NCBI RefSeq assembly: GCF_003591005.1
Contig: NZ_QYYD01000011.1
Span: 62,001-126,000 of the forward strand
DNA from: Rhodopseudomonas palustris
Lineage (GTDB): Bacteria > Pseudomonadota > Alphaproteobacteria > Rhizobiales > Xanthobacteraceae
Reading direction: 5' to 3'
Length of the DNA: 64,000 nt
The notes under the pieces are model-generated. The model ran no database searches. It was not told the origin of the DNA and saw only the letters and a list, made by a program, of their open reading frames with translations. Below are positions 1 through 64,000 of the stretch, piece after piece. The translations under genes and the position numbers were made by a program. Within the stretch, counting starts at the first letter, position 1, and each line of letters opens with the position of its first letter.

Positions 1-430
1 CACACTCTTTGCGGCTGGCGTGCAGCGACGCGACGCTGAAGATGATCAGGAGCGTACCCGTGAACACCAAGGCGGCCTGCGGCACGCACGCCATGAAGCC
101 GAGCGCCAGTCCGATGAGGACCGCCGAGGTCGGCAGGACCAGAAAATAGTCCTTGTAGCGGTCGTGGAAGCCGTGCTCGGACAACGTGACGGTTGCAACC
201 AGGATCAGCAGCACACAGCCGAGGTAGGCCGGCACGGCACCAAACGGGATGGTGTCGGCGAACGCGTACATCAGCAACAGCGTCGCATCGATCAGATAGC
301 TGACGGCGATGAGGTCGAAGATCTGCCGCCGTTGCTTGACCCGCTTGGCACGCACCGCGAGCGTCCGGGCCCAATCGACCTCGTCCGCTGGCGCTGCTGA
401 AAGGGCAGGAATTGCGGCAGTTGAATTCAT
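1..430 (-). CDS. Membrane protein, N-terminal part (runs off the left edge)
   Basis: The reverse strand opens with ATG at 428-430 and stays open to the window edge (143 codons visible). After a basic cytoplasmic stretch (residues about 27-36) there are four hydrophobic segments at roughly 38-57, 69-84, 95-115 and 118-137, with a charged loop between the second and third. The visible part is therefore a four-helix membrane module. In alphaproteobacteria such modules often precede GGDEF or adenylate-cyclase domains, but the output domain lies outside the window, so no function is assigned. Confidence 0.7.
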   Translation of the reverse strand, partial: MNSTAAIPALSAAPADEVDWARTLAVRAKRVKQRRQIFDLIAVSYLIDATLLLMYAFADTIPFGAVPAYLGCVLLILVATVTLSEHGFHDRYKDYFLVLPTSAVLIGLALGFMACVPQAALVFTGTLLIIFSVASLHASRKEC

Positions 431-845
431 CGCTTGCTTCGATGCGCCTGAGTTGAGGGAACTTACGAGGAAAGCCTTTAGGTTTCGTATCCTTTGAGAT
501 TCGTCATTTTTCGAGGTGCGGTGTCTATGCGCTTGCTCAAATTGATCTTTTTTCTCACTCCGAGCCGCTGGGACAGCTTGCCGCGGGGACGGGTCAAGAT
601 TTGGAGCAGAGCGGATATGGCCGCCAAGGTGTCGCGACGCCGGCCGGCCCCTCGGCCAAGCCGCCGGAGACGAATCGGTCTAAACATCGGACTGTGGGGG
701 GCAGCGGACGCGGGGCGCCGGTGAGAGGTAACTGCTTCCGTGGTCGACGTCACAGAGGCGCTGCGCAGCCGGGCAGGATGATAAATTTGCCTTTTACTAT
801 CGAACCTTCCGCAGGTTTCGGCCGACCTATGTTGCGAGGCGGCCA
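431..845. other. Intergenic region between divergent genes
   Basis: This 415-base stretch separates the leftward membrane-protein gene from the rightward sigma-factor gene and must hold both promoters. Open frames here (for example 494-724) are rich in arginine and proline, have no family resemblance and no ribosome binding site, so they were not called. I see no clear terminator, repeat or recognisable operator. Confidence 0.5.
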
Positions 846-1415
846 GTGATTACCAGGCAGGGGACTGCGGACGAGGATCTGATCGCTCGGATCGCCCAGG
901 GCGACCGAATGGCGATGCAAGTCCTCTATGGCAGGCATCACGTGCGGGTCTTTCGCTTCGGGCTGAGGCTGGTGCGGAACGAACAGATCGCTGAAGAACT
1001 TATCAGCGAGGTTTTTCTGGACGTCTGGCGCCAGGCGGGGAAGTTCGAGGGGCGGTCATCTGTTTCCACCTGGCTGCTGGCGATCACGCGGTTCAAGGCG
1101 CTGTCGGCGCTGCGACGCCGCAAGGACGCCGAACTCGACGATGAAGCCGCTGCCGCGATCGAAGACCCTTCCGACGATCCGGAAGTGACTGTCCAGAAGA
1201 AGGACACGGGCGATGTTTTGCGGAAGTGCCTTGAAGGTCTTTCGCCCGACCATCGGGAAATCATCGATCTCGTCTACTACCACGAGAAGTCGGTGGAAGA
1301 GGTCGCCACTATCGTCGGCATTCCGGAGAACACCGTGAAGACCCGATTGTTTTATGCGCGCAAGAAACTGGCCGATCTGCTTCAGGCAGCCGGCGTGCAG
1401 CGAGGCTGGCCATGA
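846..1415 (+). CDS. ECF-family RNA polymerase sigma factor
   Basis: This 189-residue protein has the two-domain layout of group 4 (ECF) sigma factors. Region 2 is at about residues 25-92, with the core-binding AEELISEVFLDVWRQ segment followed by the STWLLAITRFKAL helix. Region 4 is at about 125-178 and ends in the helix-turn-helix IVGIPENTVKTRLFYARKKL. It would direct RNA polymerase to a small stress or envelope regulon. The start is GTG at 846. The stop overlaps the next gene's ATG by four bases, so the two are translationally coupled, as usual for an ECF factor and its anti-sigma. The target promoter cannot be deduced from this window. Confidence 0.92.
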   Translation: MITRQGTADEDLIARIAQGDRMAMQVLYGRHHVRVFRFGLRLVRNEQIAEELISEVFLDVWRQAGKFEGRSSVSTWLLAITRFKALSALRRRKDAELDDEAAAAIEDPSDDPEVTVQKKDTGDVLRKCLEGLSPDHREIIDLVYYHEKSVEEVATIVGIPENTVKTRLFYARKKLADLLQAAGVQRGWP

Positions 1416-2284
1416 TGGCGATGAGCAAATCGATGCTTGAGCATCGGGAGCCGGGCGACATCGAGGCGCTGTTGCCGTGGTATGCGGCCGGCACGTTGAG
1501 CGCTCGCGACATGCGCCTGGTCGGCGAGGCACTGGACCGCGATCCTGAACTCGCCAAGCAATACGCAGCGGTGCTGGAAGAATATGCCGCGACCATTGAG
1601 CTGAACGAGAGCCTCGGCGCGCCGTCGTCGAAGGCGATGCACAAGCTGTTCGCAGCGATCGATGCCGAGCCGGCGCAGGCGGCGCGGGCAGGCATGAAGC
1701 CGGCCGGGCCGGGTTTCGGCACTCGCTTCGCGGGCTTCGTGAAGGGGCTCTCGCCGAAGGTGCTGACCTGGTCGGCTTCCGTGGCAAGCATGGCGCTGGT
1801 CCTGCAGGCTGGGCTGATCGGCGCGATGCTGGTGTGGTCACCGGGCGGAGTGCTGGAAACCGGCACCTATCAGCCACAATTTGATCGCGCACCGGCGCCG
1901 CGCGGCGAGGAGCGCCTACCGGCGCCAGCGGCTCCCGCGCCGTCGTCACCGCCTGCTGCGACACCGCCGCCCGCTGCTGCACCGCCTACGGCGGACACGT
2001 CACGCTCGACCGCGGTACCGCCCGCAACGCAGCGGGCCGCGCCGCTCACTCGCAGCCTCGGCGGTGAGGTCAGTCAGCGGGCTTTCGTGCGCTTCGCTCC
2101 GGATGCACGTATCTCCGATATCACGGCGCTGCTCGACAGCTATCAGGCGTCTGTGATCGACAGCAGCAAGGGTGGCGTGTTCCGGCTGCAGTTCAGTGGG
2201 GCCAAGTCGCAGCAGGACCAGGCGCGGCTGATCGCCAGGCTGGAGAAAGAGCCGCTTGTCACCATGGCGCTGCCGGCACCGTAG
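1412..2284 (+). CDS. Membrane-anchored anti-sigma factor, proline-rich, unusual C-terminal domain
   Basis: The 290-residue product overlaps the sigma gene (ATGA at 1412-1415). Residues 12-75 have the helical anti-sigma pattern (DIEALLPWYAAGTLS), though without an HxxxCxxC zinc site. A single membrane helix lies near residues 118-145. It is followed by a long Pro/Ala-rich linker of about 60 residues. The last 75 residues form a compact domain with an RAFVRFAPDARISDI segment, resembling subtilisin-propeptide-like folds. The likely role is to hold the sigma factor at the membrane until a periplasmic signal arrives. The anti-sigma role is strongly supported by context; the C-terminal domain assignment is an inference. 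Confidence 0.82.
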   Translation: MMAMSKSMLEHREPGDIEALLPWYAAGTLSARDMRLVGEALDRDPELAKQYAAVLEEYAATIELNESLGAPSSKAMHKLFAAIDAEPAQAARAGMKPAGPGFGTRFAGFVKGLSPKVLTWSASVASMALVLQAGLIGAMLVWSPGGVLETGTYQPQFDRAPAPRGEERLPAPAAPAPSSPPAATPPPAAAPPTADTSRSTAVPPATQRAAPLTRSLGGEVSQRAFVRFAPDARISDITALLDSYQASVIDSSKGGVFRLQFSGAKSQQDQARLIARLEKEPLVTMALPAP

Positions 2285-2303
2285 CGGAATGCCACAGTCG
2301 TTC

Positions 2304-2392
2304 GTCATGGCCTGGCTTGCTCCGGCCATTTATGCCTTTTTCTGCATTTCCGGCAGCGAAGCGTGGATGTCCGGCACGAGGCCGGGCATGAC
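2304..2392. repeat. Family A palindromic repeat, degenerate copy
   Basis: Both arms are recognisable: GTCATGGCC on the left, and GCGTGGATG followed by GCCGGGCATGAC on the right. Several arm positions have diverged, for example TTTATGCC where other copies have TCCACGCC. It is the oldest-looking of seven copies in the window. Confidence 0.75.
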
Positions 2393-2632
2393 GCGTCGAG
2401 ATGGGGGGCCCCAACCTAAACGGGCATTCACCGGCCAGCCTCGCAGGATGAGGACTAGTCCCTGTGGAGAGGGCGATAGACCAGCGCTTCAGTGTATCAA
2501 CGGATGGCCTTGTACCTGACACGACGGAGACAGAGGTACGAGCATCGATCTGCTGGCCGTTCTCCCCGCCAGCTTCTGAGAAAAATTCGCTACCCGCATT
2601 GAACGTTTGCCGCGGTCGTTTTGACTAATCAT

Positions 2633-2744
2633 CGTGGGAGCGCAAAGCCCCATTGAGGCTGTATTCGGCGCGAGCGCCCATCCACCCCAGCGCCAATATG
2701 GCTTGTGACCCGCCCGGCTGTCCCCCCGGGCGGGTCCTTTCTTT
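2633..2744 (+). ncRNA. Candidate small RNA
   Basis: A run of about 110 bases without a credible reading frame ends in a textbook intrinsic terminator. A possible promoter lies just upstream (TTGAAC near 2601, about 17-18 bases, then a weak GACTAAT element), which would start transcription near 2633. The segment contains complementary G/C tracts that could pair before the terminator. Neither neighbour needs this terminator: the anti-sigma gene ends 420 bases earlier and the next gene starts 180 bases later. I do not recognise a named sRNA family. Confidence 0.35.
2707..2744 (+). terminator. Strong Rho-independent terminator
   Basis: Perfect 11-base-pair stem GACCCGCCCGG (2707-2717) with CCGGGCGGGTC (2726-2736), an eight-base loop, then the T-rich tail CTTTCTTT. 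Orientation is rightward. Confidence 0.85.
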
Positions 2745-2925
2745 GGATCAGCACAAGACTGTCATTCTCGTGTCATCCAGGCGATCCCGATTCGCGGCGG
2801 CCCTATCTTCGTGGCGACACGGGGGCACCGCCGGCTGGACATGGTAAATTTTTGTTAACAAAATGCTCCATATGCTTGCGTTGATTCGTAAGTAGCGTCG
2901 CGTTCGTCTCCCCCCTTTCGGCGGA

Positions 2926-3510
2926 ATGATCATGGAAGTCACCGACGCGATGCGCGGTCGCGCGATCGTTGAGCGCTGGTGTGTGCTCGCAGAACAGCGA
3001 CTGGAATACCTCACTGACTTGTTCGAGACCGGCCGCTGGCGGCGTTTCTTTACCGAGACGGCGTTTCTGGAGAACATCCAGGAGGCTAAGGCAGCGGTCG
3101 ATACCTGGCAGGACCTATTGTATCGCGAGGCGACGGTCGACAATCATCCGATCGACCTGTCATGGCTGGGCCACAACAAGGATCTGGCGCCGCGGCCGAT
3201 CTTCTATCTCAGCGATGAGACCGCCATCGAGCCGACGCGGGTGTTCAACGTTATTCCCCCGCCTGCCGCACCAGAGCCGGTGCAGATTTACAGCGCAACC
3301 TTGCCCGCTTCGCCCGAGTGCGATCGTTCGGACTTTGATCCCATCGAGGCCGCTGCGCCGCATCTGTGCATCGTGCCACCTGCGGAGCCCGAGCTCGCCA
3401 TCGAGCCACCGATCCTCGACGAAAGCAAAGACGCGCCACCGGCTTGGCAGCACGCCCTCGACGTCGCGGTGTTGGCCGAGCGTTACCCGCTGCTACGCCG
3501 CGCCGGCTGA
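2926..3510 (+). CDS. Conserved hypothetical protein (TIGR03809-like)
   Basis: This is a 194-residue protein with no signal peptide or membrane segment. The first 65 residues are helical and conserved-looking (ERWCVLAEQRLEYLTDLFET, then WRRFFTETAFLENIQEAKAA). They match my memory of a family restricted to Bradyrhizobium/Rhodopseudomonas relatives (TIGR03809). The remainder is proline-rich and low in complexity, apart from a short C-terminal helix. A second possible start lies at 2932. The gene converges on the hydrolase gene, only eight bases away. No molecular function is known or implied by the sequence. Confidence 0.75.
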   Translation: MIMEVTDAMRGRAIVERWCVLAEQRLEYLTDLFETGRWRRFFTETAFLENIQEAKAAVDTWQDLLYREATVDNHPIDLSWLGHNKDLAPRPIFYLSDETAIEPTRVFNVIPPPAAPEPVQIYSATLPASPECDRSDFDPIEAAAPHLCIVPPAEPELAIEPPILDESKDAPPAWQHALDVAVLAERYPLLRRAG

Positions 3511-3518
3511 GCGGCGCT

Positions 3519-4523
3519 TTACTTGGCAAGAAAGTCGAGCACCAGCTCGCGATAGCGATCGGGCGCTTCGAGAAACACCAGATGCCCGGTATTCGGCAGC
3601 ACCTCGGCGCGCGCGCTCGGCATTTCGGCGGCAAGCTTCCTGGCCAATTCGGCGTTCTGTCCCATCCTGGCGCGCAGCGGCTCCGGGGCGCTGGGCTTGC
3701 CCGGCGCGTTGTGATCGTCGGCGCCCATGATGAACAGCGTCGGGCGGGTGATCAGCGGGATCTCGTGCGCCACCGGCTCGCGATAGATCAGTTGCGCCGA
3801 CGCCACGAACGAACGCAGCCATCGCGGATAGTCCGGGCTGCCCTTGATATTGAAGCGGGCATCGATGAACGGCGTGACCTGCTCGGGCGGCAGCTTCAAC
3901 GCGTAGTTGGTTTCGAGCTGCTTGCGATAGCCGTCGGCAGTCAGCTTGTCCTCGCTCGCGACGATCTTGTCGGTCGGTGTCGGCGGCACGTAGAGCCGAT
4001 AGTCTTCCAGCCCGATCGGCGCGGTCAGCACCAGATGGTCGACGCGGTCCGGATAGGCGCGGGCGATGCGAACGCCCAGCATGCCGCCGAGCGAATGTGC
4101 GACGACATCGGCCCTGGCAATGCCGAGCTTGTCCAAGAGAGCGATGGTGTTGCGGGCGAGATCGTCGAAATGCAGATCGCCGCTCGGCTTCGAGGATTTG
4201 CCGAAGCCGACTTGGTCCGGCGCCACCACGCGGTACCCGGCGTCGCTTAGCATCCTGATCACCGGCGCCCAATAGCTCGACGGGAAATTGCGACCGTGCA
4301 GCAGCACCACGGTGCGGCCGTTCGGCTGCGCCGGCACGACGTCCATATAGGCCATGGTGAGCTGCTCGCCGCCCGACACCACGGCAAATGACTGCACCGG
4401 ATACGGATAGGCGTAGCCTTCCAGGTTGATCCCGTAGGGCTCGCGCGGCGCGCCGTCGGCGAGCGCGAAGGACGGCGTCGTCACGACAGCAGCAGCGAAC
4501 AACATCTTCAGAAAATCAGGCAT
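3519..4523 (-). CDS. Secreted alpha/beta hydrolase
   Basis: The 334-residue product begins with a Sec-type signal peptide (FLKMLFAAAVVTTPSFALA, cleavage near residue 22). It then shows the alpha/beta hydrolase core: oxyanion-hole motif LLHGRNF at about 74-80, nucleophile elbow AHSLGG with Ser144, GADD acid region near 260 and catalytic NTGH with His314. It is probably a periplasmic esterase or lipase-like enzyme. The substrate cannot be told. It converges with the preceding gene and has its own promoter in the 480-base gap before the chemotaxis receptor. Confidence 0.88.
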   Translation of the reverse strand: MPDFLKMLFAAAVVTTPSFALADGAPREPYGINLEGYAYPYPVQSFAVVSGGEQLTMAYMDVVPAQPNGRTVVLLHGRNFPSSYWAPVIRMLSDAGYRVVAPDQVGFGKSSKPSGDLHFDDLARNTIALLDKLGIARADVVAHSLGGMLGVRIARAYPDRVDHLVLTAPIGLEDYRLYVPPTPTDKIVASEDKLTADGYRKQLETNYALKLPPEQVTPFIDARFNIKGSPDYPRWLRSFVASAQLIYREPVAHEIPLITRPTLFIMGADDHNAPGKPSAPEPLRARMGQNAELARKLAAEMPSARAEVLPNTGHLVFLEAPDRYRELVLDFLAK

Positions 4524-5005
4524 GAGCGTCCATCGAGGCGAGGAGATCCAACCACGACGCGCAACCGTGCAACTCGTTCCGGCGGTCCAGCGACGCAGCG
4601 AATGATACGGAAGGATAGACTAGACTTTCGGCGAAGACATGGCGGCCGGTAGCTCCGGCTTGTTGCTGGGCCGGTCGACGCCGCGGCCGCAAGACGGCCG
4701 AGAAACCCAACATCGTCAGGCGTCGGCGCGATCGGTTTGACCCATGTCAAGCTCTCAGCGTCGCTCGGCAGCGTGCAATTGCGACGCTTATTTGAACGGT
4801 TGTGCGGCTTGCCTCTTTAAACTTTCCAAATGATTCCGGGTGCACCTGAGGCCAGCGGACGGTGCCGTCCGCCGCAGATATCATCAGCACGCCGGGGGAG
4901 ATCCGACGCGACGATCGTGTCGACGCTGCGACGCGGATCGCTGCCTGCCGTGCACCGGAAGGTCGCAGCCGCGCGCGTATTCGCGCCCGCAGTGAAAGTC
5001 GGATC
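4524..5005. other. Divergent intergenic region
   Basis: These 482 bases lie between the leftward hydrolase gene and the rightward chemoreceptor gene. The receptor frame is open upstream to 4862, but that segment is Arg-rich and composition-biased. ATG at 5006 directly precedes the normal cytoplasmic leader, so the upstream portion is treated as non-coding. No clear operator, repeat or terminator is visible. Confidence 0.5.
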
Positions 5006-7069
5006 ATGACCCACACACCAACGCCGATCACACCTCGTTCCTTCAGCCCGCTGGCGCTGTTCACCAATCGCAAGATCAGCGCCAAAATTGCAATCGGCTT
5101 TGCCGCCATTCAGGTGCTGATGGCCATCCTCGCGGTGATGAACTACACCAGCTTCGGCAGCTTGGGAGCGGCGGTCACGTCGTTCGGTCAGCGCGTCGAA
5201 GTCGTCGACCTCGCGCACAAGATCGAGACCAGCTTCGCGGACGTACGAAATCTCGTTCGCGAGTACGGGCTCACGGGCGACGAGCCATTGGTCGGCGACG
5301 CCGAGCAGGCTGGTCGGAAACTCGCGGCCAGCATCGCCCAGGGCATGCACCAGATCCAGAATCCCGAGATACATACGCTGCTGACCGAGATCGATCAGCA
5401 GTTCGGTCAGTACAGCGGCAAGTTCGCCGAGGTGGTCAAGCTGCGCCGCGATCAGAACCGGATCACGACGGACGTTCTCGGTCCGGTGGGGCAGCGCCTG
5501 ATGGCGAAGTTCGAACAGCTGCAGAGCGCGACCATGACCGGCGACGGCGACGGCCGCAATGCGCTGCTGGTCGGGCAGGGCCTGAAGAGCTTCATGATGT
5601 TGCGGCTCGCCGCCAGCAAGATGCTGGGCGTCCGACTCGAGAAGGATGGGCTCGGCACGGCCGAGAAGTCGCTGGCCGATCTGAAGACCGCGCTGTCGGC
5701 GCTGAAGAATTCGGTCGACACCGGCTCGGAGCAGAAGCAGATCGCCGCGATCGAAGCGGACCTGGCGGTCTATGTGGACGGCTTTCGGCAGGCGGCGGCG
5801 GATGTCGCCGGCGTCGATGCCAAGATCGCCGAGATGGGCAAGGTGGCGGGCACGCTGGCGGCCGCGGCGGGGCGCATCAACCAGATCGGTACCACCGAGC
5901 AGCAGCAGATCAGCCACGCCACCCAGGCGCAGGTGTTCGATACCAGGTCGCAGACGCTGATCATCACCATCTCGGCGCAGCTACTCGGCATCGTGCTGGC
6001 GTGGCTGATCGGCCGTGCGGTGTCGCGTCCGATCGTGCAGATTTCCGATACGATGCGCGAACTCGCCGCGGGCAACCTCGAGGTCAAAGTCGCCGGCTCC
6101 GGCCGGCTCGACGAGATCGGGCTGATGGCCTGCACGGTCGAAGTGTTCAAGTCCAACGCGCTCGACGTCAAGCGGCTCAAGGAAGAGCAGGAAGAAGCCG
6201 AGCGCCGCGTCGCCGAACAGCACAAGGCCGAGATGCGGCGGTTGGCCGACGATTTCGAGGGCGCCGTCGGCGAGATCATCCACACCGTATCGGCGGCCTC
6301 GACCGAATTGGAATCGTCGGCCGGCACGCTGACGTCGACCGCGGATCGCTCACAGGAGCTGGCGACCTCGGTCGCCGCGGCGTCGGAGCAGGCTTCCGCT
6401 AATGTGCAGTCGGTCGCTTCGGCCACTGAACAGATGGCTTCGTCGATCTCCGAAATCGGCCGGCAGGTTCAGGAAGCCGCGCGCATCGCCGGCGAAGCCG
6501 TCGACCAGGCCCGCAAGACCAACACGCGCATCGGTCAGCTGTCGGAGGCCGCCAACCGCATCGGCGACGTCGTCGACCTGATCAACACCATCGCCGGGCA
6601 GACCAATCTGTTGGCGCTCAACGCCACGATCGAAGCGGCGCGGGCGGGCGATGCCGGCCGCGGCTTCGCCGTGGTGGCGCAGGAGGTCAAGGCGCTGGCC
6701 GAACAGACCGCCAAGGCGACCGGCGAGATCAGCCAGCAGATCACCGGCATGCAGGCGGCGACGCAGGACTCGGTCGGGGCGATCCGCGAGATCGGCGGCA
6801 CCATCGAGCGGATGTCCGAGATCGCCTCGACCATCGCTTCCGCGGTGGAAGAGCAGGGCGCGGCGACGCAGGAGATCTCCCGCAACGTTCAGCAGGCTGC
6901 GCGCGGCACCCAGCAGGTATCGTCGAACATCACCGACGTGCAGCGAGGCGCCACCGAAACCGGCACCGCCTCGACGCAAGTGCTATCCGCCGCGCAGTCG
7001 CTCTCGCGCGACAGCAGCCGGCTGCGCGACGAGGTCGGGCGGTTCGTCGAGACGGTGCGGGCGGCGTGA
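5006..7069 (+). CDS. Methyl-accepting chemotaxis protein
   Basis: This is a 687-residue transmembrane chemoreceptor. A short basic N-terminus leads into TM1 at about 26-46. A helical periplasmic sensor of about 265 residues follows, then TM2 near 316-337, HAMP about 338-390, a charged coiled-coil linker, and the signalling domain. The conserved hairpin tip lies around 524-550 ([20 protein letters not shown]). The periplasmic part looks like a four-helix-bundle sensor, so the ligand is unknown. ATG at 5006 was chosen over the upstream in-frame ATG at 4862 because the extra 48 residues are low-complexity. No che genes accompany it, so it probably feeds a chemotaxis system encoded elsewhere. Confidence 0.95.
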
Positions 7070-7091
7070 GGGGCTGACTGTGTGAGATGAT

Positions 7092-7139
7092 CAAACAAGC
7101 GGTCTTGGCGCAAAGCGCTGCGCCGAGCCCGCTTGTTGA
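7092..7139. terminator. Long two-tier hairpin between the chemoreceptor and the nuclease/ATPase cassette
   Basis: The outer stem is AACAAGCGG (7094-7102) with CCGCTTGTT (7129-7137). The inner stem is CTTGGCGCA (7104-7112) with TGCGCCGAG (7119-7127), with one wobble pair and a six-base loop. There is no T tract, so it may be a bidirectional terminator, an attenuator, or a boundary element of the cassette. Confidence 0.6.
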
Positions 7140-7193
7140 ACTACGCAACATCGCTGTTGCGCGCCGCGGACGAGTTTGCCATCCTGCGGTTGC

Positions 7194-8201
7194 ATGGAAG
7201 TCAGGCTGCAATCTCGATCGTCCGCCGTCATCGGGTTGAGCGAGCTGGGCGAACGGGTGACCCGCCTCGCTGCTGGCGAGCGGCTGACAATTACCGGCAT
7301 CGGCGTCGATGAGATCCGGCAGGCCCTGACGACCTCGCAAGCCGAGCGGCCGGCGCTGATCCTGCCGACTGGACGCAGCACGGAAGTCATTCTGAGGCAA
7401 TTGATCGATGACCTGGCTGAGCTGGCGCTCGGCTGTTGGCCGCGTTGGTATGGTCAGGACTGCGTCAAGCCGGACGGCCTGCCTGTGCTGCCGACCGGCC
7501 GATCCGATGTGTCGGCGCCGTGGTTTCGTGCGGCGTCGAAACGCGCCGCCGCCGGCTACGCGCCGGTGTTCCGGCGGATCGCGCGGTCGATCGCGTTCAC
7601 GCAACTGATGCGGGCGATCGGGCCGCACGATCCGATTCTGGTGGCGCTGATCGATCCGGTCGACGCCGCGCGCGCGGCTCCGCTCATTCAGGTGCTGGAA
7701 TGGTGCGCCGGGCAAGGCGCATCGGTGGTGGCGCTGTTCCCCAGCCGGCCCGCAGCAGTCCCCCCGTTCGAGCGCTTGCTGTACGGAGCTATCGCGGTCG
7801 TAGCCACCGCCGAGCCGCTGCTGACACGCTTCATCGCTCCGACCGGCCAAGCGCATCACGCCAGTCTGATCGAGCAGCGCGTCGCCGCCGCCCTGCAGCA
7901 GGACGGCGAACTCGGGCCGCTGTTTGCCTGTAACCAGACCGTTGCACTGGGCGGCTATGGCAATCCGCGCGTTGATCTGTTGTGGCGCGACGGACGGATC
8001 GTGGTCGAACTCGACGGTCCGGAGCACCAAGCTGATCCGAATTTCGCCAACGACCGCCACCGCGACTACGAGCTGTTAGTCGCCGGCCATCTGGTGCTGC
8101 GGATCACCAATCAACAGGTCAGCACCGACCTGCAGGCCGCCGTCGAGAAGATCCGAATGGTGGTGCGCTTCCGTCAATCAACGCTCAACATCCAGTCGTG
8201 A
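7194..8201 (+). CDS. DUF559-type PD-(D/E)XK nuclease-like protein, first gene of a three-gene cassette
   Basis: With ATG at 7194 the product has 335 residues (an in-frame TTG at 7176 is less likely). The C-terminal 115 residues resemble the DUF559/Vsr-like endonuclease fold: Glu227, Asp261 in NPRVDLLW, the E272-L-D274-G pair in VVELDGPEH with His278, then the basic helix RHRDYELLVAGHLVLRIT. These are the residues expected for metal-dependent DNA cleavage. Residues 1-220 are alpha/beta, without a recognised family, and include ILPTGRSTEVILRQLI. The stop overlaps the next start (GTGA, 8198-8201), so the three genes are translationally coupled. It is probably the effector or cutting subunit of the cassette. 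Confidence 0.8.
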   Translation: MEVRLQSRSSAVIGLSELGERVTRLAAGERLTITGIGVDEIRQALTTSQAERPALILPTGRSTEVILRQLIDDLAELALGCWPRWYGQDCVKPDGLPVLPTGRSDVSAPWFRAASKRAAAGYAPVFRRIARSIAFTQLMRAIGPHDPILVALIDPVDAARAAPLIQVLEWCAGQGASVVALFPSRPAAVPPFERLLYGAIAVVATAEPLLTRFIAPTGQAHHASLIEQRVAAALQQDGELGPLFACNQTVALGGYGNPRVDLLWRDGRIVVELDGPEHQADPNFANDRHRDYELLVAGHLVLRITNQQVSTDLQAAVEKIRMVVRFRQSTLNIQS

Positions 8202-8887
8202 CCATGACCCCCAAACAAACTCTGATCATGTGGTGCCTGCTCGGCCGCCAGGGCCAGGCGATGCAAGGCGAGATCGTTCCCAAAGTCGAGAAGACGGACC
8301 GCGAGGCCCTGGTGGCCGAGCGGCTGATCTCCAGCACCAAGATCGGCCGCTCGATCGGCCTCAAGCTCGAGGACAAGGGCTGGGCCTGGGCCGGCCAGCA
8401 TCTCGGCGACGAACTGCCGAAGAACTATCAGGTGCTACAGCAATGGCTGGCGCTGCTGCAGCAGCATCTCGACAAGAACGGCGAGACGCTCGCCGACTTC
8501 ATCGGACAGGCGCCGGACTGGCCGCCCGCTGCGTCCGCGAAAGACAAGGCACCGAAGCGTAAGAGAACTCCGGCGCCGCCGCGGCCGCGCGAGCCGAAGC
8601 CTGCATCCCCGCCGACGCCGGAGCAGGTGCGGGCGCGGATCGAGCAGGCTTATTTGACGATTACCAATGGCCGCCGGGGCGAGCCCGTCGCTTTAGGCAA
8701 GCTCCGCGCCGAGCTGCCCGACCTCGACAGCGCAACGGTCGATGCCGCATTGCTGCGGATCCACAAGACCGAACGCGGCGCCGGGTTCGGCCGCAACGAC
8801 GATCCCAAAGATATTTCAACTGACGAGGCCCACGCCGCTTTCAGCGCCGGCGGCGATCCATATCACTTCATTTGGTTTCAGGCATGA
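8198..8887 (+). CDS. Small winged-helix-like protein, second gene of the cassette
   Basis: The 229-residue product (227 if started at ATG 8204) is not a family I recognise. Residues 1-70 look like a winged-helix fold (TPKQTLIMWCLLGRQGQAMQ, then LVAERLISSTKIG). A basic Pro/Lys-rich linker covers about 108-145, and a second small helical domain with an IEQAYLTITNGRRGEPVALG segment follows. The charge and fold suggest DNA or partner binding, possibly target recognition for the adjoining ATPase; this is an inference. It overlaps both neighbours by four bases, so stoichiometric production of the three proteins is likely. Confidence 0.75.
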   Translation: MTMTPKQTLIMWCLLGRQGQAMQGEIVPKVEKTDREALVAERLISSTKIGRSIGLKLEDKGWAWAGQHLGDELPKNYQVLQQWLALLQQHLDKNGETLADFIGQAPDWPPAASAKDKAPKRKRTPAPPRPREPKPASPPTPEQVRARIEQAYLTITNGRRGEPVALGKLRAELPDLDSATVDAALLRIHKTERGAGFGRNDDPKDISTDEAHAAFSAGGDPYHFIWFQA

Positions 8888-11800
8888 CTCAAGCACTGCA
8901 GGCACTCCGCGTCGCCGATTTCAATTGGGTTCGCTCTCTCGACAGCATCTGGATCGACGACGGCACCAGCGACAATCTCGGTCCCAACGGCGACATCATC
9001 GAGCAGGTCGTCCAAGAATTTTTGCGGGAGACGTTGGGGCCGGCCTCGCACGGCCGCGGCGTGCCGCTGACCGGCCACGCCGGCATCGGTAAGACGCATT
9101 TCGTCGGCCAGCTGCGTCGCCAGGTGTGGGAGAATGGCGGCTGGTTCGTGCTGCTCGAAGTGATGGGACTGACGGATTTTTGGCGCAATGCCGCGCTGAG
9201 CTACATCACCTCGTTGCTGCAGCCGATGGCTGATGGGCGCCGCCAGCTCGAAGCCGTTTTGGCGGGCGTGGCCAGGCGCTTCAAGGTGGAGAAGGAGGTC
9301 GAGACCGCGTTCAGCATTCCGAACATCGAAGCGCGCAAGATCGTCGACGTGCTGGTCAAGGGCCTGATGCGGCACGACATGCCGAACACGCTGAAGCACC
9401 AGGACGTGTTCCGCGCGATGTGCCTGCTGCGCTCCAACGATATCGACAGCGCGGGGCTCGCCCATGCCTGGCTGCAGGGCTACGACGCCGACGAACAGGC
9501 CCGCGCCGCGCTCGGCTTCTTGCGGCCGCCGCCGCCGCCGGTCGATCTGGTGCGGGGCATGTCATGGATCATGAGTATCGCCGGGCCGACAATGGTGGCG
9601 ATCGATCAGATCGACGGCGTCGTCAATCCGAGCATCGTCAGCGCGCGCGTCGACGATGATACGCTCAATCCCGGCCTTGGCGAAGCTCTCGCGGCCGGAT
9701 TGCTCGAGCTGTACGACGTCGGCTATCGCACCATGACTGTGGTGACCTGTCTGTTCAACTCTTGGCAGGCTCTGCAAAGAACCGGACTGACACCATTCGC
9801 GCAGCGCTATCGCGAGCCGCTCAATCTGCGCGAGATGAAGGATCCGGCCGATATTCGCAGCCTGATCGTCAGCCGGCTTGCGCCCGCCTACGAGTCGCTG
9901 AATTTCACACCACCTTATCCAAGCTGGCCGTTCACCGATAAGGCGATCGAGGCCGCCGCCGGCGTGATTACGACGCCGCGGACCATCCTGATGCGCTGCG
10001 ACGCGCTGCGCCGCCGCTGGATCGAGGCCGGCACGGTGACCGAATGCGATGAGCTCGGCGAGGTCGTCGCTCGGCCGGAGGGCGCGAGCCCCCGCAACGG
10101 CTTCGCACAGGACTTGCAGCGCCACATCGCCGCTGCCGAGGTGGACGACCTGATCGTTGCTGACGACGACGGCAAGCTGGCGGGGCTGCTGCGCGAAGTA
10201 TTCGAACTCTACGCCCGTGAGTTCGAGCCCGATGAATCGAGCGACCTGGAGAGCCGCGGCGACCCGGCGCAGAAGGTGCCGCCGCTGCACGGCCGGCTGA
10301 CGTTCACCTATCATGCCGAGAACGATCGGGAGCGGCACTTCTGCTTTCGCGCGCTCGAACATACTCACGCGATCTCGTTCCAGGCGCGGCTGCGCGCGGC
10401 GCTCACCGCGTCGGGCATCAACGCCAAGATCGCCGACCGCCATCTGGTGCTGGTGCGCCGCAGCCCGATTCCCGGCGGCGCCAAGACCCGGCAGCTGTTC
10501 GAGCTGTTCGAGAAGTCGGGCGGCGTCGTGATCGATCCTGCAGATGCGGATCTGCGCGTGTTCGTGGCGCTGCGCCAGATGAGCCAGCAGGCTTTGGCGG
10601 ATGGCCGAAGCGCCGAATTCGAGTCCTGGCTGCGCGCCGACAAACCGTTGTTCGCGACGCAATTCTTCAAACAGGCCGGCCTGAGCCCGCCGCCTGCGAC
10701 ACCGACGGTGACAGGCGCGCAGAGCAGCGCTGCGACCGACAAGGCCGCTGCGCCGCCAGCGCCGCCGCCCGAGGCTGCACCGCCGCCCGCAACGACTGTG
10801 CGAGATCCTGCGCCGGCGCCGCCGCGCCCGTCGGCGGCCGCGGCGCCAGCCTCGACGGGCTCGGACTCGATCCCGGTCGGCCGACGCATCGCGGTCGGCG
10901 GCGAAGCCGTCGCCGTGCCGCTACGCCTGTTGCCGCGGCATACCGCGATTATCGCCGGCTCCGGCTCGGGCAAGACCGTCCTGCTGCGGCGGATTGTCGA
11001 GGAGGCGGCGCTCGCCGGAATACCGGCGATCGTGATCGATCCGAACAACGATCTGTCGCGGCTGGGCGACCCATGGCCGTCAAGGCCGGACTCCTTCACC
11101 GACGAGGATGACGCCAAGGCGCAGCGCTACGCCGACAAGGTCGAAGTGGTGGTATGGACGCCAGGCGTGCACGGGGGCAATCCGCTGTTTCTGCCGGTGA
11201 TGCCGGATTTCGCCGGCCTCGGCCCCGACAAGGACGAACGCCAGCAGGCGACCGAAATGGCCGCCGAAACGCTCGGCCCGCTCGCTGGCGCAAAGAACGC
11301 GTTGCAGCGGGGTGTGCTCGCCGAAGCCCTGCGGCATTTCGCGGCCGGCGGCGGCGGCGAATTGCAGGATTTCATCGCCTTGCTGAGCGAGTTGCCGGAC
11401 GGGCTAAGCCCGATCGGCAATGCCGCCAAGCTCGCGGCCGGAATGGCCGATCAGCTGCATGCCGCCGTCGCGACCAATCCGCTGCTCCGCGCCGACGGCC
11501 CGGTGCTTGATCCGAAGCTGCTGTTCTTCGGCAAGGATCCGGCGCGGGTGCGGCTCTCGGTGATCAATCTGTCCGGCCTCGCCACCGACGCGGCGCGCGA
11601 AGATTTCGTCAACCGGCTGCAGATGGCGCTGTTCAGCTGGATCAAGCGCCATCCTTCGAAGACCGGTCTGCTCTACGTGATCGACGAGGCGCAGACTTTC
11701 CTGCCGTCGCAGAAGCCGGCGCTCAGCCTCGGCAGCGGCATCAAGCTGGTCGCGCAGGCGCGCAAATACGGACTCGGCATGATCGTCGCGAGCCAGGTAC

Positions 11801-12084
11801 CGCGCGGCATTCACAACCAGATCGTGTCGAACTGCACCACGCAGTTCAACGGCAAGCAGAGCGCGCCGGCGACCATCGCGGCCGCCCAGGAGATCATCGA
11901 GGCCAGCGGCGGCCGCGCCGATGACATCGGCAAGCTGAAGGCGGGCGAGTTCTATTTCGCCACCGAAGGCTCCGGCAAACCGGGCAAGATCAAAACCCCA
12001 ATCTGCCTCAGTTATCATCCCGCCAATCCACCGACGCCAGACGAAGTGGTGCGACTGGCCAGACGAGTGAACGCGACCGCGTAG
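8884..12084 (+). CDS. Giant double ATPase: AAA/STAND-like module fused to HerA/FtsK-type translocase
   Basis: ATG at 8884 overlaps the preceding stop (ATGA); the product has 1066 residues. The N-terminal ATPase has Walker A GHAGIGKT (64-71) and Walker B TMVAIDQID (236-244). Residues 410-600 form an additional alpha/beta region that I do not recognise. A Pro/Ala-rich linker spans about 602-660. The C-terminal ATPase is of the HerA/VirB4-like superfamily: Walker A AGSGSGKT (691-698), Walker B LLYVIDEAQ (929-937), then LVAQARKYGLGMIVASQ and a C-terminal QFNGKQSAPATI segment. HerA-type motors are hexameric DNA pumps that partner with nucleases, matching the DUF559 protein upstream. Two NTPase modules in one chain are unusual and suggest sensing coupled to DNA translocation. 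Confidence 0.88.
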   Translation: MTQALQALRVADFNWVRSLDSIWIDDGTSDNLGPNGDIIEQVVQEFLRETLGPASHGRGVPLTGHAGIGKTHFVGQLRRQVWENGGWFVLLEVMGLTDFWRNAALSYITSLLQPMADGRRQLEAVLAGVARRFKVEKEVETAFSIPNIEARKIVDVLVKGLMRHDMPNTLKHQDVFRAMCLLRSNDIDSAGLAHAWLQGYDADEQARAALGFLRPPPPPVDLVRGMSWIMSIAGPTMVAIDQIDGVVNPSIVSARVDDDTLNPGLGEALAAGLLELYDVGYRTMTVVTCLFNSWQALQRTGLTPFAQRYREPLNLREMKDPADIRSLIVSRLAPAYESLNFTPPYPSWPFTDKAIEAAAGVITTPRTILMRCDALRRRWIEAGTVTECDELGEVVARPEGASPRNGFAQDLQRHIAAAEVDDLIVADDDGKLAGLLREVFELYAREFEPDESSDLESRGDPAQKVPPLHGRLTFTYHAENDRERHFCFRALEHTHAISFQARLRAALTASGINAKIADRHLVLVRRSPIPGGAKTRQLFELFEKSGGVVIDPADADLRVFVALRQMSQQALADGRSAEFESWLRADKPLFATQFFKQAGLSPPPATPTVTGAQSSAATDKAAAPPAPPPEAAPPPATTVRDPAPAPPRPSAAAAPASTGSDSIPVGRRIAVGGEAVAVPLRLLPRHTAIIAGSGSGKTVLLRRIVEEAALAGIPAIVIDPNNDLSRLGDPWPSRPDSFTDEDDAKAQRYADKVEVVVWTPGVHGGNPLFLPVMPDFAGLGPDKDERQQATEMAAETLGPLAGAKNALQRGVLAEALRHFAAGGGGELQDFIALLSELPDGLSPIGNAAKLAAGMADQLHAAVATNPLLRADGPVLDPKLLFFGKDPARVRLSVINLSGLATDAAREDFVNRLQMALFSWIKRHPSKTGLLYVIDEAQTFLPSQKPALSLGSGIKLVAQARKYGLGMIVASQVPRGIHNQIVSNCTTQFNGKQSAPATIAAAQEIIEASGGRADDIGKLKAGEFYFATEGSGKPGKIKTPICLSYHPANPPTPDEVVRLARRVNATA

Positions 12085-12277
12085 GCAAAGCGTCCGTCGC
12101 ATCGCTTGGACCCATCGCTCAGGCGGGCTGGGCGATGTTGATAGCGCGTCGCGGTCGCGGCAGCGCTGCGACCGGTCGCGGGCTCGCTTGCCAGCCTCCT
12201 GTCAGCTTCACCCGCCTATCTTCGTCAGGATCGACCAAGGCGCGCTGCGAGTTGCGCCGCAACTGACGAGGGATGCC

Positions 12278-12628
12278 ATGATCTCACGAGCCGTGATGAC
12301 GAGCATGGCGCTGATCGCGCTGGGTGGGACCTCTGATGCAGCTTCCGCGCTGGCACCAAAAGACCCGCTTTGGAATTCGGATCACTTAGCGCTTCTGCCT
12401 CATGATGTTCAGCGTGCAGTTTCCGCACGATGCCCCAGCGGCGCGATCGCGGGACATTATTTTGCAACCTACGCACCGACGACCATCGTGCTGCATTTCG
12501 AACATTTGCGATGCCGTGACGGTTCGACGGCCTTGTGCAACGGCCGGAAGTGCCTGCGACAAGTGTATCGCGATGTCGGCGGTCGCTATAGGCTGGAGCG
12601 CAGCTACTTCGCGGCGGCGTATCAGTAA
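12278..12628 (+). CDS. Small secreted protein of unknown function
   Basis: ATG at 12278 follows a purine-rich ribosome binding site (GACGAGGG) and gives 116 residues. The first 22 residues look like a signal peptide ending near SDAASA. The mature part has four cysteines in a short span (RCPSG, LRCRDGS, ALCNGRKCL) that could form disulfides in the periplasm. An upstream in-frame start at 12188 would bury the signal peptide and is unlikely. No family was recognised. It converges on the Tat-exported repeat protein, whose gene ends seven bases away. Confidence 0.65.
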   Translation: MISRAVMTSMALIALGGTSDAASALAPKDPLWNSDHLALLPHDVQRAVSARCPSGAIAGHYFATYAPTTIVLHFEHLRCRDGSTALCNGRKCLRQVYRDVGGRYRLERSYFAAAYQ

Positions 12629-12635
12629 ACGCGGA

Positions 12636-13991
12636 TCAGCGCACCGAATTGCTGCCGAGTGCGATTTGGGCGAACCGCGCGGCATTCGGCTTCGTCAGAT
12701 CCGGCGTCACCGGCTTGGCGTGATCGAGCCCGACCACGGCGCCGCGTTGGGCGTCGGCGATGACGTTGCCGCTGATCGCCGCGGTGCCGGCGCCATCCGC
12801 GACGGAGACCCCGATGCCGACAAACGCCTTGCGCACGACATTGCCGGTGATCGCGACGTCGCGCAGATAGCGGCCCCAGCCGGCGACGATGCCGAACGAC
12901 GGCGCGTTCTCGATCACGTTGCCCGTGACTGCGGTGTCGGCCTCGACATAGATGCCGATGCCGGCGTCGTCATCCGGCGCGGTGCCGATCGGGCGCTTCG
13001 GCCTCAGATTGCGGATGATGTTGCCCTGTACGATGCTGAGCCGGCCGCCTTCGTTGAAGTTGCAGACCGAAACGCCGAGCGCTGCGCCGTCGACGGTGTT
13101 GTTGGCGATGACGGCGCCTTCGAAGGCGAATTCCGAATACAGCGCGACTTCGCGGACATCGCTGACGCTGTTGCCGGTGATCTGAATATTCGACGCCGAA
13201 TTGCCGCGGACCGCGGAGTAATCGCAGTTCCTGATGCGGTTGCCGCTGACGATGACATTGCCGGCGCGAAACGCATTGATGGCGTTGCCGTACTGCCCGG
13301 AGCCACCGGGCCCGGCCGTGATGTTCTCGATGCGGTTGCCGGTGACCAGCGTGCCGTCGTCGCCGACCGACGTGCGGAGGATTTCGATGCCGTTGTGGCT
13401 GGCGCCGAGAATGGTGTTGCCGTCGACGCGCAGGCCGCGCGCATCGAACGACACGACGCCGGTCACGGCGATCGCCGTCAGGATATTGTCGCTGATCGTC
13501 CCGGAGGTCGTTTCCAGCCAGATGCCGCTGGCGCCACTCGCCGTGATCGAGCATTGCTCGATGCGCAGCGCTCGGGCGCCGACGCAATGTACCAGACCGC
13601 GCCGCGCCGGCAGGGGAATGCTGGCACCGTCGAGGATCAGCCCGGATAGCGTCGGCGCGTCGGCGCCGGCGCTGTCGAACAGCGAGGGACCGCCCGTCAG
13701 CACCAGCCGCGTCGCGCCGCGCACGCCGCTGAGCTGCGCACCGGAGGGCAGCCGCAATGTGCCGGTGCGGTAGGTTCCGGGCGGCAATGCGAGGGGGACG
13801 CGGCGCTCCGCAGCGTCGTCGATGGCGCGTTGCAGCGCGGCGGTTTGATCCTCTGAACTATCAGGCCGAACGTCGAGCTGCGTCGCATCGCGGCCGCGTT
13901 TGGAGGTCAACGGTGCGGCGGCCAGCGGCGTCGTCGCCAGAGTGAGGCCGCCGGCGATCGCGCCGAGCATTTCGCGCCGATGGATCGTCAT
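12636..13991 (-). CDS. Tat-exported right-handed beta-helix repeat protein (TIGR03808-like)
   Basis: Started at 13991, the 451-residue product begins with a twin-arginine signal (IHRREMLGAIAGG) cleaved near residue 26. Residues 60-120 resemble the pectate-lyase/tail-spike entry domain, with TAALQRAIDDAAERRVPLAL. The rest is a chain of degenerate NxIxG/ISGNxI coils of about 22 residues (TVTGNVIENAPSFGI, AAISGNVIADAQRG and others), typical of parallel beta-helices. This matches the family I recall as a twin-Arg-translocated repeat protein of unknown role in Rhizobiales. It is probably a folded periplasmic carbohydrate-binding or carbohydrate-modifying protein, but no catalytic site could be named. 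Confidence 0.85.
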   Translation of the reverse strand: MTIHRREMLGAIAGGLTLATTPLAAAPLTSKRGRDATQLDVRPDSSEDQTAALQRAIDDAAERRVPLALPPGTYRTGTLRLPSGAQLSGVRGATRLVLTGGPSLFDSAGADAPTLSGLILDGASIPLPARRGLVHCVGARALRIEQCSITASGASGIWLETTSGTISDNILTAIAVTGVVSFDARGLRVDGNTILGASHNGIEILRTSVGDDGTLVTGNRIENITAGPGGSGQYGNAINAFRAGNVIVSGNRIRNCDYSAVRGNSASNIQITGNSVSDVREVALYSEFAFEGAVIANNTVDGAALGVSVCNFNEGGRLSIVQGNIIRNLRPKRPIGTAPDDDAGIGIYVEADTAVTGNVIENAPSFGIVAGWGRYLRDVAITGNVVRKAFVGIGVSVADGAGTAAISGNVIADAQRGAVVGLDHAKPVTPDLTKPNAARFAQIALGSNSVR

Positions 13992-14096
13992 GTCTGCGCC
14001 CCTGCGTGAGCCATGCGATCTCGTAACGCAAAAGCCGCCGCCCAGTGACGGACGACGGTGTCGCAGCAACGCGATGTTTGGCGCTAGGGTTAATCG

Positions 14097-14354
14097 TCAG
14101 GCGGCGCTGCGTGAGAGTTGATAGTCGCGCCCGGCGTGCGCCTCGGCGTCGTTGTGCTCGGGATTCTCGCCGGCTTCGGGCGCGCAGGCGCGGATCTCGT
14201 AGCCGTTGTCGAGAATGCGGCGGGGCCTTGGCGATTCGTCGCCCGGGTCGACGTCGACGACCAGGCCGCTCTCCAGCGCGTGTTTCCATACACTCGCCTC
14301 GGTCGGATAAGCCTTGCTGATCTTGGCGTCGTCGCAATACAGCGCATAAGGCAT
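14097..14354 (-). CDS. Small conserved hypothetical protein (85 residues)
   Basis: ATG at 14352-14354 lies eight bases after a strong GAGGAGG ribosome binding site. The product begins MPYALYCDDAKISKAYPTEA and is hydrophilic, acidic in the middle (VVDVDPGDESPRP) and without membrane segments. A C-terminal NGYEIRACAPE piece suggests a small alpha/beta fold. Proteins starting this way are, from memory, common in Bradyrhizobium relatives. Function is unknown. It is flanked by the beta-helix protein gene (105 bases) and the peptidase gene on the same strand, but overlaps neither. Confidence 0.7.
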   Translation of the reverse strand: MPYALYCDDAKISKAYPTEASVWKHALESGLVVDVDPGDESPRPRRILDNGYEIRACAPEAGENPEHNDAEAHAGRDYQLSRSAA

Positions 14355-14420
14355 CGCGGTCCTCCTCGATCCCAACGCGGAGCAAGGAGGCTGGTTCTCG
14401 CCGGGGCCCGCGGGCTGGAA

Positions 14421-15077
14421 TCACGCCGTCGTGAGCAGGAGCCGGCCGCGCCGGGCTTCCCGGATCAATTCCAGCAGGATCGCTTCGCCCGCGTCGACCA
14501 GATGCTCGGCACCGATGCTGCCGCCGGGCCAAGGTCGCCCGTCGCGGGACAGCAGCGGGACGTGGATGAAGGCGGCGAGGCGGGGGCCCTGCGGCCCGTG
14601 CGTCGCGTCGATCGCCCGCCAGCTCAGATAGTTGCAGAGATATCGGCCGGCGTCGCGGGAGAGGCGGGCATCAATCCCAGTGGCGAGGGCAGCGCGCCGC
14701 AGCTTGGCGGCATGCGGGCCAAAATGTTGCGCGTCCTGACCCGGCTCGATCGAAGCAGTGCGTAGCGTCGTCCGCTCCGCGTCCGGCCACAGCATGGTCA
14801 CCGCATTGCGGGCGCGCGTTTCGATGCGCAAATGCCTTGTGCGTGCGGCGAGCCCGAACATCAGCAGCACGTCGGGCCGGTGTGTGGCGAGCAGTTGCTG
14901 CAACTCGCGGTCGACGGCGCGATAGCTCACTGGGAAGACATGGCCGATACGCTCGACCGCATCGAATGCTGGCCGCCGCAGCTTCACCAGCCGATCCACC
15001 AGCGTCGGCGTCGGATTATACGGCGCGCCCGGGAACGGGCCGAAGCCGGTGATCAGGATGCGAAGGGGAGCCGTCAT
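14421..15077 (-). CDS. pcp: Pyroglutamyl-peptidase I-like cysteine peptidase (family C15)
   Basis: The 218-residue size and TGFGPFPGAPYNPT start are those of peptidase C15, which removes N-terminal pyroglutamate from peptides in the cytoplasm. The catalytic triad can be placed at Glu86 (RIETRARNAV), Cys148 (RYLCNYLSW) and His172 (FIHVPLL). The sequence is more diverged than typical Pcp, so the substrate could differ. The start at 15077 is supported by the family N-terminus; the longer open frame reads through a family A repeat. It lies downstream of meaB on the same strand, separated by that repeat, so co-transcription is uncertain. Confidence 0.82.
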   Translation of the reverse strand: MTAPLRILITGFGPFPGAPYNPTPTLVDRLVKLRRPAFDAVERIGHVFPVSYRAVDRELQQLLATHRPDVLLMFGLAARTRHLRIETRARNAVTMLWPDAERTTLRTASIEPGQDAQHFGPHAAKLRRAALATGIDARLSRDAGRYLCNYLSWRAIDATHGPQGPRLAAFIHVPLLSRDGRPWPGGSIGAEHLVDAGEAILLELIREARRGRLLLTTA

Positions 15078-15098
15078 GGTCCAACTAACACCAGATTC

Positions 15099-15225
15099 GT
15101 CATGGCCGGGCTTGTCCCGCCTGCGGGGCCGTAGCCCCTTCGGCGCGGCGAAGGCCCGGCCATCCACGCCTTTTTCGTGACTTCTGCCGCAGGGCGTGGA
15201 TGCCCGGCACAAGGCCGGGCATGAC
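15099..15225. repeat. Family A palindromic repeat with an internal insertion
   Basis: Left arm GTCATGGCCGGGCTTGTCCC and right arm GGCGTGGATGCCCGG...CCGGGCATGAC are intact. About 35 extra G/C-rich bases, including GGGGCCGTAGCCCC, interrupt the left arm before CCCGGCCATCCACGCC resumes. Confidence 0.85.
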
Positions 15226-15305
15226 GGGCGGAGAGATGGTACCTAAATTCGTCGGGCTTTCGCGCTGGGCGCCGCGGGCGTCCGACGGATGTGCGTGCCG
15301 ATCGA

Positions 15306-16301
15306 TCACGCCAGCAATTCCGCGATCGCATCGGCGCCGATCGCCGGGGTGAGGCGGCCGGCGGCGACGTCGGCTTCGGTATGTTTCACCTTGGCGCGGA
15401 TCGCGGGGTCGCTCTTGAGCCGCGCTTTCCAGCGGTCCTCGAGCATGGTCCACATCCACTTGACCTGCTGCTCGCGGCGGCGGGCATCGAGCTCGCCGGA
15501 GGGCGTCGTCGCGTCGCGATGCGCCAGCACGCTGTGCCACAGTTCGGCGATGCCGGCGCCGGTCATCGCCGAATAAGTCTGCACCGGCGGCTGCCAATGC
15601 ACCGAGCGCGGCGTCAGGATATGCAGCGCCGCGCGATACTCGCCGGCCGCCAGATTGGCGCGGGCGATGTTGTCGCCGTCGGCCTTGTTGATCGCGATCA
15701 TGTCGGCGAGTTCGACCAGGCCCTTCTTGATGCCCTGCAGTTCGTCGCCGGCGCCCGGCAGCATCAGCGCCAGGAAGAAATCGGTCATATCGCAGACCGC
15801 GGTTTCGGATTGGCCGATGCCGACGGTTTCCACCAGCACGACGTCGAAGCCGGCGGCCTCGCACAGCAGCATCGCTTCGCGCGTCTTCGCCGCAACGCCG
15901 CCAAGCGTGCCGGAGGAGGGCGAGGGGCGGATGAAGGCGCCCGTTTCGGCGGACAGCCGCGCCATTCGGGTCTTGTCGCCGAGGATCGAGCCGCCGGTGC
16001 GCGCCGACGATGGATCGACCGCCAGCACCGCGACCTTGTGGCCCTGCTCGATCAGATACATGCCGAGCGCGTCGATCGTGGTCGACTTGCCGACACCGGG
16101 CGAGCCGGTGATGCCGACTCGGATCGCGCGGCCGGTCAGCGGCAACAGCTCCTGCACCAGCGCGCGTGCGGACGCCTGATGATCGCCGCGGCGGCTTTCG
16201 ATCAGCGTGATCGCGCGCGCCAGCGCCGCGCGGTGCCCATCGCGCACCTCGCTGGCCAGCGACGGCAGATCGAGCGGCTTCTTACTTGTTGCGGTCATCA
16301 T
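15306..16301 (-). CDS. meaB: Methylmalonyl-CoA mutase-associated GTPase MeaB
   Basis: The 331-residue product is a G3E-family GTPase that protects and reloads the B12 enzyme methylmalonyl-CoA mutase. It has a P-loop GSPGVGKST (about 66-74), the DPSS and TGGSILGDKTRM segments that mark MeaB/ArgK, the switch-like VETVGIGQSE, and the guanine-recognition motif NKAD near 206. The C-terminal helical dimerisation arm is present. Its stop lies 228 bases ahead of the peptidase gene. Its start overlaps the stop of the DUF3298 gene by 20 bases, tying it to the mutA/mutB locus on the same strand. Confidence 0.95.
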   Translation of the reverse strand: MMTATSKKPLDLPSLASEVRDGHRAALARAITLIESRRGDHQASARALVQELLPLTGRAIRVGITGSPGVGKSTTIDALGMYLIEQGHKVAVLAVDPSSARTGGSILGDKTRMARLSAETGAFIRPSPSSGTLGGVAAKTREAMLLCEAAGFDVVLVETVGIGQSETAVCDMTDFFLALMLPGAGDELQGIKKGLVELADMIAINKADGDNIARANLAAGEYRAALHILTPRSVHWQPPVQTYSAMTGAGIAELWHSVLAHRDATTPSGELDARRREQQVKWMWTMLEDRWKARLKSDPAIRAKVKHTEADVAAGRLTPAIGADAIAELLA

Positions 16302-17073
16302 CGCCTTTCGGGCGATCGCCGCCGAAAATCGCGTTGCCTTCCGCGGACAAATAAGGCTTCAAGCTTTGCCACGGCACGTAGGCGTCGTAGCTGCCTTCCG
16401 CATAGGCGCCGACCGCGTAGGGCGCGTAGTGGAACACGAGGCCCGAGCTTTTGCCGGCCTCGGTCGATCGGGCGAGCGTCACCGGGCCGATCTTCAGCAG
16501 CTTCGGCTCGATGCTCTTGACGTAGTCGTCGCCGTCATCCTCGGTGCCGCGGGCCTTCTTCTCGGCTTTCAGCGACGCCAGCACGCCCTTGACCATCGCC
16601 TGCATCGCCGGGCCGCCATCGGCAAGCTCGGTGAAGAAGGGCCGGATGCTGATGCGTTTGGCCTGCTGCTTGTCCCACAGGATCGTATCGATCTCGGTGT
16701 TGGGATGCGCGCCGCCGGTGTAGCTGTAGTCCATGCGCAGCACGCTGACATAGCGGTTAGCGACCAGCGAGTCCTGCGTGTAGCTGCGCTCGTAGGTCCA
16801 CGGCCCGTTGCGGAACAGTTCGGGATCGCTCTTGTATTCCGGCTCGGCTTCGGCGCGCTGCGCGGCGATGTACTTCTTGCCTTCGGCGAGGCAGTTCTCC
16901 GCCAGCTTCGCATCAGCCTTGATGGCCGCATCGAGCAGCACCGTGCCGTCGATCGCCTTGGTCTTCACCGCATAGTCGGGCTTAGGCTTGGCCGGCTCGG
17001 CGAGGGCGGGGGAGAGGAGCGACATCACGCTGACGAGAAGCGCGATCGTTGTCCTGCGTATGGGGGCTATCAT
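16282..17073 (-). CDS. Secreted DUF3298/DUF4163-type protein
   Basis: Started at 17073, the 263-residue product begins with a Sec signal (TTIALLVSVMSLLSPALA). The mature part has the layout of RsiV/PdaC-like extracytoplasmic domains: an N-terminal beta domain, the central YVSVLRMDYSYTGGAHPNTE motif with the conserved GGAHPN, and a C-terminal FHYAPYAVGAYAEGSY strand that matches the family signature. In other bacteria such domains bind peptidoglycan or lysozyme. The gene overlaps meaB by 20 bases, an odd pairing of an envelope protein with a GTPase chaperone. Confidence 0.82.
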   Translation of the reverse strand: MIAPIRRTTIALLVSVMSLLSPALAEPAKPKPDYAVKTKAIDGTVLLDAAIKADAKLAENCLAEGKKYIAAQRAEAEPEYKSDPELFRNGPWTYERSYTQDSLVANRYVSVLRMDYSYTGGAHPNTEIDTILWDKQQAKRISIRPFFTELADGGPAMQAMVKGVLASLKAEKKARGTEDDGDDYVKSIEPKLLKIGPVTLARSTEAGKSSGLVFHYAPYAVGAYAEGSYDAYVPWQSLKPYLSAEGNAIFGGDRPKGDDDRNK

Positions 17074-17083
17074 CCGCGTACCA

Positions 17084-17431
17084 TTAGTTACTGCCGTCCC
17101 GAATGCGGGTCTCGACGAAAGATCTGAGCGGCGGAAGGTGAAGATTGATGATCCCCCAGACGACGCCAACCTCGGTCTCGTGGTAGGCATGTCGAAGCCG
17201 ATTGGCGAAGTCTACCATCTTGCGCCAATCGATGTGAGCAGCCTGCTGCTTAAGGTCCTCGGGAAGTCGGCGCGCTGCCTCGCAAACGATCTCAAGATAA
17301 CGCTCGGTTGCCATCCGCCGAATGATGTCAGCCTCGAATTCGGCCTGGCTGCAGTTCGTCAGCATCTTTTCGATGCGATCGATCGCCTCAATGATGTCGC
17401 GAAGGCGGTCTTCGGCGGAAGGCGGCATCAA
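17084..17431 (-). CDS. hepT: HepT-like (DUF86) toxin of a MntA-HepT pair
   Basis: This is a 115-residue all-helical HEPN protein of the DUF86 group. The catalytic region reads FANRLRHAYHET: the HxY part of the RX4-6HXY ribonuclease motif is clear. The arginine usually five residues before the histidine is alanine, and an arginine sits three before it instead, as in the GN-x-LRH subgroup. In studied pairs the partner MntA nucleotidyltransferase adds AMP to the HxY tyrosine and so silences the toxin. The start overlaps the stop of the preceding nucleotidyltransferase gene by four bases. Confidence 0.85.
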   Translation of the reverse strand: MMPPSAEDRLRDIIEAIDRIEKMLTNCSQAEFEADIIRRMATERYLEIVCEAARRLPEDLKQQAAHIDWRKMVDFANRLRHAYHETEVGVVWGIINLHLPPLRSFVETRIRDGSN

Positions 17432-17745
17432 AGCGCCTCGACCAGGTCGTCGGCAATGCGTTCGAGAAAACGGGGCTTGAGGTGATCGCCGCGTAGCGTC
17501 ACTTGGGTTGATATACCGGTGGCCTCTTCGCAGAGGTACCCGATCTCAAGCGGCGTCTTCCAGCCTATCGCGAAGTCGGACCTCAATTCCACCAACACAT
17601 CTAGATCACTGTCCGGCCGCGCGTCGCCGCGCGAACGCGAACCGAACACGTACAGCTTGGCGACGCCCTCTGCCCTCAGAGCATCCGCCTTCTCGCGAAG
17701 GCGGGCGAGGATGGTCGCCAGCGGCATGTCGAGAACGGTTGTCAT
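17428..17745 (-). CDS. mntA: MntA-like nucleotidyltransferase antitoxin
   Basis: The 105-residue product has the minimal nucleotidyltransferase core: GSRSRGDARPDSDLDV gives the GS-x10-DxD metal-binding motif, and a third acidic residue is likely in VELRSD. This type of protein AMPylates its HepT partner to neutralise it. ATG at 17745 is preferred; an upstream start at 17763 is possible. Its stop overlaps the hepT start by four bases. The pair lies between mutB and meaB on the same strand, 35 bases after mutB, so it may ride on the mut transcript. Confidence 0.88.
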   Translation of the reverse strand: MTTVLDMPLATILARLREKADALRAEGVAKLYVFGSRSRGDARPDSDLDVLVELRSDFAIGWKTPLEIGYLCEEATGISTQVTLRGDHLKPRFLERIADDLVEAL

Positions 17746-17780
17746 GCCGTCATCGTACCACATCGCCGGTCGTCCCGCAG

Positions 17781-19940
17781 CTACTCCGCCGCCTGGCTCG
17801 TGTGCCCCAGCCTCGCGTTGAGCTTGTGGATCAGCTCTTCGGCGGCGTCGGCGATCACGGTGCCGGGCGGGAAGATCGCCTCGGCGCCGGACTTCTTCAG
17901 CGCGTCGTAGTCCTGCGGCGGGACGACGCCGCCGATGATGATCATGATGTCCTCGCGGCCCTGCTTCTTCAGCGCGGCCTTGAGCTCCGGCACCGCGGTG
18001 AGATGCGCGGCGGCGAGCGACGACACCCCGAGAATATGGACGTCGTTCTCCACCGCCTGGCGCGCCGCCTCGTCGGCGGTGGCGAACAGCGGCCCGATAT
18101 CGACGTCGAAGCCGATGTCGGCGAACGCCGAGGCGATCACCTTCTGGCCGCGGTCGTGGCCGTCCTGGCCGATCTTGGCGACCAGGATGCGCGGCCGCCG
18201 GCCCTCGGCGTCCTCGAACGCATCGATCAGCGCCTGCACCTTCTCCACGCGGTCCGACATGGTCGAAGCCTCCCGTTTGTAGACGCCGGTCAGCGACCGG
18301 ATCTCGGCGCGGTGCCGGCCGTAGACGGTCTCCAGCGCGTCGGAAATCTCGCCGACGGTGGCCTTGGCGCGTGCCGCGTCGATCGCCAGGGCCAGCAGAT
18401 TGCCGGTGCCATCGGACGCAGCGTTGGTCAGCGCGGCGAGGGCGGCATCGACGTCGGCCTGCTTGCGCTCCTTGCGCAGGCGGCCGAGCTTGTCGATCTG
18501 CAGCCGCCGCACGGTGGAATTCTCGACCTTGAGCACATCGAGCGGCGCTTCCTCGGTCGGCTTGTACTTGTTGACGCCGATCACCGACTGGCGGCCAGTG
18601 TCGATCCGCGCCTGGGTCTTGGCGGCGGCTTCTTCGATACGCAGCTTCGGCACGCCGGCTTCGATCGCCTTGGCCATGCCGCCGAGCGCCTCGACTTCCT
18701 GGATGTGGCCCCAGGCCTTGACGGCGAGGTCGTGGGTCAGCCGCTCGACGTAGTAACTGCCGCCCCACGGATCGATGATGCGCGTGGTGCCGCTCTCCTG
18801 CTGCAGGAACAGCTGGGTGTTGCGGGCGATGCGGGCCGAGAAGTCGGTCGGCAACGCCAGCGCTTCGTCGAGCGCGTTGGTGTGCAGCGACTGGGTGTGG
18901 CCCTGGGTCGCCGCCATCGCCTCGATCGTGGTGCGCATCACGTTGTTGTAGACGTCCTGCGCGGTCAGCGACCAGCCGGACGTCTGGCAATGCGTGCGCA
19001 GCGACAGCGACTTGTCGTTCTTCGGATCGAACTGCGTGAGCAGCTTGGCCCACAGCAGCCGCGCCGCGCGCATCTTGGCGACTTCCATGAAGAAGTTCAT
19101 GCCGATCGCCCAGAAGAATGACAGCCGCGGCGCAAACTTGTCGACGTCGAGCCCGGCCGCGATGCCGGCGCGGACGTATTCGACGCCGTCGGCCAGCGTG
19201 TAGGCGAGCTCGAGATCCTGCGTCGCGCCGGCTTCCTGCATGTGATAGCCGGAGATCGAAATCGAGTTGAACTTCGGCATCTTCTGCGACGTGTAGGCGA
19301 AGATGTCGGAGATGATCCGCATCGAAGGCGTCGGCGGATAGATGTACGTGTTGCGCACCATGAACTCTTTCAGAATATCATTCTGAATGGTGCCCGACAG
19401 CTTCTCCGGCGGCACGCCCTGTTCTTCGGCGGCGGCGACGAATAGCGCGAGGATAGGCAGCACCGCGCCGTTCATGGTCATCGACACGCTCATCTGGTCG
19501 AGCGGGATGCCGGCGAACAGCGTGCGCATGTCGTAGATACTATCGATCGCCACGCCCGCCATGCCGACGTCGCCGGCGACGCGCGGATGATCGGAGTCGT
19601 AGCCACGATGGGTGGCGAGGTCGAACGCCACCGACAGGCCCTTCTGGCCGGCGGCGAGATTGCGGCGATAGAACGCGTTGGAATCCTCGGCGGTGGAGAA
19701 GCCGGCATATTGCCGGATCGTCCACGGCTGGTTGACGTACATGGTCGGGTAGGGGCCGCGCAAGAACGGCGCGGTGCCCGGCCAAGTGTCGAGGAAATCG
19801 ATGCCGGCGACATCCGCTTCGGAGTAACCCGGCTTGACCAGGATGCCTTCGGGCGTCAGCCACGGCTGCGCCTCGCCTGCGGGCGCAGGGGCGTCGGTGG
19901 GCTGGAAGGCGAGGTCGGCGAAGTTCGGAATCTTGCTCAT
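17781..19940 (-). CDS. mutB: Methylmalonyl-CoA mutase, large (catalytic) subunit
   Basis: The 719-residue length and full domain order match the adenosylcobalamin-dependent mutase that interconverts methylmalonyl-CoA and succinyl-CoA in propionate metabolism. The substrate-binding TIM barrel carries [20 protein letters not shown] near residue 83 and [19 protein letters not shown]. The C-terminal flavodoxin-like B12 domain has GQDGHDRG at about 590-597, whose histidine is the lower cobalt ligand. A GFA gene and the small-subunit gene lie upstream on the same strand, and the chaperone meaB downstream. Confidence 0.97.
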
Positions 19941-20000
19941 GTTCTTCGTTCTCTGTTCCCGCCGAGATTAGCACGGCCGGTTTGACGCGTCATGCGAGGC

Positions 20001-20465
20001 TCAGTCGTGGTCCGGCTGCTGATAGCTGAACACGTCGGCCAGCTTCTCGGGTCCGTAGTTCTGCTTGGTGGTTTTGCTCGGCAGGGCTGCGATCGTGCCG
20101 ACCCAGCCGAGACGAGACTCGGTGCCGAACTGCGAGGTCGGCACCAGCCGGTCCGGCCGGTCGAAGGTTCCGGTCATGATCTCGATACTGGTGCCTTCGA
20201 TCCGCCGATAGCTCATCGGTGTACCGCAGGCCTTGCAGAAGTCGCGCTCGGCGATCGAGGAGGAGCGGAACGACGCCGGCTTGCCGCGGGTCCAGGCGAA
20301 GCTGTCCTTGGCAATGTCGGCGAACGAGGCGAACGGAGCCCCGCTCGCCTTCTGGCACATCCGGCAGTGGCACAGCGTCACGCGCAGCGGAGCGGCCGAC
20401 AGCGCGAAGCGGAGCGCGCCGCACTGGCAGCCGCCGGTCAGCACGGGTCTGCCGGTCGCGGTCAT
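20001..20465 (-). CDS. GFA/CENP-V family zinc protein
   Basis: The 154-residue product has the beta-tent fold signature of glutathione-dependent formaldehyde-activating-like (GFA) proteins, with zinc-ligand cysteines in GGCQCGALRF, CHCRMCQKASG and CKACGTPMSY. Members bind glutathione or other thiols and zinc; most have no proven reaction. The start (20465) overlaps the mutA stop by four bases and the gene ends 60 bases before mutB, placing it inside the mutase operon. Whether it serves mutase chemistry or is a hitchhiker is open. Confidence 0.9.
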   Translation of the reverse strand: MTATGRPVLTGGCQCGALRFALSAAPLRVTLCHCRMCQKASGAPFASFADIAKDSFAWTRGKPASFRSSSIAERDFCKACGTPMSYRRIEGTSIEIMTGTFDRPDRLVPTSQFGTESRLGWVGTIAALPSKTTKQNYGPEKLADVFSYQQPDHD

Positions 20466-22333
20466 GCCGCCTCGATCTCGGTCCAGGCGTCGGTGAGGAG
20501 CGCGAGAGCGTCGCCGCCGGCGAAGATGAATTCCTGCACACCCGCCGCGCGCAGGCTGGCTTCCAGCTCGCCCGGGCGGCCGGCGAGATAGATCCGCTTG
20601 CAGCCGGCCTGGCGCAGCGCCTGGGCAGCCGGCGCCGCGTGCGCCGGGTAGGCCTTGTCGGACGAGCACAGGCAGGCGAATGCCGCGCCGGACGCCTTGA
20701 AGGCGGCGGCGAGCGCGGCCGGATCGGTAAAGCCTTCGCTGTCGATCGCCTCGATGCCGCCGGTCTCGAAGAAGCTCTTGGCAAAAGTCGCGCGCGCGGT
20801 GAAGTCGGCTGGTGTGCCGAGATTGGCGAGGAAGACCTTTGGCCGGGCACTCTTGGCGGCGAGCATGGCGTCGGACTTGTCGCGCAATGACTCAAACGGC
20901 GTGGCGAGCCGGACCGGGCTCAGCGGAGCGAAGCTGATCGTCACGCCTCCGGCGGGCGGCACGGCAGCGGGCGTCAGCTTCAGCACCGTCGGCGGGGCTT
21001 CGTGCAGGTTCGGGAATTCGCTGGCGCCGGTGAGCACGTCGCGGCGTTTACCGATCGCCTTGTCGCGCGCCGCGCGGGTGGCGGCGACCTTCGGCTGGAT
21101 GAGGCCGGCGGCGAGCGCGGCGAACGCCCCGCCGGCTTTCTCGATCTCCTGGAACTGCGTCCAGGCTGAGGCGCAGAGCTCCTGCGTCAGCGCCTCGATG
21201 CCGCCGGCGCCGGCGGCCGGATCGGCAACCTTGTCGAGGTTGGACTCCTCGAGAAGGATCAACTGCGTGTTGCGGGCGACGCGGCGCGCGAAGGCGTCGG
21301 GCAGGCCGAGCGCCAGCGTATGCGGCAGCACCACCAGCGAATTGGCGCCGCCGGTTGCGGCCGCGAAGGTCGCCACGGTGGCGCGCAGCATGTTCACCGA
21401 CGGGTCGCGCTGCGTCAGCATCCGCCACGCGCTCTCGGCGGCGACGAACAGCGGCTTCGGGGCCAGCCCGCAACTCTCCTCGACGCGCGCCCAGAGCAGC
21501 CGCAAGGCGCGGAACTTCGCCAGCGTCAGGAACTGATCGGCATCCGACGACAGCCGCGCATAGATCATGCTGCGCGCCTGGTCGAGCGGCATACCGGCGC
21601 CGTCGAGCGCGCGCAGATAGGCCGTGGCGGAGGCGAGCACAAACGCCAGCTCCTGGGCTTCTGATCCGCCGGCGTCGTGGATGACGCGGCCGTCGGCGGC
21701 GAGCAGGTTGGAGTTAAACCCAAGCTTGGCGAGGCCGGTGGCGACTTGCGCGACGCCGCCGGCGATCTCGGCCCAACCGGACGCGCTCGATCCCTGCACG
21801 GCGCGGGCGCCGAGCGGATCGATGCCGAAGCGGATGTTGCAGGCGGCCGGATCGGTGCCGCGGTGCTTGATCAGGTCGGCGAGATGACGAACGAGGTCGC
21901 AGGATTGCGGCGCGAACTGCAACTCGATTGCGATGCCGGCGTCGAGATGAATGCCCTCGAGGACCGTCTCGAGCGCGTCCTTGGTCGGCGGCAGCCCGAA
22001 GCCGCGGGCGCCGACGCTGCCGGCGAACACCAGCACCAGTCCGGTCGCGCCGTTCTCGAGATCGTGCAGTGCCTGCTTGTTGGCCTCGCGCGCGTCCGGA
22101 TGATCGATCCGCTGGGTGATGATCCACGGCGCTGCGGGCGCGCGGCCGGCGACCGGCGCGGCCGCTTTGGCGCGCGGATAGATCGGCTGAATGGTCAGGC
22201 CGTCATGCGTCTTGCTGACCAGCTTTTCGAACGGGGCGCCTTTCAGCACGCCATCGACCAGCTTGCGCCATTGGTCGTGGTCGGCCTGCGGGAAATCAGC
22301 GGCGAGCGTGAGCTCGTTGTTTGCAGAAGACAT
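20462..22333 (-). CDS. mutA: Methylmalonyl-CoA mutase, small subunit
   Basis: The 623-residue product parallels the large subunit but is degenerate, as expected for the non-catalytic partner. The barrel region retains QPIYPRA and IDPLGARAVQGS. The C-terminal B12-like domain (from about 480) lacks the DxHxxG ligand motif, with NLGTPADFTARA at that place. ATG at 22333 was chosen because the 29 residues of upstream open frame are Cys/Arg-rich and unlike the family. It is the first gene of the leftward mutA-GFA-mutB-mntA-hepT-DUF3298-meaB run. Confidence 0.93.
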   Translation of the reverse strand: MSSANNELTLAADFPQADHDQWRKLVDGVLKGAPFEKLVSKTHDGLTIQPIYPRAKAAAPVAGRAPAAPWIITQRIDHPDAREANKQALHDLENGATGLVLVFAGSVGARGFGLPPTKDALETVLEGIHLDAGIAIELQFAPQSCDLVRHLADLIKHRGTDPAACNIRFGIDPLGARAVQGSSASGWAEIAGGVAQVATGLAKLGFNSNLLAADGRVIHDAGGSEAQELAFVLASATAYLRALDGAGMPLDQARSMIYARLSSDADQFLTLAKFRALRLLWARVEESCGLAPKPLFVAAESAWRMLTQRDPSVNMLRATVATFAAATGGANSLVVLPHTLALGLPDAFARRVARNTQLILLEESNLDKVADPAAGAGGIEALTQELCASAWTQFQEIEKAGGAFAALAAGLIQPKVAATRAARDKAIGKRRDVLTGASEFPNLHEAPPTVLKLTPAAVPPAGGVTISFAPLSPVRLATPFESLRDKSDAMLAAKSARPKVFLANLGTPADFTARATFAKSFFETGGIEAIDSEGFTDPAALAAAFKASGAAFACLCSSDKAYPAHAAPAAQALRQAGCKRIYLAGRPGELEASLRAAGVQEFIFAGGDALALLTDAWTEIEAA

Positions 22334-22438
22334 TTTGAAAACCGGACTCCGACACAAAACTTGGTTGCACCGGAAAATGCCACGCGGGGCGCGGCATGCC
22401 AAACGGTTGTTTTGGGCCAAAAGGCGCAGTCGGCAGAA

Positions 22439-22942
22439 TTATATGCTGCATTGCCCGCGTGGCGGTAATCGCTCGATTCCACCGGTGGGGAGCGCCGCCA
22501 AGGCGTCCTTGAGCGACCGTCCGCCGATGGTCCCGTCAGGCCGGATCTCGACCAGCGGCACCAGCACGAAGGCGCGCTCGAACAGCCGCGGATGCGGCAG
22601 CGTGAGATCGGGGCGGTTGATGACCCCGTCGTCGTACGACAATAAGTCGAGATCGAGCGTGCGCGGACCCCAGCGACGCTCATTGGCACGGTCGCGGCCG
22701 AACTTCTTCTCGATCTTGTGCAGCGTGAACAGCAGCGCGTGCGGATCGAGCGAGGTGTCTATCGCGATGCAGGCGTTGATGAAACGATCCTGCTGCTCGT
22801 CGCCCCATGGCGGCGTGGTGTAGTCCGAGGAACGCGCCAGCAATTCGGCCTGGGTCATGCCGCAGATGTTGGCGATCGCCTTGTCGAACGTCGCGCGGAC
22901 GTCGCCGACATTGCCGCCCAGCGCGATCAGGGCCTCAGCCAT
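22439..22942 (-). CDS. folK: 6-hydroxymethyl-7,8-dihydropterin pyrophosphokinase
   Basis: The 167-residue enzyme transfers pyrophosphate from ATP to hydroxymethyldihydropterin in folate synthesis. The hallmark LGGNVGD start, the PPWGDEQQDRFINA segment and the RWGPRTLDLDLL signature near residue 92 are all present. It is the third of the leftward genes folP, folB, folK and overlaps folB by eight bases, so the trio is one transcription unit. It ends about 105 bases before mutA. Confidence 0.96.
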   Translation of the reverse strand: MAEALIALGGNVGDVRATFDKAIANICGMTQAELLARSSDYTTPPWGDEQQDRFINACIAIDTSLDPHALLFTLHKIEKKFGRDRANERRWGPRTLDLDLLSYDDGVINRPDLTLPHPRLFERAFVLVPLVEIRPDGTIGGRSLKDALAALPTGGIERLPPRGQCSI

Positions 22943-23312
22943 GCGTCGCCTGGCGCGAGCGAGTGATGATCACGCCGACATCGTCGAAAATCGCAGGGAT
23001 CGGCGCGTGAGGTTTGTGCACCTTGATCTTGACCGCGCTGATTTTGGGGAAGGCCGACAGGATCGCTTCGGCCACGGCGCCGGCGGCGCGTTCGAGGAGT
23101 TTGTAGTTGGCATCCTTGAACGCGGCGGTCGCGCAGGCGACCACGTTGGAATAGGACACGGTGTCGGACAGCCGGTCGGTCCGCGAGGACTCGGCAAGAT
23201 CGATCGCGAGTTCGAGGTCGATGACGAAGCGCTGACCGACTTCGGTCTCGTGATCCATCACGCCGTGCCGCGCATGCAGCACCAGGCCGGTGATGAAGAT
23301 GATGTCGCTCAT
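22935..23312 (-). CDS. folB: Dihydroneopterin aldolase
   Basis: This 125-residue protein of the FolB/tunnelling fold cleaves dihydroneopterin to hydroxymethyldihydropterin and glycolaldehyde. It shows the conserved start DIIFITGLVLHARHGV with the substrate-binding residues of the family, EVGQRFVIDLEL, and the C-terminal KISAVKIKVHKPHAPI strand. It overlaps folP by four bases and folK by eight, consistent with coordinated expression. Confidence 0.95.
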   Translation of the reverse strand: MSDIIFITGLVLHARHGVMDHETEVGQRFVIDLELAIDLAESSRTDRLSDTVSYSNVVACATAAFKDANYKLLERAAGAVAEAILSAFPKISAVKIKVHKPHAPIPAIFDDVGVIITRSRQATHG

Positions 23313-24178
23313 CGGCTGTCCTCGATGCTGGTGGTGATCGCGTGCGCGACCTTCAGCGCCTGTGCGGTGGCGGCGACGTCGTGGGCGCGGATGATCCGCG
23401 CGCCGTTCTGCACCGCGATCAGATGCGCCGCAAGCGAGCCGCCGAGGCGGTCCTTCGGCTCCGACGGCACGACCGTGCTGATAAAACGTTTGCGCGAGGC
23501 GCCGACCAGGATCGGCAGACCGAAATGCTTGAACTCGGCGAGCCGCGCCAGCGCCATCATGCTCTGCCGCGGCGTCTTGCCGAAGCCGATGCCGGGATCG
23601 AGCACAATGTGAGTGTCGGCGATGCCGGCACGCGCGGCGAGCGCCAGCGAGCGCGCAAAGAAGGCGTCGATATCCGCGATGATGTCGATCGCCTCATCGA
23701 CCGCTTCGCGGTTGTGCATCACCACGAGGGGCGCGCCGTGCGCGGCGACGACGGCCGCCATCTTCGGATCGCGCTGCAGGCCCCAGACGTCGTTGGCAAT
23801 CGACGCGCCGTTGGCGAGCGCCCAGTCGACCACCTCGGCCTTCATGCTGTCGATCGACACTGGCGCGCCGAGCGCCGCAACAGCCGCAAGCACCGGACGC
23901 AGCCGCTGCAACTCCTGTTCGGCCGAGACCGGCTGCGAGCCATAGGGCCGCGTCGACTCCGCCCCAATGTCGATGATATCGGCACCCTCGGCAATCATCC
24001 GCGCGGCATGCTCGCGCGCGCGCTCCGGCGAGATGAAGTCTCCGCCATCGGAGAACGAATCCGGGGTGATGTTGAGCACGCCCATCACGGCCGGCACCGG
24101 GCGCGCCAGCAACGCGCGCAGCGGATGGGACCGCGCCGCTGCGGTCGGTGTCGCCGGAATGTGCTGCGCCGCGCTCAT
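23309..24178 (-). CDS. folP: Dihydropteroate synthase
   Basis: Started at 24178 the product has 289 residues (an ATG at 24247 is an alternative). It condenses p-aminobenzoate with dihydropterin pyrophosphate. Signatures are GVLNITPDSFSDGG, the pterin-site IDIGAESTRPYG, SIDSMKAEV, DPGIGFGKT and VGASRKRFIS. The first 35 residues are an unconserved leader. It heads the fol operon and is divergent from the MFS transporter gene, with 182 bases between the starts. Confidence 0.96.
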   Translation of the reverse strand: MSAAQHIPATPTAAARSHPLRALLARPVPAVMGVLNITPDSFSDGGDFISPERAREHAARMIAEGADIIDIGAESTRPYGSQPVSAEQELQRLRPVLAAVAALGAPVSIDSMKAEVVDWALANGASIANDVWGLQRDPKMAAVVAAHGAPLVVMHNREAVDEAIDIIADIDAFFARSLALAARAGIADTHIVLDPGIGFGKTPRQSMMALARLAEFKHFGLPILVGASRKRFISTVVPSEPKDRLGGSLAAHLIAVQNGARIIRAHDVAATAQALKVAHAITTSIEDSR

Positions 24179-24360
24179 GCCAGCGCTTTGCGCGGGAAGC
24201 GGCGGACTGTCAAGCGGGGCAGCGTGGGGCCGTTTGCCGGTGGCCATTCGACGGCCGACGTGTGGTTGCGACCAGAAAACAGCAGCAACGAACCACACGC
24301 GGACATCGGCCGCCGGACGTGATATGCGCAGCCAGCGCTCCAATAAGAAGAGGCAGATTC

Positions 24361-25620
24361 GTGGAAGCAGGTCGAAAAGCTCCGGGCGAGCGCTGGTCAT
24401 CCTGGACCATCATGCTGTGCGCGGCGGCGATCCTGATGATCACGATGGGCATCCGGCAGACCTCCGGCCTGTTCATCGATCCCATCAACAGCAGCACGGG
24501 CCTCGGCATCGTTGCGATCTCGTTCGCGCTGGCGATCGCGCAGTTCGTCTGGGGACTGGTGCAGCCGCTGTTCGGCGCCATCGCCGACAAGCACGGCCCG
24601 CGCGCCACGCTTGTGAGCGGAGCGCTGCTGCTGGTCGCAGGCCTCGCGCTGACGCCGTTCACGGTCCACTCCGAATGGGGCCTGGTGCTGACCATGGGGA
24701 TTCTGACCGCGGCAGGCGCGGGCGCCGGCAGCTTTTCGGTGCTGATCGGCGCCAGCGCGCAGCGGCTGTCGCCGGATCGGCGCTCGTTCGCAGCGGGCTT
24801 TATCAACGCCGGCGGTTCGTTCGGCCAGTTCGTGTTCGCTCCGTTTGTCCAGGCCGTGATCAGTTCGTTCGGCTGGGTCGTCGCCATGTTCGCACTGGCG
24901 GCGAGTGCGCTCGTCACCATTCCGCTGAGCTGGCTGGTCAGCCGCGATGTCCCGGCACAGCCGGCCGCCGATCCGCTGCCCTCGTCAGACCTGATGGCGC
25001 AGATCCGCACGTCGATGCGTGATCGCAGCTATCTGTGCCTGCACGCGGGCTTCTTCACCTGCGGCTTTCACATCGCTTTCCTGGTCACGCATCTCCCCGG
25101 CGAGGTGGCGCTATGCGGACAGTCGGCGGCGGTCTCGGCCACGTCGATCGGTCTCATCGGCCTGTTCAACATCGCCGGCAGCCTGTGCGCCGGCTGGCTC
25201 GGCAACTTTTGTCGGATGAAGTACATCCTGGCCGTGATGTACGCGAGCCGGGCGGTGATCATCGCGATCTATCTGGTGTCGCCCAAAGACCCGATCACGT
25301 TCTACGTGTTCGCAGCGGCGCTCGGCTTCACCTGGCTCGCCACCGTGCCGCCGACGGCCGGGCTCGTCGCCAAGCTGTTCGGGACGCGCTATCTGGCTAC
25401 ACTGTTCGGCCTGACGCTGTTGTCCCACCAGATCGGCGGTTTCTTCGGCGCTTGGCTGGGCGGACTGGCGGTGGCGCGCAATGGCGATTATCAGTTGATG
25501 TGGTACGCCGATATCCTGCTCGCCTTGTTGGCGGCTTTGATCAATCTTCCGATCCTCGAGGCCAAAGTGCGAATGAGCGCGAGCGACAGCACCCACCGTG
25601 CGGGCGCGTCCTCCTCCTGA
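24361..25620 (+). CDS. Major facilitator superfamily transporter
   Basis: GTG at 24361, eight bases after an AGAAGAGG ribosome binding site, gives 419 residues; the open frame upstream runs antisense through the folP leader. About twelve hydrophobic helices are visible, with the MFS loop motif GAIADKHGPRATLV between TM2 and TM3 and a large charged loop near residue 210. The pattern (SGLFIDPINSSTGLG, then RRSFAAGFINAGGSFGQ) resembles the monocarboxylate/oxalate-formate antiporter-like branch. The substrate is not inferable from context. Confidence 0.9.
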   Translation: MEAGRKAPGERWSSWTIMLCAAAILMITMGIRQTSGLFIDPINSSTGLGIVAISFALAIAQFVWGLVQPLFGAIADKHGPRATLVSGALLLVAGLALTPFTVHSEWGLVLTMGILTAAGAGAGSFSVLIGASAQRLSPDRRSFAAGFINAGGSFGQFVFAPFVQAVISSFGWVVAMFALAASALVTIPLSWLVSRDVPAQPAADPLPSSDLMAQIRTSMRDRSYLCLHAGFFTCGFHIAFLVTHLPGEVALCGQSAAVSATSIGLIGLFNIAGSLCAGWLGNFCRMKYILAVMYASRAVIIAIYLVSPKDPITFYVFAAALGFTWLATVPPTAGLVAKLFGTRYLATLFGLTLLSHQIGGFFGAWLGGLAVARNGDYQLMWYADILLALLAALINLPILEAKVRMSASDSTHRAGASSS

Positions 25621-25759
25621 CGAAGCTCGCATCTGCGCTGGCCGCCGCGAACGTCATGCTGACCGGCAATCGCCAACTCATGTTCAGCGTCGGGATTCAG
25701 ATTGCCGTCGTTAACGACTGTGGCGGCCAGGCTCCTCGAAACGTTGCTTGACTTGCGAA

Positions 25760-25774
25760 GAACATAATGTGAAC
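25760..25774. promoter_or_regulatory. LexA (SOS) box
   Basis: GAAC-ATAATGT-GAAC is a perfect match, read on the other strand, to the alphaproteobacterial LexA operator GTTC-N7-GTTC. It lies 34 bases before the next ATG, overlapping where a -10 element would follow TTGACT (25748-25753). Confidence 0.75.
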
Positions 25775-25807
25775 ATTCTTCGCAGTTCGAAGCTTGGAGG
25801 TGGTTAG

Positions 25808-26056
25808 ATGGCGGATGTGACTTACTACGTCGCGCTGCCGTTTCGGGCGTCGGACGACGGCGTCGTGGCGGGTGAGCCGGCGGAGTGTCAGAGCGCCAGC
25901 GGGGCGATCAGGCGGGCGGAAGCGCTGGCACGGCTGGCCGAGAATGCCGGGGCCGTAGCGTTCAGCCGAACCGGTGATCCGTTGATCGGCGAGTTTCAGG
26001 ATGCGGTGTTGATCAAGGCGTTTGGCGAGGTGCCGAGCGAGTTCGCGGGATTCTGA
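25808..26056 (+). CDS. Small SOS-linked protein of unknown function (82 residues)
   Basis: ATG at 25808 follows the ribosome binding site TTGGAGGTGG. The product is soluble and predicted alpha/beta: a strand-rich start (DVTYYVALPFRASDD), a helix with alternating charge (AIRRAEALARLAENAGAVAFSR), then GEFQDAVLIKAFGEVP. I recognise no named family, but the codon usage and pattern look like a true gene. The perfect LexA box in its promoter suggests induction by DNA damage. It is monocistronic: the next genes are on the opposite strand. Confidence 0.78.
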   Translation: MADVTYYVALPFRASDDGVVAGEPAECQSASGAIRRAEALARLAENAGAVAFSRTGDPLIGEFQDAVLIKAFGEVPSEFAGF

Positions 26057-26124
26057 GAGGCGAAGTCGCGAACGAGCGATTTCAATCTGTGGCGAGTTGA
26101 AGGACGTCGCCGCTTCCACACGCC

Positions 26125-26208
26125 GTCATGGCGAGCGTAGCGAAGCCATCCAGCTTCGTGCACGGCGCGTCTGGATTGCTTCGCTGCGCTCGCAATGACC
26201 GCAATGAC
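26125..26208. repeat. Family B palindromic repeat
   Basis: GTCATGGCGAGCGTAGCGAAGCCATCCAG pairs imperfectly with CTGGATTGCTTCGCTGCGCTCGCAATGAC; the GCAATGAC end is duplicated. Four copies of this family occur in the window. Confidence 0.8.
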
Positions 26209-26221
26209 GATGCCCGGGCGA

Positions 26222-26629
26222 TTAGTAGCTGATCTTCAGCGGCAGCTTCCGGGCCTGCTCGATCAGCTGTCCGACTTCCTTTTCGGACGGCAGGGCGCGC
26301 AGCAATTTGCGCTGCAGGTTGGCTTCTTTCATGTTCTGCGCCAGCCGCGCCGGGTTGCGGTGGGTGAATTCGCGCAGCGTGTTGACACCGGCGGCGCGCA
26401 GCAATTCGGCTTTGGCCTTGCCCATGCCGGGGATGCGCATGCAGTCGGCGATGTTGGCCCATTCCAGCAACTGCTGCTCGCTGAGGCCGGTCTTGGCGGC
26501 GAGTGCCTTACGTCCGCGCGTCGTTTTGGCGGCTTCGAGCAGGGCTTCGGTGGTGCGGATGCCGACGGATTTCAGCTTGGCGGCTGCTGCTGTGGAGATG
26601 CCGTCAATCTGGGAGATAGGGTATGTCAT
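26222..26629 (-). CDS. DUF4332 helix-hairpin-helix protein
   Basis: The 135-residue product is all-helical and carries two tandem hairpin units: QIDGISTAAAAKLKSVGIRT at the start and CMRIPGMGKAKAELLRAAGV near residue 63. Each has the G-x-G/hairpin geometry that binds DNA non-specifically or mediates protein contacts in DUF4332 proteins. No catalytic motif is visible. It is followed on the same strand, in transcription order after the next entry, with a 19-base gap, so the two small genes probably form an operon. Confidence 0.85.
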   Translation of the reverse strand: MTYPISQIDGISTAAAAKLKSVGIRTTEALLEAAKTTRGRKALAAKTGLSEQQLLEWANIADCMRIPGMGKAKAELLRAAGVNTLREFTHRNPARLAQNMKEANLQRKLLRALPSEKEVGQLIEQARKLPLKISY

Positions 26630-26648
26630 GATACTCGGGAACTGGGAG

Positions 26649-27017
26649 TCAGGTGAACTGGCGGAGGCCTGGCGTGCCGGCGATGATCTCGTTCATCCGC
26701 TCGACGCCAATCTTCTCACGGCCGATATGGAACAGCTCGCGCGCGAGCTTCTGAATGTCTCCCATGCCGAGGCCGAGCCCCATCAGCTTGGTGCCGACCG
26801 CCATCACGCCGCCGCCCATCAGCCGGCCGAGCGTGCTGCGCGAACTGTCGGCGGACGCGATCGCCGCGTCGGCGCCGGGGATGCTGTCGATCAGAGCCTG
26901 GACATGGGCTGTGGGACCCTCGCTGCGGAGGAAGCTGAGAATGATGCCGACGCTTTTGCCGGCAACAGCTTTCTCCAGGCCGGCCTTGTCGGCCAACCGC
27001 TCAATCAACTCATCCAT
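26649..27017 (-). CDS. Small helical protein (DUF2267/DUF2780-like)
   Basis: ATG at 27017 gives 122 residues; an earlier ATG at 27065 would add a basic MIGQVQIRRK leader and cannot be excluded. The sequence is helical, with ELIERLADKAGLEKAVAGKS and IILSFLRSEGPTAHVQALID resembling DUF2267-type bundles. A glycine-rich loop (LMGGGVMAVGTKLMGLGLG) follows. Such proteins are often stress-related and cytoplasmic. It lies 19 bases upstream of the DUF4332 gene. Confidence 0.72.
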   Translation of the reverse strand: MDELIERLADKAGLEKAVAGKSVGIILSFLRSEGPTAHVQALIDSIPGADAAIASADSSRSTLGRLMGGGVMAVGTKLMGLGLGMGDIQKLARELFHIGREKIGVERMNEIIAGTPGLRQFT

Positions 27018-27266
27018 TACGCCCCCGCCGCCGGTTTTCCGCCGGATTTGTACTTGTCCGATCATCCTGATCTCCCGCGCTTCGAAACACAAGCAACGCA
27101 CGCAGGAGAAGCCGCCGCGAGGCGGGGATTCGAATCGAGTGTTGCAACATTGCAAGTGCGTTCTTGCCCAGAGCTGGCTACCAACAGATTAAAGCTGGAC
27201 GATTTGCGACGTGTTCGCCGCGGCAATTGGTCTGCGATGCAGCAGCGTTGAGAAGTTGTCTTCATT

Positions 27267-28940
27267 ATGCAGGATATGCAGCGCACGGAGACGATGATGA
27301 TGCTCCGGCGTCTGCGCGAGGAACACGACACGATGGCGAGCGAAACCGGTAACGGCGATACCGACGGCAGGATCTTTATCGGCAAGGGCGAGCAGCCGGC
27401 GTGGCTGACGCTCGGCCTCGCCAATCGCCACGGCCTCGTCACCGGCGCAACCGGCACCGGCAAGACGGTGTCGCTGCAGGTGATGGCAGAAGGTTTTGCG
27501 CGCGCCGGCGTGCCGGTATTCGCCGCCGACATCAAAGGCGATCTGTCGGGCATCGCCGAAACCGGCGAGGCCAAGGACTTCATCCTGAAACGCGCCAAGG
27601 AGATCGGGCTGACGTTCCAGCCCGATCAGTTCAGCACCGTGTTCTGGGACGTGTTCGGCGAACAGGGGCACCCGGTGCGCGCCACGGTGTCGGAGATGGG
27701 GCCGCTGCTGCTGTCGCGGATGCTCGATCTCAATGACGTGCAGGAAGGCGTGCTCAACGTCGCGTTCCGCGTCGCCGACGACATGGGCCTGCCGCTGGTC
27801 GACATGAAGGATCTGCGCGCGATGCTCGACGCGATCGCGCCGATCGCCGCCAAGGTCGCCGAGAACGGCGACGTCAATGCCGACATCCGCCAGGCCGCGC
27901 AGGCGCTCGGCAACGTCACCAAGCAGACCGTCGGAACCATCCAGCGGCAGTTGCTCGTGCTGGAGAACCAGGGCGGCGAAAGCTTCTTCGGCGAGCCGGC
28001 GCTGCAGCTGAAGGATTTCATCCGCACCGACAATCAGGGCCGCGGCCTCGTCAACATCCTCGTTGCCGACAAGCTGATGAGCAATCCAAGATTGTACGCG
28101 ACCTTCCTGCTGTGGATGCTGTCCGAACTGTTCGAGGAACTGCCCGAGGTCGGCGATCCCGACAAGCCGAAGCTGGTGTTCTTCTTCGACGAGGCGCATC
28201 TGCTGTTCAACGATGCGCCGAAACCGCTGATGGACAAGATCGAGCAGGTGGTGCGGCTGATCCGCTCCAAGGGCGTCGGCGTGTACTTCGTGACGCAGAA
28301 CCCGATCGACGTGCCGGACCGTGTGCTGGCGCAGCTCGGCAATCGCGTGCAGCACGCGCTGCGCGCCTTCACGCCGCGCGATCAGAAATCGGTGGCGGCG
28401 GCGGCCGAGACGTTCCGCCCCAATCCGAGGCTCGACACCGCCAAGGCGATCACCGAGCTCGGCAAGGGCGAAGCGCTGGGGTCGTTCCTCGAAGGCAACG
28501 GAACGCCGGCCATGGTCGAACGGGTCATGATCCGTCCGCCGGCAGCGCGGATCGGGCCGATCACGCCAGAGGAGCGCAAGGCGATCATCGCCGCTAGCCC
28601 GGTGAAGGGAAAATACGACACCGCGATAGATTCCGAATCCGCCTACGAAAAGCTGCGCGACCGGCTCGAAGGCAAAGCCTCCGGCGCCGACGCTGCTCCG
28701 AATGAAGGCGGGCTGTTCGGCCAACTCGGCAGCCTGATGTCGACCGTATTCGGCACCAATACGCCGCGCGGCAAGCTGACGACCGGCCAGGTCGTGGCAC
28801 GCAGCGTCGCCCGCACCGTCGCCACCACGGTGGTCGGCGGCCTCGCCGCCGAACTCGGCAAGAAAGTCGGCGGCTCTCTCGGCAGCACCGTCGGCCGCTC
28901 GATCGTGCGCGGGACGCTGGGCGGGATGCTGCGGAAGTGA
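27267..28940 (+). CDS. yjgR: YjgR/DUF853-family HerA-like ATPase
   Basis: The 557-residue product has a HerA/FtsK-type ATPase core, with Walker A GATGTGKT (60-67) and Walker [14 protein letters not shown] near 300-312, then [29 protein letters not shown], which identifies the DUF853/YjgR family. The C-terminal 90 residues are glycine-rich helices. An internal ATG at 27333 (MASETGNGD) may be the true start. The role is not established; it is a cytoplasmic P-loop motor found widely in proteobacteria without nuclease partners, and unlike the fused ATPase at 8884 it stands alone here. Confidence 0.92.
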
Positions 28941-29022
28941 GCGAAAGTGAAAGGGCTTGTCTGACTGCAGTCGTGTGCTGCAATCACACAGCTTCATAGA
29001 TCAAACAATTTGCCTATGATCC

Positions 29023-29110
29023 GTCATGGCCGGGCTTGTCCCGGCCATCCACGCCTTCGCGAGCGGCACGGCCGAAAGGCGTGGATGCCCGGGACGAGCC
29101 CGGGCATGAC
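29023..29110. repeat. Family A palindromic repeat
   Basis: Intact imperfect palindrome GTCATGGCCGGGCTTGTCCC ... GGGCATGAC in the gap between the YjgR and dipeptidase genes. It may fold into a long hairpin and act as transcript end for yjgR. Confidence 0.88.
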
Positions 29111-29172
29111 GAGTTGATATCACAGTGCCTGACGTCGCTCGCCTGTCCCGCGAATAATGCAAGGAAAGCCTC

Positions 29173-30579
29173 ATGTCCGCCCTCTCGCAGCTTCAATCCG
29201 TTCTCGCCCACGCCGATGCCGATTTTGATGGCGCGCTGGAGCGATTGTTCGCGTTGCTGCGGATCAAGTCGATCTCGGCCGATCCGGCTTACGCGGCTGA
29301 ATGCAGCAAGGCGGCGCTGCATCTGTGCGCCGACATCGCCTCGCTCGGCTTCGACGCCGAGGTGCGCGAGACCGCGGGGCACCCGGCGATCGTCGCCACG
29401 TCCAAGGGCAACTCCGGCGCGCGGCCGCATGCGCTGTTCTACGGCCACTACGATGTGCAGCCGGTCGATCCGCTCGAGCTGTGGCACCGGCCGCCGTTCG
29501 AGCCGGTGGTGACCGACCACGCCGACGGCCGCAAGATCATCGTCGGGCGCGGCGCACAGGACGACAAGGGCCAGCTGTCGACTTTCATCGAAGCCTGCCG
29601 TGCCTGGAAGCAGGTGACCGGCGAACTGCCGATCGACCTGACGATCGTGATCGAAGGCGAGGAGGAGGTCGGCTCGAAGAATTTCGTGCCGTTCCTCGAA
29701 GCCAACAAGGCCGATCTCGCCGCCGACTTCGCGCTGGTCTGCGATACCGGAATGTGGGACCCGCAGACGCCGGCGATCACCACCGCGCTCCGCGGGCTGG
29801 TCTATGAAGAGGTGAAGATCAAGGCCGCCAATCGCGATCTGCATTCCGGCGTCTACGGCGGCGGCGCGCAGAATCCGATCCGCGTGCTGACGCGCATCCT
29901 CGGCGGCCTGCACGACGAGCACGGCCGCATCACCATCCCCGGCTTCTACGATGGCGTGAAGGATCTGCCGCCGGAGATTCTGGCGCAGTGGAAGAGTCTC
30001 AATCTGACGGCAGAGAGTTTCCTTGGGCCGATCGGACTGTCGATCCCCGCCGGCGAGGACGATCGTCTGCTGATCGAGCAGCTGATCTCACGGCCGACCT
30101 GCGACATCAACGGCATCGTCGGCGGTTACACCGGCGAGGGTTCGAAAACGGTGATCGCCGCCGAGGCGTCGGCGAAGGTGTCGTTCCGTATCGTCGAAGG
30201 CCAGGACCCGCTGAAGATCCGCGACGCGTTCCGCGCCTTCGTGACGGCGCAGCTGCCGGGCGATTGCCGCGCCGAATTCCTCGACCATTCCAACGGCGCG
30301 GCGATCGCGCTGGACTGGAACATGAAGCCGCTCGCCGCGGCGAAGCGTGCGTTGACGGACGAATGGGGCAAGGACGCTGTGCTGATCGGCTCCGGCGCCT
30401 CGATCCCGATCGTCGCCGACTTCAAGCGGACGCTCGGCCTCGACAGCGTCCTGATCGGCTTCGGGCTCGACGACGACAACATTCACTCACCGAACGAGAA
30501 ATACGACCTCAACAGCTTCCAGAAGGGCATCCGGTCCTGGGTGCGGATCCTCGGCGCGCTCGCCGAGACGCCGCGCTGA
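29173..30579 (+). CDS. M20-family metallodipeptidase
   Basis: The 468-residue enzyme has the di-zinc M20 layout: the first metal ligand in FYGHYDVQP, bridging Asp in GRGAQDDKGQ, catalytic Glu pair in EGEEEVGS, and the lid dimerisation domain with NRDLHSGVYGG. Similar proteins (CNDP-like) hydrolyse dipeptides or N-acyl amino acids in the cytoplasm. The AAGGAAA ribosome binding site lies just upstream of ATG 29173. It is a stand-alone gene ahead of the iron-uptake operon. Confidence 0.94.
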   Translation: MSALSQLQSVLAHADADFDGALERLFALLRIKSISADPAYAAECSKAALHLCADIASLGFDAEVRETAGHPAIVATSKGNSGARPHALFYGHYDVQPVDPLELWHRPPFEPVVTDHADGRKIIVGRGAQDDKGQLSTFIEACRAWKQVTGELPIDLTIVIEGEEEVGSKNFVPFLEANKADLAADFALVCDTGMWDPQTPAITTALRGLVYEEVKIKAANRDLHSGVYGGGAQNPIRVLTRILGGLHDEHGRITIPGFYDGVKDLPPEILAQWKSLNLTAESFLGPIGLSIPAGEDDRLLIEQLISRPTCDINGIVGGYTGEGSKTVIAAEASAKVSFRIVEGQDPLKIRDAFRAFVTAQLPGDCRAEFLDHSNGAAIALDWNMKPLAAAKRALTDEWGKDAVLIGSGASIPIVADFKRTLGLDSVLIGFGLDDDNIHSPNEKYDLNSFQKGIRSWVRILGALAETPR

Positions 30580-30904
30580 CGCAGCGCGGCAGAACGCCAC
30601 AGGTAAAAGGCGACCGCGTGCGATCCGGTCGGTGCCCTTCGCGCGACAGGTCTGCTGCAGCGATCGTGCTGGACAGCGCCGTCGATCGGAAGGCGCTGTC
30701 ATACCGTCGGAATCTCCCGCTTCCGAAAAATCGCGCGGCTCGGCGCCACTACGCACGTCCGCGCATACGTTAGAGGTCTTCTAATGTTTGATGGCCGCGC
30801 GGTATCGGGCGCTCTCGCAACCTGAAGGCATTCTAAATTCGCCGCGTTGTTTCGTAGGCGCCGATCTCCTAGTCACGTCGAAGAATGTGAACTGGGGGCA
30901 TCCG
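30580..30904. other. Leader region of the iron-uptake operon
   Basis: This 325-base gap holds the ICE-like palindrome at 30769-30785 and the ribosome binding site TGGGGG ahead of the GTG start at 30905. The frame of the receptor is open back to 30788, but the upstream residues do not look like part of a signal peptide. No repeat or terminator was noticed. Confidence 0.5.
30769..30785. promoter_or_regulatory. Irr/ICE-like iron-control palindrome
   Basis: GTTAGAG-GTC-TTCTAAT matches 11 of 14 specified positions of the iron control element TTTAGAA-N3-TTCTAAA bound by Irr in Rhizobiales. Its place ahead of a TonB receptor gene fits iron control. Confidence 0.6.
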
Positions 30905-33217
30905 GTGAGTTACTTCAACAACAACAAGAATCGTTGGTACTTCGGCGTCGCGACGGGGGTGATGTCGATCTGCCTGACTGGTGTGGGCGCGTCGGAAAGC
31001 GCGGCGCAGAGCTCGGAATCGCGGGTGCTGCCGCCGGTCTCGGTCGATGCGCCGCAGCAGCGCGCACGCGTCGCGCCGGCCGCGCGGCCGCGCGTAGCGC
31101 CGCAGCGCGCGGCCCGCGTGGTGCCGCGTCCCGCACCGGAGCGTGCGCCGGTGCCGGTGGCGCCGCCGACCACAATGGGAAGCACGCGCACGATCGGCGC
31201 ACCGGCGCCGGCCTATGCGGGCGGCCAGGTCGCGCAGGGCAGCACGCTGGGCCTGCTCGGTTCCACCAGCGTGATGAATACGCCCTTCAGCACGGTGAGC
31301 TACACGTCGCAGCTGATCGCCGATCAGCAGGCGCGCACCGCGGCCGACACGCTGATCAATGACGCCTCTGTGCGGGCCAGCACCGGCCCGAACGGTTTTG
31401 ACGACACCTTCCAGATCCGCGGCTTCTCGGTGCCGTCGGGCGACGTCGGCTTCAACGGCCTGTACGGCCTGATCTCCTCCAGCCGCGTGCCGGCGCCGAT
31501 CATTGAGCGCATCGAGCTGCTGAAAGGGCCGGGTGCGCTGATCAACGGCATCGCGCCGAGCGGCAGCGTCGGCGGCGCCATCAACATCGTCAGCAAGCGC
31601 GCCACCGAAATCCCATTCGCGCGTGTGACGCCGTATTTCATGAGCGCCGGCAATTACGGTGTGCAGCTCGACTCCAGCCAGCGCTTCGGCGCCAACAAGG
31701 AGTGGGGCGTCCGCTTCAACGGCGTTGCGCGCAATGGCGAGGCCTCGATCGACGATGGCAACTGGCGCAGCGGCGTCGCGGCGCTGTCGCTGGACTATCG
31801 GGGCGATCGGCTGCGTTGGACGCTCGATGCGATCACTCAGAACGATGACACCAAGAACTTCCGGCCACAAATCGGCATCAACCCCGCCGTGCCGTTCCTG
31901 CCGGCGCCGCCAGATGCGCGGTCCAACTGGTACCCTGGAACAACGCTCAATCAACGCGACCATACTATCGCGTCGGGCATCGAATACGACATCACAGACT
32001 GGCTGACCGCCTATGGTGGCCTCGGCTATCGCCAGGGGGAGAACTATCAGACCTTCCCGGATTCCCGCGTCCCTGGCTTCCCGAGTGGCGTCGATCAGTT
32101 CGGCAACTTCCGCGCGGTCAACGGCTTCTATGACTCTTACACGCAGACCGTGAGCGGCAATGCCGGCCTGCGCTCGAAGTTCAGCACCGGCTTCATCGGC
32201 CATTCGGTGAACATCGCGTATACCGGCTTCAACCAGGAGGCTGGCAACGCCTATGTCGCATCGAGCACGTCGGTGCCTTCGAACATTTACTACCCGTCGC
32301 CGCTGCCGCCGGTGACATCGCCGCGCAATGCGCCGCGGCTGTCGTCGGACACCACGCTCACCAGCGTCGCGATCGCCGACACGATGTCGTTCCTCAACGA
32401 CGCTGTGCTGCTCACGCTCGGCGCGCGCCAGCAGCACGTCAAGGTCGACAGCTTCAACACCACGACCGGTGCGCGGACCAGCGGTTACGACGCCAGCGCC
32501 ACGACGCCGCTCGCCGGCATTGTCGTCAAGCCGTGGCACAACGTGTCGCTGTATGCTAACTACGCCGAAGGCCTCAGCCAGGGCACCATCGTCGGGCCGG
32601 GCTTCGCCAACGTTGGCGCCGTGCTGGCGCCGTACAAATCGAAGCAACAGGAAGCAGGCGTCAAGGTCGACTGGGGCACCATCACCACCACGGTGGCAGT
32701 GTTTCAGATCACCCGGCCGAGCCTGATCACCACTGCCGCCAATGTCCGCGCTTACGACGGCGAGCAGCGCAACCGCGGCATCGAGCTCAACGCTTATGGC
32801 GAGATCCTGCCCGGCCTGCGTGGTCTGGCGAGCGCGACGTTCCTGAAGCCCGAGTTGACCAATCCGACCAATCCGCTGGAGCGTGGCAATGACGCGCCCG
32901 GCGTGCCGGACAAGACGTTCTCCGGTGGTCTCGATTGGGACACGCCTTGGGTGCGCGGCCTCGCGCTCAACGGGCGCGTCATCTACACGTCGGGGTCGTA
33001 TCTGACGACCGCCAATCTGGCGTGGCAGAAGTTTTCCGACTGGACCCGGCTCGACATCGGCGCGCGCTACACCACGACTGCGCTCACCGGCAAGCCGGTG
33101 ACCTTCCGTGCCAATATCGAGAACCTCACCGGCGAGACCTATTGGCTCACCACCGGCGGATTCCAGACGGTCGGCGCGCCGCGCACTTACATTCTCTCCG
33201 CGGCGTTCGATTTCTGA
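30905..33217 (+). CDS. TonB-dependent siderophore receptor
   Basis: GTG at 30905, after TGGGGG, gives 770 residues. A signal peptide (RWYFGVATGVMSICLTGVGA) is followed by a Pro/Arg/Ala-rich spacer (about 40-90). The plug domain carries DDTFQIRGFSVPSGDVGFNG and IERIELLKGPGALINGIAPSG near residues 160-220, and the beta-barrel ends in the classic C-terminal aromatic (AAFDF). It is an outer-membrane channel taking up ferric siderophores with TonB energy. It starts a five-gene operon with DUF4198, DUF3649-like, PepSY and DUF3325 genes, a known alliance in iron acquisition. Confidence 0.95.
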   Translation: MSYFNNNKNRWYFGVATGVMSICLTGVGASESAAQSSESRVLPPVSVDAPQQRARVAPAARPRVAPQRAARVVPRPAPERAPVPVAPPTTMGSTRTIGAPAPAYAGGQVAQGSTLGLLGSTSVMNTPFSTVSYTSQLIADQQARTAADTLINDASVRASTGPNGFDDTFQIRGFSVPSGDVGFNGLYGLISSSRVPAPIIERIELLKGPGALINGIAPSGSVGGAINIVSKRATEIPFARVTPYFMSAGNYGVQLDSSQRFGANKEWGVRFNGVARNGEASIDDGNWRSGVAALSLDYRGDRLRWTLDAITQNDDTKNFRPQIGINPAVPFLPAPPDARSNWYPGTTLNQRDHTIASGIEYDITDWLTAYGGLGYRQGENYQTFPDSRVPGFPSGVDQFGNFRAVNGFYDSYTQTVSGNAGLRSKFSTGFIGHSVNIAYTGFNQEAGNAYVASSTSVPSNIYYPSPLPPVTSPRNAPRLSSDTTLTSVAIADTMSFLNDAVLLTLGARQQHVKVDSFNTTTGARTSGYDASATTPLAGIVVKPWHNVSLYANYAEGLSQGTIVGPGFANVGAVLAPYKSKQQEAGVKVDWGTITTTVAVFQITRPSLITTAANVRAYDGEQRNRGIELNAYGEILPGLRGLASATFLKPELTNPTNPLERGNDAPGVPDKTFSGGLDWDTPWVRGLALNGRVIYTSGSYLTTANLAWQKFSDWTRLDIGARYTTTALTGKPVTFRANIENLTGETYWLTTGGFQTVGAPRTYILSAAFDF

Positions 33218-33240
33218 TCGCGTAACTCACAGGTGACGAG

Positions 33241-33963
33241 ATGAACAAACTTTCGCTCACGATCGTCGCCTTGCTCGGCAGCATGCTGCCGGCGCAGGCG
33301 CACCAGATCTGGATCGAGCAGGCCGACGGTCAGAACGCGGTGGTGCGGTTCGGCGAGTTTGGCGAGAATCTGCGCGAAGCCTCGCCGGGTCTGCTCGACA
33401 AGTTCGGCAAGGTGACGGCGACACTGCTCTCCGCCAAGGGCGAGCAGAAGGCCGATGCCAGCAAGACCGCGGACGGCTTCACATTGCCGTTCTCGGCTTC
33501 GGCCGGCGACTCGATCGTCGCCGAAGACGCGAACTATCCGCTGTATACGTGGAAGCAGCAGGACAAGGACGTCCGCAACTGGTTCTACCCGGCCGCACGC
33601 TTCGTCACCAACTCGGCGGCGCAGCAGCCCAAACTGCTACTCGATCTGGTGCCGACCGGGCAGGCGGGCCAGTTCAAGCTGGTGTTCAAGGATCAGCCGA
33701 AGCCGAAGACCAAGGTGACGCTGACCACGCAGTCGGGCTGGGCCAAGGAAGAACACACCGACGCACAGGGCCTGGTCAGCTTCGAGATGCCGTGGAAGGG
33801 CGTTTACGTTGCCGAGGTCAGCGTCAACGACAAGACAGCGGGCGAACGCGGCGGGGAGAAGTACGACGCGGTGAGCTACGCCACCTCCGTCACTTTCGTG
33901 CAGGCCGACGGCCTGCCGCCGATCCCGGCGGGTGCGCCGGCGAAGCCGGCCGCGCCGAAATGA
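33241..33963 (+). CDS. DUF4198 periplasmic protein
   Basis: The 240-residue product has a signal peptide (LSLTIVALLGSMLPAQA) directly followed by HQIWIEQADGQ, where mature DUF4198 proteins start with a metal-binding-like histidine. The rest is beta-sandwich (TLTTQSGWAKEEHTDAQGLVSF resembles a CNA-B/transthyretin-like repeat). Members accompany TonB receptors for iron, nickel or cobalt and probably bind the metal complex in the periplasm. It lies 23 bases after the receptor gene, and its stop overlaps the next start (ATGA). Confidence 0.88.
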   Translation: MNKLSLTIVALLGSMLPAQAHQIWIEQADGQNAVVRFGEFGENLREASPGLLDKFGKVTATLLSAKGEQKADASKTADGFTLPFSASAGDSIVAEDANYPLYTWKQQDKDVRNWFYPAARFVTNSAAQQPKLLLDLVPTGQAGQFKLVFKDQPKPKTKVTLTTQSGWAKEEHTDAQGLVSFEMPWKGVYVAEVSVNDKTAGERGGEKYDAVSYATSVTFVQADGLPPIPAGAPAKPAAPK

Positions 33964-34241
33964 CAGCGGTGGCCGAGCGGGTGCGGCGCACCGGTCCGCT
34001 GATCTCGCGGATCGTCGCGGCGCTGCTCGGCGGATACGGCATCGCGGCGCTGTTCAGCCTCGCCGTGCTGGCGCTGCCGATCAGCAAACCGCAGGCGGTG
34101 CTCACCGGGCAGCTGGCGAGCTTTGCGATCTATGCCGGCGCGGTGATCTGGGTGTTCGCCGTGCGTCGCGCGCTGACGGCGTGGATCGGCCTGCTGATCG
34201 TCGCCGCGGCGCTGGCGCCGCTGACCTGGTTGGCGTCCTGA
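33960..34241 (+). CDS. Small membrane protein (DUF3649-like)
   Basis: ATG at 33960 overlaps the DUF4198 stop by four bases; the 93-residue product has three hydrophobic helices (about 17-38, 47-66, 72-90). The position between DUF4198 and PepSY genes, and the ISRIVAALLGGYGIAALFS start, point to the DUF3649 family, which accompanies siderophore-linked PepSY reductases. It acts in the inner membrane, possibly as a subunit of the neighbouring PepSY protein. Confidence 0.8.
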   Translation: MTAVAERVRRTGPLISRIVAALLGGYGIAALFSLAVLALPISKPQAVLTGQLASFAIYAGAVIWVFAVRRALTAWIGLLIVAAALAPLTWLAS

Positions 34242-34309
34242 AAGTGTCATTGAGAATGCAGGCAGCAGAACTGACAGCTCCTGTGCGTTTTCCAACAGCG
34301 CCAAGTTTC

Positions 34310-34395
34310 GTCATGGCCGGGCTTGTCCCGGCCATCCACGCCTTTTCGTGGCTGGTGTTACGAGGCGCGGATGCCGGCACAAGGCCGGGCATGAC
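34310..34395. repeat. Family A palindromic repeat inside the iron operon
   Basis: An intact copy lies in the 221-base gap between the DUF3649-like and PepSY genes. The other gaps in this operon are negative or under 25 bases, so the element has opened it up; it may weaken expression downstream. Confidence 0.85.
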
Positions 34396-34462
34396 GCGTG
34401 GAGAGGGACGTGCCTGATTTGATCGACCAGACTCGCGGTCAACGTCCAAAGAAAGGCGCGCG

Positions 34463-36085
34463 GTGAAAGCGGACAGCACTCAGCGCGAAGCCGGTCGGGG
34501 CATCCGGCAGAGCATGTCCGGCCTGCACACCTGGACCGGGCTGCTGCTCGGCTGGGTGCTGTACGCGATGTTTCTCACCGGCACGGTGTCGTTCTTCAAG
34601 GACGAGCTGTCGCAGTGGATGCGGCCGGAACTGCCGCGGCTGGTTCAGCCGGTCGATCCGGCGGTGGTGGCGCAGCGCGTTGCCGACGAACTCGGCCGCA
34701 TCGCACCCGGCGCGACGCAATGGAGCCTGAAGCTTCCGGATGGGCGGAGCAACAGCGTTTATGCGTTCTGGCGACTTCCCGGCGGCGGGCAGGGCGCGCG
34801 GGCGTTCGGCGAGGGGCATTTCGACCCGGTGACCGGCCATCGCGTCGAGGCCCGCGGCACGCTCGGCGGCGATTTCTTCTATCGCTTCCATTTCCAGTTC
34901 TACTACATGTCGCCGTTCTGGGGACGCTGGCTCGCCGGGCTCGCGGCGATGTCGATGCTGGTCGCGATCATCGCCGGCGTGATCACTCACAAGAAGATCT
35001 TCACCGACTTCTTCACGTTCCGCTGGGGCAAGGGCCAGCGCTCCTGGCTCGACGCGCACAATGCGCTTTCGGTATTCGGCCTGCCGTTCCACGTGATGAT
35101 CACCTACACCGGGCTGGTGACGCTGATGGCGCTGTACATGCCGTGGGGCGAGCGCGCCGCGATCAAGACCCCCGCGGAGCGCCAGCAACTCAGCGCGCAG
35201 CTCAGTGCCTTCATTCCGGCCGGCAAGCCGAGCGGCGCGCAGGCGCCGCTGGCATCGATCGAGCCGATGGTGCGCCAGGCGCAGGAGCGTTGGGGCGCGG
35301 CGAATATCGGCCGCGTCAACGCCGCCAATCCGGGCGACGCCACGGCGCGCATTGCCGTGACGCGCGGCGATGCCGGGCGGGTATCGATGAGCCCGGACTA
35401 TCTCGAATTCGACGGCGTCAGCGGCAGGCTGCTCGCGGCGCACGACCGGGTCGGCGCCGCAGCAGAGACGCGCGGCGTGTTGTATGCGCTGCATCTGGGC
35501 CGCTTCAGCGATGTCGAGACGCGCTGGCTGTACTTCATCGCCAGCCTGATGGGCACCGCGATGGTCGGCACCGGGCTGGTGATGTGGACGGTGAAGCGCC
35601 GGCAGAAGCTTCCCGACCCTGCGCATCCGTATTTCGGCTTTCGTCTGGTCGAGCGACTGAACATCGCCAGCATCGCCGGACTGTCGATCGCCATGACGGC
35701 CTTCCTGTGGGCGAACCGGCTGCTGCCGCTGCCGATGCCGGATCGGGCGTTCTGGGAGATCCACGTCTTCTTCATCGTCTGGGGCGTGACGCTGCTGCAC
35801 GCGCTGCTACGTCCGGCAAAGGCCGCCTGGCGCGAGCAACTCTGGGCGGCCACCGTGCTGCTGGCGCTGGTGCCGGTGCTCAACGCTGCGACGACGCAGC
35901 GCCCGCTGTGGCGCAGCCTCGCGGATGGTGACTGGGCGTTCGCGGGCGTTGAGTTGATGTGCTGTGCTCTGGCGCTGCTGCATGCCGTGCTGGCGATCCG
36001 CACGGCGCGGCATGGCACACGCAGCCGCGACGAAGCGCCGCCGCGCGGAGTTGGCGCGATTGCGACCAGCGAGGCGGCGCGATGA
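34463..36085 (+). CDS. PepSY-associated membrane protein (putative siderophore/ferric reductase)
   Basis: The 540-residue product starts with GTG at 34463. Membrane helices are visible near 25-45, 155-178, 205-230, 350-372, 395-415, 425-450, 460-480 and 493-515. The signature SGLHTWTGLLLGWVLYAMFL and the PepSY-like periplasmic region with DYLEFDGVSGRLL are present. Conserved histidines in several helices (HTW, HFQF, AHNALSVFGLPFH, LHLGRF) could ligate haem. Such proteins are thought to reduce ferric siderophores at the inner membrane. It overlaps the DUF3325 gene by four bases. Confidence 0.9.
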   Translation: MKADSTQREAGRGIRQSMSGLHTWTGLLLGWVLYAMFLTGTVSFFKDELSQWMRPELPRLVQPVDPAVVAQRVADELGRIAPGATQWSLKLPDGRSNSVYAFWRLPGGGQGARAFGEGHFDPVTGHRVEARGTLGGDFFYRFHFQFYYMSPFWGRWLAGLAAMSMLVAIIAGVITHKKIFTDFFTFRWGKGQRSWLDAHNALSVFGLPFHVMITYTGLVTLMALYMPWGERAAIKTPAERQQLSAQLSAFIPAGKPSGAQAPLASIEPMVRQAQERWGAANIGRVNAANPGDATARIAVTRGDAGRVSMSPDYLEFDGVSGRLLAAHDRVGAAAETRGVLYALHLGRFSDVETRWLYFIASLMGTAMVGTGLVMWTVKRRQKLPDPAHPYFGFRLVERLNIASIAGLSIAMTAFLWANRLLPLPMPDRAFWEIHVFFIVWGVTLLHALLRPAKAAWREQLWAATVLLALVPVLNAATTQRPLWRSLADGDWAFAGVELMCCALALLHAVLAIRTARHGTRSRDEAPPRGVGAIATSEAAR

Positions 36086-36378
36086 TCCATCCGTTCGCGC
36101 TGACACTCAGCCTGGCGGGGTTTGGCGCGCTCGCGCTGGCGACGCGGCGGCCGCAGCGTGAAATCCTGCGCGGATCACTGCCGCACCGAACCGTCCTGGC
36201 GCTGCGCATCGCCGGCAGCATCGCGCTGCTGATCGCACTGACGATGCTGGTGACAGTGCGCGGCTGGGGGCTCGGACTGGTGATGTTCAGCGGACATACC
36301 ACGCTGGCCGCGGCACTGGTCTATGTGGCGCTGATCATCGTCGGACGAAACGCGCAGGGCGCGTCCGCGCGGCGCTGA
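36082..36378 (+). CDS. DUF3325 small membrane protein
   Basis: The 98-residue product has three hydrophobic helices, with SLAGFGALALATRRPQREI at the start and GLGLVMFSGHTTLAAALV near the end, as in DUF3325 proteins that close PepSY siderophore operons. Translationally coupled to the PepSY gene by an ATGA overlap. A terminator follows twelve bases after the stop. Confidence 0.85.
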   Translation: MIHPFALTLSLAGFGALALATRRPQREILRGSLPHRTVLALRIAGSIALLIALTMLVTVRGWGLGLVMFSGHTTLAAALVYVALIIVGRNAQGASARR

Positions 36379-36389
36379 CTCTCACGCAA

Positions 36390-36417
36390 AAACGCCGCCC
36401 GGAATTGGGCGGCGTTT
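36390..36417 (+). terminator. Terminator of the iron-uptake operon
   Basis: Stem AAACGCCGCCC (36390-36400) with GGGCGGCGTTT (36407-36417) and a six-base loop; the A and T runs are built into the stem, so it can work in both directions. Confidence 0.85.
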
Positions 36418-36491
36418 GAGATCCGAAAAGCGTAGAGGGTGATGCGACGAAGATAGCGTCGCTTCGGTGAATTTCAACCGGGACCTTTGCC

Positions 36492-36607
36492 GTCATTGCG
36501 AGGAGCGAAGCGACGAAGCAATCCAGGCTTCACCTCGTGACGCTGGATTGCTTCGCGGAGCCTGTCATCGGGCGGCGCTTTGCGCCGACCCGGTGGCTCA
36601 CAATGAC
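36492..36607. repeat. Family B palindromic repeat, long form
   Basis: GTCATTGCGAGGAGCGAAGC ... TGGATTGCTTCGCGGAGCCT ... CAATGAC. This longer form carries an extra GGCGGCGCTTTGCGCCG hairpin and is closely shared with the copy at 63120. Confidence 0.85.
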
Positions 36608-36626
36608 GAGGCGGTGGTAGTGCCGC

Positions 36627-37406
36627 TCAGGTCCGGTAGCTCGGGTCGATGCGGTCGAGCTTGCGCAGCAGCGGCGGCCAAACCAGCTTGGTCGAGCGCA
36701 GTTCCATCGCGTCGCGGTTGGTCATCAGCGCGTGGTTCTTGTCGACCGCGAGCTCTTCGATCGGGTAGGCGGTCGGGCCGAGCATCCGGGTGCGGACCTG
36801 CATCGTGCAGGCGCGCTCGAGGTGATACATCCGCTCGAACGCCGAGGCGACGCTGCGGCCGACCGTCAGCGTGCCATGATTGCGCAGCAGCATGTGGTTC
36901 TTGTCGCCCAGGTCGCGCTGCAGCCGGGGGCGCTCGTCGTGGTCCAGCGCGACGCCTTCGTAGTCGTGGTAGGCGAGGTCGCCGGTGACGAAATGCGCGG
37001 TCTGGTTCAGCGGCAGCAGCCCGTCCATGCAGCTCGACACCGCGGTACCGTCCGGTGTGTGCAGATGCAGCACGCAGCCGGCGTCCTCGCGCACCTCGTG
37101 GATCGCCGAATGGATGGTGAAGCCGGCGGGATTGATCTTATACGGGCTGTCGCTGAGCTGATTGCCGTCGAGGTCGACCTTGACCAGGCTCGACGCCGTG
37201 ATCTCGTCGAACATCAGGCCATAGGGATTGATCAGGAAGTGATGCTCCGGGCCGGGCACGCGCGCCGAAATGTGCGTGTCGACCAGATCGTCCCAGCCGT
37301 AATAGGCGACGAGGCGATAGCAGGCGGCAAGATTGACGCGCTGCTCCCATTCCGCCTCGGTCATCTGCGACGGCACTTCCTTAAGACGGGCTTCGGCTGG
37401 CGACAT
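36627..37406 (-). CDS. Class II aldolase/adducin family protein
   Basis: The 259-residue product has the zinc-dependent class II aldolase fold, with ligand histidines in CVLHLHTPDG and RNHGTLTVG and the phosphate-binding-like THISARVPG near residue 45. Length and sequence resemble the stand-alone adducin-like subgroup rather than fuculose or ribulose-phosphate aldolases, so the substrate is unknown. The gene is monocistronic, flanked by a family B repeat downstream. Confidence 0.92.
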   Translation of the reverse strand: MSPAEARLKEVPSQMTEAEWEQRVNLAACYRLVAYYGWDDLVDTHISARVPGPEHHFLINPYGLMFDEITASSLVKVDLDGNQLSDSPYKINPAGFTIHSAIHEVREDAGCVLHLHTPDGTAVSSCMDGLLPLNQTAHFVTGDLAYHDYEGVALDHDERPRLQRDLGDKNHMLLRNHGTLTVGRSVASAFERMYHLERACTMQVRTRMLGPTAYPIEELAVDKNHALMTNRDAMELRSTKLVWPPLLRKLDRIDPSYRT

Positions 37407-37661
37407 GGCGTTCTCTCCCGGGTTGTTCGATGATGGTTGCCGTCACGGTAACGCTGCGATTGTTTCGCAGCAAGCGGCCCAGCGCGCGGCAGTCATGAAC
37501 GGTCACGGGCAGTCGGACGTATCCAACGGCGTCGCCGTCTGACGTCGAAAGCCCGCCAACAAGTTGTTTGCAAACGGGAACGATGATTGCCGATCACGTT
37601 CATATGACGTTATCGTGGCTTGGCGACCGCCGCGCTTGCTGCGGCGGCACGGGAGTTTGGA

Positions 37662-38522
37662 ATGGTTTTTCTGCTGGGCGCGGGGATTGTGTTCCTGTTG
37701 GCCGGGCTGGCGTCGATCGTTTACGGCGTTCCGGTCAAGGAATTCAGCTTCGGCAACACCTTGATCCTGTCCGGCGTCATCGGGGGATGCACCGGCGCGA
37801 TCCTGGTCGGGCTGTATGCGGTCGGCCGCCAGATCCGTGCCCTTGCAGCTGTCACCGCGGCAGCGGGCGCATCCACACCACGTCCGTCGCTCCCGCTCGC
37901 GACTTCCTCGGAACGTGAAGCTGGCGATGCCCTGCTGTTCCCGGGCGACCGCTCCGAGCCCGAGATCGCGCCACCCGCCGAGCCCAAGACCGGCCGCGAG
38001 TCGGTGGCCAGCCCATCCGCGCCGCCGTGGCAAGACGATGCCGCCCGCGACCAATCCCGCGTGCGTGCGCCCGAGCCTCCGGCCGCTGAGGCGTCGCCGA
38101 AGAAGCGCAATCTGCTGTTCGCATCGACCACGCGCCGCGAGCGTGCCGCTCAGGCGGGCGGCGACGGCGACGCCTCGCCGCCGACCACCACCGTGCGCAA
38201 CTTCGAGGAAGCCTGGCCGCAGCCGGATCGGTCGCGCGACGAAGCCGGGCCGCGTAAGCGCCGCTCGCTGCTGGGCGGAGCCGACGCCGCCGCCGAGCCG
38301 GCGCCGACAGACCAGCCGGAGCGGCTGCGGCGAGAGCCGACGCCGACGCCGGCGCCGCGCAGCGAAGAGATGACCGAAGTCACCGTGCTGAAATCGGGCG
38401 TGGTCGATGGCATGGCGTATTCGCTGTATTCGGACGGGTCGATCGAGGCGCAGATGCCGGAGGGCATGATGCGGTTCGAATCGATCGACGCGCTGCGCGA
38501 GCATCTCGAGCAGCGCAGCTAA
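37662..38522 (+). CDS. Membrane protein with long disordered linker
   Basis: ATG at 37662, preceded by GGGAG, gives 286 residues. Two membrane helices (about 2-22 and 32-56) make a hairpin. A disordered charged region of some 170 residues (Pro/Glu/Arg/Ala) leads to a conserved-looking tail at about 235-283 (VDGMAYSLYSDGSIEAQMPE, then RFESIDALREHLEQ). The short tail domain probably binds a partner in the cytoplasm. I recall similar proteins in Bradyrhizobium relatives without known function. Confidence 0.75.
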   Translation: MVFLLGAGIVFLLAGLASIVYGVPVKEFSFGNTLILSGVIGGCTGAILVGLYAVGRQIRALAAVTAAAGASTPRPSLPLATSSEREAGDALLFPGDRSEPEIAPPAEPKTGRESVASPSAPPWQDDAARDQSRVRAPEPPAAEASPKKRNLLFASTTRRERAAQAGGDGDASPPTTTVRNFEEAWPQPDRSRDEAGPRKRRSLLGGADAAAEPAPTDQPERLRREPTPTPAPRSEEMTEVTVLKSGVVDGMAYSLYSDGSIEAQMPEGMMRFESIDALREHLEQRS

Positions 38523-38687
38523 GCTGTTGGTCTACCTTGCGCCGACAGAACGGCGCGCCCTACAAGCTGGCTCGCAGCAAGGTCCCGGTTGCGTTTCGCG
38601 CCGGCCGTGCTGATCATCGTTTAAGCAACCGACGAGATTCGACTGGGGGCGGGATCCGTCGCCGGTCCCGAGACGATTGGATTTCCC

Positions 38688-39107
38688 ATGAGTGACCCCG
38701 CGGGCAAGAGCTTCATCGAACTGACCGCGACCATCGTCTCCGCCTATGTCAGCAACAATCCGACTCCCGCCGGCGATCTTCCCGGCTTGATCGGCCAGGT
38801 GCACACGGCGCTGCAGCGACTATCCGCCGGACGGCCCGAGGTGCCGGTTGCGGAGCCGTCAAAGCCCGCGGTGCCGCTGAAAAAATCGGTGACGCCGGAA
38901 TATCTGATCTGCCTGGAAGACGGCAAACGCTTCAAATCGCTGAAGCGGCATCTGCGCACGCAGTACAAGATGACCCCCGAGCAATACCGCGAGAAGTGGG
39001 GTCTGCCACCGGACTATCCGATGGTGGCGCCAAACTATGCAGTGGAGCGCTCGCAGCTCGCGAAGAAAATGGGCCTCGGCCAGCAGCGTCGCCGCCGCGG
39101 CAAATAA
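38688..39107 (+). CDS. mucR: MucR/Ros-family transcriptional regulator
   Basis: The 139-residue product has the MucR zinc-finger-type DNA-binding domain at about 72-118: YLICLEDGKRFKSLKRHLRT followed by MTPEQYREKWGLPPDYPMVA. As often in Rhizobiales only one cysteine of the finger is kept. MucR proteins are H-NS-like repressors of exopolysaccharide, motility and cell-cycle genes, including CtrA-linked ones. The gene is monocistronic. Upstream bases 38523-38687 should hold its own, probably autoregulated, promoter. Confidence 0.93.
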   Translation: MSDPAGKSFIELTATIVSAYVSNNPTPAGDLPGLIGQVHTALQRLSAGRPEVPVAEPSKPAVPLKKSVTPEYLICLEDGKRFKSLKRHLRTQYKMTPEQYREKWGLPPDYPMVAPNYAVERSQLAKKMGLGQQRRRRGK

Positions 39108-39185
39108 ATGGTCGGCGGGCAGGTGGCCGCTCCGCAACCAGTCTTGCACTTCGAGGAAAAAAATCCGAAGATTGGCATCTAGGGG

Positions 39186-39216
39186 TTGACTTGCCGTCAT
39201 CATCTGAGAATATATT
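39186..39216 (+). promoter_or_regulatory. Strong sigma70-type promoter
   Basis: TTGACT at 39186-39191 and TATATT at 39211-39216 (or AATATA at 39209, giving a 17-base spacer) lie upstream of the DUF6456 gene, in an AT-rich pocket that stands out from the surroundings. Confidence 0.6.
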
Positions 39217-39248
39217 CCCTATTGAGGATCTCAGGTGAGGCGCGAGCG

Positions 39249-39371
39249 ATGCCGATGTCAGCCTGGCGGCGCAGAGCCGCTCGTTTTGGTGAAGGTCGCG
39301 ATCAAGCACGGGCAGCGAACGGGTGCCATGCTGTCGATCGCGCTACCCCTGCGGCGGGAGGCGGCCGATGA
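39249..39371 (+). CDS. Possible 40-residue leader peptide
   Basis: A short frame starts at ATG 39249 and ends in TGA overlapping the ATG of the DUF6456 gene (ATGA at 39368-39371), 33 bases after the promoter above. The product is basic (MPMSAWRRRAARFGEG...). The coupling and promoter position are suggestive; the composition alone would not justify a call. Confidence 0.25.
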   Translation: MPMSAWRRRAARFGEGRDQARAANGCHAVDRATPAAGGGR

Positions 39372-39964
39372 AGCGCCGCAAGACTCCGGCCAAAGCCGTG
39401 CAGGACGTCGCCGAAATCGGCGGGTTTCGTGCGCAGCATTTGTCTGTGGCGGAATGCCAGATCATGACCGAGCAGGGCTTGGCCCGCGTTACGGTGGACG
39501 AGCGCGAGAGCCCGCTCGCCTGGCTGGCGCGGCGCAAGGGGCGGGACGGGCGCAGCCTGATCAGCGCACATCAGTTCGTCGCCGGCGAGCGGCTGCGCGC
39601 CGACTTCACCCGCGGCAACCTGACACCCCGCGTAACCTCAAACTGGGGCGCCCCCACGGGGCGCTCGGGCAGTGGCGGGGCAGGCGAGATGACCGATTTG
39701 GTGGTGGCGTCACGGCAGCGGGTGCAGAATGCGGTTGCGGCCTGCGGGCCGGAATTCTCCGGCATCCTGCTCGACGTGTGTTGCTTCCTGCGCGGGCTGG
39801 AAGATGTCGAGCGCGAGCGCGGCTGGCCGACCCGATCCGCCAAGGTGGTGCTGCAACTGGCGCTCGAGCGGCTGGCGCGGCATTACGGGCTGGCGCCGAC
39901 CTCCGGCGCCGTCAACCCAAAGCTGCGCAGTTGGCTCGCCGAAGAGCAGTTCGTGGTCGGGTGA
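39368..39964 (+). CDS. DUF6456 domain protein (helix-turn-helix-like)
   Basis: ATG at 39368 after GGGAGGCGG gives 198 residues. Residues 25-85 include ESPLAWLARRKGRDGRSLIS and AHQFVAGERLRADFTRG, the DUF6456 core. The C-terminal half has a helical region (RQRVQNAVAACGPEFSGILL, then SAKVVLQLALERLARHYGL) resembling an HTH. Proteins of this kind are common in Rhizobiales and suspected of DNA binding. It is followed by a family B repeat and the convergent sufE gene. Confidence 0.82.
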   Translation: MKRRKTPAKAVQDVAEIGGFRAQHLSVAECQIMTEQGLARVTVDERESPLAWLARRKGRDGRSLISAHQFVAGERLRADFTRGNLTPRVTSNWGAPTGRSGSGGAGEMTDLVVASRQRVQNAVAACGPEFSGILLDVCCFLRGLEDVERERGWPTRSAKVVLQLALERLARHYGLAPTSGAVNPKLRSWLAEEQFVVG

Positions 39965-39980
39965 GCCGACCACGTTATCC

Positions 39981-40052
39981 GTCATTGCGAGCGCAGCGAA
40001 GCAATCCAGCGCCGCGCTCGGAACTGGATTGCTTCGCTGCGCTCGCAATGAC
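39981..40052. repeat. Family B palindromic repeat, short form
   Basis: GTCATTGCGAGCGCAGCGAA ... TTCGCTGCGCTCGCAATGAC: a nearly perfect long hairpin between the convergent DUF6456 and sufE genes, where it could end both transcripts. Confidence 0.88.
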
Positions 40053-40098
40053 GCCGTTCCAAGAGCGATTTCAGCGATCGAACTCTCGGCCGAGTTTC

Positions 40099-40527
40099 TC
40101 AGGCCGATGCCGCCAGCGCCTGCTGGGCGTCGGCCTTGATGCGCTCGATCATCGAGCGCAGCCCGTTGGAGCGCTGCGGCGTCAGATGTTCGCGGAAGCC
40201 GAGTTCGTCGAACACCGCGATCGGCTCGGCCGCCAGGATTTCCTTCGGCGTACGGCCCGACACCAGCGTGAGCAAGATCGCGATCAGCCCGCGCACGATA
40301 TGCGCGTCGCTGTCACCAAGATAGCTGAGCACCGGCTCGTCGGCGCCGTTGCGGCCGGTCCTGCGCGACAGCCAGACCTGACTGGCGCAGCCATTGACCT
40401 TGTTGGCGGAGGAATGTTCCTCCTCGGGCATCGGGTCAAGGGTGCGGCCGAGTTCGATCACATAGCGATAACGATCGTCCCAATCGTCCAGCAGTGCGAA
40501 ATTGTCCCTGATTTCGTCGATCGTCAT
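40099..40527 (-). CDS. sufE: SufE-type cysteine-desulfurase activator
   Basis: The 142-residue product is the SufE fold with the sulfur-accepting Cys47 in KVNGCASQVWL. It takes persulfide sulfur from SufS and delivers it to the SufBCD scaffold in iron-sulfur cluster assembly. Further family marks are YVIELGRTLDPMP and the helix IVRGLIAILLTLVSGRTPKE. The suf operon itself is not in this window, so this is a detached copy. Confidence 0.95.
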   Translation of the reverse strand: MTIDEIRDNFALLDDWDDRYRYVIELGRTLDPMPEEEHSSANKVNGCASQVWLSRRTGRNGADEPVLSYLGDSDAHIVRGLIAILLTLVSGRTPKEILAAEPIAVFDELGFREHLTPQRSNGLRSMIERIKADAQQALAASA

Positions 40528-40647
40528 GATGGCCCGTATCTGCTCGTCGCGGCTCCCAAGGTGGAACCTCTCCGTACCAGATATATGGGATTGCCGCGCC
40601 TCGAAAGCGAGATCGCAGCCTCATCGGAAAGTCGGAATGCGGCCGGC

Positions 40648-41049
40648 TCAGTTGCTGCGGACGGCGACCTGTTCGAGTCGCCATTCGATGGCGAGATCGG
40701 CGGGCACGAGCGTGTCGCGCGGGGCAAAGCCGAGGCGTGCGTCGTCGGAATCGTCGCCGCCGATCGAACTGGTCTGGTCGCTGCTGCGCTTGTCGATGAT
40801 CATCTTATAGACCTTGCGCGCGCCTTCCTGCGCGCGATGGCCGATCACAGTGGCGGCGTGTTCGCCGACTTCGCAGGCCGCGGGCTGACGCTTGCAGAAT
40901 TGCGTGAAGTCGGAGACCGCAGCGGATGCGGCTGACACGGCTTCGGACGCACCGACCTGCGGCAGCTTCTCGGACTCCGGAGTCTGGTCCCGAGGAAGTA
41001 GCACCAGGACCAGCCCGAGCCAGAACGTCAATCGAAGCAGGAAAAACAT
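40648..41049 (-). CDS. DUF5330 small exported protein
   Basis: The 133-residue product begins with a hydrophobic segment (FFLLRLTFWLGLVLVLLPRD) that is a signal anchor. The short soluble part contains TQFCKRQPAACEVGEHAATV, a two-cysteine motif I associate with DUF5330, a family limited to Rhizobiales. It is presumably periplasmic and membrane-tethered; function unknown. It is separated from sufE by 120 bases on the same strand. Confidence 0.82.
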   Translation of the reverse strand: MFFLLRLTFWLGLVLVLLPRDQTPESEKLPQVGASEAVSAASAAVSDFTQFCKRQPAACEVGEHAATVIGHRAQEGARKVYKMIIDKRSSDQTSSIGGDDSDDARLGFAPRDTLVPADLAIEWRLEQVAVRSN

Positions 41050-41450
41050 CTCGCGACCCCGTCGTCCAATCCGCGTTTGATTGGTCTTGCAGCTCGACCC
41101 TTGCCTAACTCCTCTTCAATGAACCGAGCGTGTTTTGGTTACTTACAATTCGAGCAAAATCCGTCTCAACACCGCGGTGAAACGATTCGGCGTAAACATT
41201 CGATTGATGAAGCACGGCCTTCCGGATCATGCGCGGCGAACGGCTATGAATTCGAAACCATAGCGCATCAGCATTGAAACCAAGTGTTCACCATCCTTCG
41301 CCGAATGCGGCGCCGATCCCGGGTCATTCCCGCACGCATCGCTCTGTCGCTGAACGCCTTAGCGTTCGTTTAAGGTGGCTCTGACACGGTGAGCCAACCA
41401 GAAACGGGGGTACCGTCCCCCGTCACGAGGCGACAGCGAGCGCGGACCGC
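41050..41450. other. Divergent intergenic region with a G/C hairpin
   Basis: These 401 bases separate the DUF5330 gene from the kinase gene. The middle is comparatively AT-rich and should hold both promoters. A perfect inverted repeat, ACGGGGG (41404-41410) with CCCCCGT (41417-41423), lies 28 bases before the kinase start and could affect its translation. No CtrA box was found here. Confidence 0.5.
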
Positions 41451-43260
<1,810 letters not shown>

Positions 43261-43268
<8 letters not shown>

Positions 43269-44079
43269 AAGACGGAAGGACGACGAAGCGCCGCGCCGTC
43301 GCGGTGCAGCTGTGGCAGCCGTCGCGGACAGCGACGAACGCGGCTTCGCGATGCGGCTGCTAATGAGCAGTCCGCGCGACGTCGTCGCCGGGATGTTCGC
43401 CTCCGCGGCGGTGGTGGCGATCATCACCAACGCGATCTTCATGCAAGCGGGCCAGCATCCGTCGCCGATGTTCGGCCGCAGCGCCGCGTCCGCCTCCATC
43501 TCGGTGGTGACGCTGCCGCGTCCGCGGCCGGCGGAGCCGCGCCAGGAAAGCAAGACGCTGGATCCCGCGCTGCTCGAGCCGAGTCCGACCGAACTGAAGC
43601 CGTCCGAGTCCAAAACCGCCGACGCCAAGCCGACCGAGTCCCGCGCGGCCGAGCCGAAGCACGTCGACAGCAAGCCCGACACTCGCCGTGTCGATCGCAC
43701 CCGCACGGCCGATGCCGACGCCGGCGATCCGCTCGGCAGCCTGGTTCAGCGCACCACCCAGCCGCGCGCCGCGGCGCCGGCGCCCGCGGCGGCTTCGTCG
43801 ACCGCATCGAATGCGCCGCGCCCTCCGGCGGCAATTCCAGCTGCGGCGTCGCGTGACCAGGTCGGCGATATGATCAGCTCGTCGCGCCGCATTGCCGCCG
43901 TGCAGCGCGCACTGACGGAGTATGGCTACGGCCAGCTCAAGCCGACCGGAAATGTCGGCTCCGACACCCAGGCCGCGATCCAGCGCTTCGAGCGCGCCCG
44001 GCGGATGCCGGTCACCGGGCAGGTCTCGGACCGGCTGGTGCGGGAGCTCGGTATGGTGACCGGGCGAGCGATCGACTAG
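43261..44079 (+). CDS. Membrane-anchored peptidoglycan-binding protein
   Basis: GTG at 43261 overlaps the kinase stop; the product has 272 residues. A cytoplasmic basic tail is followed by one membrane helix (about 39-60), a periplasmic disordered Pro/Ala/Glu/Lys stretch of 130 residues, and a C-terminal peptidoglycan-binding domain (PG_binding_1) at about 205-268 (IAAVQRALTEYGYGQLKPTG, then IQRFERARRMPVTGQVSDRL). Coupling to a kinase gene suggests it links cell-wall state to that signalling pathway. Confidence 0.86.
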
Positions 44080-44112
44080 CGCTGTGCCGCGCTTCGGCCT
44101 AAACCTCACGCC

Positions 44113-44460
44113 ATGCGACTGAAAAGCTCGATCTGGGTATCCGCCTATCTGCGCCGCTGCCAAAGCGAGGGCGTGTTCGGCGCGGTGAGCCGGCGTGGCG
44201 CCGAAGAGGCCGGCGCGGTGTTCGTCAAAGTGGTGCTGCCCGACCGCACGGCGATGCTTTACGCACCGGCGCCGCAGACCGCCTACGATGACAGCCGTCC
44301 GTTCGAGCGGGTGTTCGCGCCGGTGTCGCCGCAGCCGCAGGCTGAGGCCGCGGTGGACGAGCGACTCGCCAAGGAGATCCGGTTCGATCCGGATGTCTGG
44401 ATCATCGAAACCGAAGATCGCGCCGGCCGACACTTCCTGGATCTGGCCAAGCAGGGCTGA
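44113..44460 (+). CDS. DUF1491 family protein
   Basis: The 115-residue product starts MRLKSSIWVSAYLRRC and carries the family marks GAVFVKVVLPDRTAMLYAPA and the tail DPDVWIIETEDRAGRHFLD. DUF1491 proteins are small cytoplasmic alphaproteobacterial proteins of unknown function. It lies 33 bases after the peptidoglycan-binding gene and is probably in the same transcript. Confidence 0.9.
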   Translation: MRLKSSIWVSAYLRRCQSEGVFGAVSRRGAEEAGAVFVKVVLPDRTAMLYAPAPQTAYDDSRPFERVFAPVSPQPQAEAAVDERLAKEIRFDPDVWIIETEDRAGRHFLDLAKQG

Positions 44461-44521
44461 CGGACGGAAGTGGATCGGTTCAGTTCTGATGCAGAACGAG
44501 CCGTGAGCTTTGCTGCCACAA

Positions 44522-44624
44522 GCACAACCTCATGGTGAGGAGGCGCGAAGCGCCGTCTCGAACCATGGCTGCTGGTCCAGCGTGGCCCCAGCCTTCGAGA
44601 CGCCCGGCTTCGCCGTGCTCCTCA
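44522..44624. repeat. Family C repeat
   Basis: ACCTCATGGTGAGGAGGCGC ... CGTCTCGAACCATGG ... CTTCGAGACGCCCGGCTTCG ... GTGCTCCTCAG. It forms an imperfect palindrome (CTCATGGTGAGGAG with CTCCTCAG, TCTCGAACC with TTCGAGACG). I recall this kind of repeat as common in Bradyrhizobium/Rhodopseudomonas genomes; only this copy was seen here. Confidence 0.65.
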
Positions 44625-44833
44625 GAGCCTGGCCGAAAATGCGGCCTTTAAAATTAGGCACTTTCCTATCCGCGCGTCATGCCCGGCCTTGTGCCGGGCA
44701 TCCACGCCTTGCTGAAGGAAATGCTGCAAAGGCGTGGATGGCCGGGACAAGCCCGGCCATGACGGAGTTTGTGAGCAAATTAGCGGACCGCAAAGTGTGG
44801 CTGATATGTCGACTTTAGTTTTGAGTCAGGCTC
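44625..44833. mobile_element. Composite MITE-like element, copy 1 (209 bases)
   Basis: The ends GAGCCTGGC and GTCAGGCTC are inverted repeats. Between them are a shared left flank (AATGCGGCCTTT, AGGCACTTTC), a whole family A palindrome (44676-44763) and a shared right flank (TTTGTGAGC, TTTGAGT). The same order is found at 61257-61463. It encodes nothing. Confidence 0.7.
44676..44763. repeat. Family A palindromic repeat (inside composite element 1)
   Basis: GTCATGCCCGGCCTTGTGCC ... GGCGTGGATGGCCGGGACAA ... GGCCATGAC; arms are swapped relative to the copies at 15099, 29023 and 34310, that is, the opposite orientation. Confidence 0.85.
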
Positions 44834-44904
44834 TCAGGATGAAGACTCAGTACAGCGCGGATAGCGCGGATTGTGAATCCCGGGTTGCGCTGGGCTTACG
44901 AGCG

Positions 44905-45873
44905 TCAGCGGCTGGTGCCGGTGCGCGAGGGCAGGGTGCCGGGCTGAGCTGCCGGGCGGGCGCTGTGGGACGTGCCGGCGCGGGCGCGGTGGCGCTCGTC
45001 GTCGTGCAGCAGCGCGCGATACTTGGCGCGGGCGTTTGCGACGGTGGCGCCGCGCCAGGCCGCGATCATCACCAGCGCAGTGCGCTCGTCGAGCCGGTCG
45101 TACAGGCGCGACAGCCGGTACACCCAATCGACCGAGCTGCCGTGCTCCGGATCGAGGAACATCAGCACCTGTTCGAACACCGCGCCGCTCATGCCGAGCG
45201 CCTTCAGGGCGCAGGCCAGCGGCTCGCCACCGGGGTCGCGTACGACGCGATCGGCCGTCGCCGTGGCCAGGATCAGCGCGTCGCCCAGTTCGGCGGTGAA
45301 GTTCTCGGCATCCTGCGCGTAGGCCGCCATGTGCAGCGTCTCGATCGCCCGCTTGGCGCGCGGCGCGGGAATCCGCACAGCAGGACGAAGCGGCGCCTCG
45401 GCGAGATTGTGCAGGATCAGGGCGCGCTCACGCGGCGCGGCGGCGAAAAACATGTCGCTGATCTGCGCCGCATCGTCGGGCTGCATTGGCAGCGCGGCGA
45501 CACGCTGCTCGGCCTCGGTCGCCGGACGCGCCGGGCGGTCAGCCGGTGTTGCCGCGTGGGTAGCGATCGTCGCGGCCTGAGCTGGTTGCTGCTCGGCCGC
45601 GCTACGAAGAGCGAGCCGCCGCGCGATGGCATCCGGCGTGTGCGGGTAGATCGACAGACGGGCGCGCACGGCGGCCAAGGTCGCGTCGTCAACCTCGTCG
45701 ATCAGCCGCGATGTCAGCTCGACGAACTGCTGCTCTTCCTCTCGCGTGTGAGCGGCGCTCTGCACGTAGAGATCGGTCAGCACGCGCAGCAACGTCGGAC
45801 GAATGTCGATGCCCTCGCGGCGCGAGAGCGACATCAGGCCGTCGAATCCTGGGAATGGTGCTGACTGGGTCAT
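44905..45873 (-). CDS. DUF2336 protein
   Basis: The 322-residue product is soluble and mostly helical. Repeated LTDLYV..., VELTSRLIDEVDD and AVRARLSIYPHTPDAIARRL units have the HEAT/armadillo-like look of DUF2336. A central disordered Ala-rich piece (about 90-125) and a basic C-terminal tail are present. The family is alphaproteobacterial and of unknown function. A perfect CtrA box 46 bases upstream suggests cell-cycle control. Confidence 0.88.
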   Translation of the reverse strand: MTQSAPFPGFDGLMSLSRREGIDIRPTLLRVLTDLYVQSAAHTREEEQQFVELTSRLIDEVDDATLAAVRARLSIYPHTPDAIARRLALRSAAEQQPAQAATIATHAATPADRPARPATEAEQRVAALPMQPDDAAQISDMFFAAAPRERALILHNLAEAPLRPAVRIPAPRAKRAIETLHMAAYAQDAENFTAELGDALILATATADRVVRDPGGEPLACALKALGMSGAVFEQVLMFLDPEHGSSVDWVYRLSRLYDRLDERTALVMIAAWRGATVANARAKYRALLHDDERHRARAGTSHSARPAAQPGTLPSRTGTSR

Positions 45874-45918
45874 GACGTCGCAAATGAGGGCAACTACGCG
45901 GAATCTAGCCCAGCCTGT

Positions 45919-45933
45919 TTAATGCCGCGTTAA
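45919..45933. promoter_or_regulatory. CtrA box
   Basis: TTAA-TGCCGCG-TTAA is a perfect match to the CtrA consensus TTAA-N7-TTAA, 46 bases before the DUF2336 start, in the promoter position. Confidence 0.7.
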
Positions 45934-46018
45934 GCAAAACGCTTTGTTAATCAGCATCATCCGAGCAGGCGTTGACGCGGCGAGCGAACCGCCGCGTCCT
46001 CATCGCGAACGTTGAGAA

Positions 46019-47068
46019 TTACTTCGCGCCGCTGACCGTGCGGATGACGCTGTTGATCGGCCGCGCATTGCTGGCGGTCGGCTGCTGCGCGGGCTGCACC
46101 TGCGCGTCGTATTCCGGCAGCGTCGTCACACGATCCTTGGCGGTAATGAACACCACCTTGTAGCCGCCGGCCTTGAGCTGGGAGAGCAGTTCGGGCAGCG
46201 CCTGTGCGGTCGACTTCTGGAAGTCGTGCATCAGGATGATGCCTTTGCCGGCCTTCTTCAGCTTGGTCATCACGCCGCTGATCAGCTGCTCCGGCTTGTG
46301 GATGCGGAAGTCCTCGGAGTCGATGTCGATCGAGAACGTCGCAATGTTGCGTTCGCCGAGATAGGCCTTCAGCTCCGGCGTCTGGCGCAACTGCGGGAAG
46401 CGAAAGAACGGCGAGGTCGGCTGGCCGGCGGCCAGCACGGTGCCGCTGATGCCCTTCTCGATCTCGGTCTTGGCCTCGGCGAACGGCTTGATCGCCAGAT
46501 TGACGTGCGACCAGGTGTGCGAGCCGACAGTGTGGCCGGCGGCCACGACCTGCTTGAGAATCGCCGGATGCCAGCTCGAATGCTTGCCGATCGGGAAGAA
46601 CACCGCCTTGACGCACTCGTTGGCGAGAGCAGTCAGCACCGCCGGCGTGTTCACCGGCCAAGGGCCGTCGTCGAACGTCAGCGCGACTTCGCCCGGCTCC
46701 AGGAAGTCGTAGTCGCGATACTGAGACAGACCGAGGCCCGGCCCGCCGGTGGTATCGATCTCGACGGTGCGCGAGATGCCGAGCGCATTGGGATTATTGC
46801 AAGCCTGCTGCGCCGGTCCGGGGACGGGCGCCGGCGCCGGCATCGTGGCGGGCTCCTTGGCGACGACCGGCTGGATCGGCGGCGCCGGCGACTTCGGCGC
46901 TTCTGAAGCGGGTGTCGGCCAGCGCGTTGCGATCGCTCCGGTGGTGAGCTCGGCGGATGCGGCCGCGGTCGGCGCGCTCGGAGCCGAGAAATAGGCGCGA
47001 CCCGCGCCGAGGCCGACCAGAACGGCCAGCGCACTGCAGCCGGCCGTCAACACCGCAACCCTACGCAT
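46019..47068 (-). CDS. Polysaccharide deacetylase (NodB-type), membrane-anchored
   Basis: Started at 47068, the 349-residue product has a signal or anchor segment (VAVLTAGCSALAVLVGLGAG) and a Pro/Ala-rich periplasmic spacer. The NodB domain (about 125-330) has the metal-site motifs LTFDDGPWPVNTP, GSHTWSHVNLA and FFRFPQLRQTP, then DIDSEDFR. Catalytic Asp and two His are all kept, so it should deacetylate a polysaccharide, possibly peptidoglycan or exopolysaccharide, in the periplasm. The C-terminal 25 residues are disordered. Confidence 0.92.
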   Translation of the reverse strand: MRRVAVLTAGCSALAVLVGLGAGRAYFSAPSAPTAAASAELTTGAIATRWPTPASEAPKSPAPPIQPVVAKEPATMPAPAPVPGPAQQACNNPNALGISRTVEIDTTGGPGLGLSQYRDYDFLEPGEVALTFDDGPWPVNTPAVLTALANECVKAVFFPIGKHSSWHPAILKQVVAAGHTVGSHTWSHVNLAIKPFAEAKTEIEKGISGTVLAAGQPTSPFFRFPQLRQTPELKAYLGERNIATFSIDIDSEDFRIHKPEQLISGVMTKLKKAGKGIILMHDFQKSTAQALPELLSQLKAGGYKVVFITAKDRVTTLPEYDAQVQPAQQPTASNARPINSVIRTVSGAK

Positions 47069-47147
47069 ACTCAACTCCCGAACATGATTGCCGCCAACCA
47101 GCGTCAACTTGCTCGCGAAATGGTTAAGCCGGGGTTTTTATTGTCGC

Positions 47148-47660
47148 TCAGCGACGTGCTTTTGTTCGTTTTCGCGGTGACTTCGGCGCTTTGACACGTG
47201 CGGAGCGGGCCGAAGGCTTCGTCGCAGCGGGGCGTTCGGCGGTGTCGCCGGGCTGCGCGGAGGCGTAGGACTGCCGCAAAGTATCAAGGCTGCTGCCGAT
47301 TTCCGCGACCTGATCGGACAGCTTCTTGGTCTCGTTGCGTTGCGCGGTGATCAGTTGCTCCAAGGTGCGGAGCTGATCCTGCACCGCCTGCAACTGATCG
47401 ATCGACTCCTGCTGAGACATTTCGAGGCCCTTGGCCTTTTCCATGATCTGTTCGGACGTCTGTGCGACGCGGACCTGTATCTGCCGGCCGGCGGCGACGC
47501 GGTCAGTCTCCGGCGTCATGCCGGTGGCCACTCGCCACAAGAAGATCGCGCCGATGCCGGAAACGATCAGGACCAATGCAGCCGCAGTGATCGCAATCGG
47601 CTGGGCTCCGATCGTGGACAACGCACGCGACCGGAAGTCTGACGGTGGAATCTCGGTCAT
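47148..47660 (-). CDS. Single-pass membrane protein with coiled coil
   Basis: The 170-residue product has one membrane helix near residues 21-43 (IAITAAALVLIVSGIGAIFL). A coiled coil of about 65 residues follows (VRVAQTSEQIMEKAKGLEMS, then DQLQAVQDQLRTLEQLITAQ). The tail is very basic and Lys/Arg-rich (RSARVKAPKSPRKRTKARR). No family was recognised. It faces the small MGTILEF gene, and a perfect CtrA box lies in the shared 172-base promoter region. Confidence 0.72.
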   Translation of the reverse strand: MTEIPPSDFRSRALSTIGAQPIAITAAALVLIVSGIGAIFLWRVATGMTPETDRVAAGRQIQVRVAQTSEQIMEKAKGLEMSQQESIDQLQAVQDQLRTLEQLITAQRNETKKLSDQVAEIGSSLDTLRQSYASAQPGDTAERPAATKPSARSARVKAPKSPRKRTKARR

Positions 47661-47756
47661 GGACGTCTAAAGCCTCGCGTCCGCGTGAAGTTCCCGCCCC
47701 ACAGGGAACAAATAGCATTTCGCGCGCGGCAGTTGCAACTGCCCATTCCGGCGACA

Positions 47757-47771
47757 TTAACAACGCATTAA
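47757..47771. promoter_or_regulatory. CtrA box in a divergent promoter
   Basis: TTAA-CAACGCA-TTAA(C), a perfect CtrA-type site, lies between the genes starting at 47660 (leftward) and 47833 (rightward), 97 and 61 bases from their start codons. Confidence 0.68.
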
Positions 47772-47832
47772 CCATAACGCGACTTAATGGCCCTGCATCA
47801 CACCAAATCAGGAAGGGCTGTGAGAGGTCGAT

Positions 47833-48033
47833 ATGGGCACCATCCTTGAATTCCCGGCAGACGCGTCGGCGCGGCGGTCGGGCTCAACCATGGTCCCGCC
47901 CCCGGGCCACCGCGCGACAGTGGTGATCCTTCCGGTCGTGCGGATCGAGCGTCATGCTCCCTCGCAGGACGGCCGCGGACCGGAGCAGGGCGATACGCCG
48001 CCGCGCCGTCGCCGTCGCCGCGCCCGGTCCTGA
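47833..48033 (+). CDS. Small conserved-looking protein (66 residues)
   Basis: ATG at 47833 follows a GAGAGG ribosome binding site and gives a protein starting MGTILEFPADASARRSG. It has a central TVVILPVVRIERH strand and a basic Arg-rich C-terminus. I recall similar small proteins in Bradyrhizobium relatives, but cannot name a family. It ends 13 bases before the lipoprotein start, so the two are probably co-transcribed from the promoter with the CtrA box. Confidence 0.5.
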   Translation: MGTILEFPADASARRSGSTMVPPPGHRATVVILPVVRIERHAPSQDGRGPEQGDTPPRRRRRRARS

Positions 48034-48046
48034 ACTGACCGAAGCG

Positions 48047-48823
48047 ATGGGTGCGACTCGTCACGATACCCTGATCGGTGGCGATCGCGTCCTGCGTGCA
48101 GCAACGATGCTCGCGGCACTCTGTGTGACACTCGGCGGCTGCGCGGGCGGTGATTTCGGCCGGACCCGTGGGGACTTCGTCACCGACGACATGCACCGCT
48201 GGATCGGCATCGAGGCGACCGGCAGCGTCGGCGCCCGGCCGTCGGATTTCCAACTCACCGACGACGAGCGCACGCTGCGCGACATGGCCTATCCGCTGAT
48301 CGAGCCGCCGCGCTCGCGGCCGGCGTGGAAGACCGTGTTCGGCGACTACCAGCCGATCGCCGCGCCGTGGCGGCAATCGCCGCCGTTCGACCGCAGCGCC
48401 TACGGCAAGATGCTGGTCGACGAGCCGCATCGCTCGCACGCCTCGCGCTACGCCGCGCTGAACGAAGACATCCGCAACGACCTCACCCGCTTCGAGCCGT
48501 TCAAGTTCACCGCGATGCGCGTCGTGGAGATGGACCGCAAGCGCGCGGCGGCGCTGAAATACGTCTCGGATCTGTCGCCCCGCGAACGCGCCGACGCGAT
48601 CGGCCGGATGGAAGAGAACGCCCTGATCATTCAATGGGTGCAGCAATGCCTGCACCAGCGCGCCTCATCCTATCGCTGGGCGCTGGAGCGCCTGGTGATC
48701 ATGGCGCCCGATGGGGTCGCGGCCGACGCCGATCGCCTGATCGCGGAGTTGGAAGTGCAGGCCGCGAACCTCGCGCTTCCGGCGGGGCCGGCGCGGGGGC
48801 ATGTGCTGGTGTCGAAGGGGTAA
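48047..48823 (+). CDS. Putative lipoprotein
   Basis: Started at 48047 the product has 258 residues. After a short basic stretch, the hydrophobic segment AATMLAALCVTLGGCAGG ends in a lipobox (LGGC), so it is probably anchored by a lipidated cysteine. The mature part begins acidic and is largely helical, with DLTRFEPFKFTAMRVVEMDR and LIIQWVQQCLHQRASSYRWA. No family was recognised. A start a few residues before the lipobox (MLAALC) is also possible. Confidence 0.7.
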   Translation: MGATRHDTLIGGDRVLRAATMLAALCVTLGGCAGGDFGRTRGDFVTDDMHRWIGIEATGSVGARPSDFQLTDDERTLRDMAYPLIEPPRSRPAWKTVFGDYQPIAAPWRQSPPFDRSAYGKMLVDEPHRSHASRYAALNEDIRNDLTRFEPFKFTAMRVVEMDRKRAAALKYVSDLSPRERADAIGRMEENALIIQWVQQCLHQRASSYRWALERLVIMAPDGVAADADRLIAELEVQAANLALPAGPARGHVLVSKG

Positions 48824-49173
48824 CGAGAGCGCACTGCGCGCGTTCTCCTCACACGAGCGTCAGCGCGCGTTGACGCAAGCACTCTCCGAGCGGCGAAGCG
48901 CTCATGAAATCGACTACATATCAACGCGTCATGCCCGGGCTTGTCCCGGGCATCCACGCCTTTGCAGTGGCGGCCTTCAGGAAAAGGCGTGGATGGCCGG
49001 GACAAGCCCGGCCATGACGGAGGCGGAGTTGTTAGTTAGGCGTGCCGGAGGGAGGGGCGGCGAAGACGCGCAAGGCCGTGTCGGCGCAAAGTCATAACAA
49101 CGTAGTTCGTGTTCCGGCGGCCGTGGGCACGCTTCGCTTTGCCCACCCTACGACTAAGGCGATCATGACTTCG
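48824..49173. other. Repeat-bearing intergenic region
   Basis: This 350-base gap between convergent genes holds a family A repeat (48928-49018). It also has a GTGGGCACGCTTCGCTTTGC/CCACCCTACG segment around 49123-49152 of a type I recall as repeated in Bradyrhizobium relatives (one copy here). No gene is supported. Confidence 0.5.
48928..49018. repeat. Family A palindromic repeat
   Basis: GTCATGCCCGGGCTTGTCCC ... GGCGTGGATGGCCGGGACAA ... GGCCATGAC, same orientation as the copies at 44676 and 61308 but without the GAGCCTG outer ends. Confidence 0.87.
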
Positions 49174-49719
49174 CTACCGGCTCCGGCTGCACCTTGCAGA
49201 ATTCAGCGCCGCGCGGGCCTGGCTCATCATGCCGGGCTCCGACGCCAGCGCCTTCATCACGATCAGGCCGGTCGTCGTCGGCGAGTCGATGATCAGGCGG
49301 TCGGCGGCGGTGACGTCTTCGTCTTCCGGCAGATTGCCGTGCTGCTCGGCGGTCATCAGGTCGAGCTCGATCACCTTGCGACCGGCGGAACGATCGTTGA
49401 TCGCATAGTAAGCGATCTCGCTGCGGGTGTAGAACGACACCGCGGTGTAGGCCGGGCTGACCGGCACCGTCAGCTTCAGCGGTCCGTTCGACAGATCGTA
49501 GCGGCAGACGGCGACCGCGAAGGCTGGATCGAGAAACGGCAGCGGTGCATTAGCGGGCGAGATCTCGGGAAGCTGCGAAACCTGGTTGACCTGGGTCAGC
49601 GGCATCAGCCGCGCATAGGCGTCCTGGCTGGCTATTCGCGGCAGCGCCAGAACGCTGACCAGATGCACGATGCCGCCCAGCACGAGTCCGGCGATGATCG
49701 TGGCGAGAAAACGGATCAT
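49174..49719 (-). CDS. DUF1254-type membrane-anchored protein
   Basis: Started at 49719 the product has 181 residues: one N-terminal membrane helix (FLATIIAGLVLGGIVHLVSV) and a periplasmic domain with YARLMPLTQVNQVSQLPEI and the family-like DPAFAVAVCRYDLSNGPLKL and VSFYTRSEIAYYAINDR. In most bacteria DUF1254 is fused to DUF1214 in one chain; here the two are separate genes overlapping by four bases. Function unknown. Confidence 0.82.
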   Translation of the reverse strand: MIRFLATIIAGLVLGGIVHLVSVLALPRIASQDAYARLMPLTQVNQVSQLPEISPANAPLPFLDPAFAVAVCRYDLSNGPLKLTVPVSPAYTAVSFYTRSEIAYYAINDRSAGRKVIELDLMTAEQHGNLPEDEDVTAADRLIIDSPTTTGLIVMKALASEPGMMSQARAALNSARCSRSR

Positions 49720-50294
49720 GGGCAGCCGACCGTGGTGATCGCCGGCATCGGCGCGTCGCGCTGGGTGCGGGTGGCGACACCGACCGGGGTGTCGTACAGC
49801 CGCAGCATCAGGATGTAGCGATCGACGCCGCCGGTCGGCAGCCAATTGCCGGCGCGCGACCGCGCGGCAACGCGGATCTTGAATTCGCCGTCGGCGGAGC
49901 GGACGATTTCCTGGCTGGTGAAGCCGTAGCGCTCCACGCTGTTGGCGATCAGCGCGCCGCGCGGATCGTACAGCGTCAGCGTCCAGAACCGCGCCGGCGG
50001 CGTGACGCCGCTGACCTCGACGTCGCAGCGGCCGTCGAGCGCGCGCTTGTTGTCATCGGCGGTCGCAATGAAGGCGATGCCGTCGCCGGCGCCGATCGGC
50101 AGTTCGCCGCTGCGTGCGATCGAGGCGCGGGCATAGGGATCGATCTCGGCGGTGCCGGCGCGTGGCCGCGCGGTCCAGGCGCCGATCGTCAGCGTGCCGA
50201 AATCGGTGCCGCGGGTCGCCGTCATCCAGGTGGCGCCGACGCCGACGCCCGCGGCGATGATCAGCGCCAGCAAAGTGAAGAAGATCAGGCGCAC
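49716..50294 (-). CDS. DUF1214-type membrane-anchored protein
   Basis: GTG at 50294, preceded by AAGGACGAG, gives 192 residues; the longer open frame adds an Arg-rich run that is not part of the protein. One N-terminal helix (LIFFTLLALIIAAGVGVGAT) anchors a beta-rich domain with ARFWTLTLYDPRGALIANSV and GVDRYILMLRLYDTPVG, the DUF1214 signature. It is translated just ahead of, and coupled to, the DUF1254 gene, so the two halves probably assemble in the periplasm. Confidence 0.85.
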   Translation of the reverse strand: MRLIFFTLLALIIAAGVGVGATWMTATRGTDFGTLTIGAWTARPRAGTAEIDPYARASIARSGELPIGAGDGIAFIATADDNKRALDGRCDVEVSGVTPPARFWTLTLYDPRGALIANSVERYGFTSQEIVRSADGEFKIRVAARSRAGNWLPTGGVDRYILMLRLYDTPVGVATRTQRDAPMPAITTVGCP

Positions 50295-50325
50295 GTTGCA
50301 CTCGTCCTTGCGCTTGCCGCGGCCG

Positions 50326-52593
50326 TCAATTCTTGCGCGGCGCCGTCGCCGGCGCGCCATCGGTGGCCGAGGCGAAGCTGTCCGGATAGCCGACGGAGTT
50401 CGACGACACCGGCTTGCCGGGCTCGGCCTTGTCCATCTCCTTGGCGGCGTCGTCGAGCATTTTCTCGACCCGTACCAGGATGTCGGCGCCCTTTCGTGTC
50501 AAGACAGGCGGTGGCGCAGGCTTGTTATCGTCGTCGGATGCGCGGGCATTGGCCTGGGCCGGCGAGGCTGGCAGCTTGGTGCCCATGCCGACGCCGGCGA
50601 GTTCTTTCACCTCGACGCCCTGATGCGCCACCAGCATGATGTCGTGCCAGGTCTGCGCCGGCAGCGAACCGCCGGTCATGCGGTTGGTCGGCGAGTAGTC
50701 GTCGTTGCCATACCACACCGCGCAGCTGAAGTTGCCGGTGTAGCCGACGAACCAGGCGTCGCGATAGGCGTTGGTGGTACCGGTCTTGCCCGCGGTCGGA
50801 ATGCCGTCGAGCGCGGCGCGGCGCGCGGTGCCCTCGCTGACCACGTGGCTCATCATGCCGGCCATGTCGGCCGCGACCGAAGCCGGAATTGCCTGCTTCT
50901 GCTTCGGGCCGTCGCGATCGAACCGCCACACCAGATCGCCGGCGCCGGTGCGGACTTCGAGCACGGCATGCGGCGTCGGCGCCTTGCCCTTGTTGGGGAA
51001 GGTCGCATAGGCGACGGCGTGTTCCAGCACGGTCACTTCGGTCGAGCCGATCGGCAGCGATGGCGTGTCGATCAGCGGCGCCTTGATGCCGAAGCGGCGC
51101 GCGACCTCGATGATCTTGGCGCGGCCGGCTTTCGGCCCGGCCTTGCCGCCGAGCGTGATCGACAGCTTCACCGGCACGACGTTGATCGAGCGGGTGATCG
51201 CCTGGGTCAGCGTCACCGAGCCGGAATAAGAGTGGCCGTAATTCTGCGGGCACCAATTGCCGATGCACACCGGACCATCGACCACGATCGAGGTCGGCTT
51301 GAAGCCGTTGAGCAGCGCGGTCGTGTACACATAGGGCTTGAATGACGAGCCGGGTTGGCGAAGGGCGTCGACCGCGCGGTTGAACTGGCTGGAGCCGTAG
51401 TCGCGGCCCCCGACCATCGCGCGCACGCCGCCGTCGAGATCCGACACCACGGTCGCCGCTTGCGTTGCATGATAATCGCGGCCGAACTGGCGGAGCTGGT
51501 TTTCGATCGCGCCTTCGGCGGCGCGCTGCACGTTCATGTCGATCGTGGTACGGACCACGAAGACTCGCTCGGTGTAGGACTTCGGAAACGTGTCGACGAC
51601 CTTGCGGACTTCGTCGAACGCCCAGTCGAGATAGTAATTCGGCGAATTCTCGTCACGGCGGTCAACCACCGAAGCTGGATTGCGTCGGGCACCGAACACC
51701 TGACCTTCGGTCATGAACCCGGCGTCGACCAGATTGTCGAGCACGACGTTGGCGCGGGCGCGCGCGGCGGGCAGGTTGATGTGCGGGGCGAACTTGGTCG
51801 GCGCCTTGAACAGGCCGGCCAGCATCGCAGCCTCGGCGAGGTTCACGTCGCGCACCGACTTGTTGAAGTAGAAATGCGCCGCGCCGTCGGCGCCGAAGGT
51901 GCCGCCGCCCATATAGGCGCGGTCGAGATACAGCTTGAGGATCTCGTTCTTGCTCAACCGGGTCTCCAGCCAGATCGCCAGGAACGCCTCGTTGACCTTG
52001 CGCTCGAGCGTGCGCTCGTTCGACAGGAACAGATTCTTGGCGAGCTGCTGGGTGATCGACGAGCCGCCCTGGCGCACGCCGCCGGCCTGCGCGTTGGTCA
52101 CCAGCGCGCGGGCGGTGCCGGCGACGTCGATGCCGAAATGGTCGTAGAAGCGGCGGTCTTCGGTGGCGAGCGTCGCCTTGATCAGGTTGTCGGGGAAGTC
52201 TTCGAGCGGAATCGAATCGTTATGCTTGATGCCGCGGCTGCCGATCGGGTTGCCGTAACGGTCGAGGAACGTCACCGCGAGGTCGGACTTCTTCAGCCAG
52301 TCCTCGTCGGTGGTCTCGCGGAACGCCGGCTGGGCCAGCGCCAGCAGCACGAGCAGGCCGCCGGCGCCCATGGTGGCGGCTTCCGACAGCGGCTCGATGA
52401 ACACCCAGCGCTTCCAGTGACCGACATAGAACCGGTCCATGAAGGTGGCGAAGCGTTCCCACAATTCGCGAATGCCGGCCGCGGAGGAGAACAGCGTCGA
52501 GTCGAGCCGGGCGTCGAGGTCCAGAAACCAGTTCCGGATGCGCTGCATGAAGTTGTCTGGCAGAATCTTCGGCACCGGGTTTCGACCAATCAC
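50326..52593 (-). CDS. mrcA: Penicillin-binding protein 1A (bifunctional peptidoglycan synthase)
   Basis: The 755-residue product polymerises and cross-links peptidoglycan. After a cytoplasmic leader of 70 residues and a membrane helix at about 75-95, the glycosyltransferase (GT51) domain shows EDRRFYDHFGID and SSITQQLAKNLFLS. The transpeptidase domain shows the three active-site motifs: S-x-x-K in GSSFKPYVY, SxN in TRSINVVPV and KTG in AGKTGTTNAYRD. The GTG start at 52593 lacks a good ribosome binding site; ATG at 52548 is an alternative. A Pro/Ala/Asp-rich tail of about 100 residues ends the protein. Confidence 0.96.
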   Translation of the reverse strand: MIGRNPVPKILPDNFMQRIRNWFLDLDARLDSTLFSSAAGIRELWERFATFMDRFYVGHWKRWVFIEPLSEAATMGAGGLLVLLALAQPAFRETTDEDWLKKSDLAVTFLDRYGNPIGSRGIKHNDSIPLEDFPDNLIKATLATEDRRFYDHFGIDVAGTARALVTNAQAGGVRQGGSSITQQLAKNLFLSNERTLERKVNEAFLAIWLETRLSKNEILKLYLDRAYMGGGTFGADGAAHFYFNKSVRDVNLAEAAMLAGLFKAPTKFAPHINLPAARARANVVLDNLVDAGFMTEGQVFGARRNPASVVDRRDENSPNYYLDWAFDEVRKVVDTFPKSYTERVFVVRTTIDMNVQRAAEGAIENQLRQFGRDYHATQAATVVSDLDGGVRAMVGGRDYGSSQFNRAVDALRQPGSSFKPYVYTTALLNGFKPTSIVVDGPVCIGNWCPQNYGHSYSGSVTLTQAITRSINVVPVKLSITLGGKAGPKAGRAKIIEVARRFGIKAPLIDTPSLPIGSTEVTVLEHAVAYATFPNKGKAPTPHAVLEVRTGAGDLVWRFDRDGPKQKQAIPASVAADMAGMMSHVVSEGTARRAALDGIPTAGKTGTTNAYRDAWFVGYTGNFSCAVWYGNDDYSPTNRMTGGSLPAQTWHDIMLVAHQGVEVKELAGVGMGTKLPASPAQANARASDDDNKPAPPPVLTRKGADILVRVEKMLDDAAKEMDKAEPGKPVSSNSVGYPDSFASATDGAPATAPRKN

Positions 52594-52848
52594 GTATGAC
52601 GCCGGGCCGGCGCCTCAATCTGTCTTGCGGCAGGGTTGCGGCAAACCGAAGGCGCTTGAAGCCGTTCTGGAGAATCCTCGTTCTTGTAGCCGAGAGCCGG
52701 CCATAAACCAATGGTCGCGCAGGGATTTTTCAGCAAAGCGGCGGCCCGGCCACAGCTTTCAGACCAGCCACCCGGGCTAACCGCTTGCGCCGTCGGCGTT
52801 ACTCCCCCTAGAACCATTTTTTGACAGCACGGAAGCACCCCGACCGGC

Positions 52849-53361
52849 ATGACCGCAGCCCGCAAGAAGATCTCCGACCAGGACGGTTTCTTCTGGAAAA
52901 CCAAAACCTTGGAAGAGATGTCCGCGGCCGAATGGGAGAGCCTGTGCGACGGCTGCGCGCGCTGCTGCCTGGAGAAACTCGAAGACGAGGAGACCGGGCG
53001 GATCTACTTTACCCATGTCGGCTGCCGGTTGCTCGATGGGCAGGCGTGCGCGTGTCACGACTACGCGAACCGGTCGGAGCGGGTGCCGGACTGCGTGCGG
53101 CTGACGCCGCAGACCGTGCGCGAGTTGACCTGGCTGCCGCCGAGCTGCGGCTACAAGCTGGTAGCCGAGGGGCGCGACCTGTACTGGTGGCATCCGCTGA
53201 TCTCGGGTGATCCGAACACCGTGCACGACGCCGGCGTCTCGGTGCGCGGCCGCGTCGAGGCGAGCGAGACCGAGATTTCGGTCGAGCAACTCGAAGATCA
53301 CATCGTGTCCTGGCCGGCCTTGCTGCCGAAACGGGCGAAGCTGAAGAAGCGGCCGACGTAA
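52849..53361 (+). CDS. YcgN/UPF0260 cysteine-cluster protein
   Basis: The 170-residue product has the UPF0260 pattern: [20 protein letters not shown], the clustered cysteines [14 protein letters not shown], then [18 protein letters not shown] and [12 protein letters not shown], and the WWHPLISGD tail. Eight cysteines in four groups suggest an iron-sulfur or zinc site. Function is unproven. It is divergent from the PBP1A gene (255 bases apart) and followed by the permease gene 45 bases later. Confidence 0.93.
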
Positions 53362-53406
53362 CGGCGGCGCCCGCGCCGGCGCCCTCCGGCGGCTGGAAGG
53401 ACCATA

Positions 53407-54153
53407 ATGACTGCCTTGATCATTCTTGCTGTAGCCGGGTTGTGGGCCGGGATGCAGAACACGCTCGCGGGCGGCGGCTCGTTCGTCACACTGCCGGCGC
53501 TGCTGCTGACCGGGCTGTCGCCGCTGGCGGCCAACATCACTTCGACGGTCGCGCTGTTTCCCGGACAAATGGCTTCAGGGTTCGCGGGTCGCTCGATGGT
53601 GCTCGGCGTCGGGCGGCTGTCGTTTCGCTGGCTGATCGTCATCAGCCTCGTCGGCGGCGCCGTCGGCGCATTGCTGCTGCTGATCACGCCGCCCACGATC
53701 TTTGCCAAGATGATTCCGTGGCTGGTGCTGTTCGCCACCGGGGTGTTCGCATGGGGCAGCTTCGTCCGCACCGCACGAGCGGAGCCGGCCAAGATCAATG
53801 TCGGGATGCTCGGCGCCATTCAGTTCGTGATCGCGATCTATGGCGGTTACTTCGGCGGCGGCATCGGCTTTCTGATGATGGCGGCCCTGTCGGTCGCCGG
53901 CATGCACGCGCGCAACGCCGGGGCCACCAAGAACGCGCTCGCTGCGGCGATGAATGCGTCCGCGGTTGCGATGTTCGCGCTGTCACCGGAGGTGCAATGG
54001 GTGGAGGCCGGCGTGCTCGCTGTGTCATCCACGGTCGGCTATCTGGCCGGCGTCTGGGTGCTGCGTCGCATCAACGAGAAGGCGCTGCGCATCGGCGTCG
54101 TCATCCTCGGCGTCGCGCTGACGATCGGGCTGTTCTGGCGGCAATTATCATAA
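53407..54153 (+). CDS. TauE/SafE-type sulfite/organosulfonate exporter family permease
   Basis: The 248-residue product is entirely hydrophobic, with about eight membrane helices and the two inverted family repeats: LWAGMQNTLAGGGSFVTLPA in the first half and FGGGIGFLMMAALSVAGMHA in the second. This is the TSUP (TauE/SafE) family, whose members move sulfur-containing or other small anions. Substrate unknown here. Only 45 bases separate it from the YcgN-like gene, so they may be co-transcribed. Confidence 0.92.
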   Translation: MTALIILAVAGLWAGMQNTLAGGGSFVTLPALLLTGLSPLAANITSTVALFPGQMASGFAGRSMVLGVGRLSFRWLIVISLVGGAVGALLLLITPPTIFAKMIPWLVLFATGVFAWGSFVRTARAEPAKINVGMLGAIQFVIAIYGGYFGGGIGFLMMAALSVAGMHARNAGATKNALAAAMNASAVAMFALSPEVQWVEAGVLAVSSTVGYLAGVWVLRRINEKALRIGVVILGVALTIGLFWRQLS

Positions 54154-54347
54154 CCCAATTGGCCGCTTGCGCGGTCGGTGCCGATCGCGCTGATACCGCG
54201 CTTCCGCTCAGCGGCGCGATGCAAACCGCTCGCGCTTCAGATGTTACTTGCCGAATTTCCGCGCTGCATGCTATGAAGCAGCATTGATACTATTCATTCG
54301 TTAGTCTTGCGTGCACGCCAGGTCGTCCAGCCGATTGCAAAGGGGCA

Positions 54348-55532
54348 ATGGACATGACCGATTCAACAATCACGATTTCGTCTGCTGCGGCATCGCCGGT
54401 CGATCCGCGGTCTGATCGCGGCGACACTCGCGTCCCATCGCAGCCGGAGGAGGGGATCGCCCTCTGCCTATCCGGCGGCGGCTACCGCGCCATGGTGTTT
54501 CACATCGGCGCGCTGTGGCGGTTGTACGAGACCGGCTATCTGCGGAAGCTGAAACGGATCTCCAGCGTCTCGGGCGGATCGATCACCGCCGGTCTGCTGG
54601 GCTTGAAATGGCGCGACCTGAGCTTCGCGGCCGGTTCGACTTCGACAGAGTTCGTGCCGAAGGTCGTAGCGCCGCTGCGTGCCTTCGCAAGTACCACGAT
54701 CGACGTCGGTGCGATTCTGCGGGGGGTACTCCCCGGCACGTCAGTCGGCGACGAGATCGCCAAGGCTTATGACCGCGGATTGTTCGACGGCGCAACACTG
54801 CAGAACTTGCCGGATTCGCCGCGTTTCGTGATCAACGCGACCAGCGTGCAGTCCGGCGCGCTGTGGCGTTTTTCCAAGCCGTATATGCGCGACTATCGGG
54901 TTGGCGAAGTGAGGCAGCCCAGGGTCGAACTGGCCAAGGCGGTGGCGGCCTCGTCGGCGTTCCCGCCGATGCTGTCGCCGTTCCAGCTGTCGCTTGATCC
55001 GGCGGACTTCGTGCCGAACACCGGCGACGACCTGCAGCGCCCGCCTTATACCAGCCGGGCTGTGCTTACCGATGGCGGCGTCTACGATAATCTCGGGCTG
55101 GAGACGGCGTGGAAGCGCTACACTACAATTCTAGTCAGCGACGCCGGCGGTCAGATGGCGCCGGAGGAAGCGCCGAAGACGGACTGGGCGCGGCATGCGT
55201 ATCGCGTGCTCAACCTAGTCGACAATCAGGTCCGCGCGCTACGCAAGCGGCAGGTGATCGATTCGTTCGAGGCGAAGATCCGAAGCGGCACCTATTGGGG
55301 CATCCGCACCGATATCGCCGACTATGGGATCGGTCCGGACGCGCTCGACTGCCCACACGACCGCACCATGAAGCTCGCCGAGATTGCGACCCGGCTCGCA
55401 GCCCTCGACGATGTGACCCAGGATCGGTTGATCAATTGGGGTTACGCCGTGTGCGATGCTGCACTGCGCCGCTGGGTCGATCCGACGCTGACGAGACCGC
55501 TGGATTTCCCCTATCCGCACGCCAAGGTGTGA
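54348..55532 (+). CDS. Patatin-like phospholipase, first gene of a three-gene cassette
   Basis: ATG at 54348, six bases after AAAGGGGC, gives 394 residues. The patatin fold is clear: oxyanion-hole loop CLSGGGYRA (42-48), nucleophile Ser75 in SSVSGGS (a G-to-S variant of GxSxG) and catalytic Asp242 in TDGGVYDN. There is no signal peptide, so it acts in the cytoplasm and would attack membrane phospholipids from inside, as patatin effectors of abortive-infection systems do. The next two genes, a subtilisin and a metallo-beta-lactamase protein, follow on the same strand at 83 and 65 bases. Confidence 0.93.
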   Translation: MDMTDSTITISSAAASPVDPRSDRGDTRVPSQPEEGIALCLSGGGYRAMVFHIGALWRLYETGYLRKLKRISSVSGGSITAGLLGLKWRDLSFAAGSTSTEFVPKVVAPLRAFASTTIDVGAILRGVLPGTSVGDEIAKAYDRGLFDGATLQNLPDSPRFVINATSVQSGALWRFSKPYMRDYRVGEVRQPRVELAKAVAASSAFPPMLSPFQLSLDPADFVPNTGDDLQRPPYTSRAVLTDGGVYDNLGLETAWKRYTTILVSDAGGQMAPEEAPKTDWARHAYRVLNLVDNQVRALRKRQVIDSFEAKIRSGTYWGIRTDIADYGIGPDALDCPHDRTMKLAEIATRLAALDDVTQDRLINWGYAVCDAALRRWVDPTLTRPLDFPYPHAKV

Positions 55533-55560
55533 GCGGAGCCGAGTGCAGGATTGTACCATA

Positions 55561-55596
55561 GGCAGCGTACAAGGCTGCGTACAAGGCAGCGTACAG
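55561..55596. repeat. Three 12-base tandem repeats
   Basis: GGCAGCGTACAA, GGCTGCGTACAA and GGCAGCGTACAG stand head to tail in the gap between the patatin and subtilisin genes, just before the ribosome binding site GGAAGGAG (55603-55610). Confidence 0.85.
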
Positions 55597-55615
55597 GCTG
55601 CCGGAAGGAGCGCGC

Positions 55616-57814
55616 ATGGTCGACGACGGCGTGTCCGGCAAGAAATCATGGCCGTATTCCCAGGACGGGCGACCGACGCAGTTTCCACTGCCGAAGGATC
55701 TGCTCGAGACGATCCTGTTGGGCCCCGCCGACGACCGCCGCGTGCTGCAGGACTCGCCTCTGCTCGGCGATGTCTGGGCCGCCTATGCGCTCGATCCCGG
55801 CAATACGCAGGACGTACTGATCACTCCGCATCGTGCCGCAACGGCTGCGGACGTCGCCAATCTGATTCCCGACGGCCGCGATATCTGGGACGCGACGCGT
55901 AACACCTTGGGGCTGCCCAGGCCGATACCGCGAGAGAAAACGTTCGAATACGATCCCAGCACAGATACCAGGACAGAAGAGCTTCCGAGCGCCAAGGTCG
56001 CCTATCTGCAAGGACTGGTGGCGGCTGAACTGTATTTCGACGAAGTGCTTTGCATCCTGGTGCCGTTGACGCAATGGTGGCGGCTGCCGCAGGTCAGGGA
56101 CCGCATCGAACAGTTGCAGCCGCGGGTGCCGCAACTACGCGAGCTGCTGCTGTCGCCGAGCTCGACGTTCGTAAGGACGGACCAGCAGAGCTACAACGAC
56201 TACTCATCCTTGGAACGCTACGTTGCCCTGGCGGGCCTGATCTTCTGGATCGGTCGGCTCCAACGGCCCTCCGCTCCAGCGACCGCACCGGCCAAAGCAG
56301 GTCGGCAGCCTGCCTTGCCGCCGTTGCCGCCGCCGCTGACTGCAGACCAGACCGTTGCGTTGTACATGCCCCATGTCGACGAAATCATCGCCGGAATGAT
56401 CGAACTATACGGGATTGTTCAGAGCAACCATGACAGGTTGTTCGCGAAGCTGCGCAATCAAGACGACGCGGATGCATATCGCGACGGCGAGCAGGAAGGC
56501 TTCATCTTTCAGGTTTCGCTCAACCGCAAGGCGACGACCGCGCTCGATCGCTCGGTACCGTCGGTGAAGGGCGACGCGGCGGCGTCCCTGTTCAAGGTCA
56601 AGTGCAACAAGATCGTGTGGGCGGTGATCGATTCCGGGATCGACCGCACCCATCCGGCGTTCGACGTCGACGACCCCGGTCTGGACGCCGCCGCCGATGC
56701 CAGAACGCCGGACTCGCGGATCATCAAAACGTTCGATTTTACCCGCATCCGCGAGATCATCAGCAGCCGCGCCCGCGATCTCGCCCCGGCCGATGTTGCA
56801 GCCATTGCCAACGCGGTCGGACTGACCGACGAAAAGGTTGCCGGCTATCTCGACGAGATCGCCCGCGACTTCCGCGACAAGCGGCCGATCAACTGGGCCA
56901 AAGTCGAGAAGCTGATCACCTTGAAGAACATCCCCGAGCCGGCCAATCCGCACGGCACCCACGTCGCCGGGATTATCGGCGCGAACGGCAATGCGTTTCG
57001 AAACGCCAAGCTCCGGGAAGATAAACTGAAGGAAGCGGCCGACTCGCAAGCGCAGGGCGTTGCGGCGGCCGCCACGACGACGAGGCCGAAAACGAAGATC
57101 ATCAGCTACGACGGGATGTGCCCGGACATCCGGCTGTACGACTTCCGCGTGCTGAGCAAATCCGACGACAACACGGAATTTGCGGTGATTTCCGCGCTCC
57201 AATACATCCGCTACGTCAATGAGCGGCACAATTTCATCAACATCCACGGCGTCAATCTGAGCCTGTCGATCCCGCACGACGTCCGCAATTTCGCTTGCGG
57301 CCGCACGCCGGTGTGCAACGAGTGCGAACGGCTGGTCGAAAGCGGAGTGGTCGTCGTCGCCGCCGCCGGCAATCGCGGCTTTCAGAAATACGAGACGGCG
57401 CAGGGGCCGGTCGAGAACTACGCCGCCTTCAGTATTACCGATCCCGGCAACAGCGAAAGCGTCATCACCGTCGGCTCGACGCATGGCAACTGGCCGCACA
57501 CCTACGGCGTTAGTTTCTTCTCCAGCCGCGGCCCGACCGGCGACGGCCGGCTGAAGCCCGATCTGGTGGCACCGGGCGAACGCGTGCAGTCGACCGTGAA
57601 GGACAAACAGTGGGCGCCGGAGTCCGGCACCAGCATGGCGGCGCCGCATGTCAGCGGGGCGGCCGCGATGCTGCTGGCGCGCTACGACGAATTGGTCGGC
57701 CAGCCGCGGCGCGTCAAACAAATCCTGTGCGACAGCGCCACCGATCTCGGACGCGAGCGAAGTTTCCAGGGGCACGGCATGCTCGACGTGCTGCGCGCGC
57801 TGCAGTCGATCTGA
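55616..57814 (+). CDS. Cytoplasmic S8 (subtilisin-type) protease with long N-terminal extension
   Basis: The 732-residue product follows GGAAGGAG. The catalytic domain covers about 330-725: Asp339 in WAVIDSGIDRTHP, His446 in NPHGTHVAGI, oxyanion Asn586 in VAAAGNRGF and Ser673 in SGTSMAAPHVSG, all present. Large inserts lie between Asp and His (about 350-440, helical). Residues 1-330 match no domain I know and include a helical part (LYFDEVLCILVPLTQWWRLP) and a Pro-rich linker. No signal peptide is visible, so it is probably an intracellular regulated protease acting on its neighbours or on infected-cell targets. Confidence 0.93.
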   Translation: MVDDGVSGKKSWPYSQDGRPTQFPLPKDLLETILLGPADDRRVLQDSPLLGDVWAAYALDPGNTQDVLITPHRAATAADVANLIPDGRDIWDATRNTLGLPRPIPREKTFEYDPSTDTRTEELPSAKVAYLQGLVAAELYFDEVLCILVPLTQWWRLPQVRDRIEQLQPRVPQLRELLLSPSSTFVRTDQQSYNDYSSLERYVALAGLIFWIGRLQRPSAPATAPAKAGRQPALPPLPPPLTADQTVALYMPHVDEIIAGMIELYGIVQSNHDRLFAKLRNQDDADAYRDGEQEGFIFQVSLNRKATTALDRSVPSVKGDAAASLFKVKCNKIVWAVIDSGIDRTHPAFDVDDPGLDAAADARTPDSRIIKTFDFTRIREIISSRARDLAPADVAAIANAVGLTDEKVAGYLDEIARDFRDKRPINWAKVEKLITLKNIPEPANPHGTHVAGIIGANGNAFRNAKLREDKLKEAADSQAQGVAAAATTTRPKTKIISYDGMCPDIRLYDFRVLSKSDDNTEFAVISALQYIRYVNERHNFINIHGVNLSLSIPHDVRNFACGRTPVCNECERLVESGVVVVAAAGNRGFQKYETAQGPVENYAAFSITDPGNSESVITVGSTHGNWPHTYGVSFFSSRGPTGDGRLKPDLVAPGERVQSTVKDKQWAPESGTSMAAPHVSGAAAMLLARYDELVGQPRRVKQILCDSATDLGRERSFQGHGMLDVLRALQSI

Positions 57815-57879
57815 TCGCACCGCGGTTGCCGGACCGGGCGACGCCGCCCTGCGAGATGGCTTGGTGATGGAGAGCGCGG

Positions 57880-59148
57880 ATGATCTTCAGTCTGGAAGTC
57901 TTGCCTGCGGGAAAGGGTGACTGCCTGCTGCTGCATTATGGGAGCAGCGATCGGCCCCGCCTGATGCTGATCGACGGCGGTCCGGCCGGTGTCTACCAGA
58001 ACGCTTTGAAGGACCGGCTCACCCAGCTCTGGACCAGTCGTCGAGACACGCTGGACGATGGCGCCGGCCTTCCGATCGACGTGGTGCTGGTCAGTCACAT
58101 CGACGATGACCACATTCACGGCATCATCGAACTGGCGGAAGAGCAGCAGGACAACAACCCGGATCTACGGGTGAGTGTCACCAGCCTCTGGCACAACAGT
58201 TTCGATGACCTGCTGAACACCAATCAGGTGCCGAGCGGTCCCAGCGCTCCGATTTTGGCCGGCATTGATGGGACGGAGTTCTCAGCGTTGCAGCCGCAGA
58301 GCCCGGACGAGGCGGAACTGTTGCACCTTCTCGCCAGCGTCCCGCAGGGACGCAATCTACGCAAGCTCAGCAAGGCGCTGGATTGGAGTCCGAACGACAT
58401 CTCGGGTGGCGACCTGATCATGGCCGCAGCGGGCGCCGAGCCGGTCGAGGTGGACGGCCTGATGGTGACGGTGATCGGCCCGATGCGCGAGGAATTGCTG
58501 GCACTGCAGAAGCAGCATGACAAATGGATCAAGGAACAGATCAGACTGGGACGGCCGATCACGGCCGAGGCTGTCCTGGCAGCCTACAGCGACACTTCGG
58601 TGCCCAACCTGTCGAGCATCGTGTTGCTGGTGGAGTTCAACGGCGGCAGCATGCTGCTGACGGGGGATGCAAGCGGCGACAAAATCCTGGAGGGATTGGA
58701 AATGGCCAGCCGGCTCGGCAAGCCCGGAGAGCAGGCGTCCGGTCTTCCTGAAGTTCTCGAAGTCGATATCCTCAAGATGCAGCACCATGGCAGCGACCGC
58801 AATGTCGATTCGGATTTCTTCCAGCGGATCACCGCCCGGCACTATGTTTTCTCCGGGGACGGCAAGCATGGCAATCCGGAACGTGCGACGTTGCAGATGC
58901 TGCTTGGCGCTCGTGGCACGGACGACGACTATGCCATCCATCTGACCTACGAGATCGCCGACATCGATGCGGAGCGCGCCGCAGAATGGCTCAGGAAACA
59001 GCCGCGCAACGTTGGCGCGGAATGGCCGGCCGAGGATCTCAGCCTTGCGGCGCTGTTCGACGCGCATCCCGACTTCAAGGCCAAGGTGCAGATCGTACAG
59101 CCCGGCCAGCCGCATCTCCTCGATCTGCTGGAGCCGGTCGAGAACTGA
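57880..59148 (+). CDS. ComEC-like metallo-beta-lactamase-fold hydrolase, third gene of the cassette
   Basis: ATG at 57880 after GGAGAG gives 422 residues. It starts FSLEVLPAGKGDCLLLHYGS and LMLIDGG. The metal-site motif is VSHIDDDHIHG (His73, Asp75, Asp77, His78), the HxDxDH variant of ComEC/Rec2-type MBL proteins. Later metal ligands are in MLLTGDASGD and LKMQHHGSDRN. Between them is a helical insertion of about 130 residues. No signal or membrane segment is visible. A nuclease, phosphodiesterase or peptide hydrolase activity is possible; context suggests a partner of the protease. Confidence 0.9.
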   Translation: MIFSLEVLPAGKGDCLLLHYGSSDRPRLMLIDGGPAGVYQNALKDRLTQLWTSRRDTLDDGAGLPIDVVLVSHIDDDHIHGIIELAEEQQDNNPDLRVSVTSLWHNSFDDLLNTNQVPSGPSAPILAGIDGTEFSALQPQSPDEAELLHLLASVPQGRNLRKLSKALDWSPNDISGGDLIMAAAGAEPVEVDGLMVTVIGPMREELLALQKQHDKWIKEQIRLGRPITAEAVLAAYSDTSVPNLSSIVLLVEFNGGSMLLTGDASGDKILEGLEMASRLGKPGEQASGLPEVLEVDILKMQHHGSDRNVDSDFFQRITARHYVFSGDGKHGNPERATLQMLLGARGTDDDYAIHLTYEIADIDAERAAEWLRKQPRNVGAEWPAEDLSLAALFDAHPDFKAKVQIVQPGQPHLLDLLEPVEN

Positions 59149-59408
59149 GTGCGCCATGGGGTCTGTGGCTCTGTTCGAGCAGGCCGCCATGTTCGCGGAC
59201 TGCAGCCGGCGTCACGTCCCGCGCCAACATATTTGTTGCCAAGGCAACTGATCTATGAGAACTGTTCTGAACAAGAGCGACCAAGTCGCCGTGTTCGGGA
59301 GGAAGCATGTTCGGCAATTCGGCCGGCAAATGTCGCGTTGTGCCCAACGGCAACGACTTGGCGGCGCACCGATTATGCGCGCGGGCTGAACGCGCGCGGC
59401 CAGACGTG
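59149..59408. other. Convergent gap with an orphan MarR-type palindrome
   Basis: The 260 bases between the convergent MBL and marR genes hold the palindrome GTTGCC-AA-GGCAAC (59235-59248) and a 44-codon frame from ATG 59254 that looks non-coding or remnant. No terminator with a T run was seen. Confidence 0.45.
59235..59248. promoter_or_regulatory. MarR-type operator-like palindrome (orphan)
   Basis: TTGTTGCC-AA-GGCAACTGA has perfect six-base arms and the look of MarR-family operators of aromatic-acid genes. It lies where no start codon is near, between convergent genes. Confidence 0.35.
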
Positions 59409-59954
59409 TCACGCGTCGCCGGTGACGGCACCGAGATTGTTGTGCAGCCTGCGCAGCAGATCGATCAGCACTTCCTGCTCAGCCGCATCGAGGCACGACA
59501 TCAGCCGCCGCTCGCGATCGAGCGCGGCGACGATCACCTTGTCATGGGTAGCGCGGCCCTTGGGGCTCAGCGAGATGGAATGGCTGCGGCCGTCGTTCGG
59601 GTCGGTGCGGATCACAATCAGTCCGCGCTGCTGCATGTCAGCCAGCGTGCGGCTGACCGGGCCCTTGTTGAAGCCGATCACCTGGCAGATCCGCGACGCC
59701 GCGATGCCCGGCTCGATCGCCAGCAGCGACATGATGCGCCACTCGGTGACGTTGACCCCGAATTCGCGCTGATAGAACGCCGTGGCGCTGTTGGACAGCT
59801 TGTTGGCGATGAAGGTGATGAAAGCCGGCACGTAGCGTTCGAGGTCGAGTGTCGGCGCGCTCGCCGCCAGTGTCGCGGCGGGATTGCGTCGTGATTTTCT
59901 AGGAGGCGAACCGGACATGGCGCTTTCGAAAGCTGGCGGCAGGTGAGCAGACAT
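59409..59954 (-). CDS. MarR-family transcriptional regulator
   Basis: ATG at 59954 gives 181 residues; ATG at 59918 (169 residues) is an equally possible start. The winged helix-turn-helix is clear: YQREFGVNVTEWRIMSLLAI, recognition helix RICQVIGFNKGPVSRTLADM, wing TDPNDGRSHSISLSPKG, and the C-terminal dimer helices. It lies divergent from the CYP199A gene with about 63 bases between start codons, so it very likely controls that operon in response to an aromatic acid. Candidate sites are the palindrome GCTTTCGAAAGC at 59922-59933 and the CAAGTGC direct repeats at 59977 and 59990. Confidence 0.92.
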   Translation of the reverse strand: MSAHLPPAFESAMSGSPPRKSRRNPAATLAASAPTLDLERYVPAFITFIANKLSNSATAFYQREFGVNVTEWRIMSLLAIEPGIAASRICQVIGFNKGPVSRTLADMQQRGLIVIRTDPNDGRSHSISLSPKGRATHDKVIVAALDRERRLMSCLDAAEQEVLIDLLRRLHNNLGAVTGDA

Positions 59955-60017
59955 AAGGACACGCGCGCACGGTTCACAAGTGCCGAATGCAAGTGCGTTG
60001 ATGAAAGGGAGGACGAG

Positions 60018-61256
60018 ATGACTGCAACCCAAGCTGCGTCGCCGGCCACGGCGCCGACCGGCGTGCCGGCGCCGATTCCGCATCTTTCGATCGATCCGTT
60101 CTCGATGGAGTTCTTCACCGATCCCTATCCGGACCAGCAAGCGATGCGGGACGCCGGCCCGGTGGTCTATCTCGACAAATGGAAGGTCTATGGCGTCGCA
60201 CGCTACGCCGAAGTCTATGCGGTGCTCAACGATCCGCAGACGTTCTGCTCGAGCCGCGGCGTCGGGCTCAGCGACTTCAAGAAGGAGAAGCCCTGGCGGC
60301 CGCCGAGCCTGATCCTCGAGGCCGATCCGCCGGCGCATACCCGCACCCGCGCGGTGCTCAGCAAGGTGCTGTCGCCGGCGACGATGAAGCGGCTGCGTGA
60401 TAGTTTCGCGGCGGCAGCGGACGCGAAGATCGACGAGCTGCTGGCGCGCGGCGGCAGCATCGATGCGATCGCCGATCTGGCCGAGGCCTATCCGCTGTCG
60501 GTGTTTCCCGACGCGATGGGGCTGAAGCAGGAGGGCCGCGAGAACCTGCTGCCTTACGCCGGACTGGTGTTCAATGCATTCGGCCCGCCGAACGAGCTAC
60601 GCCAGTCCGCGATCGAGCGCTCGGCGCCGCATCAGGCCTATGTCAACGAGCAATGCCAGCGGCCGAGCCTCGCGCCGGGCGGGTTCGGCGCCTGCATCCA
60701 CGCATTCACCGACAGCGGCGAGATCACCCCGGACGAAGCGCCGCTGCTGGTGCGCTCGCTGCTGTCGGCCGGGCTCGATACCACGGTGAACGGCATCGGC
60801 GCGGCGATGTATTGCCTGGCGCGGTTTCCGGAGGAGCTTGCGCGGCTGCGCGCCGATCCGGCGCTGGCGCGCAACGCCTTCGAGGAGGCGGTGCGGTTCG
60901 AAAGCCCGGTGCAGACCTTCTTCCGCACCACGACGCGCGACGTCGAGATCGGCGGCGGCATGATCGGCGAGGGCGAGAAGGTGCTGATGTTCCTCGGCTC
61001 CGCCAATCGCGACCCGCGACGCTGGGACCAGCCGGACCGCTATGACATCACCCGCAAGACGTCCGGCCATGTCGGCTTCGGCTCGGGCATCCATATGTGC
61101 GTCGGCCAGCTCGTCGCGCGGCTGGAAGGCGAGGTGGTGCTCGCGGCGATGGCCCGCAAGGTCAAGACGATCGAGATCGCCGGGCCGGTCAAGCGCCGCT
61201 TCAACAACACGCTGCGCGGGCTGGAAAGCCTGCCGTTGCAACTGACACCGGCCTAA
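60018..61256 (+). CDS. Cytochrome P450 of family CYP199A (para-substituted benzoate oxidase)
   Basis: ATG at 60018 after AAAGGGAGG gives 412 residues. P450 marks are the I-helix AGLDTTVNG (251-259), ExxR in FEEAVRF, and haem-ligand Cys361 in FGSGIHMCVG. The positions I recall as binding the substrate carboxylate and ring in CYP199A2 of R. palustris are matched: Arg94, Ser97, Phe185, Phe188 and Ser247. That enzyme demethylates 4-methoxybenzoate and oxidises related para-substituted benzoates. Its ferredoxin is encoded next. Control by the divergent MarR is likely. A 207-base repeat element starts on the base after the stop codon. Confidence 0.95.
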   Translation: MTATQAASPATAPTGVPAPIPHLSIDPFSMEFFTDPYPDQQAMRDAGPVVYLDKWKVYGVARYAEVYAVLNDPQTFCSSRGVGLSDFKKEKPWRPPSLILEADPPAHTRTRAVLSKVLSPATMKRLRDSFAAAADAKIDELLARGGSIDAIADLAEAYPLSVFPDAMGLKQEGRENLLPYAGLVFNAFGPPNELRQSAIERSAPHQAYVNEQCQRPSLAPGGFGACIHAFTDSGEITPDEAPLLVRSLLSAGLDTTVNGIGAAMYCLARFPEELARLRADPALARNAFEEAVRFESPVQTFFRTTTRDVEIGGGMIGEGEKVLMFLGSANRDPRRWDQPDRYDITRKTSGHVGFGSGIHMCVGQLVARLEGEVVLAAMARKVKTIEIAGPVKRRFNNTLRGLESLPLQLTPA

Positions 61257-61463
61257 GAGCCTGGCCGACGATGCGCCCTTTGATAGCAGGCACTTTCATT
61301 TCCCCGCGTCATGCCCGGCCTTGTGCCGGGCATCCACGCCTTGCTGCCGGAGATCCAAAAAAAGGCGTGGATGGCCGGGACAAGCCCGGCCATGACAGAA
61401 TTTGTGAGCGATTAACCGAGTGAAATGGGGCCGAGAAATCGCCCTTAGGTTTGAGTGAGGCTC
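61257..61463. mobile_element. Composite MITE-like element, copy 2 (207 bases)
   Basis: It begins GAGCCTGGCC immediately after the P450 stop codon and ends GTGAGGCTC, two bases before the ferredoxin gene's GAGGAG ribosome binding site. It shares both flanks and the central family A palindrome with 44625-44833. It encodes no protein. Confidence 0.7.
61308..61396. repeat. Family A palindromic repeat (inside composite element 2)
   Basis: GTCATGCCCGGCCTTGTGCC ... GGCGTGGATGGCCGGGACAA ... GGCCATGAC; the loop differs from copy 44676 (GCCGGAGATCCAAAAA). Confidence 0.86.
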
Positions 61464-61475
61464 CGAGGAGAAGCG

Positions 61476-61796
61476 ATGCCGACGATTACTTTCATTTTGC
61501 CGGATGGCCGCAGCGAAGTCGCCGAGGCCGCAGTCGGTGACAGCGTGATGTACGCGGCGCTGAGCCAGGGGCTGGACGGCATCGTCGCAGAATGCGGCGG
61601 CAACGCCGTGTGCGCCACCTGCCACGTCTATGTCGAGGAGGGCCTGAGCAAGCTGCCGCCGGTCGACGGCAACGAAGACGATCTGCTCGACGGCACGGCC
61701 GCGGAGCGGCTGCCGACCAGCAGGCTGTCGTGCCAGATCAAGCTCAACGACGATCTCGACGGGCTGGTGGTGCGGATTCCGGACCGTCAGTTCTGA
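61476..61796 (+). CDS. pux: [2Fe-2S] ferredoxin, palustrisredoxin type
   Basis: ATG at 61476 after GAGGAGAAG gives 106 residues. The cluster cysteines are Cys40, Cys46, Cys49 (AECGGNAVCATCHV) and Cys86 (SRLSCQIKL), the adrenodoxin/putidaredoxin spacing. It carries electrons from a ferredoxin reductase, not encoded here, to the P450 upstream. In R. palustris the ferredoxin next to CYP199A2 has this role. It should be co-transcribed with the P450 gene, but a 207-base palindromic element lies between them and may lower its expression. Confidence 0.94.
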   Translation: MPTITFILPDGRSEVAEAAVGDSVMYAALSQGLDGIVAECGGNAVCATCHVYVEEGLSKLPPVDGNEDDLLDGTAAERLPTSRLSCQIKLNDDLDGLVVRIPDRQF

Positions 61797-61859
61797 ACTA
61801 AACGTCGCCGGCAACGACCGGCGGCGTCACCAACGAACAATCACTTCAGGGAGAGAGTC

Positions 61860-63074
61860 ATGACCATCACCAAGGGCCTGCTGGGCCTTGCGACCGCTTG
61901 CCTGCTGAGCAGCACCGCCAGCGCCGAGATCTCCGGCAATGTCGTGCGCGTCGGCGTGCTCAACGATATTTCCGGCATCTTCCAGGACACCAACGGCATG
62001 GGCTCGGTCGAGGCCGCGCGCATGGCCGCCGAGGACTTCGCCGGCGGCGGCAAGGACATCAAAGTCGAGATCGTCTATGCCGACCATCAGAACAAGGCCG
62101 ATGTCGGCAACGCCATCGCGCGGCGCTGGCTGGAGAACGAGGGCGTCGACGCCATCGTCGACGTGCCGAACTCGTCGGTCGGGCTGTCGATCAACTCGCT
62201 GCTGCGCGGCACCAAGATGACGTTCCTGGCCTCCTCGACCGCGAGCTCGGACCTCACCGGCAAGGCCTGCTCGCCCAACACCATCCAGTGGGTCAACGAC
62301 ACCTGGGCGACCGGCAACACCACCGCGGCGGCGATGGTCGAGCGCGGCGGCAAGGACTGGTACTTCATCACGGTGGACTACGCGCTCGGCAAGGGCATCG
62401 AGGCGGAAGCCAGCAAATACATCGAGGCGCATGGCGGCAAGGTGATCGGCTCGAGCAAGCATCCGCTCGGCACTTCGGACTTTGCCTCGTTCCTGCTGCA
62501 GGCGCAGACCTCGAAGGCAGGCGTGATCGGCCTCGCCAATGCCGGCGGCGACACCATCAACACCGTCAAGCAGGCGGCTGAATTCGGCATCCAGCAAGGC
62601 GGCCAGAAGCTGGTCGCGTTCCTGCTGTTCATCAACGACATTCACGGCATGGGCATCAAGGTCGCGCAGGGCCTGCAGCTGATGGAGGCGTTCTATTGGG
62701 ACATGAACGATGACACCCGCGCCTTCGCCAAGCGCTTCGCGCAGCGCCCCGGCATGAACGGCAAGATGCCGAGCGGTAACCAGGCCGGCGTCTATGCATC
62801 GACGCTGGCCTATCTCAACGCGGTCGCCGCCACCGGCAGCGATGATGCCAAGCAGGTGGTGCCGCAGATGAAGACGTTCAACGGCAAGGACAAGCTGTTC
62901 GGCGACGTCACCATCCGCCAGGACGGCCGCGTGGTGCACCCGATGTATCTGTTCGAGGTGAAGAAGCCGGAGGAGTCGAAATATCCGTACGATTACTATC
63001 GGCTGGTTTCCACGATTCAGGCCGACAAGGCATTCCGGCCGCTGGCCGAGGGCGGGTGTGAGCTGGTGAAGTAG
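61860..63074 (+). CDS. ABC transporter periplasmic substrate-binding protein (branched-chain/aromatic type)
   Basis: The 404-residue product has a signal peptide (GLLGLATACLLSSTASA) and the type I periplasmic binding fold of the LivK/HAAT family: VRVGVLNDISGIFQDTNGMG, AAEDFAGGGKDIKVEIVYAD, ASSTASSDLTGKACSPNTIQ and YALGKGIEAEASKYI. Relatives in R. palustris bind aromatic acids such as benzoates and coumarates. Its place right after the CYP199A/ferredoxin genes suggests capture of para-substituted benzoates. A small hairpin at 61802-61826 lies in the 63-base gap to the ferredoxin gene. Permease and ATPase genes are not nearby. Confidence 0.92.
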   Translation: MTITKGLLGLATACLLSSTASAEISGNVVRVGVLNDISGIFQDTNGMGSVEAARMAAEDFAGGGKDIKVEIVYADHQNKADVGNAIARRWLENEGVDAIVDVPNSSVGLSINSLLRGTKMTFLASSTASSDLTGKACSPNTIQWVNDTWATGNTTAAAMVERGGKDWYFITVDYALGKGIEAEASKYIEAHGGKVIGSSKHPLGTSDFASFLLQAQTSKAGVIGLANAGGDTINTVKQAAEFGIQQGGQKLVAFLLFINDIHGMGIKVAQGLQLMEAFYWDMNDDTRAFAKRFAQRPGMNGKMPSGNQAGVYASTLAYLNAVAATGSDDAKQVVPQMKTFNGKDKLFGDVTIRQDGRVVHPMYLFEVKKPEESKYPYDYYRLVSTIQADKAFRPLAEGGCELVK

Positions 63075-63119
63075 GCGGGCTTTGGCCTGATTTCGGGGCA
63101 GCCGATATTCCGCACCGCC

Positions 63120-63234
63120 GTCATTGCGAGGAGCGAAGCGACGAAGCAATCCACGCCGCGCATGTGGCTCTGGATTGCTTCGCGGAGCCTGTCATCGGGC
63201 CGGCCGAAGGCCGGACCCGTTGGCTCGCAATGAC
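63120..63234. repeat. Family B palindromic repeat, long form
   Basis: Near-identical arms to the copy at 36492 (GTCATTGCGAGGAGCGAAGC, TTGCTTCGCGGAGCCTGTCA), but a different inner hairpin (GGCCGGCCGAAGGCCGG). Confidence 0.85.
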
Positions 63235-63256
63235 GATGGAGTTGCCTTCGTGCCTG

Positions 63257-63463
63257 CTAGCGCGGCTCGGCTCGTCTGGCGCCGATTCGCCAATACACCA
63301 CCGCCACGGCGACCGGCAGGCTCAACGCGGCCCAGGAGATCCAATCCCAAACGCCGTCGCCGAGCAGGGCGGTGGTTAGGCCGAGGGCGCTGATGATGCC
63401 GATGGCGAGCGGGGCGGCGAAGATTTGCGCGGTGGTGGACGAGGCTCTGCGGGGGTTGGTCAT
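63257..63463 (-). CDS. Small membrane protein of a PepSY-type operon
   Basis: The 68-residue product has two hydrophobic helices (about 11-34 and 41-59). It follows the PepSY protein gene in transcription with a four-base ATGA overlap, as small membrane partners do in TonB-linked iron operons. It ends 22 bases before the family B repeat, which may serve as terminator. No named family is certain. Confidence 0.7.
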   Translation of the reverse strand: MTNPRRASSTTAQIFAAPLAIGIISALGLTTALLGDGVWDWISWAALSLPVAVAVVYWRIGARRAEPR

Positions 63464-64000
63464 GCGGGCCTCGTCCCGGTCGGCTCAGCTGCGGCGCGGG
63501 CGCGGGCGGGGCCGCCGAAGCGCCGTTTGGCGATCCACAGGTACAGGCCGGTGATTAGCACGATGATGCAGACGAGATCGAGCAGGGCCCACACGATTTT
63601 CAATGGCAGGCCGCCATAATCGCCGAAATGCAGCGGCCGCGACATCTGCAGGAGTTTCAGATACCACGGCATCTGCGGCACCAGCACCGGCACGCTCTGG
63701 TCGACATAGACCAGCGTCGGCGTGTTGAGCAGCGCGGTCAGCGCCGAGCTGCCTTTCATCCACACCACGAGATGCCGCGGACTGCCAAAATTCTCCGCCG
63801 TCGGCATGGTGATCGAAGTCAGGCGGCCGTCCGGCAGCGCGGCGCGGACGCGGGCGATGGCTTGATCGAGCGAGGAGGGCTGCGCCACCGGTGCTCCGCG
63901 ATACGGCGCCAGCAGCGGCGGCAATTCCTGGCTGCGCCAGTAGTCGTACATCGGCATCGCCAGCGTGTTGATCGCGCCGGTGCCGCCGACGACGATCAGC
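63460..64000 (-). CDS. PepSY-associated membrane protein, C-terminal part (runs off the right edge)
   Basis: The frame is open to the window end; about 180 codons are visible. It begins inside a membrane segment (LIVVGGTGAINTLA, then MPMYDYWRSQELPPLL), followed by a PepSY-like periplasmic domain (LDQAIARVRAALPDGRLTSI, VVWMKGSSALTALLNTPT, YVDQSVPVLVPQMPWY). It closes with LHFGDYGGLPLKIVWALLDL and a C-terminal helix. This is the HxG-DYGG type of PepSY transmembrane protein linked to ferric siderophore reduction. The start codon and N-terminal half lie outside the window. Confidence 0.88.
   Translation of the reverse strand, partial: LIVVGGTGAINTLAMPMYDYWRSQELPPLLAPYRGAPVAQPSSLDQAIARVRAALPDGRLTSITMPTAENFGSPRHLVVWMKGSSALTALLNTPTLVYVDQSVPVLVPQMPWYLKLLQMSRPLHFGDYGGLPLKIVWALLDLVCIIVLITGLYLWIAKRRFGGPARARAAAEPTGTRPA

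Follow-up and report, generated by a model that had tools for sequence, protein, structure and literature searches.

Gene B, which encodes a small acidic protein of 82 residues in the window (the whole 64-kb stretch of DNA that was analysed, G000:C2:62001-126000, from a genome of 5.62 Mb in 91 contigs), is in all likelihood a LexA-repressed SOS gene and would represent a new family of the LexA regulon. We put the probability of this reading, which is based on sequence comparison, at about 0.9. Judging from its conserved operator, B is very probably a real and undescribed part of the SOS response in Bradyrhizobium-like bacteria. An undescribed SOS gene had been suspected at this position in the initial annotation, and that suspicion is supported by the conservation of the box, by the boxes at classical SOS genes and by the absence of any family match for the protein.

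Gene B and its operator site

The features of the locus are given below in order of position.

25748..25753, plus strand: -35-like hexamer TTGACT, about 6 nt ahead of the SOS box (read from the sequence)
25754..25784, no strand: perfect inverted repeat with 9-nt arms (25754-25762 and 25776-25784) flanking the SOS box (lost beyond the closest relatives)
25760..25774, plus strand: SOS (LexA) box GAACATAATGTGAAC, GAAC-N7-GAAC, or GTTC-N7-GTTC on the other strand (sequence, conservation upstream of homologues, like boxes at SOS genes of the genome)
25771..25776, plus strand: possible -10 hexamer GAACAT, 17 nt past TTGACT; weak, 3/6 against the consensus (placed by spacing only)
25796..25800, plus strand: ribosome binding site GGAGG, 7 nt ahead of the gene B ATG (read from the sequence)
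25808..26056, plus strand: gene B, 82-aa acidic small protein, ATG start, stop included (ORF, homologues, alignment, structure model)

The initial annotation described a perfect GAAC-N7-GAAC box that overlaps the promoter of a monocistronic gene. The box is present on the plus strand, with 33 nt between it and the ATG, and the hexamer TTGACT directly precedes it. A promoter scan of positions 25600-26240 found no sigma-70 consensus pair, which suggests that gene B has either a weak -10 element or one of a different kind. On the same strand, the preceding ORF (24148-25620), presumably a transporter gene, stops 187 nt ahead of the gene B start and the downstream ORF (26222-26629) lies on the opposite strand, so that the gene does look monocistronic here. 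Of the 61 boxes placed 15-130 nt before a B start, 34 have TTGAC no more than 25 nt further upstream, and the common form of the site upstream of B homologues is GAACAAAA-N-(G/A)(A/G)-GAACAT. A larger hairpin operator was rejected because the inverted repeat with 9-nt arms is absent in more distant relatives.

Perfect GAAC-N7-GAAC sites occur three times in the window, compared to a mean of 1.49 in shuffled sequences, and three or more were found in 22/100 shuffles. The other two sites, at 8411 and 17633, are contained in long mechanical ORFs (229 and 541 aa). The site count in the window alone is thus weak evidence and not beyond chance. Genome-wide, 113 perfect sites were counted versus 60 for the reversed pattern.

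Between gene B and the downstream ORF that converges on it, positions 26122-26202 form a palindromic repeat whose arms are 32 nt long. A second copy is found at 39981-40052, and the arm motif does not appear in shuffles. The repeat resembles a dispersed palindromic element and might act as a transcription terminator.

Conservation of the box upstream of B homologues

The nearest named relative of B is from Rhodopseudomonas infernalis, with 96% identity. Single-sequence searches found relatives in 5/16 genomes of the genus and in 140/296 genomes of the taxonomic family Xanthobacteraceae, and 43 named loci in a genome collection. In profile searches, 79/347 genomes of the host's order and 10/385 genomes of a class sample matched, 7 of the latter from outside the order. 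These counts indicate that the B family is largely confined to the host's order.

A perfect box in either orientation lies within 700 nt upstream in 103 of the 116 profile hits in Xanthobacteraceae loci. Restriction to a score of 40 or more left 114 hits, and 112 of them have a full 700-nt upstream stretch. In these, the box was found in 101/112 loci versus 9/810 control windows from the same loci, although it should be mentioned that the rows are related rather than independent and that several loci represent one genome twice (e.g. L002/L061, L009/L063 and L017/L067). The reversed motif was present in 0/112 homologue stretches and 12/810 control windows. When counted by distinct protein, 92/104 are boxed, and at least one boxed copy of B occurs in 19 of the 21 genera examined. 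The initial annotation had proposed conservation of the box upstream of orthologues as a check, and the counts in loci and genera bear it out. Considering this conservation in relatives, the SOS box before gene B is not a chance occurrence.

Elsewhere in the order, a box lies within 450 nt in 30/54 loci versus 4/194 control windows; these 54 derive from 55 loci taken among the matches listed, with L246 left out for its unreadable start. A perfect box is missing in 11/112 Xanthobacteraceae loci, in 24/54 loci elsewhere in the order and in 7/7 outside it. In the genus and order counts, a row was scored as unboxed even if a second hit in its locus is boxed (L163). A tree of 162 distinct B proteins places 75 boxes in the 78 rows of the window's clade. 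In contrast, 0/9 rows are boxed in a supported sister clade (98/95) that extends outside the order (L161, L229, L231, L240, L242, L196, L197, L198 and L199), and this clade may retain an earlier function of the fold that is unrelated to the SOS response. To see whether the box was gained only once, its changes of state were counted on the tree; they number 19, compared to 39.9 in shuffles, in a tree built from few columns with many forks unsupported.

The same box at SOS genes of the genome

Perfect boxes also precede genes of this genome that we take to be lexA (L053), recA (L119), uvrA, ssb, imuA, radA, rmuC and comM, as well as a radical-SAM gene that presumably encodes a photoproduct-lyase-like protein. 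Scored with the motif derived from the B sites, radA reaches 35.4, the window site (L037) 27.4, ssb 26.9, imuA 23.4, rmuC 21.4, recA 19.9 and comM 19.0, versus 9.7 for uvrA and 4.4 for lexA. Of the 113 own-genome sites, 100 were listed and 50 loci were read; since 20 of these 50 had been picked for an A+T-rich spacer, the resulting list of SOS genes is no blind sample. The second-highest own-genome score with the B-derived motif belongs to a perfect box GAACAAATTAAGAAC at G000:C26:3004-3018 (L116), before an unrecognised ORF of about 142-159 aa.

The Caulobacter SOS operator is described as GTTCN7GTTC in the parts of the sources consulted (PMC12700426, PMC9578287), and comM and dnaE are listed there as SOS genes (PMC3323433). 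In the sections seen of the regulon survey of multi-chromosome alphaproteobacteria, parE, tag, comM and dnaE are given as extra members, and no B-like family is among them (PMC3323433). Gene B resembles this alphaproteobacterial LexA regulon in having the GTTC-N7-GTTC operator in its promoter region, kept upstream of orthologues, in a genome whose putative lexA and recA are boxed as well, although the lexA box fits the B motif poorly. It differs in that its product belongs to no named family.

A dnaE-like gene of the same genome is preceded by a 32-33 aa peptide (G000:C9:10851-10949; L302, and L051 from 1553) with two SOS boxes 18 nt apart. The peptide looks by eye like a single membrane span and matches in 85/119 Xanthobacteraceae genomes. 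In its best 20 loci, a box is found within 150 nt in 20/20 and two boxes in 19/20, versus 0/160 control windows. The peptide may correspond to SidA, the division inhibitor of Caulobacter.

Protein B

Protein B has no match among the families of Pfam, NCBIfam, PHROGs and PADLOC, in agreement with the earlier remark that no known SOS gene was recognised in it. A Pfam scan at E up to 10 returned DUF1007 only, with an E value of 0.21, and a sequence search against solved structures returned three sequences up to E 10, the best at 0.11. In annotated plasmids the gene is labelled 'hypothetical protein'. No literature on the family was recognised from titles and the starts of abstracts, and an earlier notice is possible.

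The structure model has a mean pLDDT of 89.1 and shows strands at residues 4-15, 18-21 and 25-27, a helix at 30-41, and strands at 48-57 and 67-73. The best conserved stretch in the alignment of the family is GAVAFSRTGDP..GEF.DA. A Foldseek search with the model gave no match at E 0.001 or better in the PDB or among viral models; the best viral-model match, at E 7.2e-3, is an uncharacterised phage protein, and the best VIA-align score is Z 4.3. The model predicts an α/β fold, and the small acidic protein has no recognisable enzyme domain. The pI of protein B is 4.3, and the median pI is 4.36 in 128 box-bearing members of the family versus 4.85 in 46 members without the box.

DUF6894 (PF21834) is likewise a small protein of the same bacteria, and 2/54 B members match it at E up to 0.1. 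However, the profile-profile comparison gives a probability of 0.6% over 31 columns, the window protein has no match at E up to 10, and a separate DUF6894 gene exists in the window genome. DUF6894 was rejected as parent family on the profile-profile probability. A prophage origin came into question because a small unnamed gene precedes many of the homologues. It was rejected as well, since phage records gave no match, PHROGs gave none and the small upstream gene is gene A, described below. A scan of viral contigs for B returned 25 pattern matches and no confirmed relative.

Partner gene A

B homologues without a nearby box are preceded by a small gene, A, which carries the box upstream of it. 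Gene A lies within 700 nt upstream of B in 63/114 rows, of which 62 are boxed, and B stands without A upstream in the other 51, of which 40 are boxed. Among 30 fetched A loci, 22 have no B in the fetched stretch; a box is found within 400 nt in 17 of these 22 versus 0/110 control windows, and the A loci with B are boxed in 8/8 cases. In six loci (L147, L149, L182, L183, L225 and L228), the two genes point away from each other, with one box between them.

Gene A matches in 25/199 genomes of the order. The scanned A proteins have no Pfam match above the cut-off and no NCBIfam match, and the structure model of A consists of two helices, with a mean pLDDT of 78.7. No A adjoins B in the window genome, whose only A-like gene is a distant one on another contig, without a box.

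Gene neighbourhood

Ku, named from the annotation in a plasmid record, is found in 8/178 loci. Seven of these are Bradyrhizobium-like, with Ku divergent from A-B (L011, L014, L018, L096, L125, L133 and L141), and in L159 it lies downstream of B. Due to the divergent arrangement in the seven loci, the box before A might also control Ku. A survey of 148 neighbouring ORFs at E up to 1e-5 detected Ku in 4 and SRAP in 4. SRAP was placed in L148 and L149 only, and ten further neighbour ORFs that were checked do not include the remaining SRAP. Since Ku or SRAP lies nearby in only a minority of loci, we treat the connection to break repair as a lead rather than as a result.

A peptidase S24 gene lies upstream in L156 and L158. 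In many Bradyrhizobium loci, the unit has genes nearby that we take to be purE-, purK- and GGDEF-like; their clusters occur in 44 to 61 of the 107 loci.

Proposed role of B and alternative explanations

In an undamaged cell, LexA would bind the box just past the -35 hexamer and thereby block the gene B promoter. After damage, RecA on single-stranded DNA would promote the self-cleavage of LexA, and gene B would be induced along with recA, uvrA and imuA. Being acidic, protein B is less likely to bind simply to DNA than to have a partner protein. Most probably it acts on the damage response by binding one of the other proteins involved; our best guess is an acidic protein-binding accessory of damage repair. 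Where A adjoins B, B probably acts with the helical protein A, because both are boxed when alone, they form one unit in many Bradyrhizobium-like genomes and they share a divergent box elsewhere. Given Ku and SRAP beside some copies, a task of B close to double-strand-break repair is our best current guess, held tentatively and as less likely than not. Equally tentative is the broader proposal that A and B are the two components of one SOS effector system, not yet described, by which Hyphomicrobiales would act on broken DNA ends; Ku and SRAP would take part in some lineages, and B would work alone in genomes such as this one.

Two alternatives concern the operator. The box could be a chance match ahead of an ordinary small protein or a spurious ORF, as the three sites against 1.49 expected in the window, two of them inside long ORFs, would allow. 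This explanation is rejected as extremely improbable, being contradicted by the conservation upstream of homologues (101/112 loci versus 9/810 control windows) and by the presence of the protein in nearly half of the Xanthobacteraceae genomes (140/296). It is also conceivable that the repeat is read not by LexA but by another regulator whose operator is similar, and that gene B answers another stress. The site is tied to LexA by sequence similarity alone, and the box is missing from some copies of B, both within the order and outside it; however, the same motif stands before the presumed recA, lexA, uvrA, ssb and imuA of this genome, which makes such a regulator very unlikely.

The other alternatives accept LexA control and assign a different task to the protein. 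DinI is a small acidic SOS protein of enterobacteria, and B, with 82 residues, a pI of 4.3 and putative SOS control, might by analogy bind RecA filaments and tune the response. The likeness is one of size, acidity and control as generally known for DinI; B has no sequence match to the DinI family in Pfam at E up to 10, and the lack of any Pfam match better than E 0.2 implies no sequence relation, so that we consider this role rather unlikely. A toxin-antitoxin pair under SOS control would account for two small genes forming one unit in 63/114 rows. Unlike in type II systems, however, the adjacency of A and B is not obligatory: B occurs without A within 700 nt upstream in 51/114 rows and without adjoining A in the window genome, and A occurs without adjoining B in 22/30 fetched loci, which leaves such a pair improbable. 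A division inhibitor of the SOS response would suit the control and small size of B, by which it resembles SidA, the SOS division inhibitor of another alphaproteobacterium, Caulobacter. In the part of the source seen, SidA is described as having 29 residues and residing in the inner membrane (PMC4211646), whereas B is predicted to be a globular protein of strands and helix. The boxed membrane-type micropeptide of the same taxonomic family is a better candidate, and this function of B appears even less probable than that of a toxin-antitoxin partner.

The combination of a conserved operator with a protein that has no known relatives points to a damage function that could not be deduced from the E. 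coli model. The copies beside Ku make the link to end joining directly testable. If induction is confirmed, two small protein families would join the SOS response across a large bacterial group with soil, symbiotic and phototrophic members.
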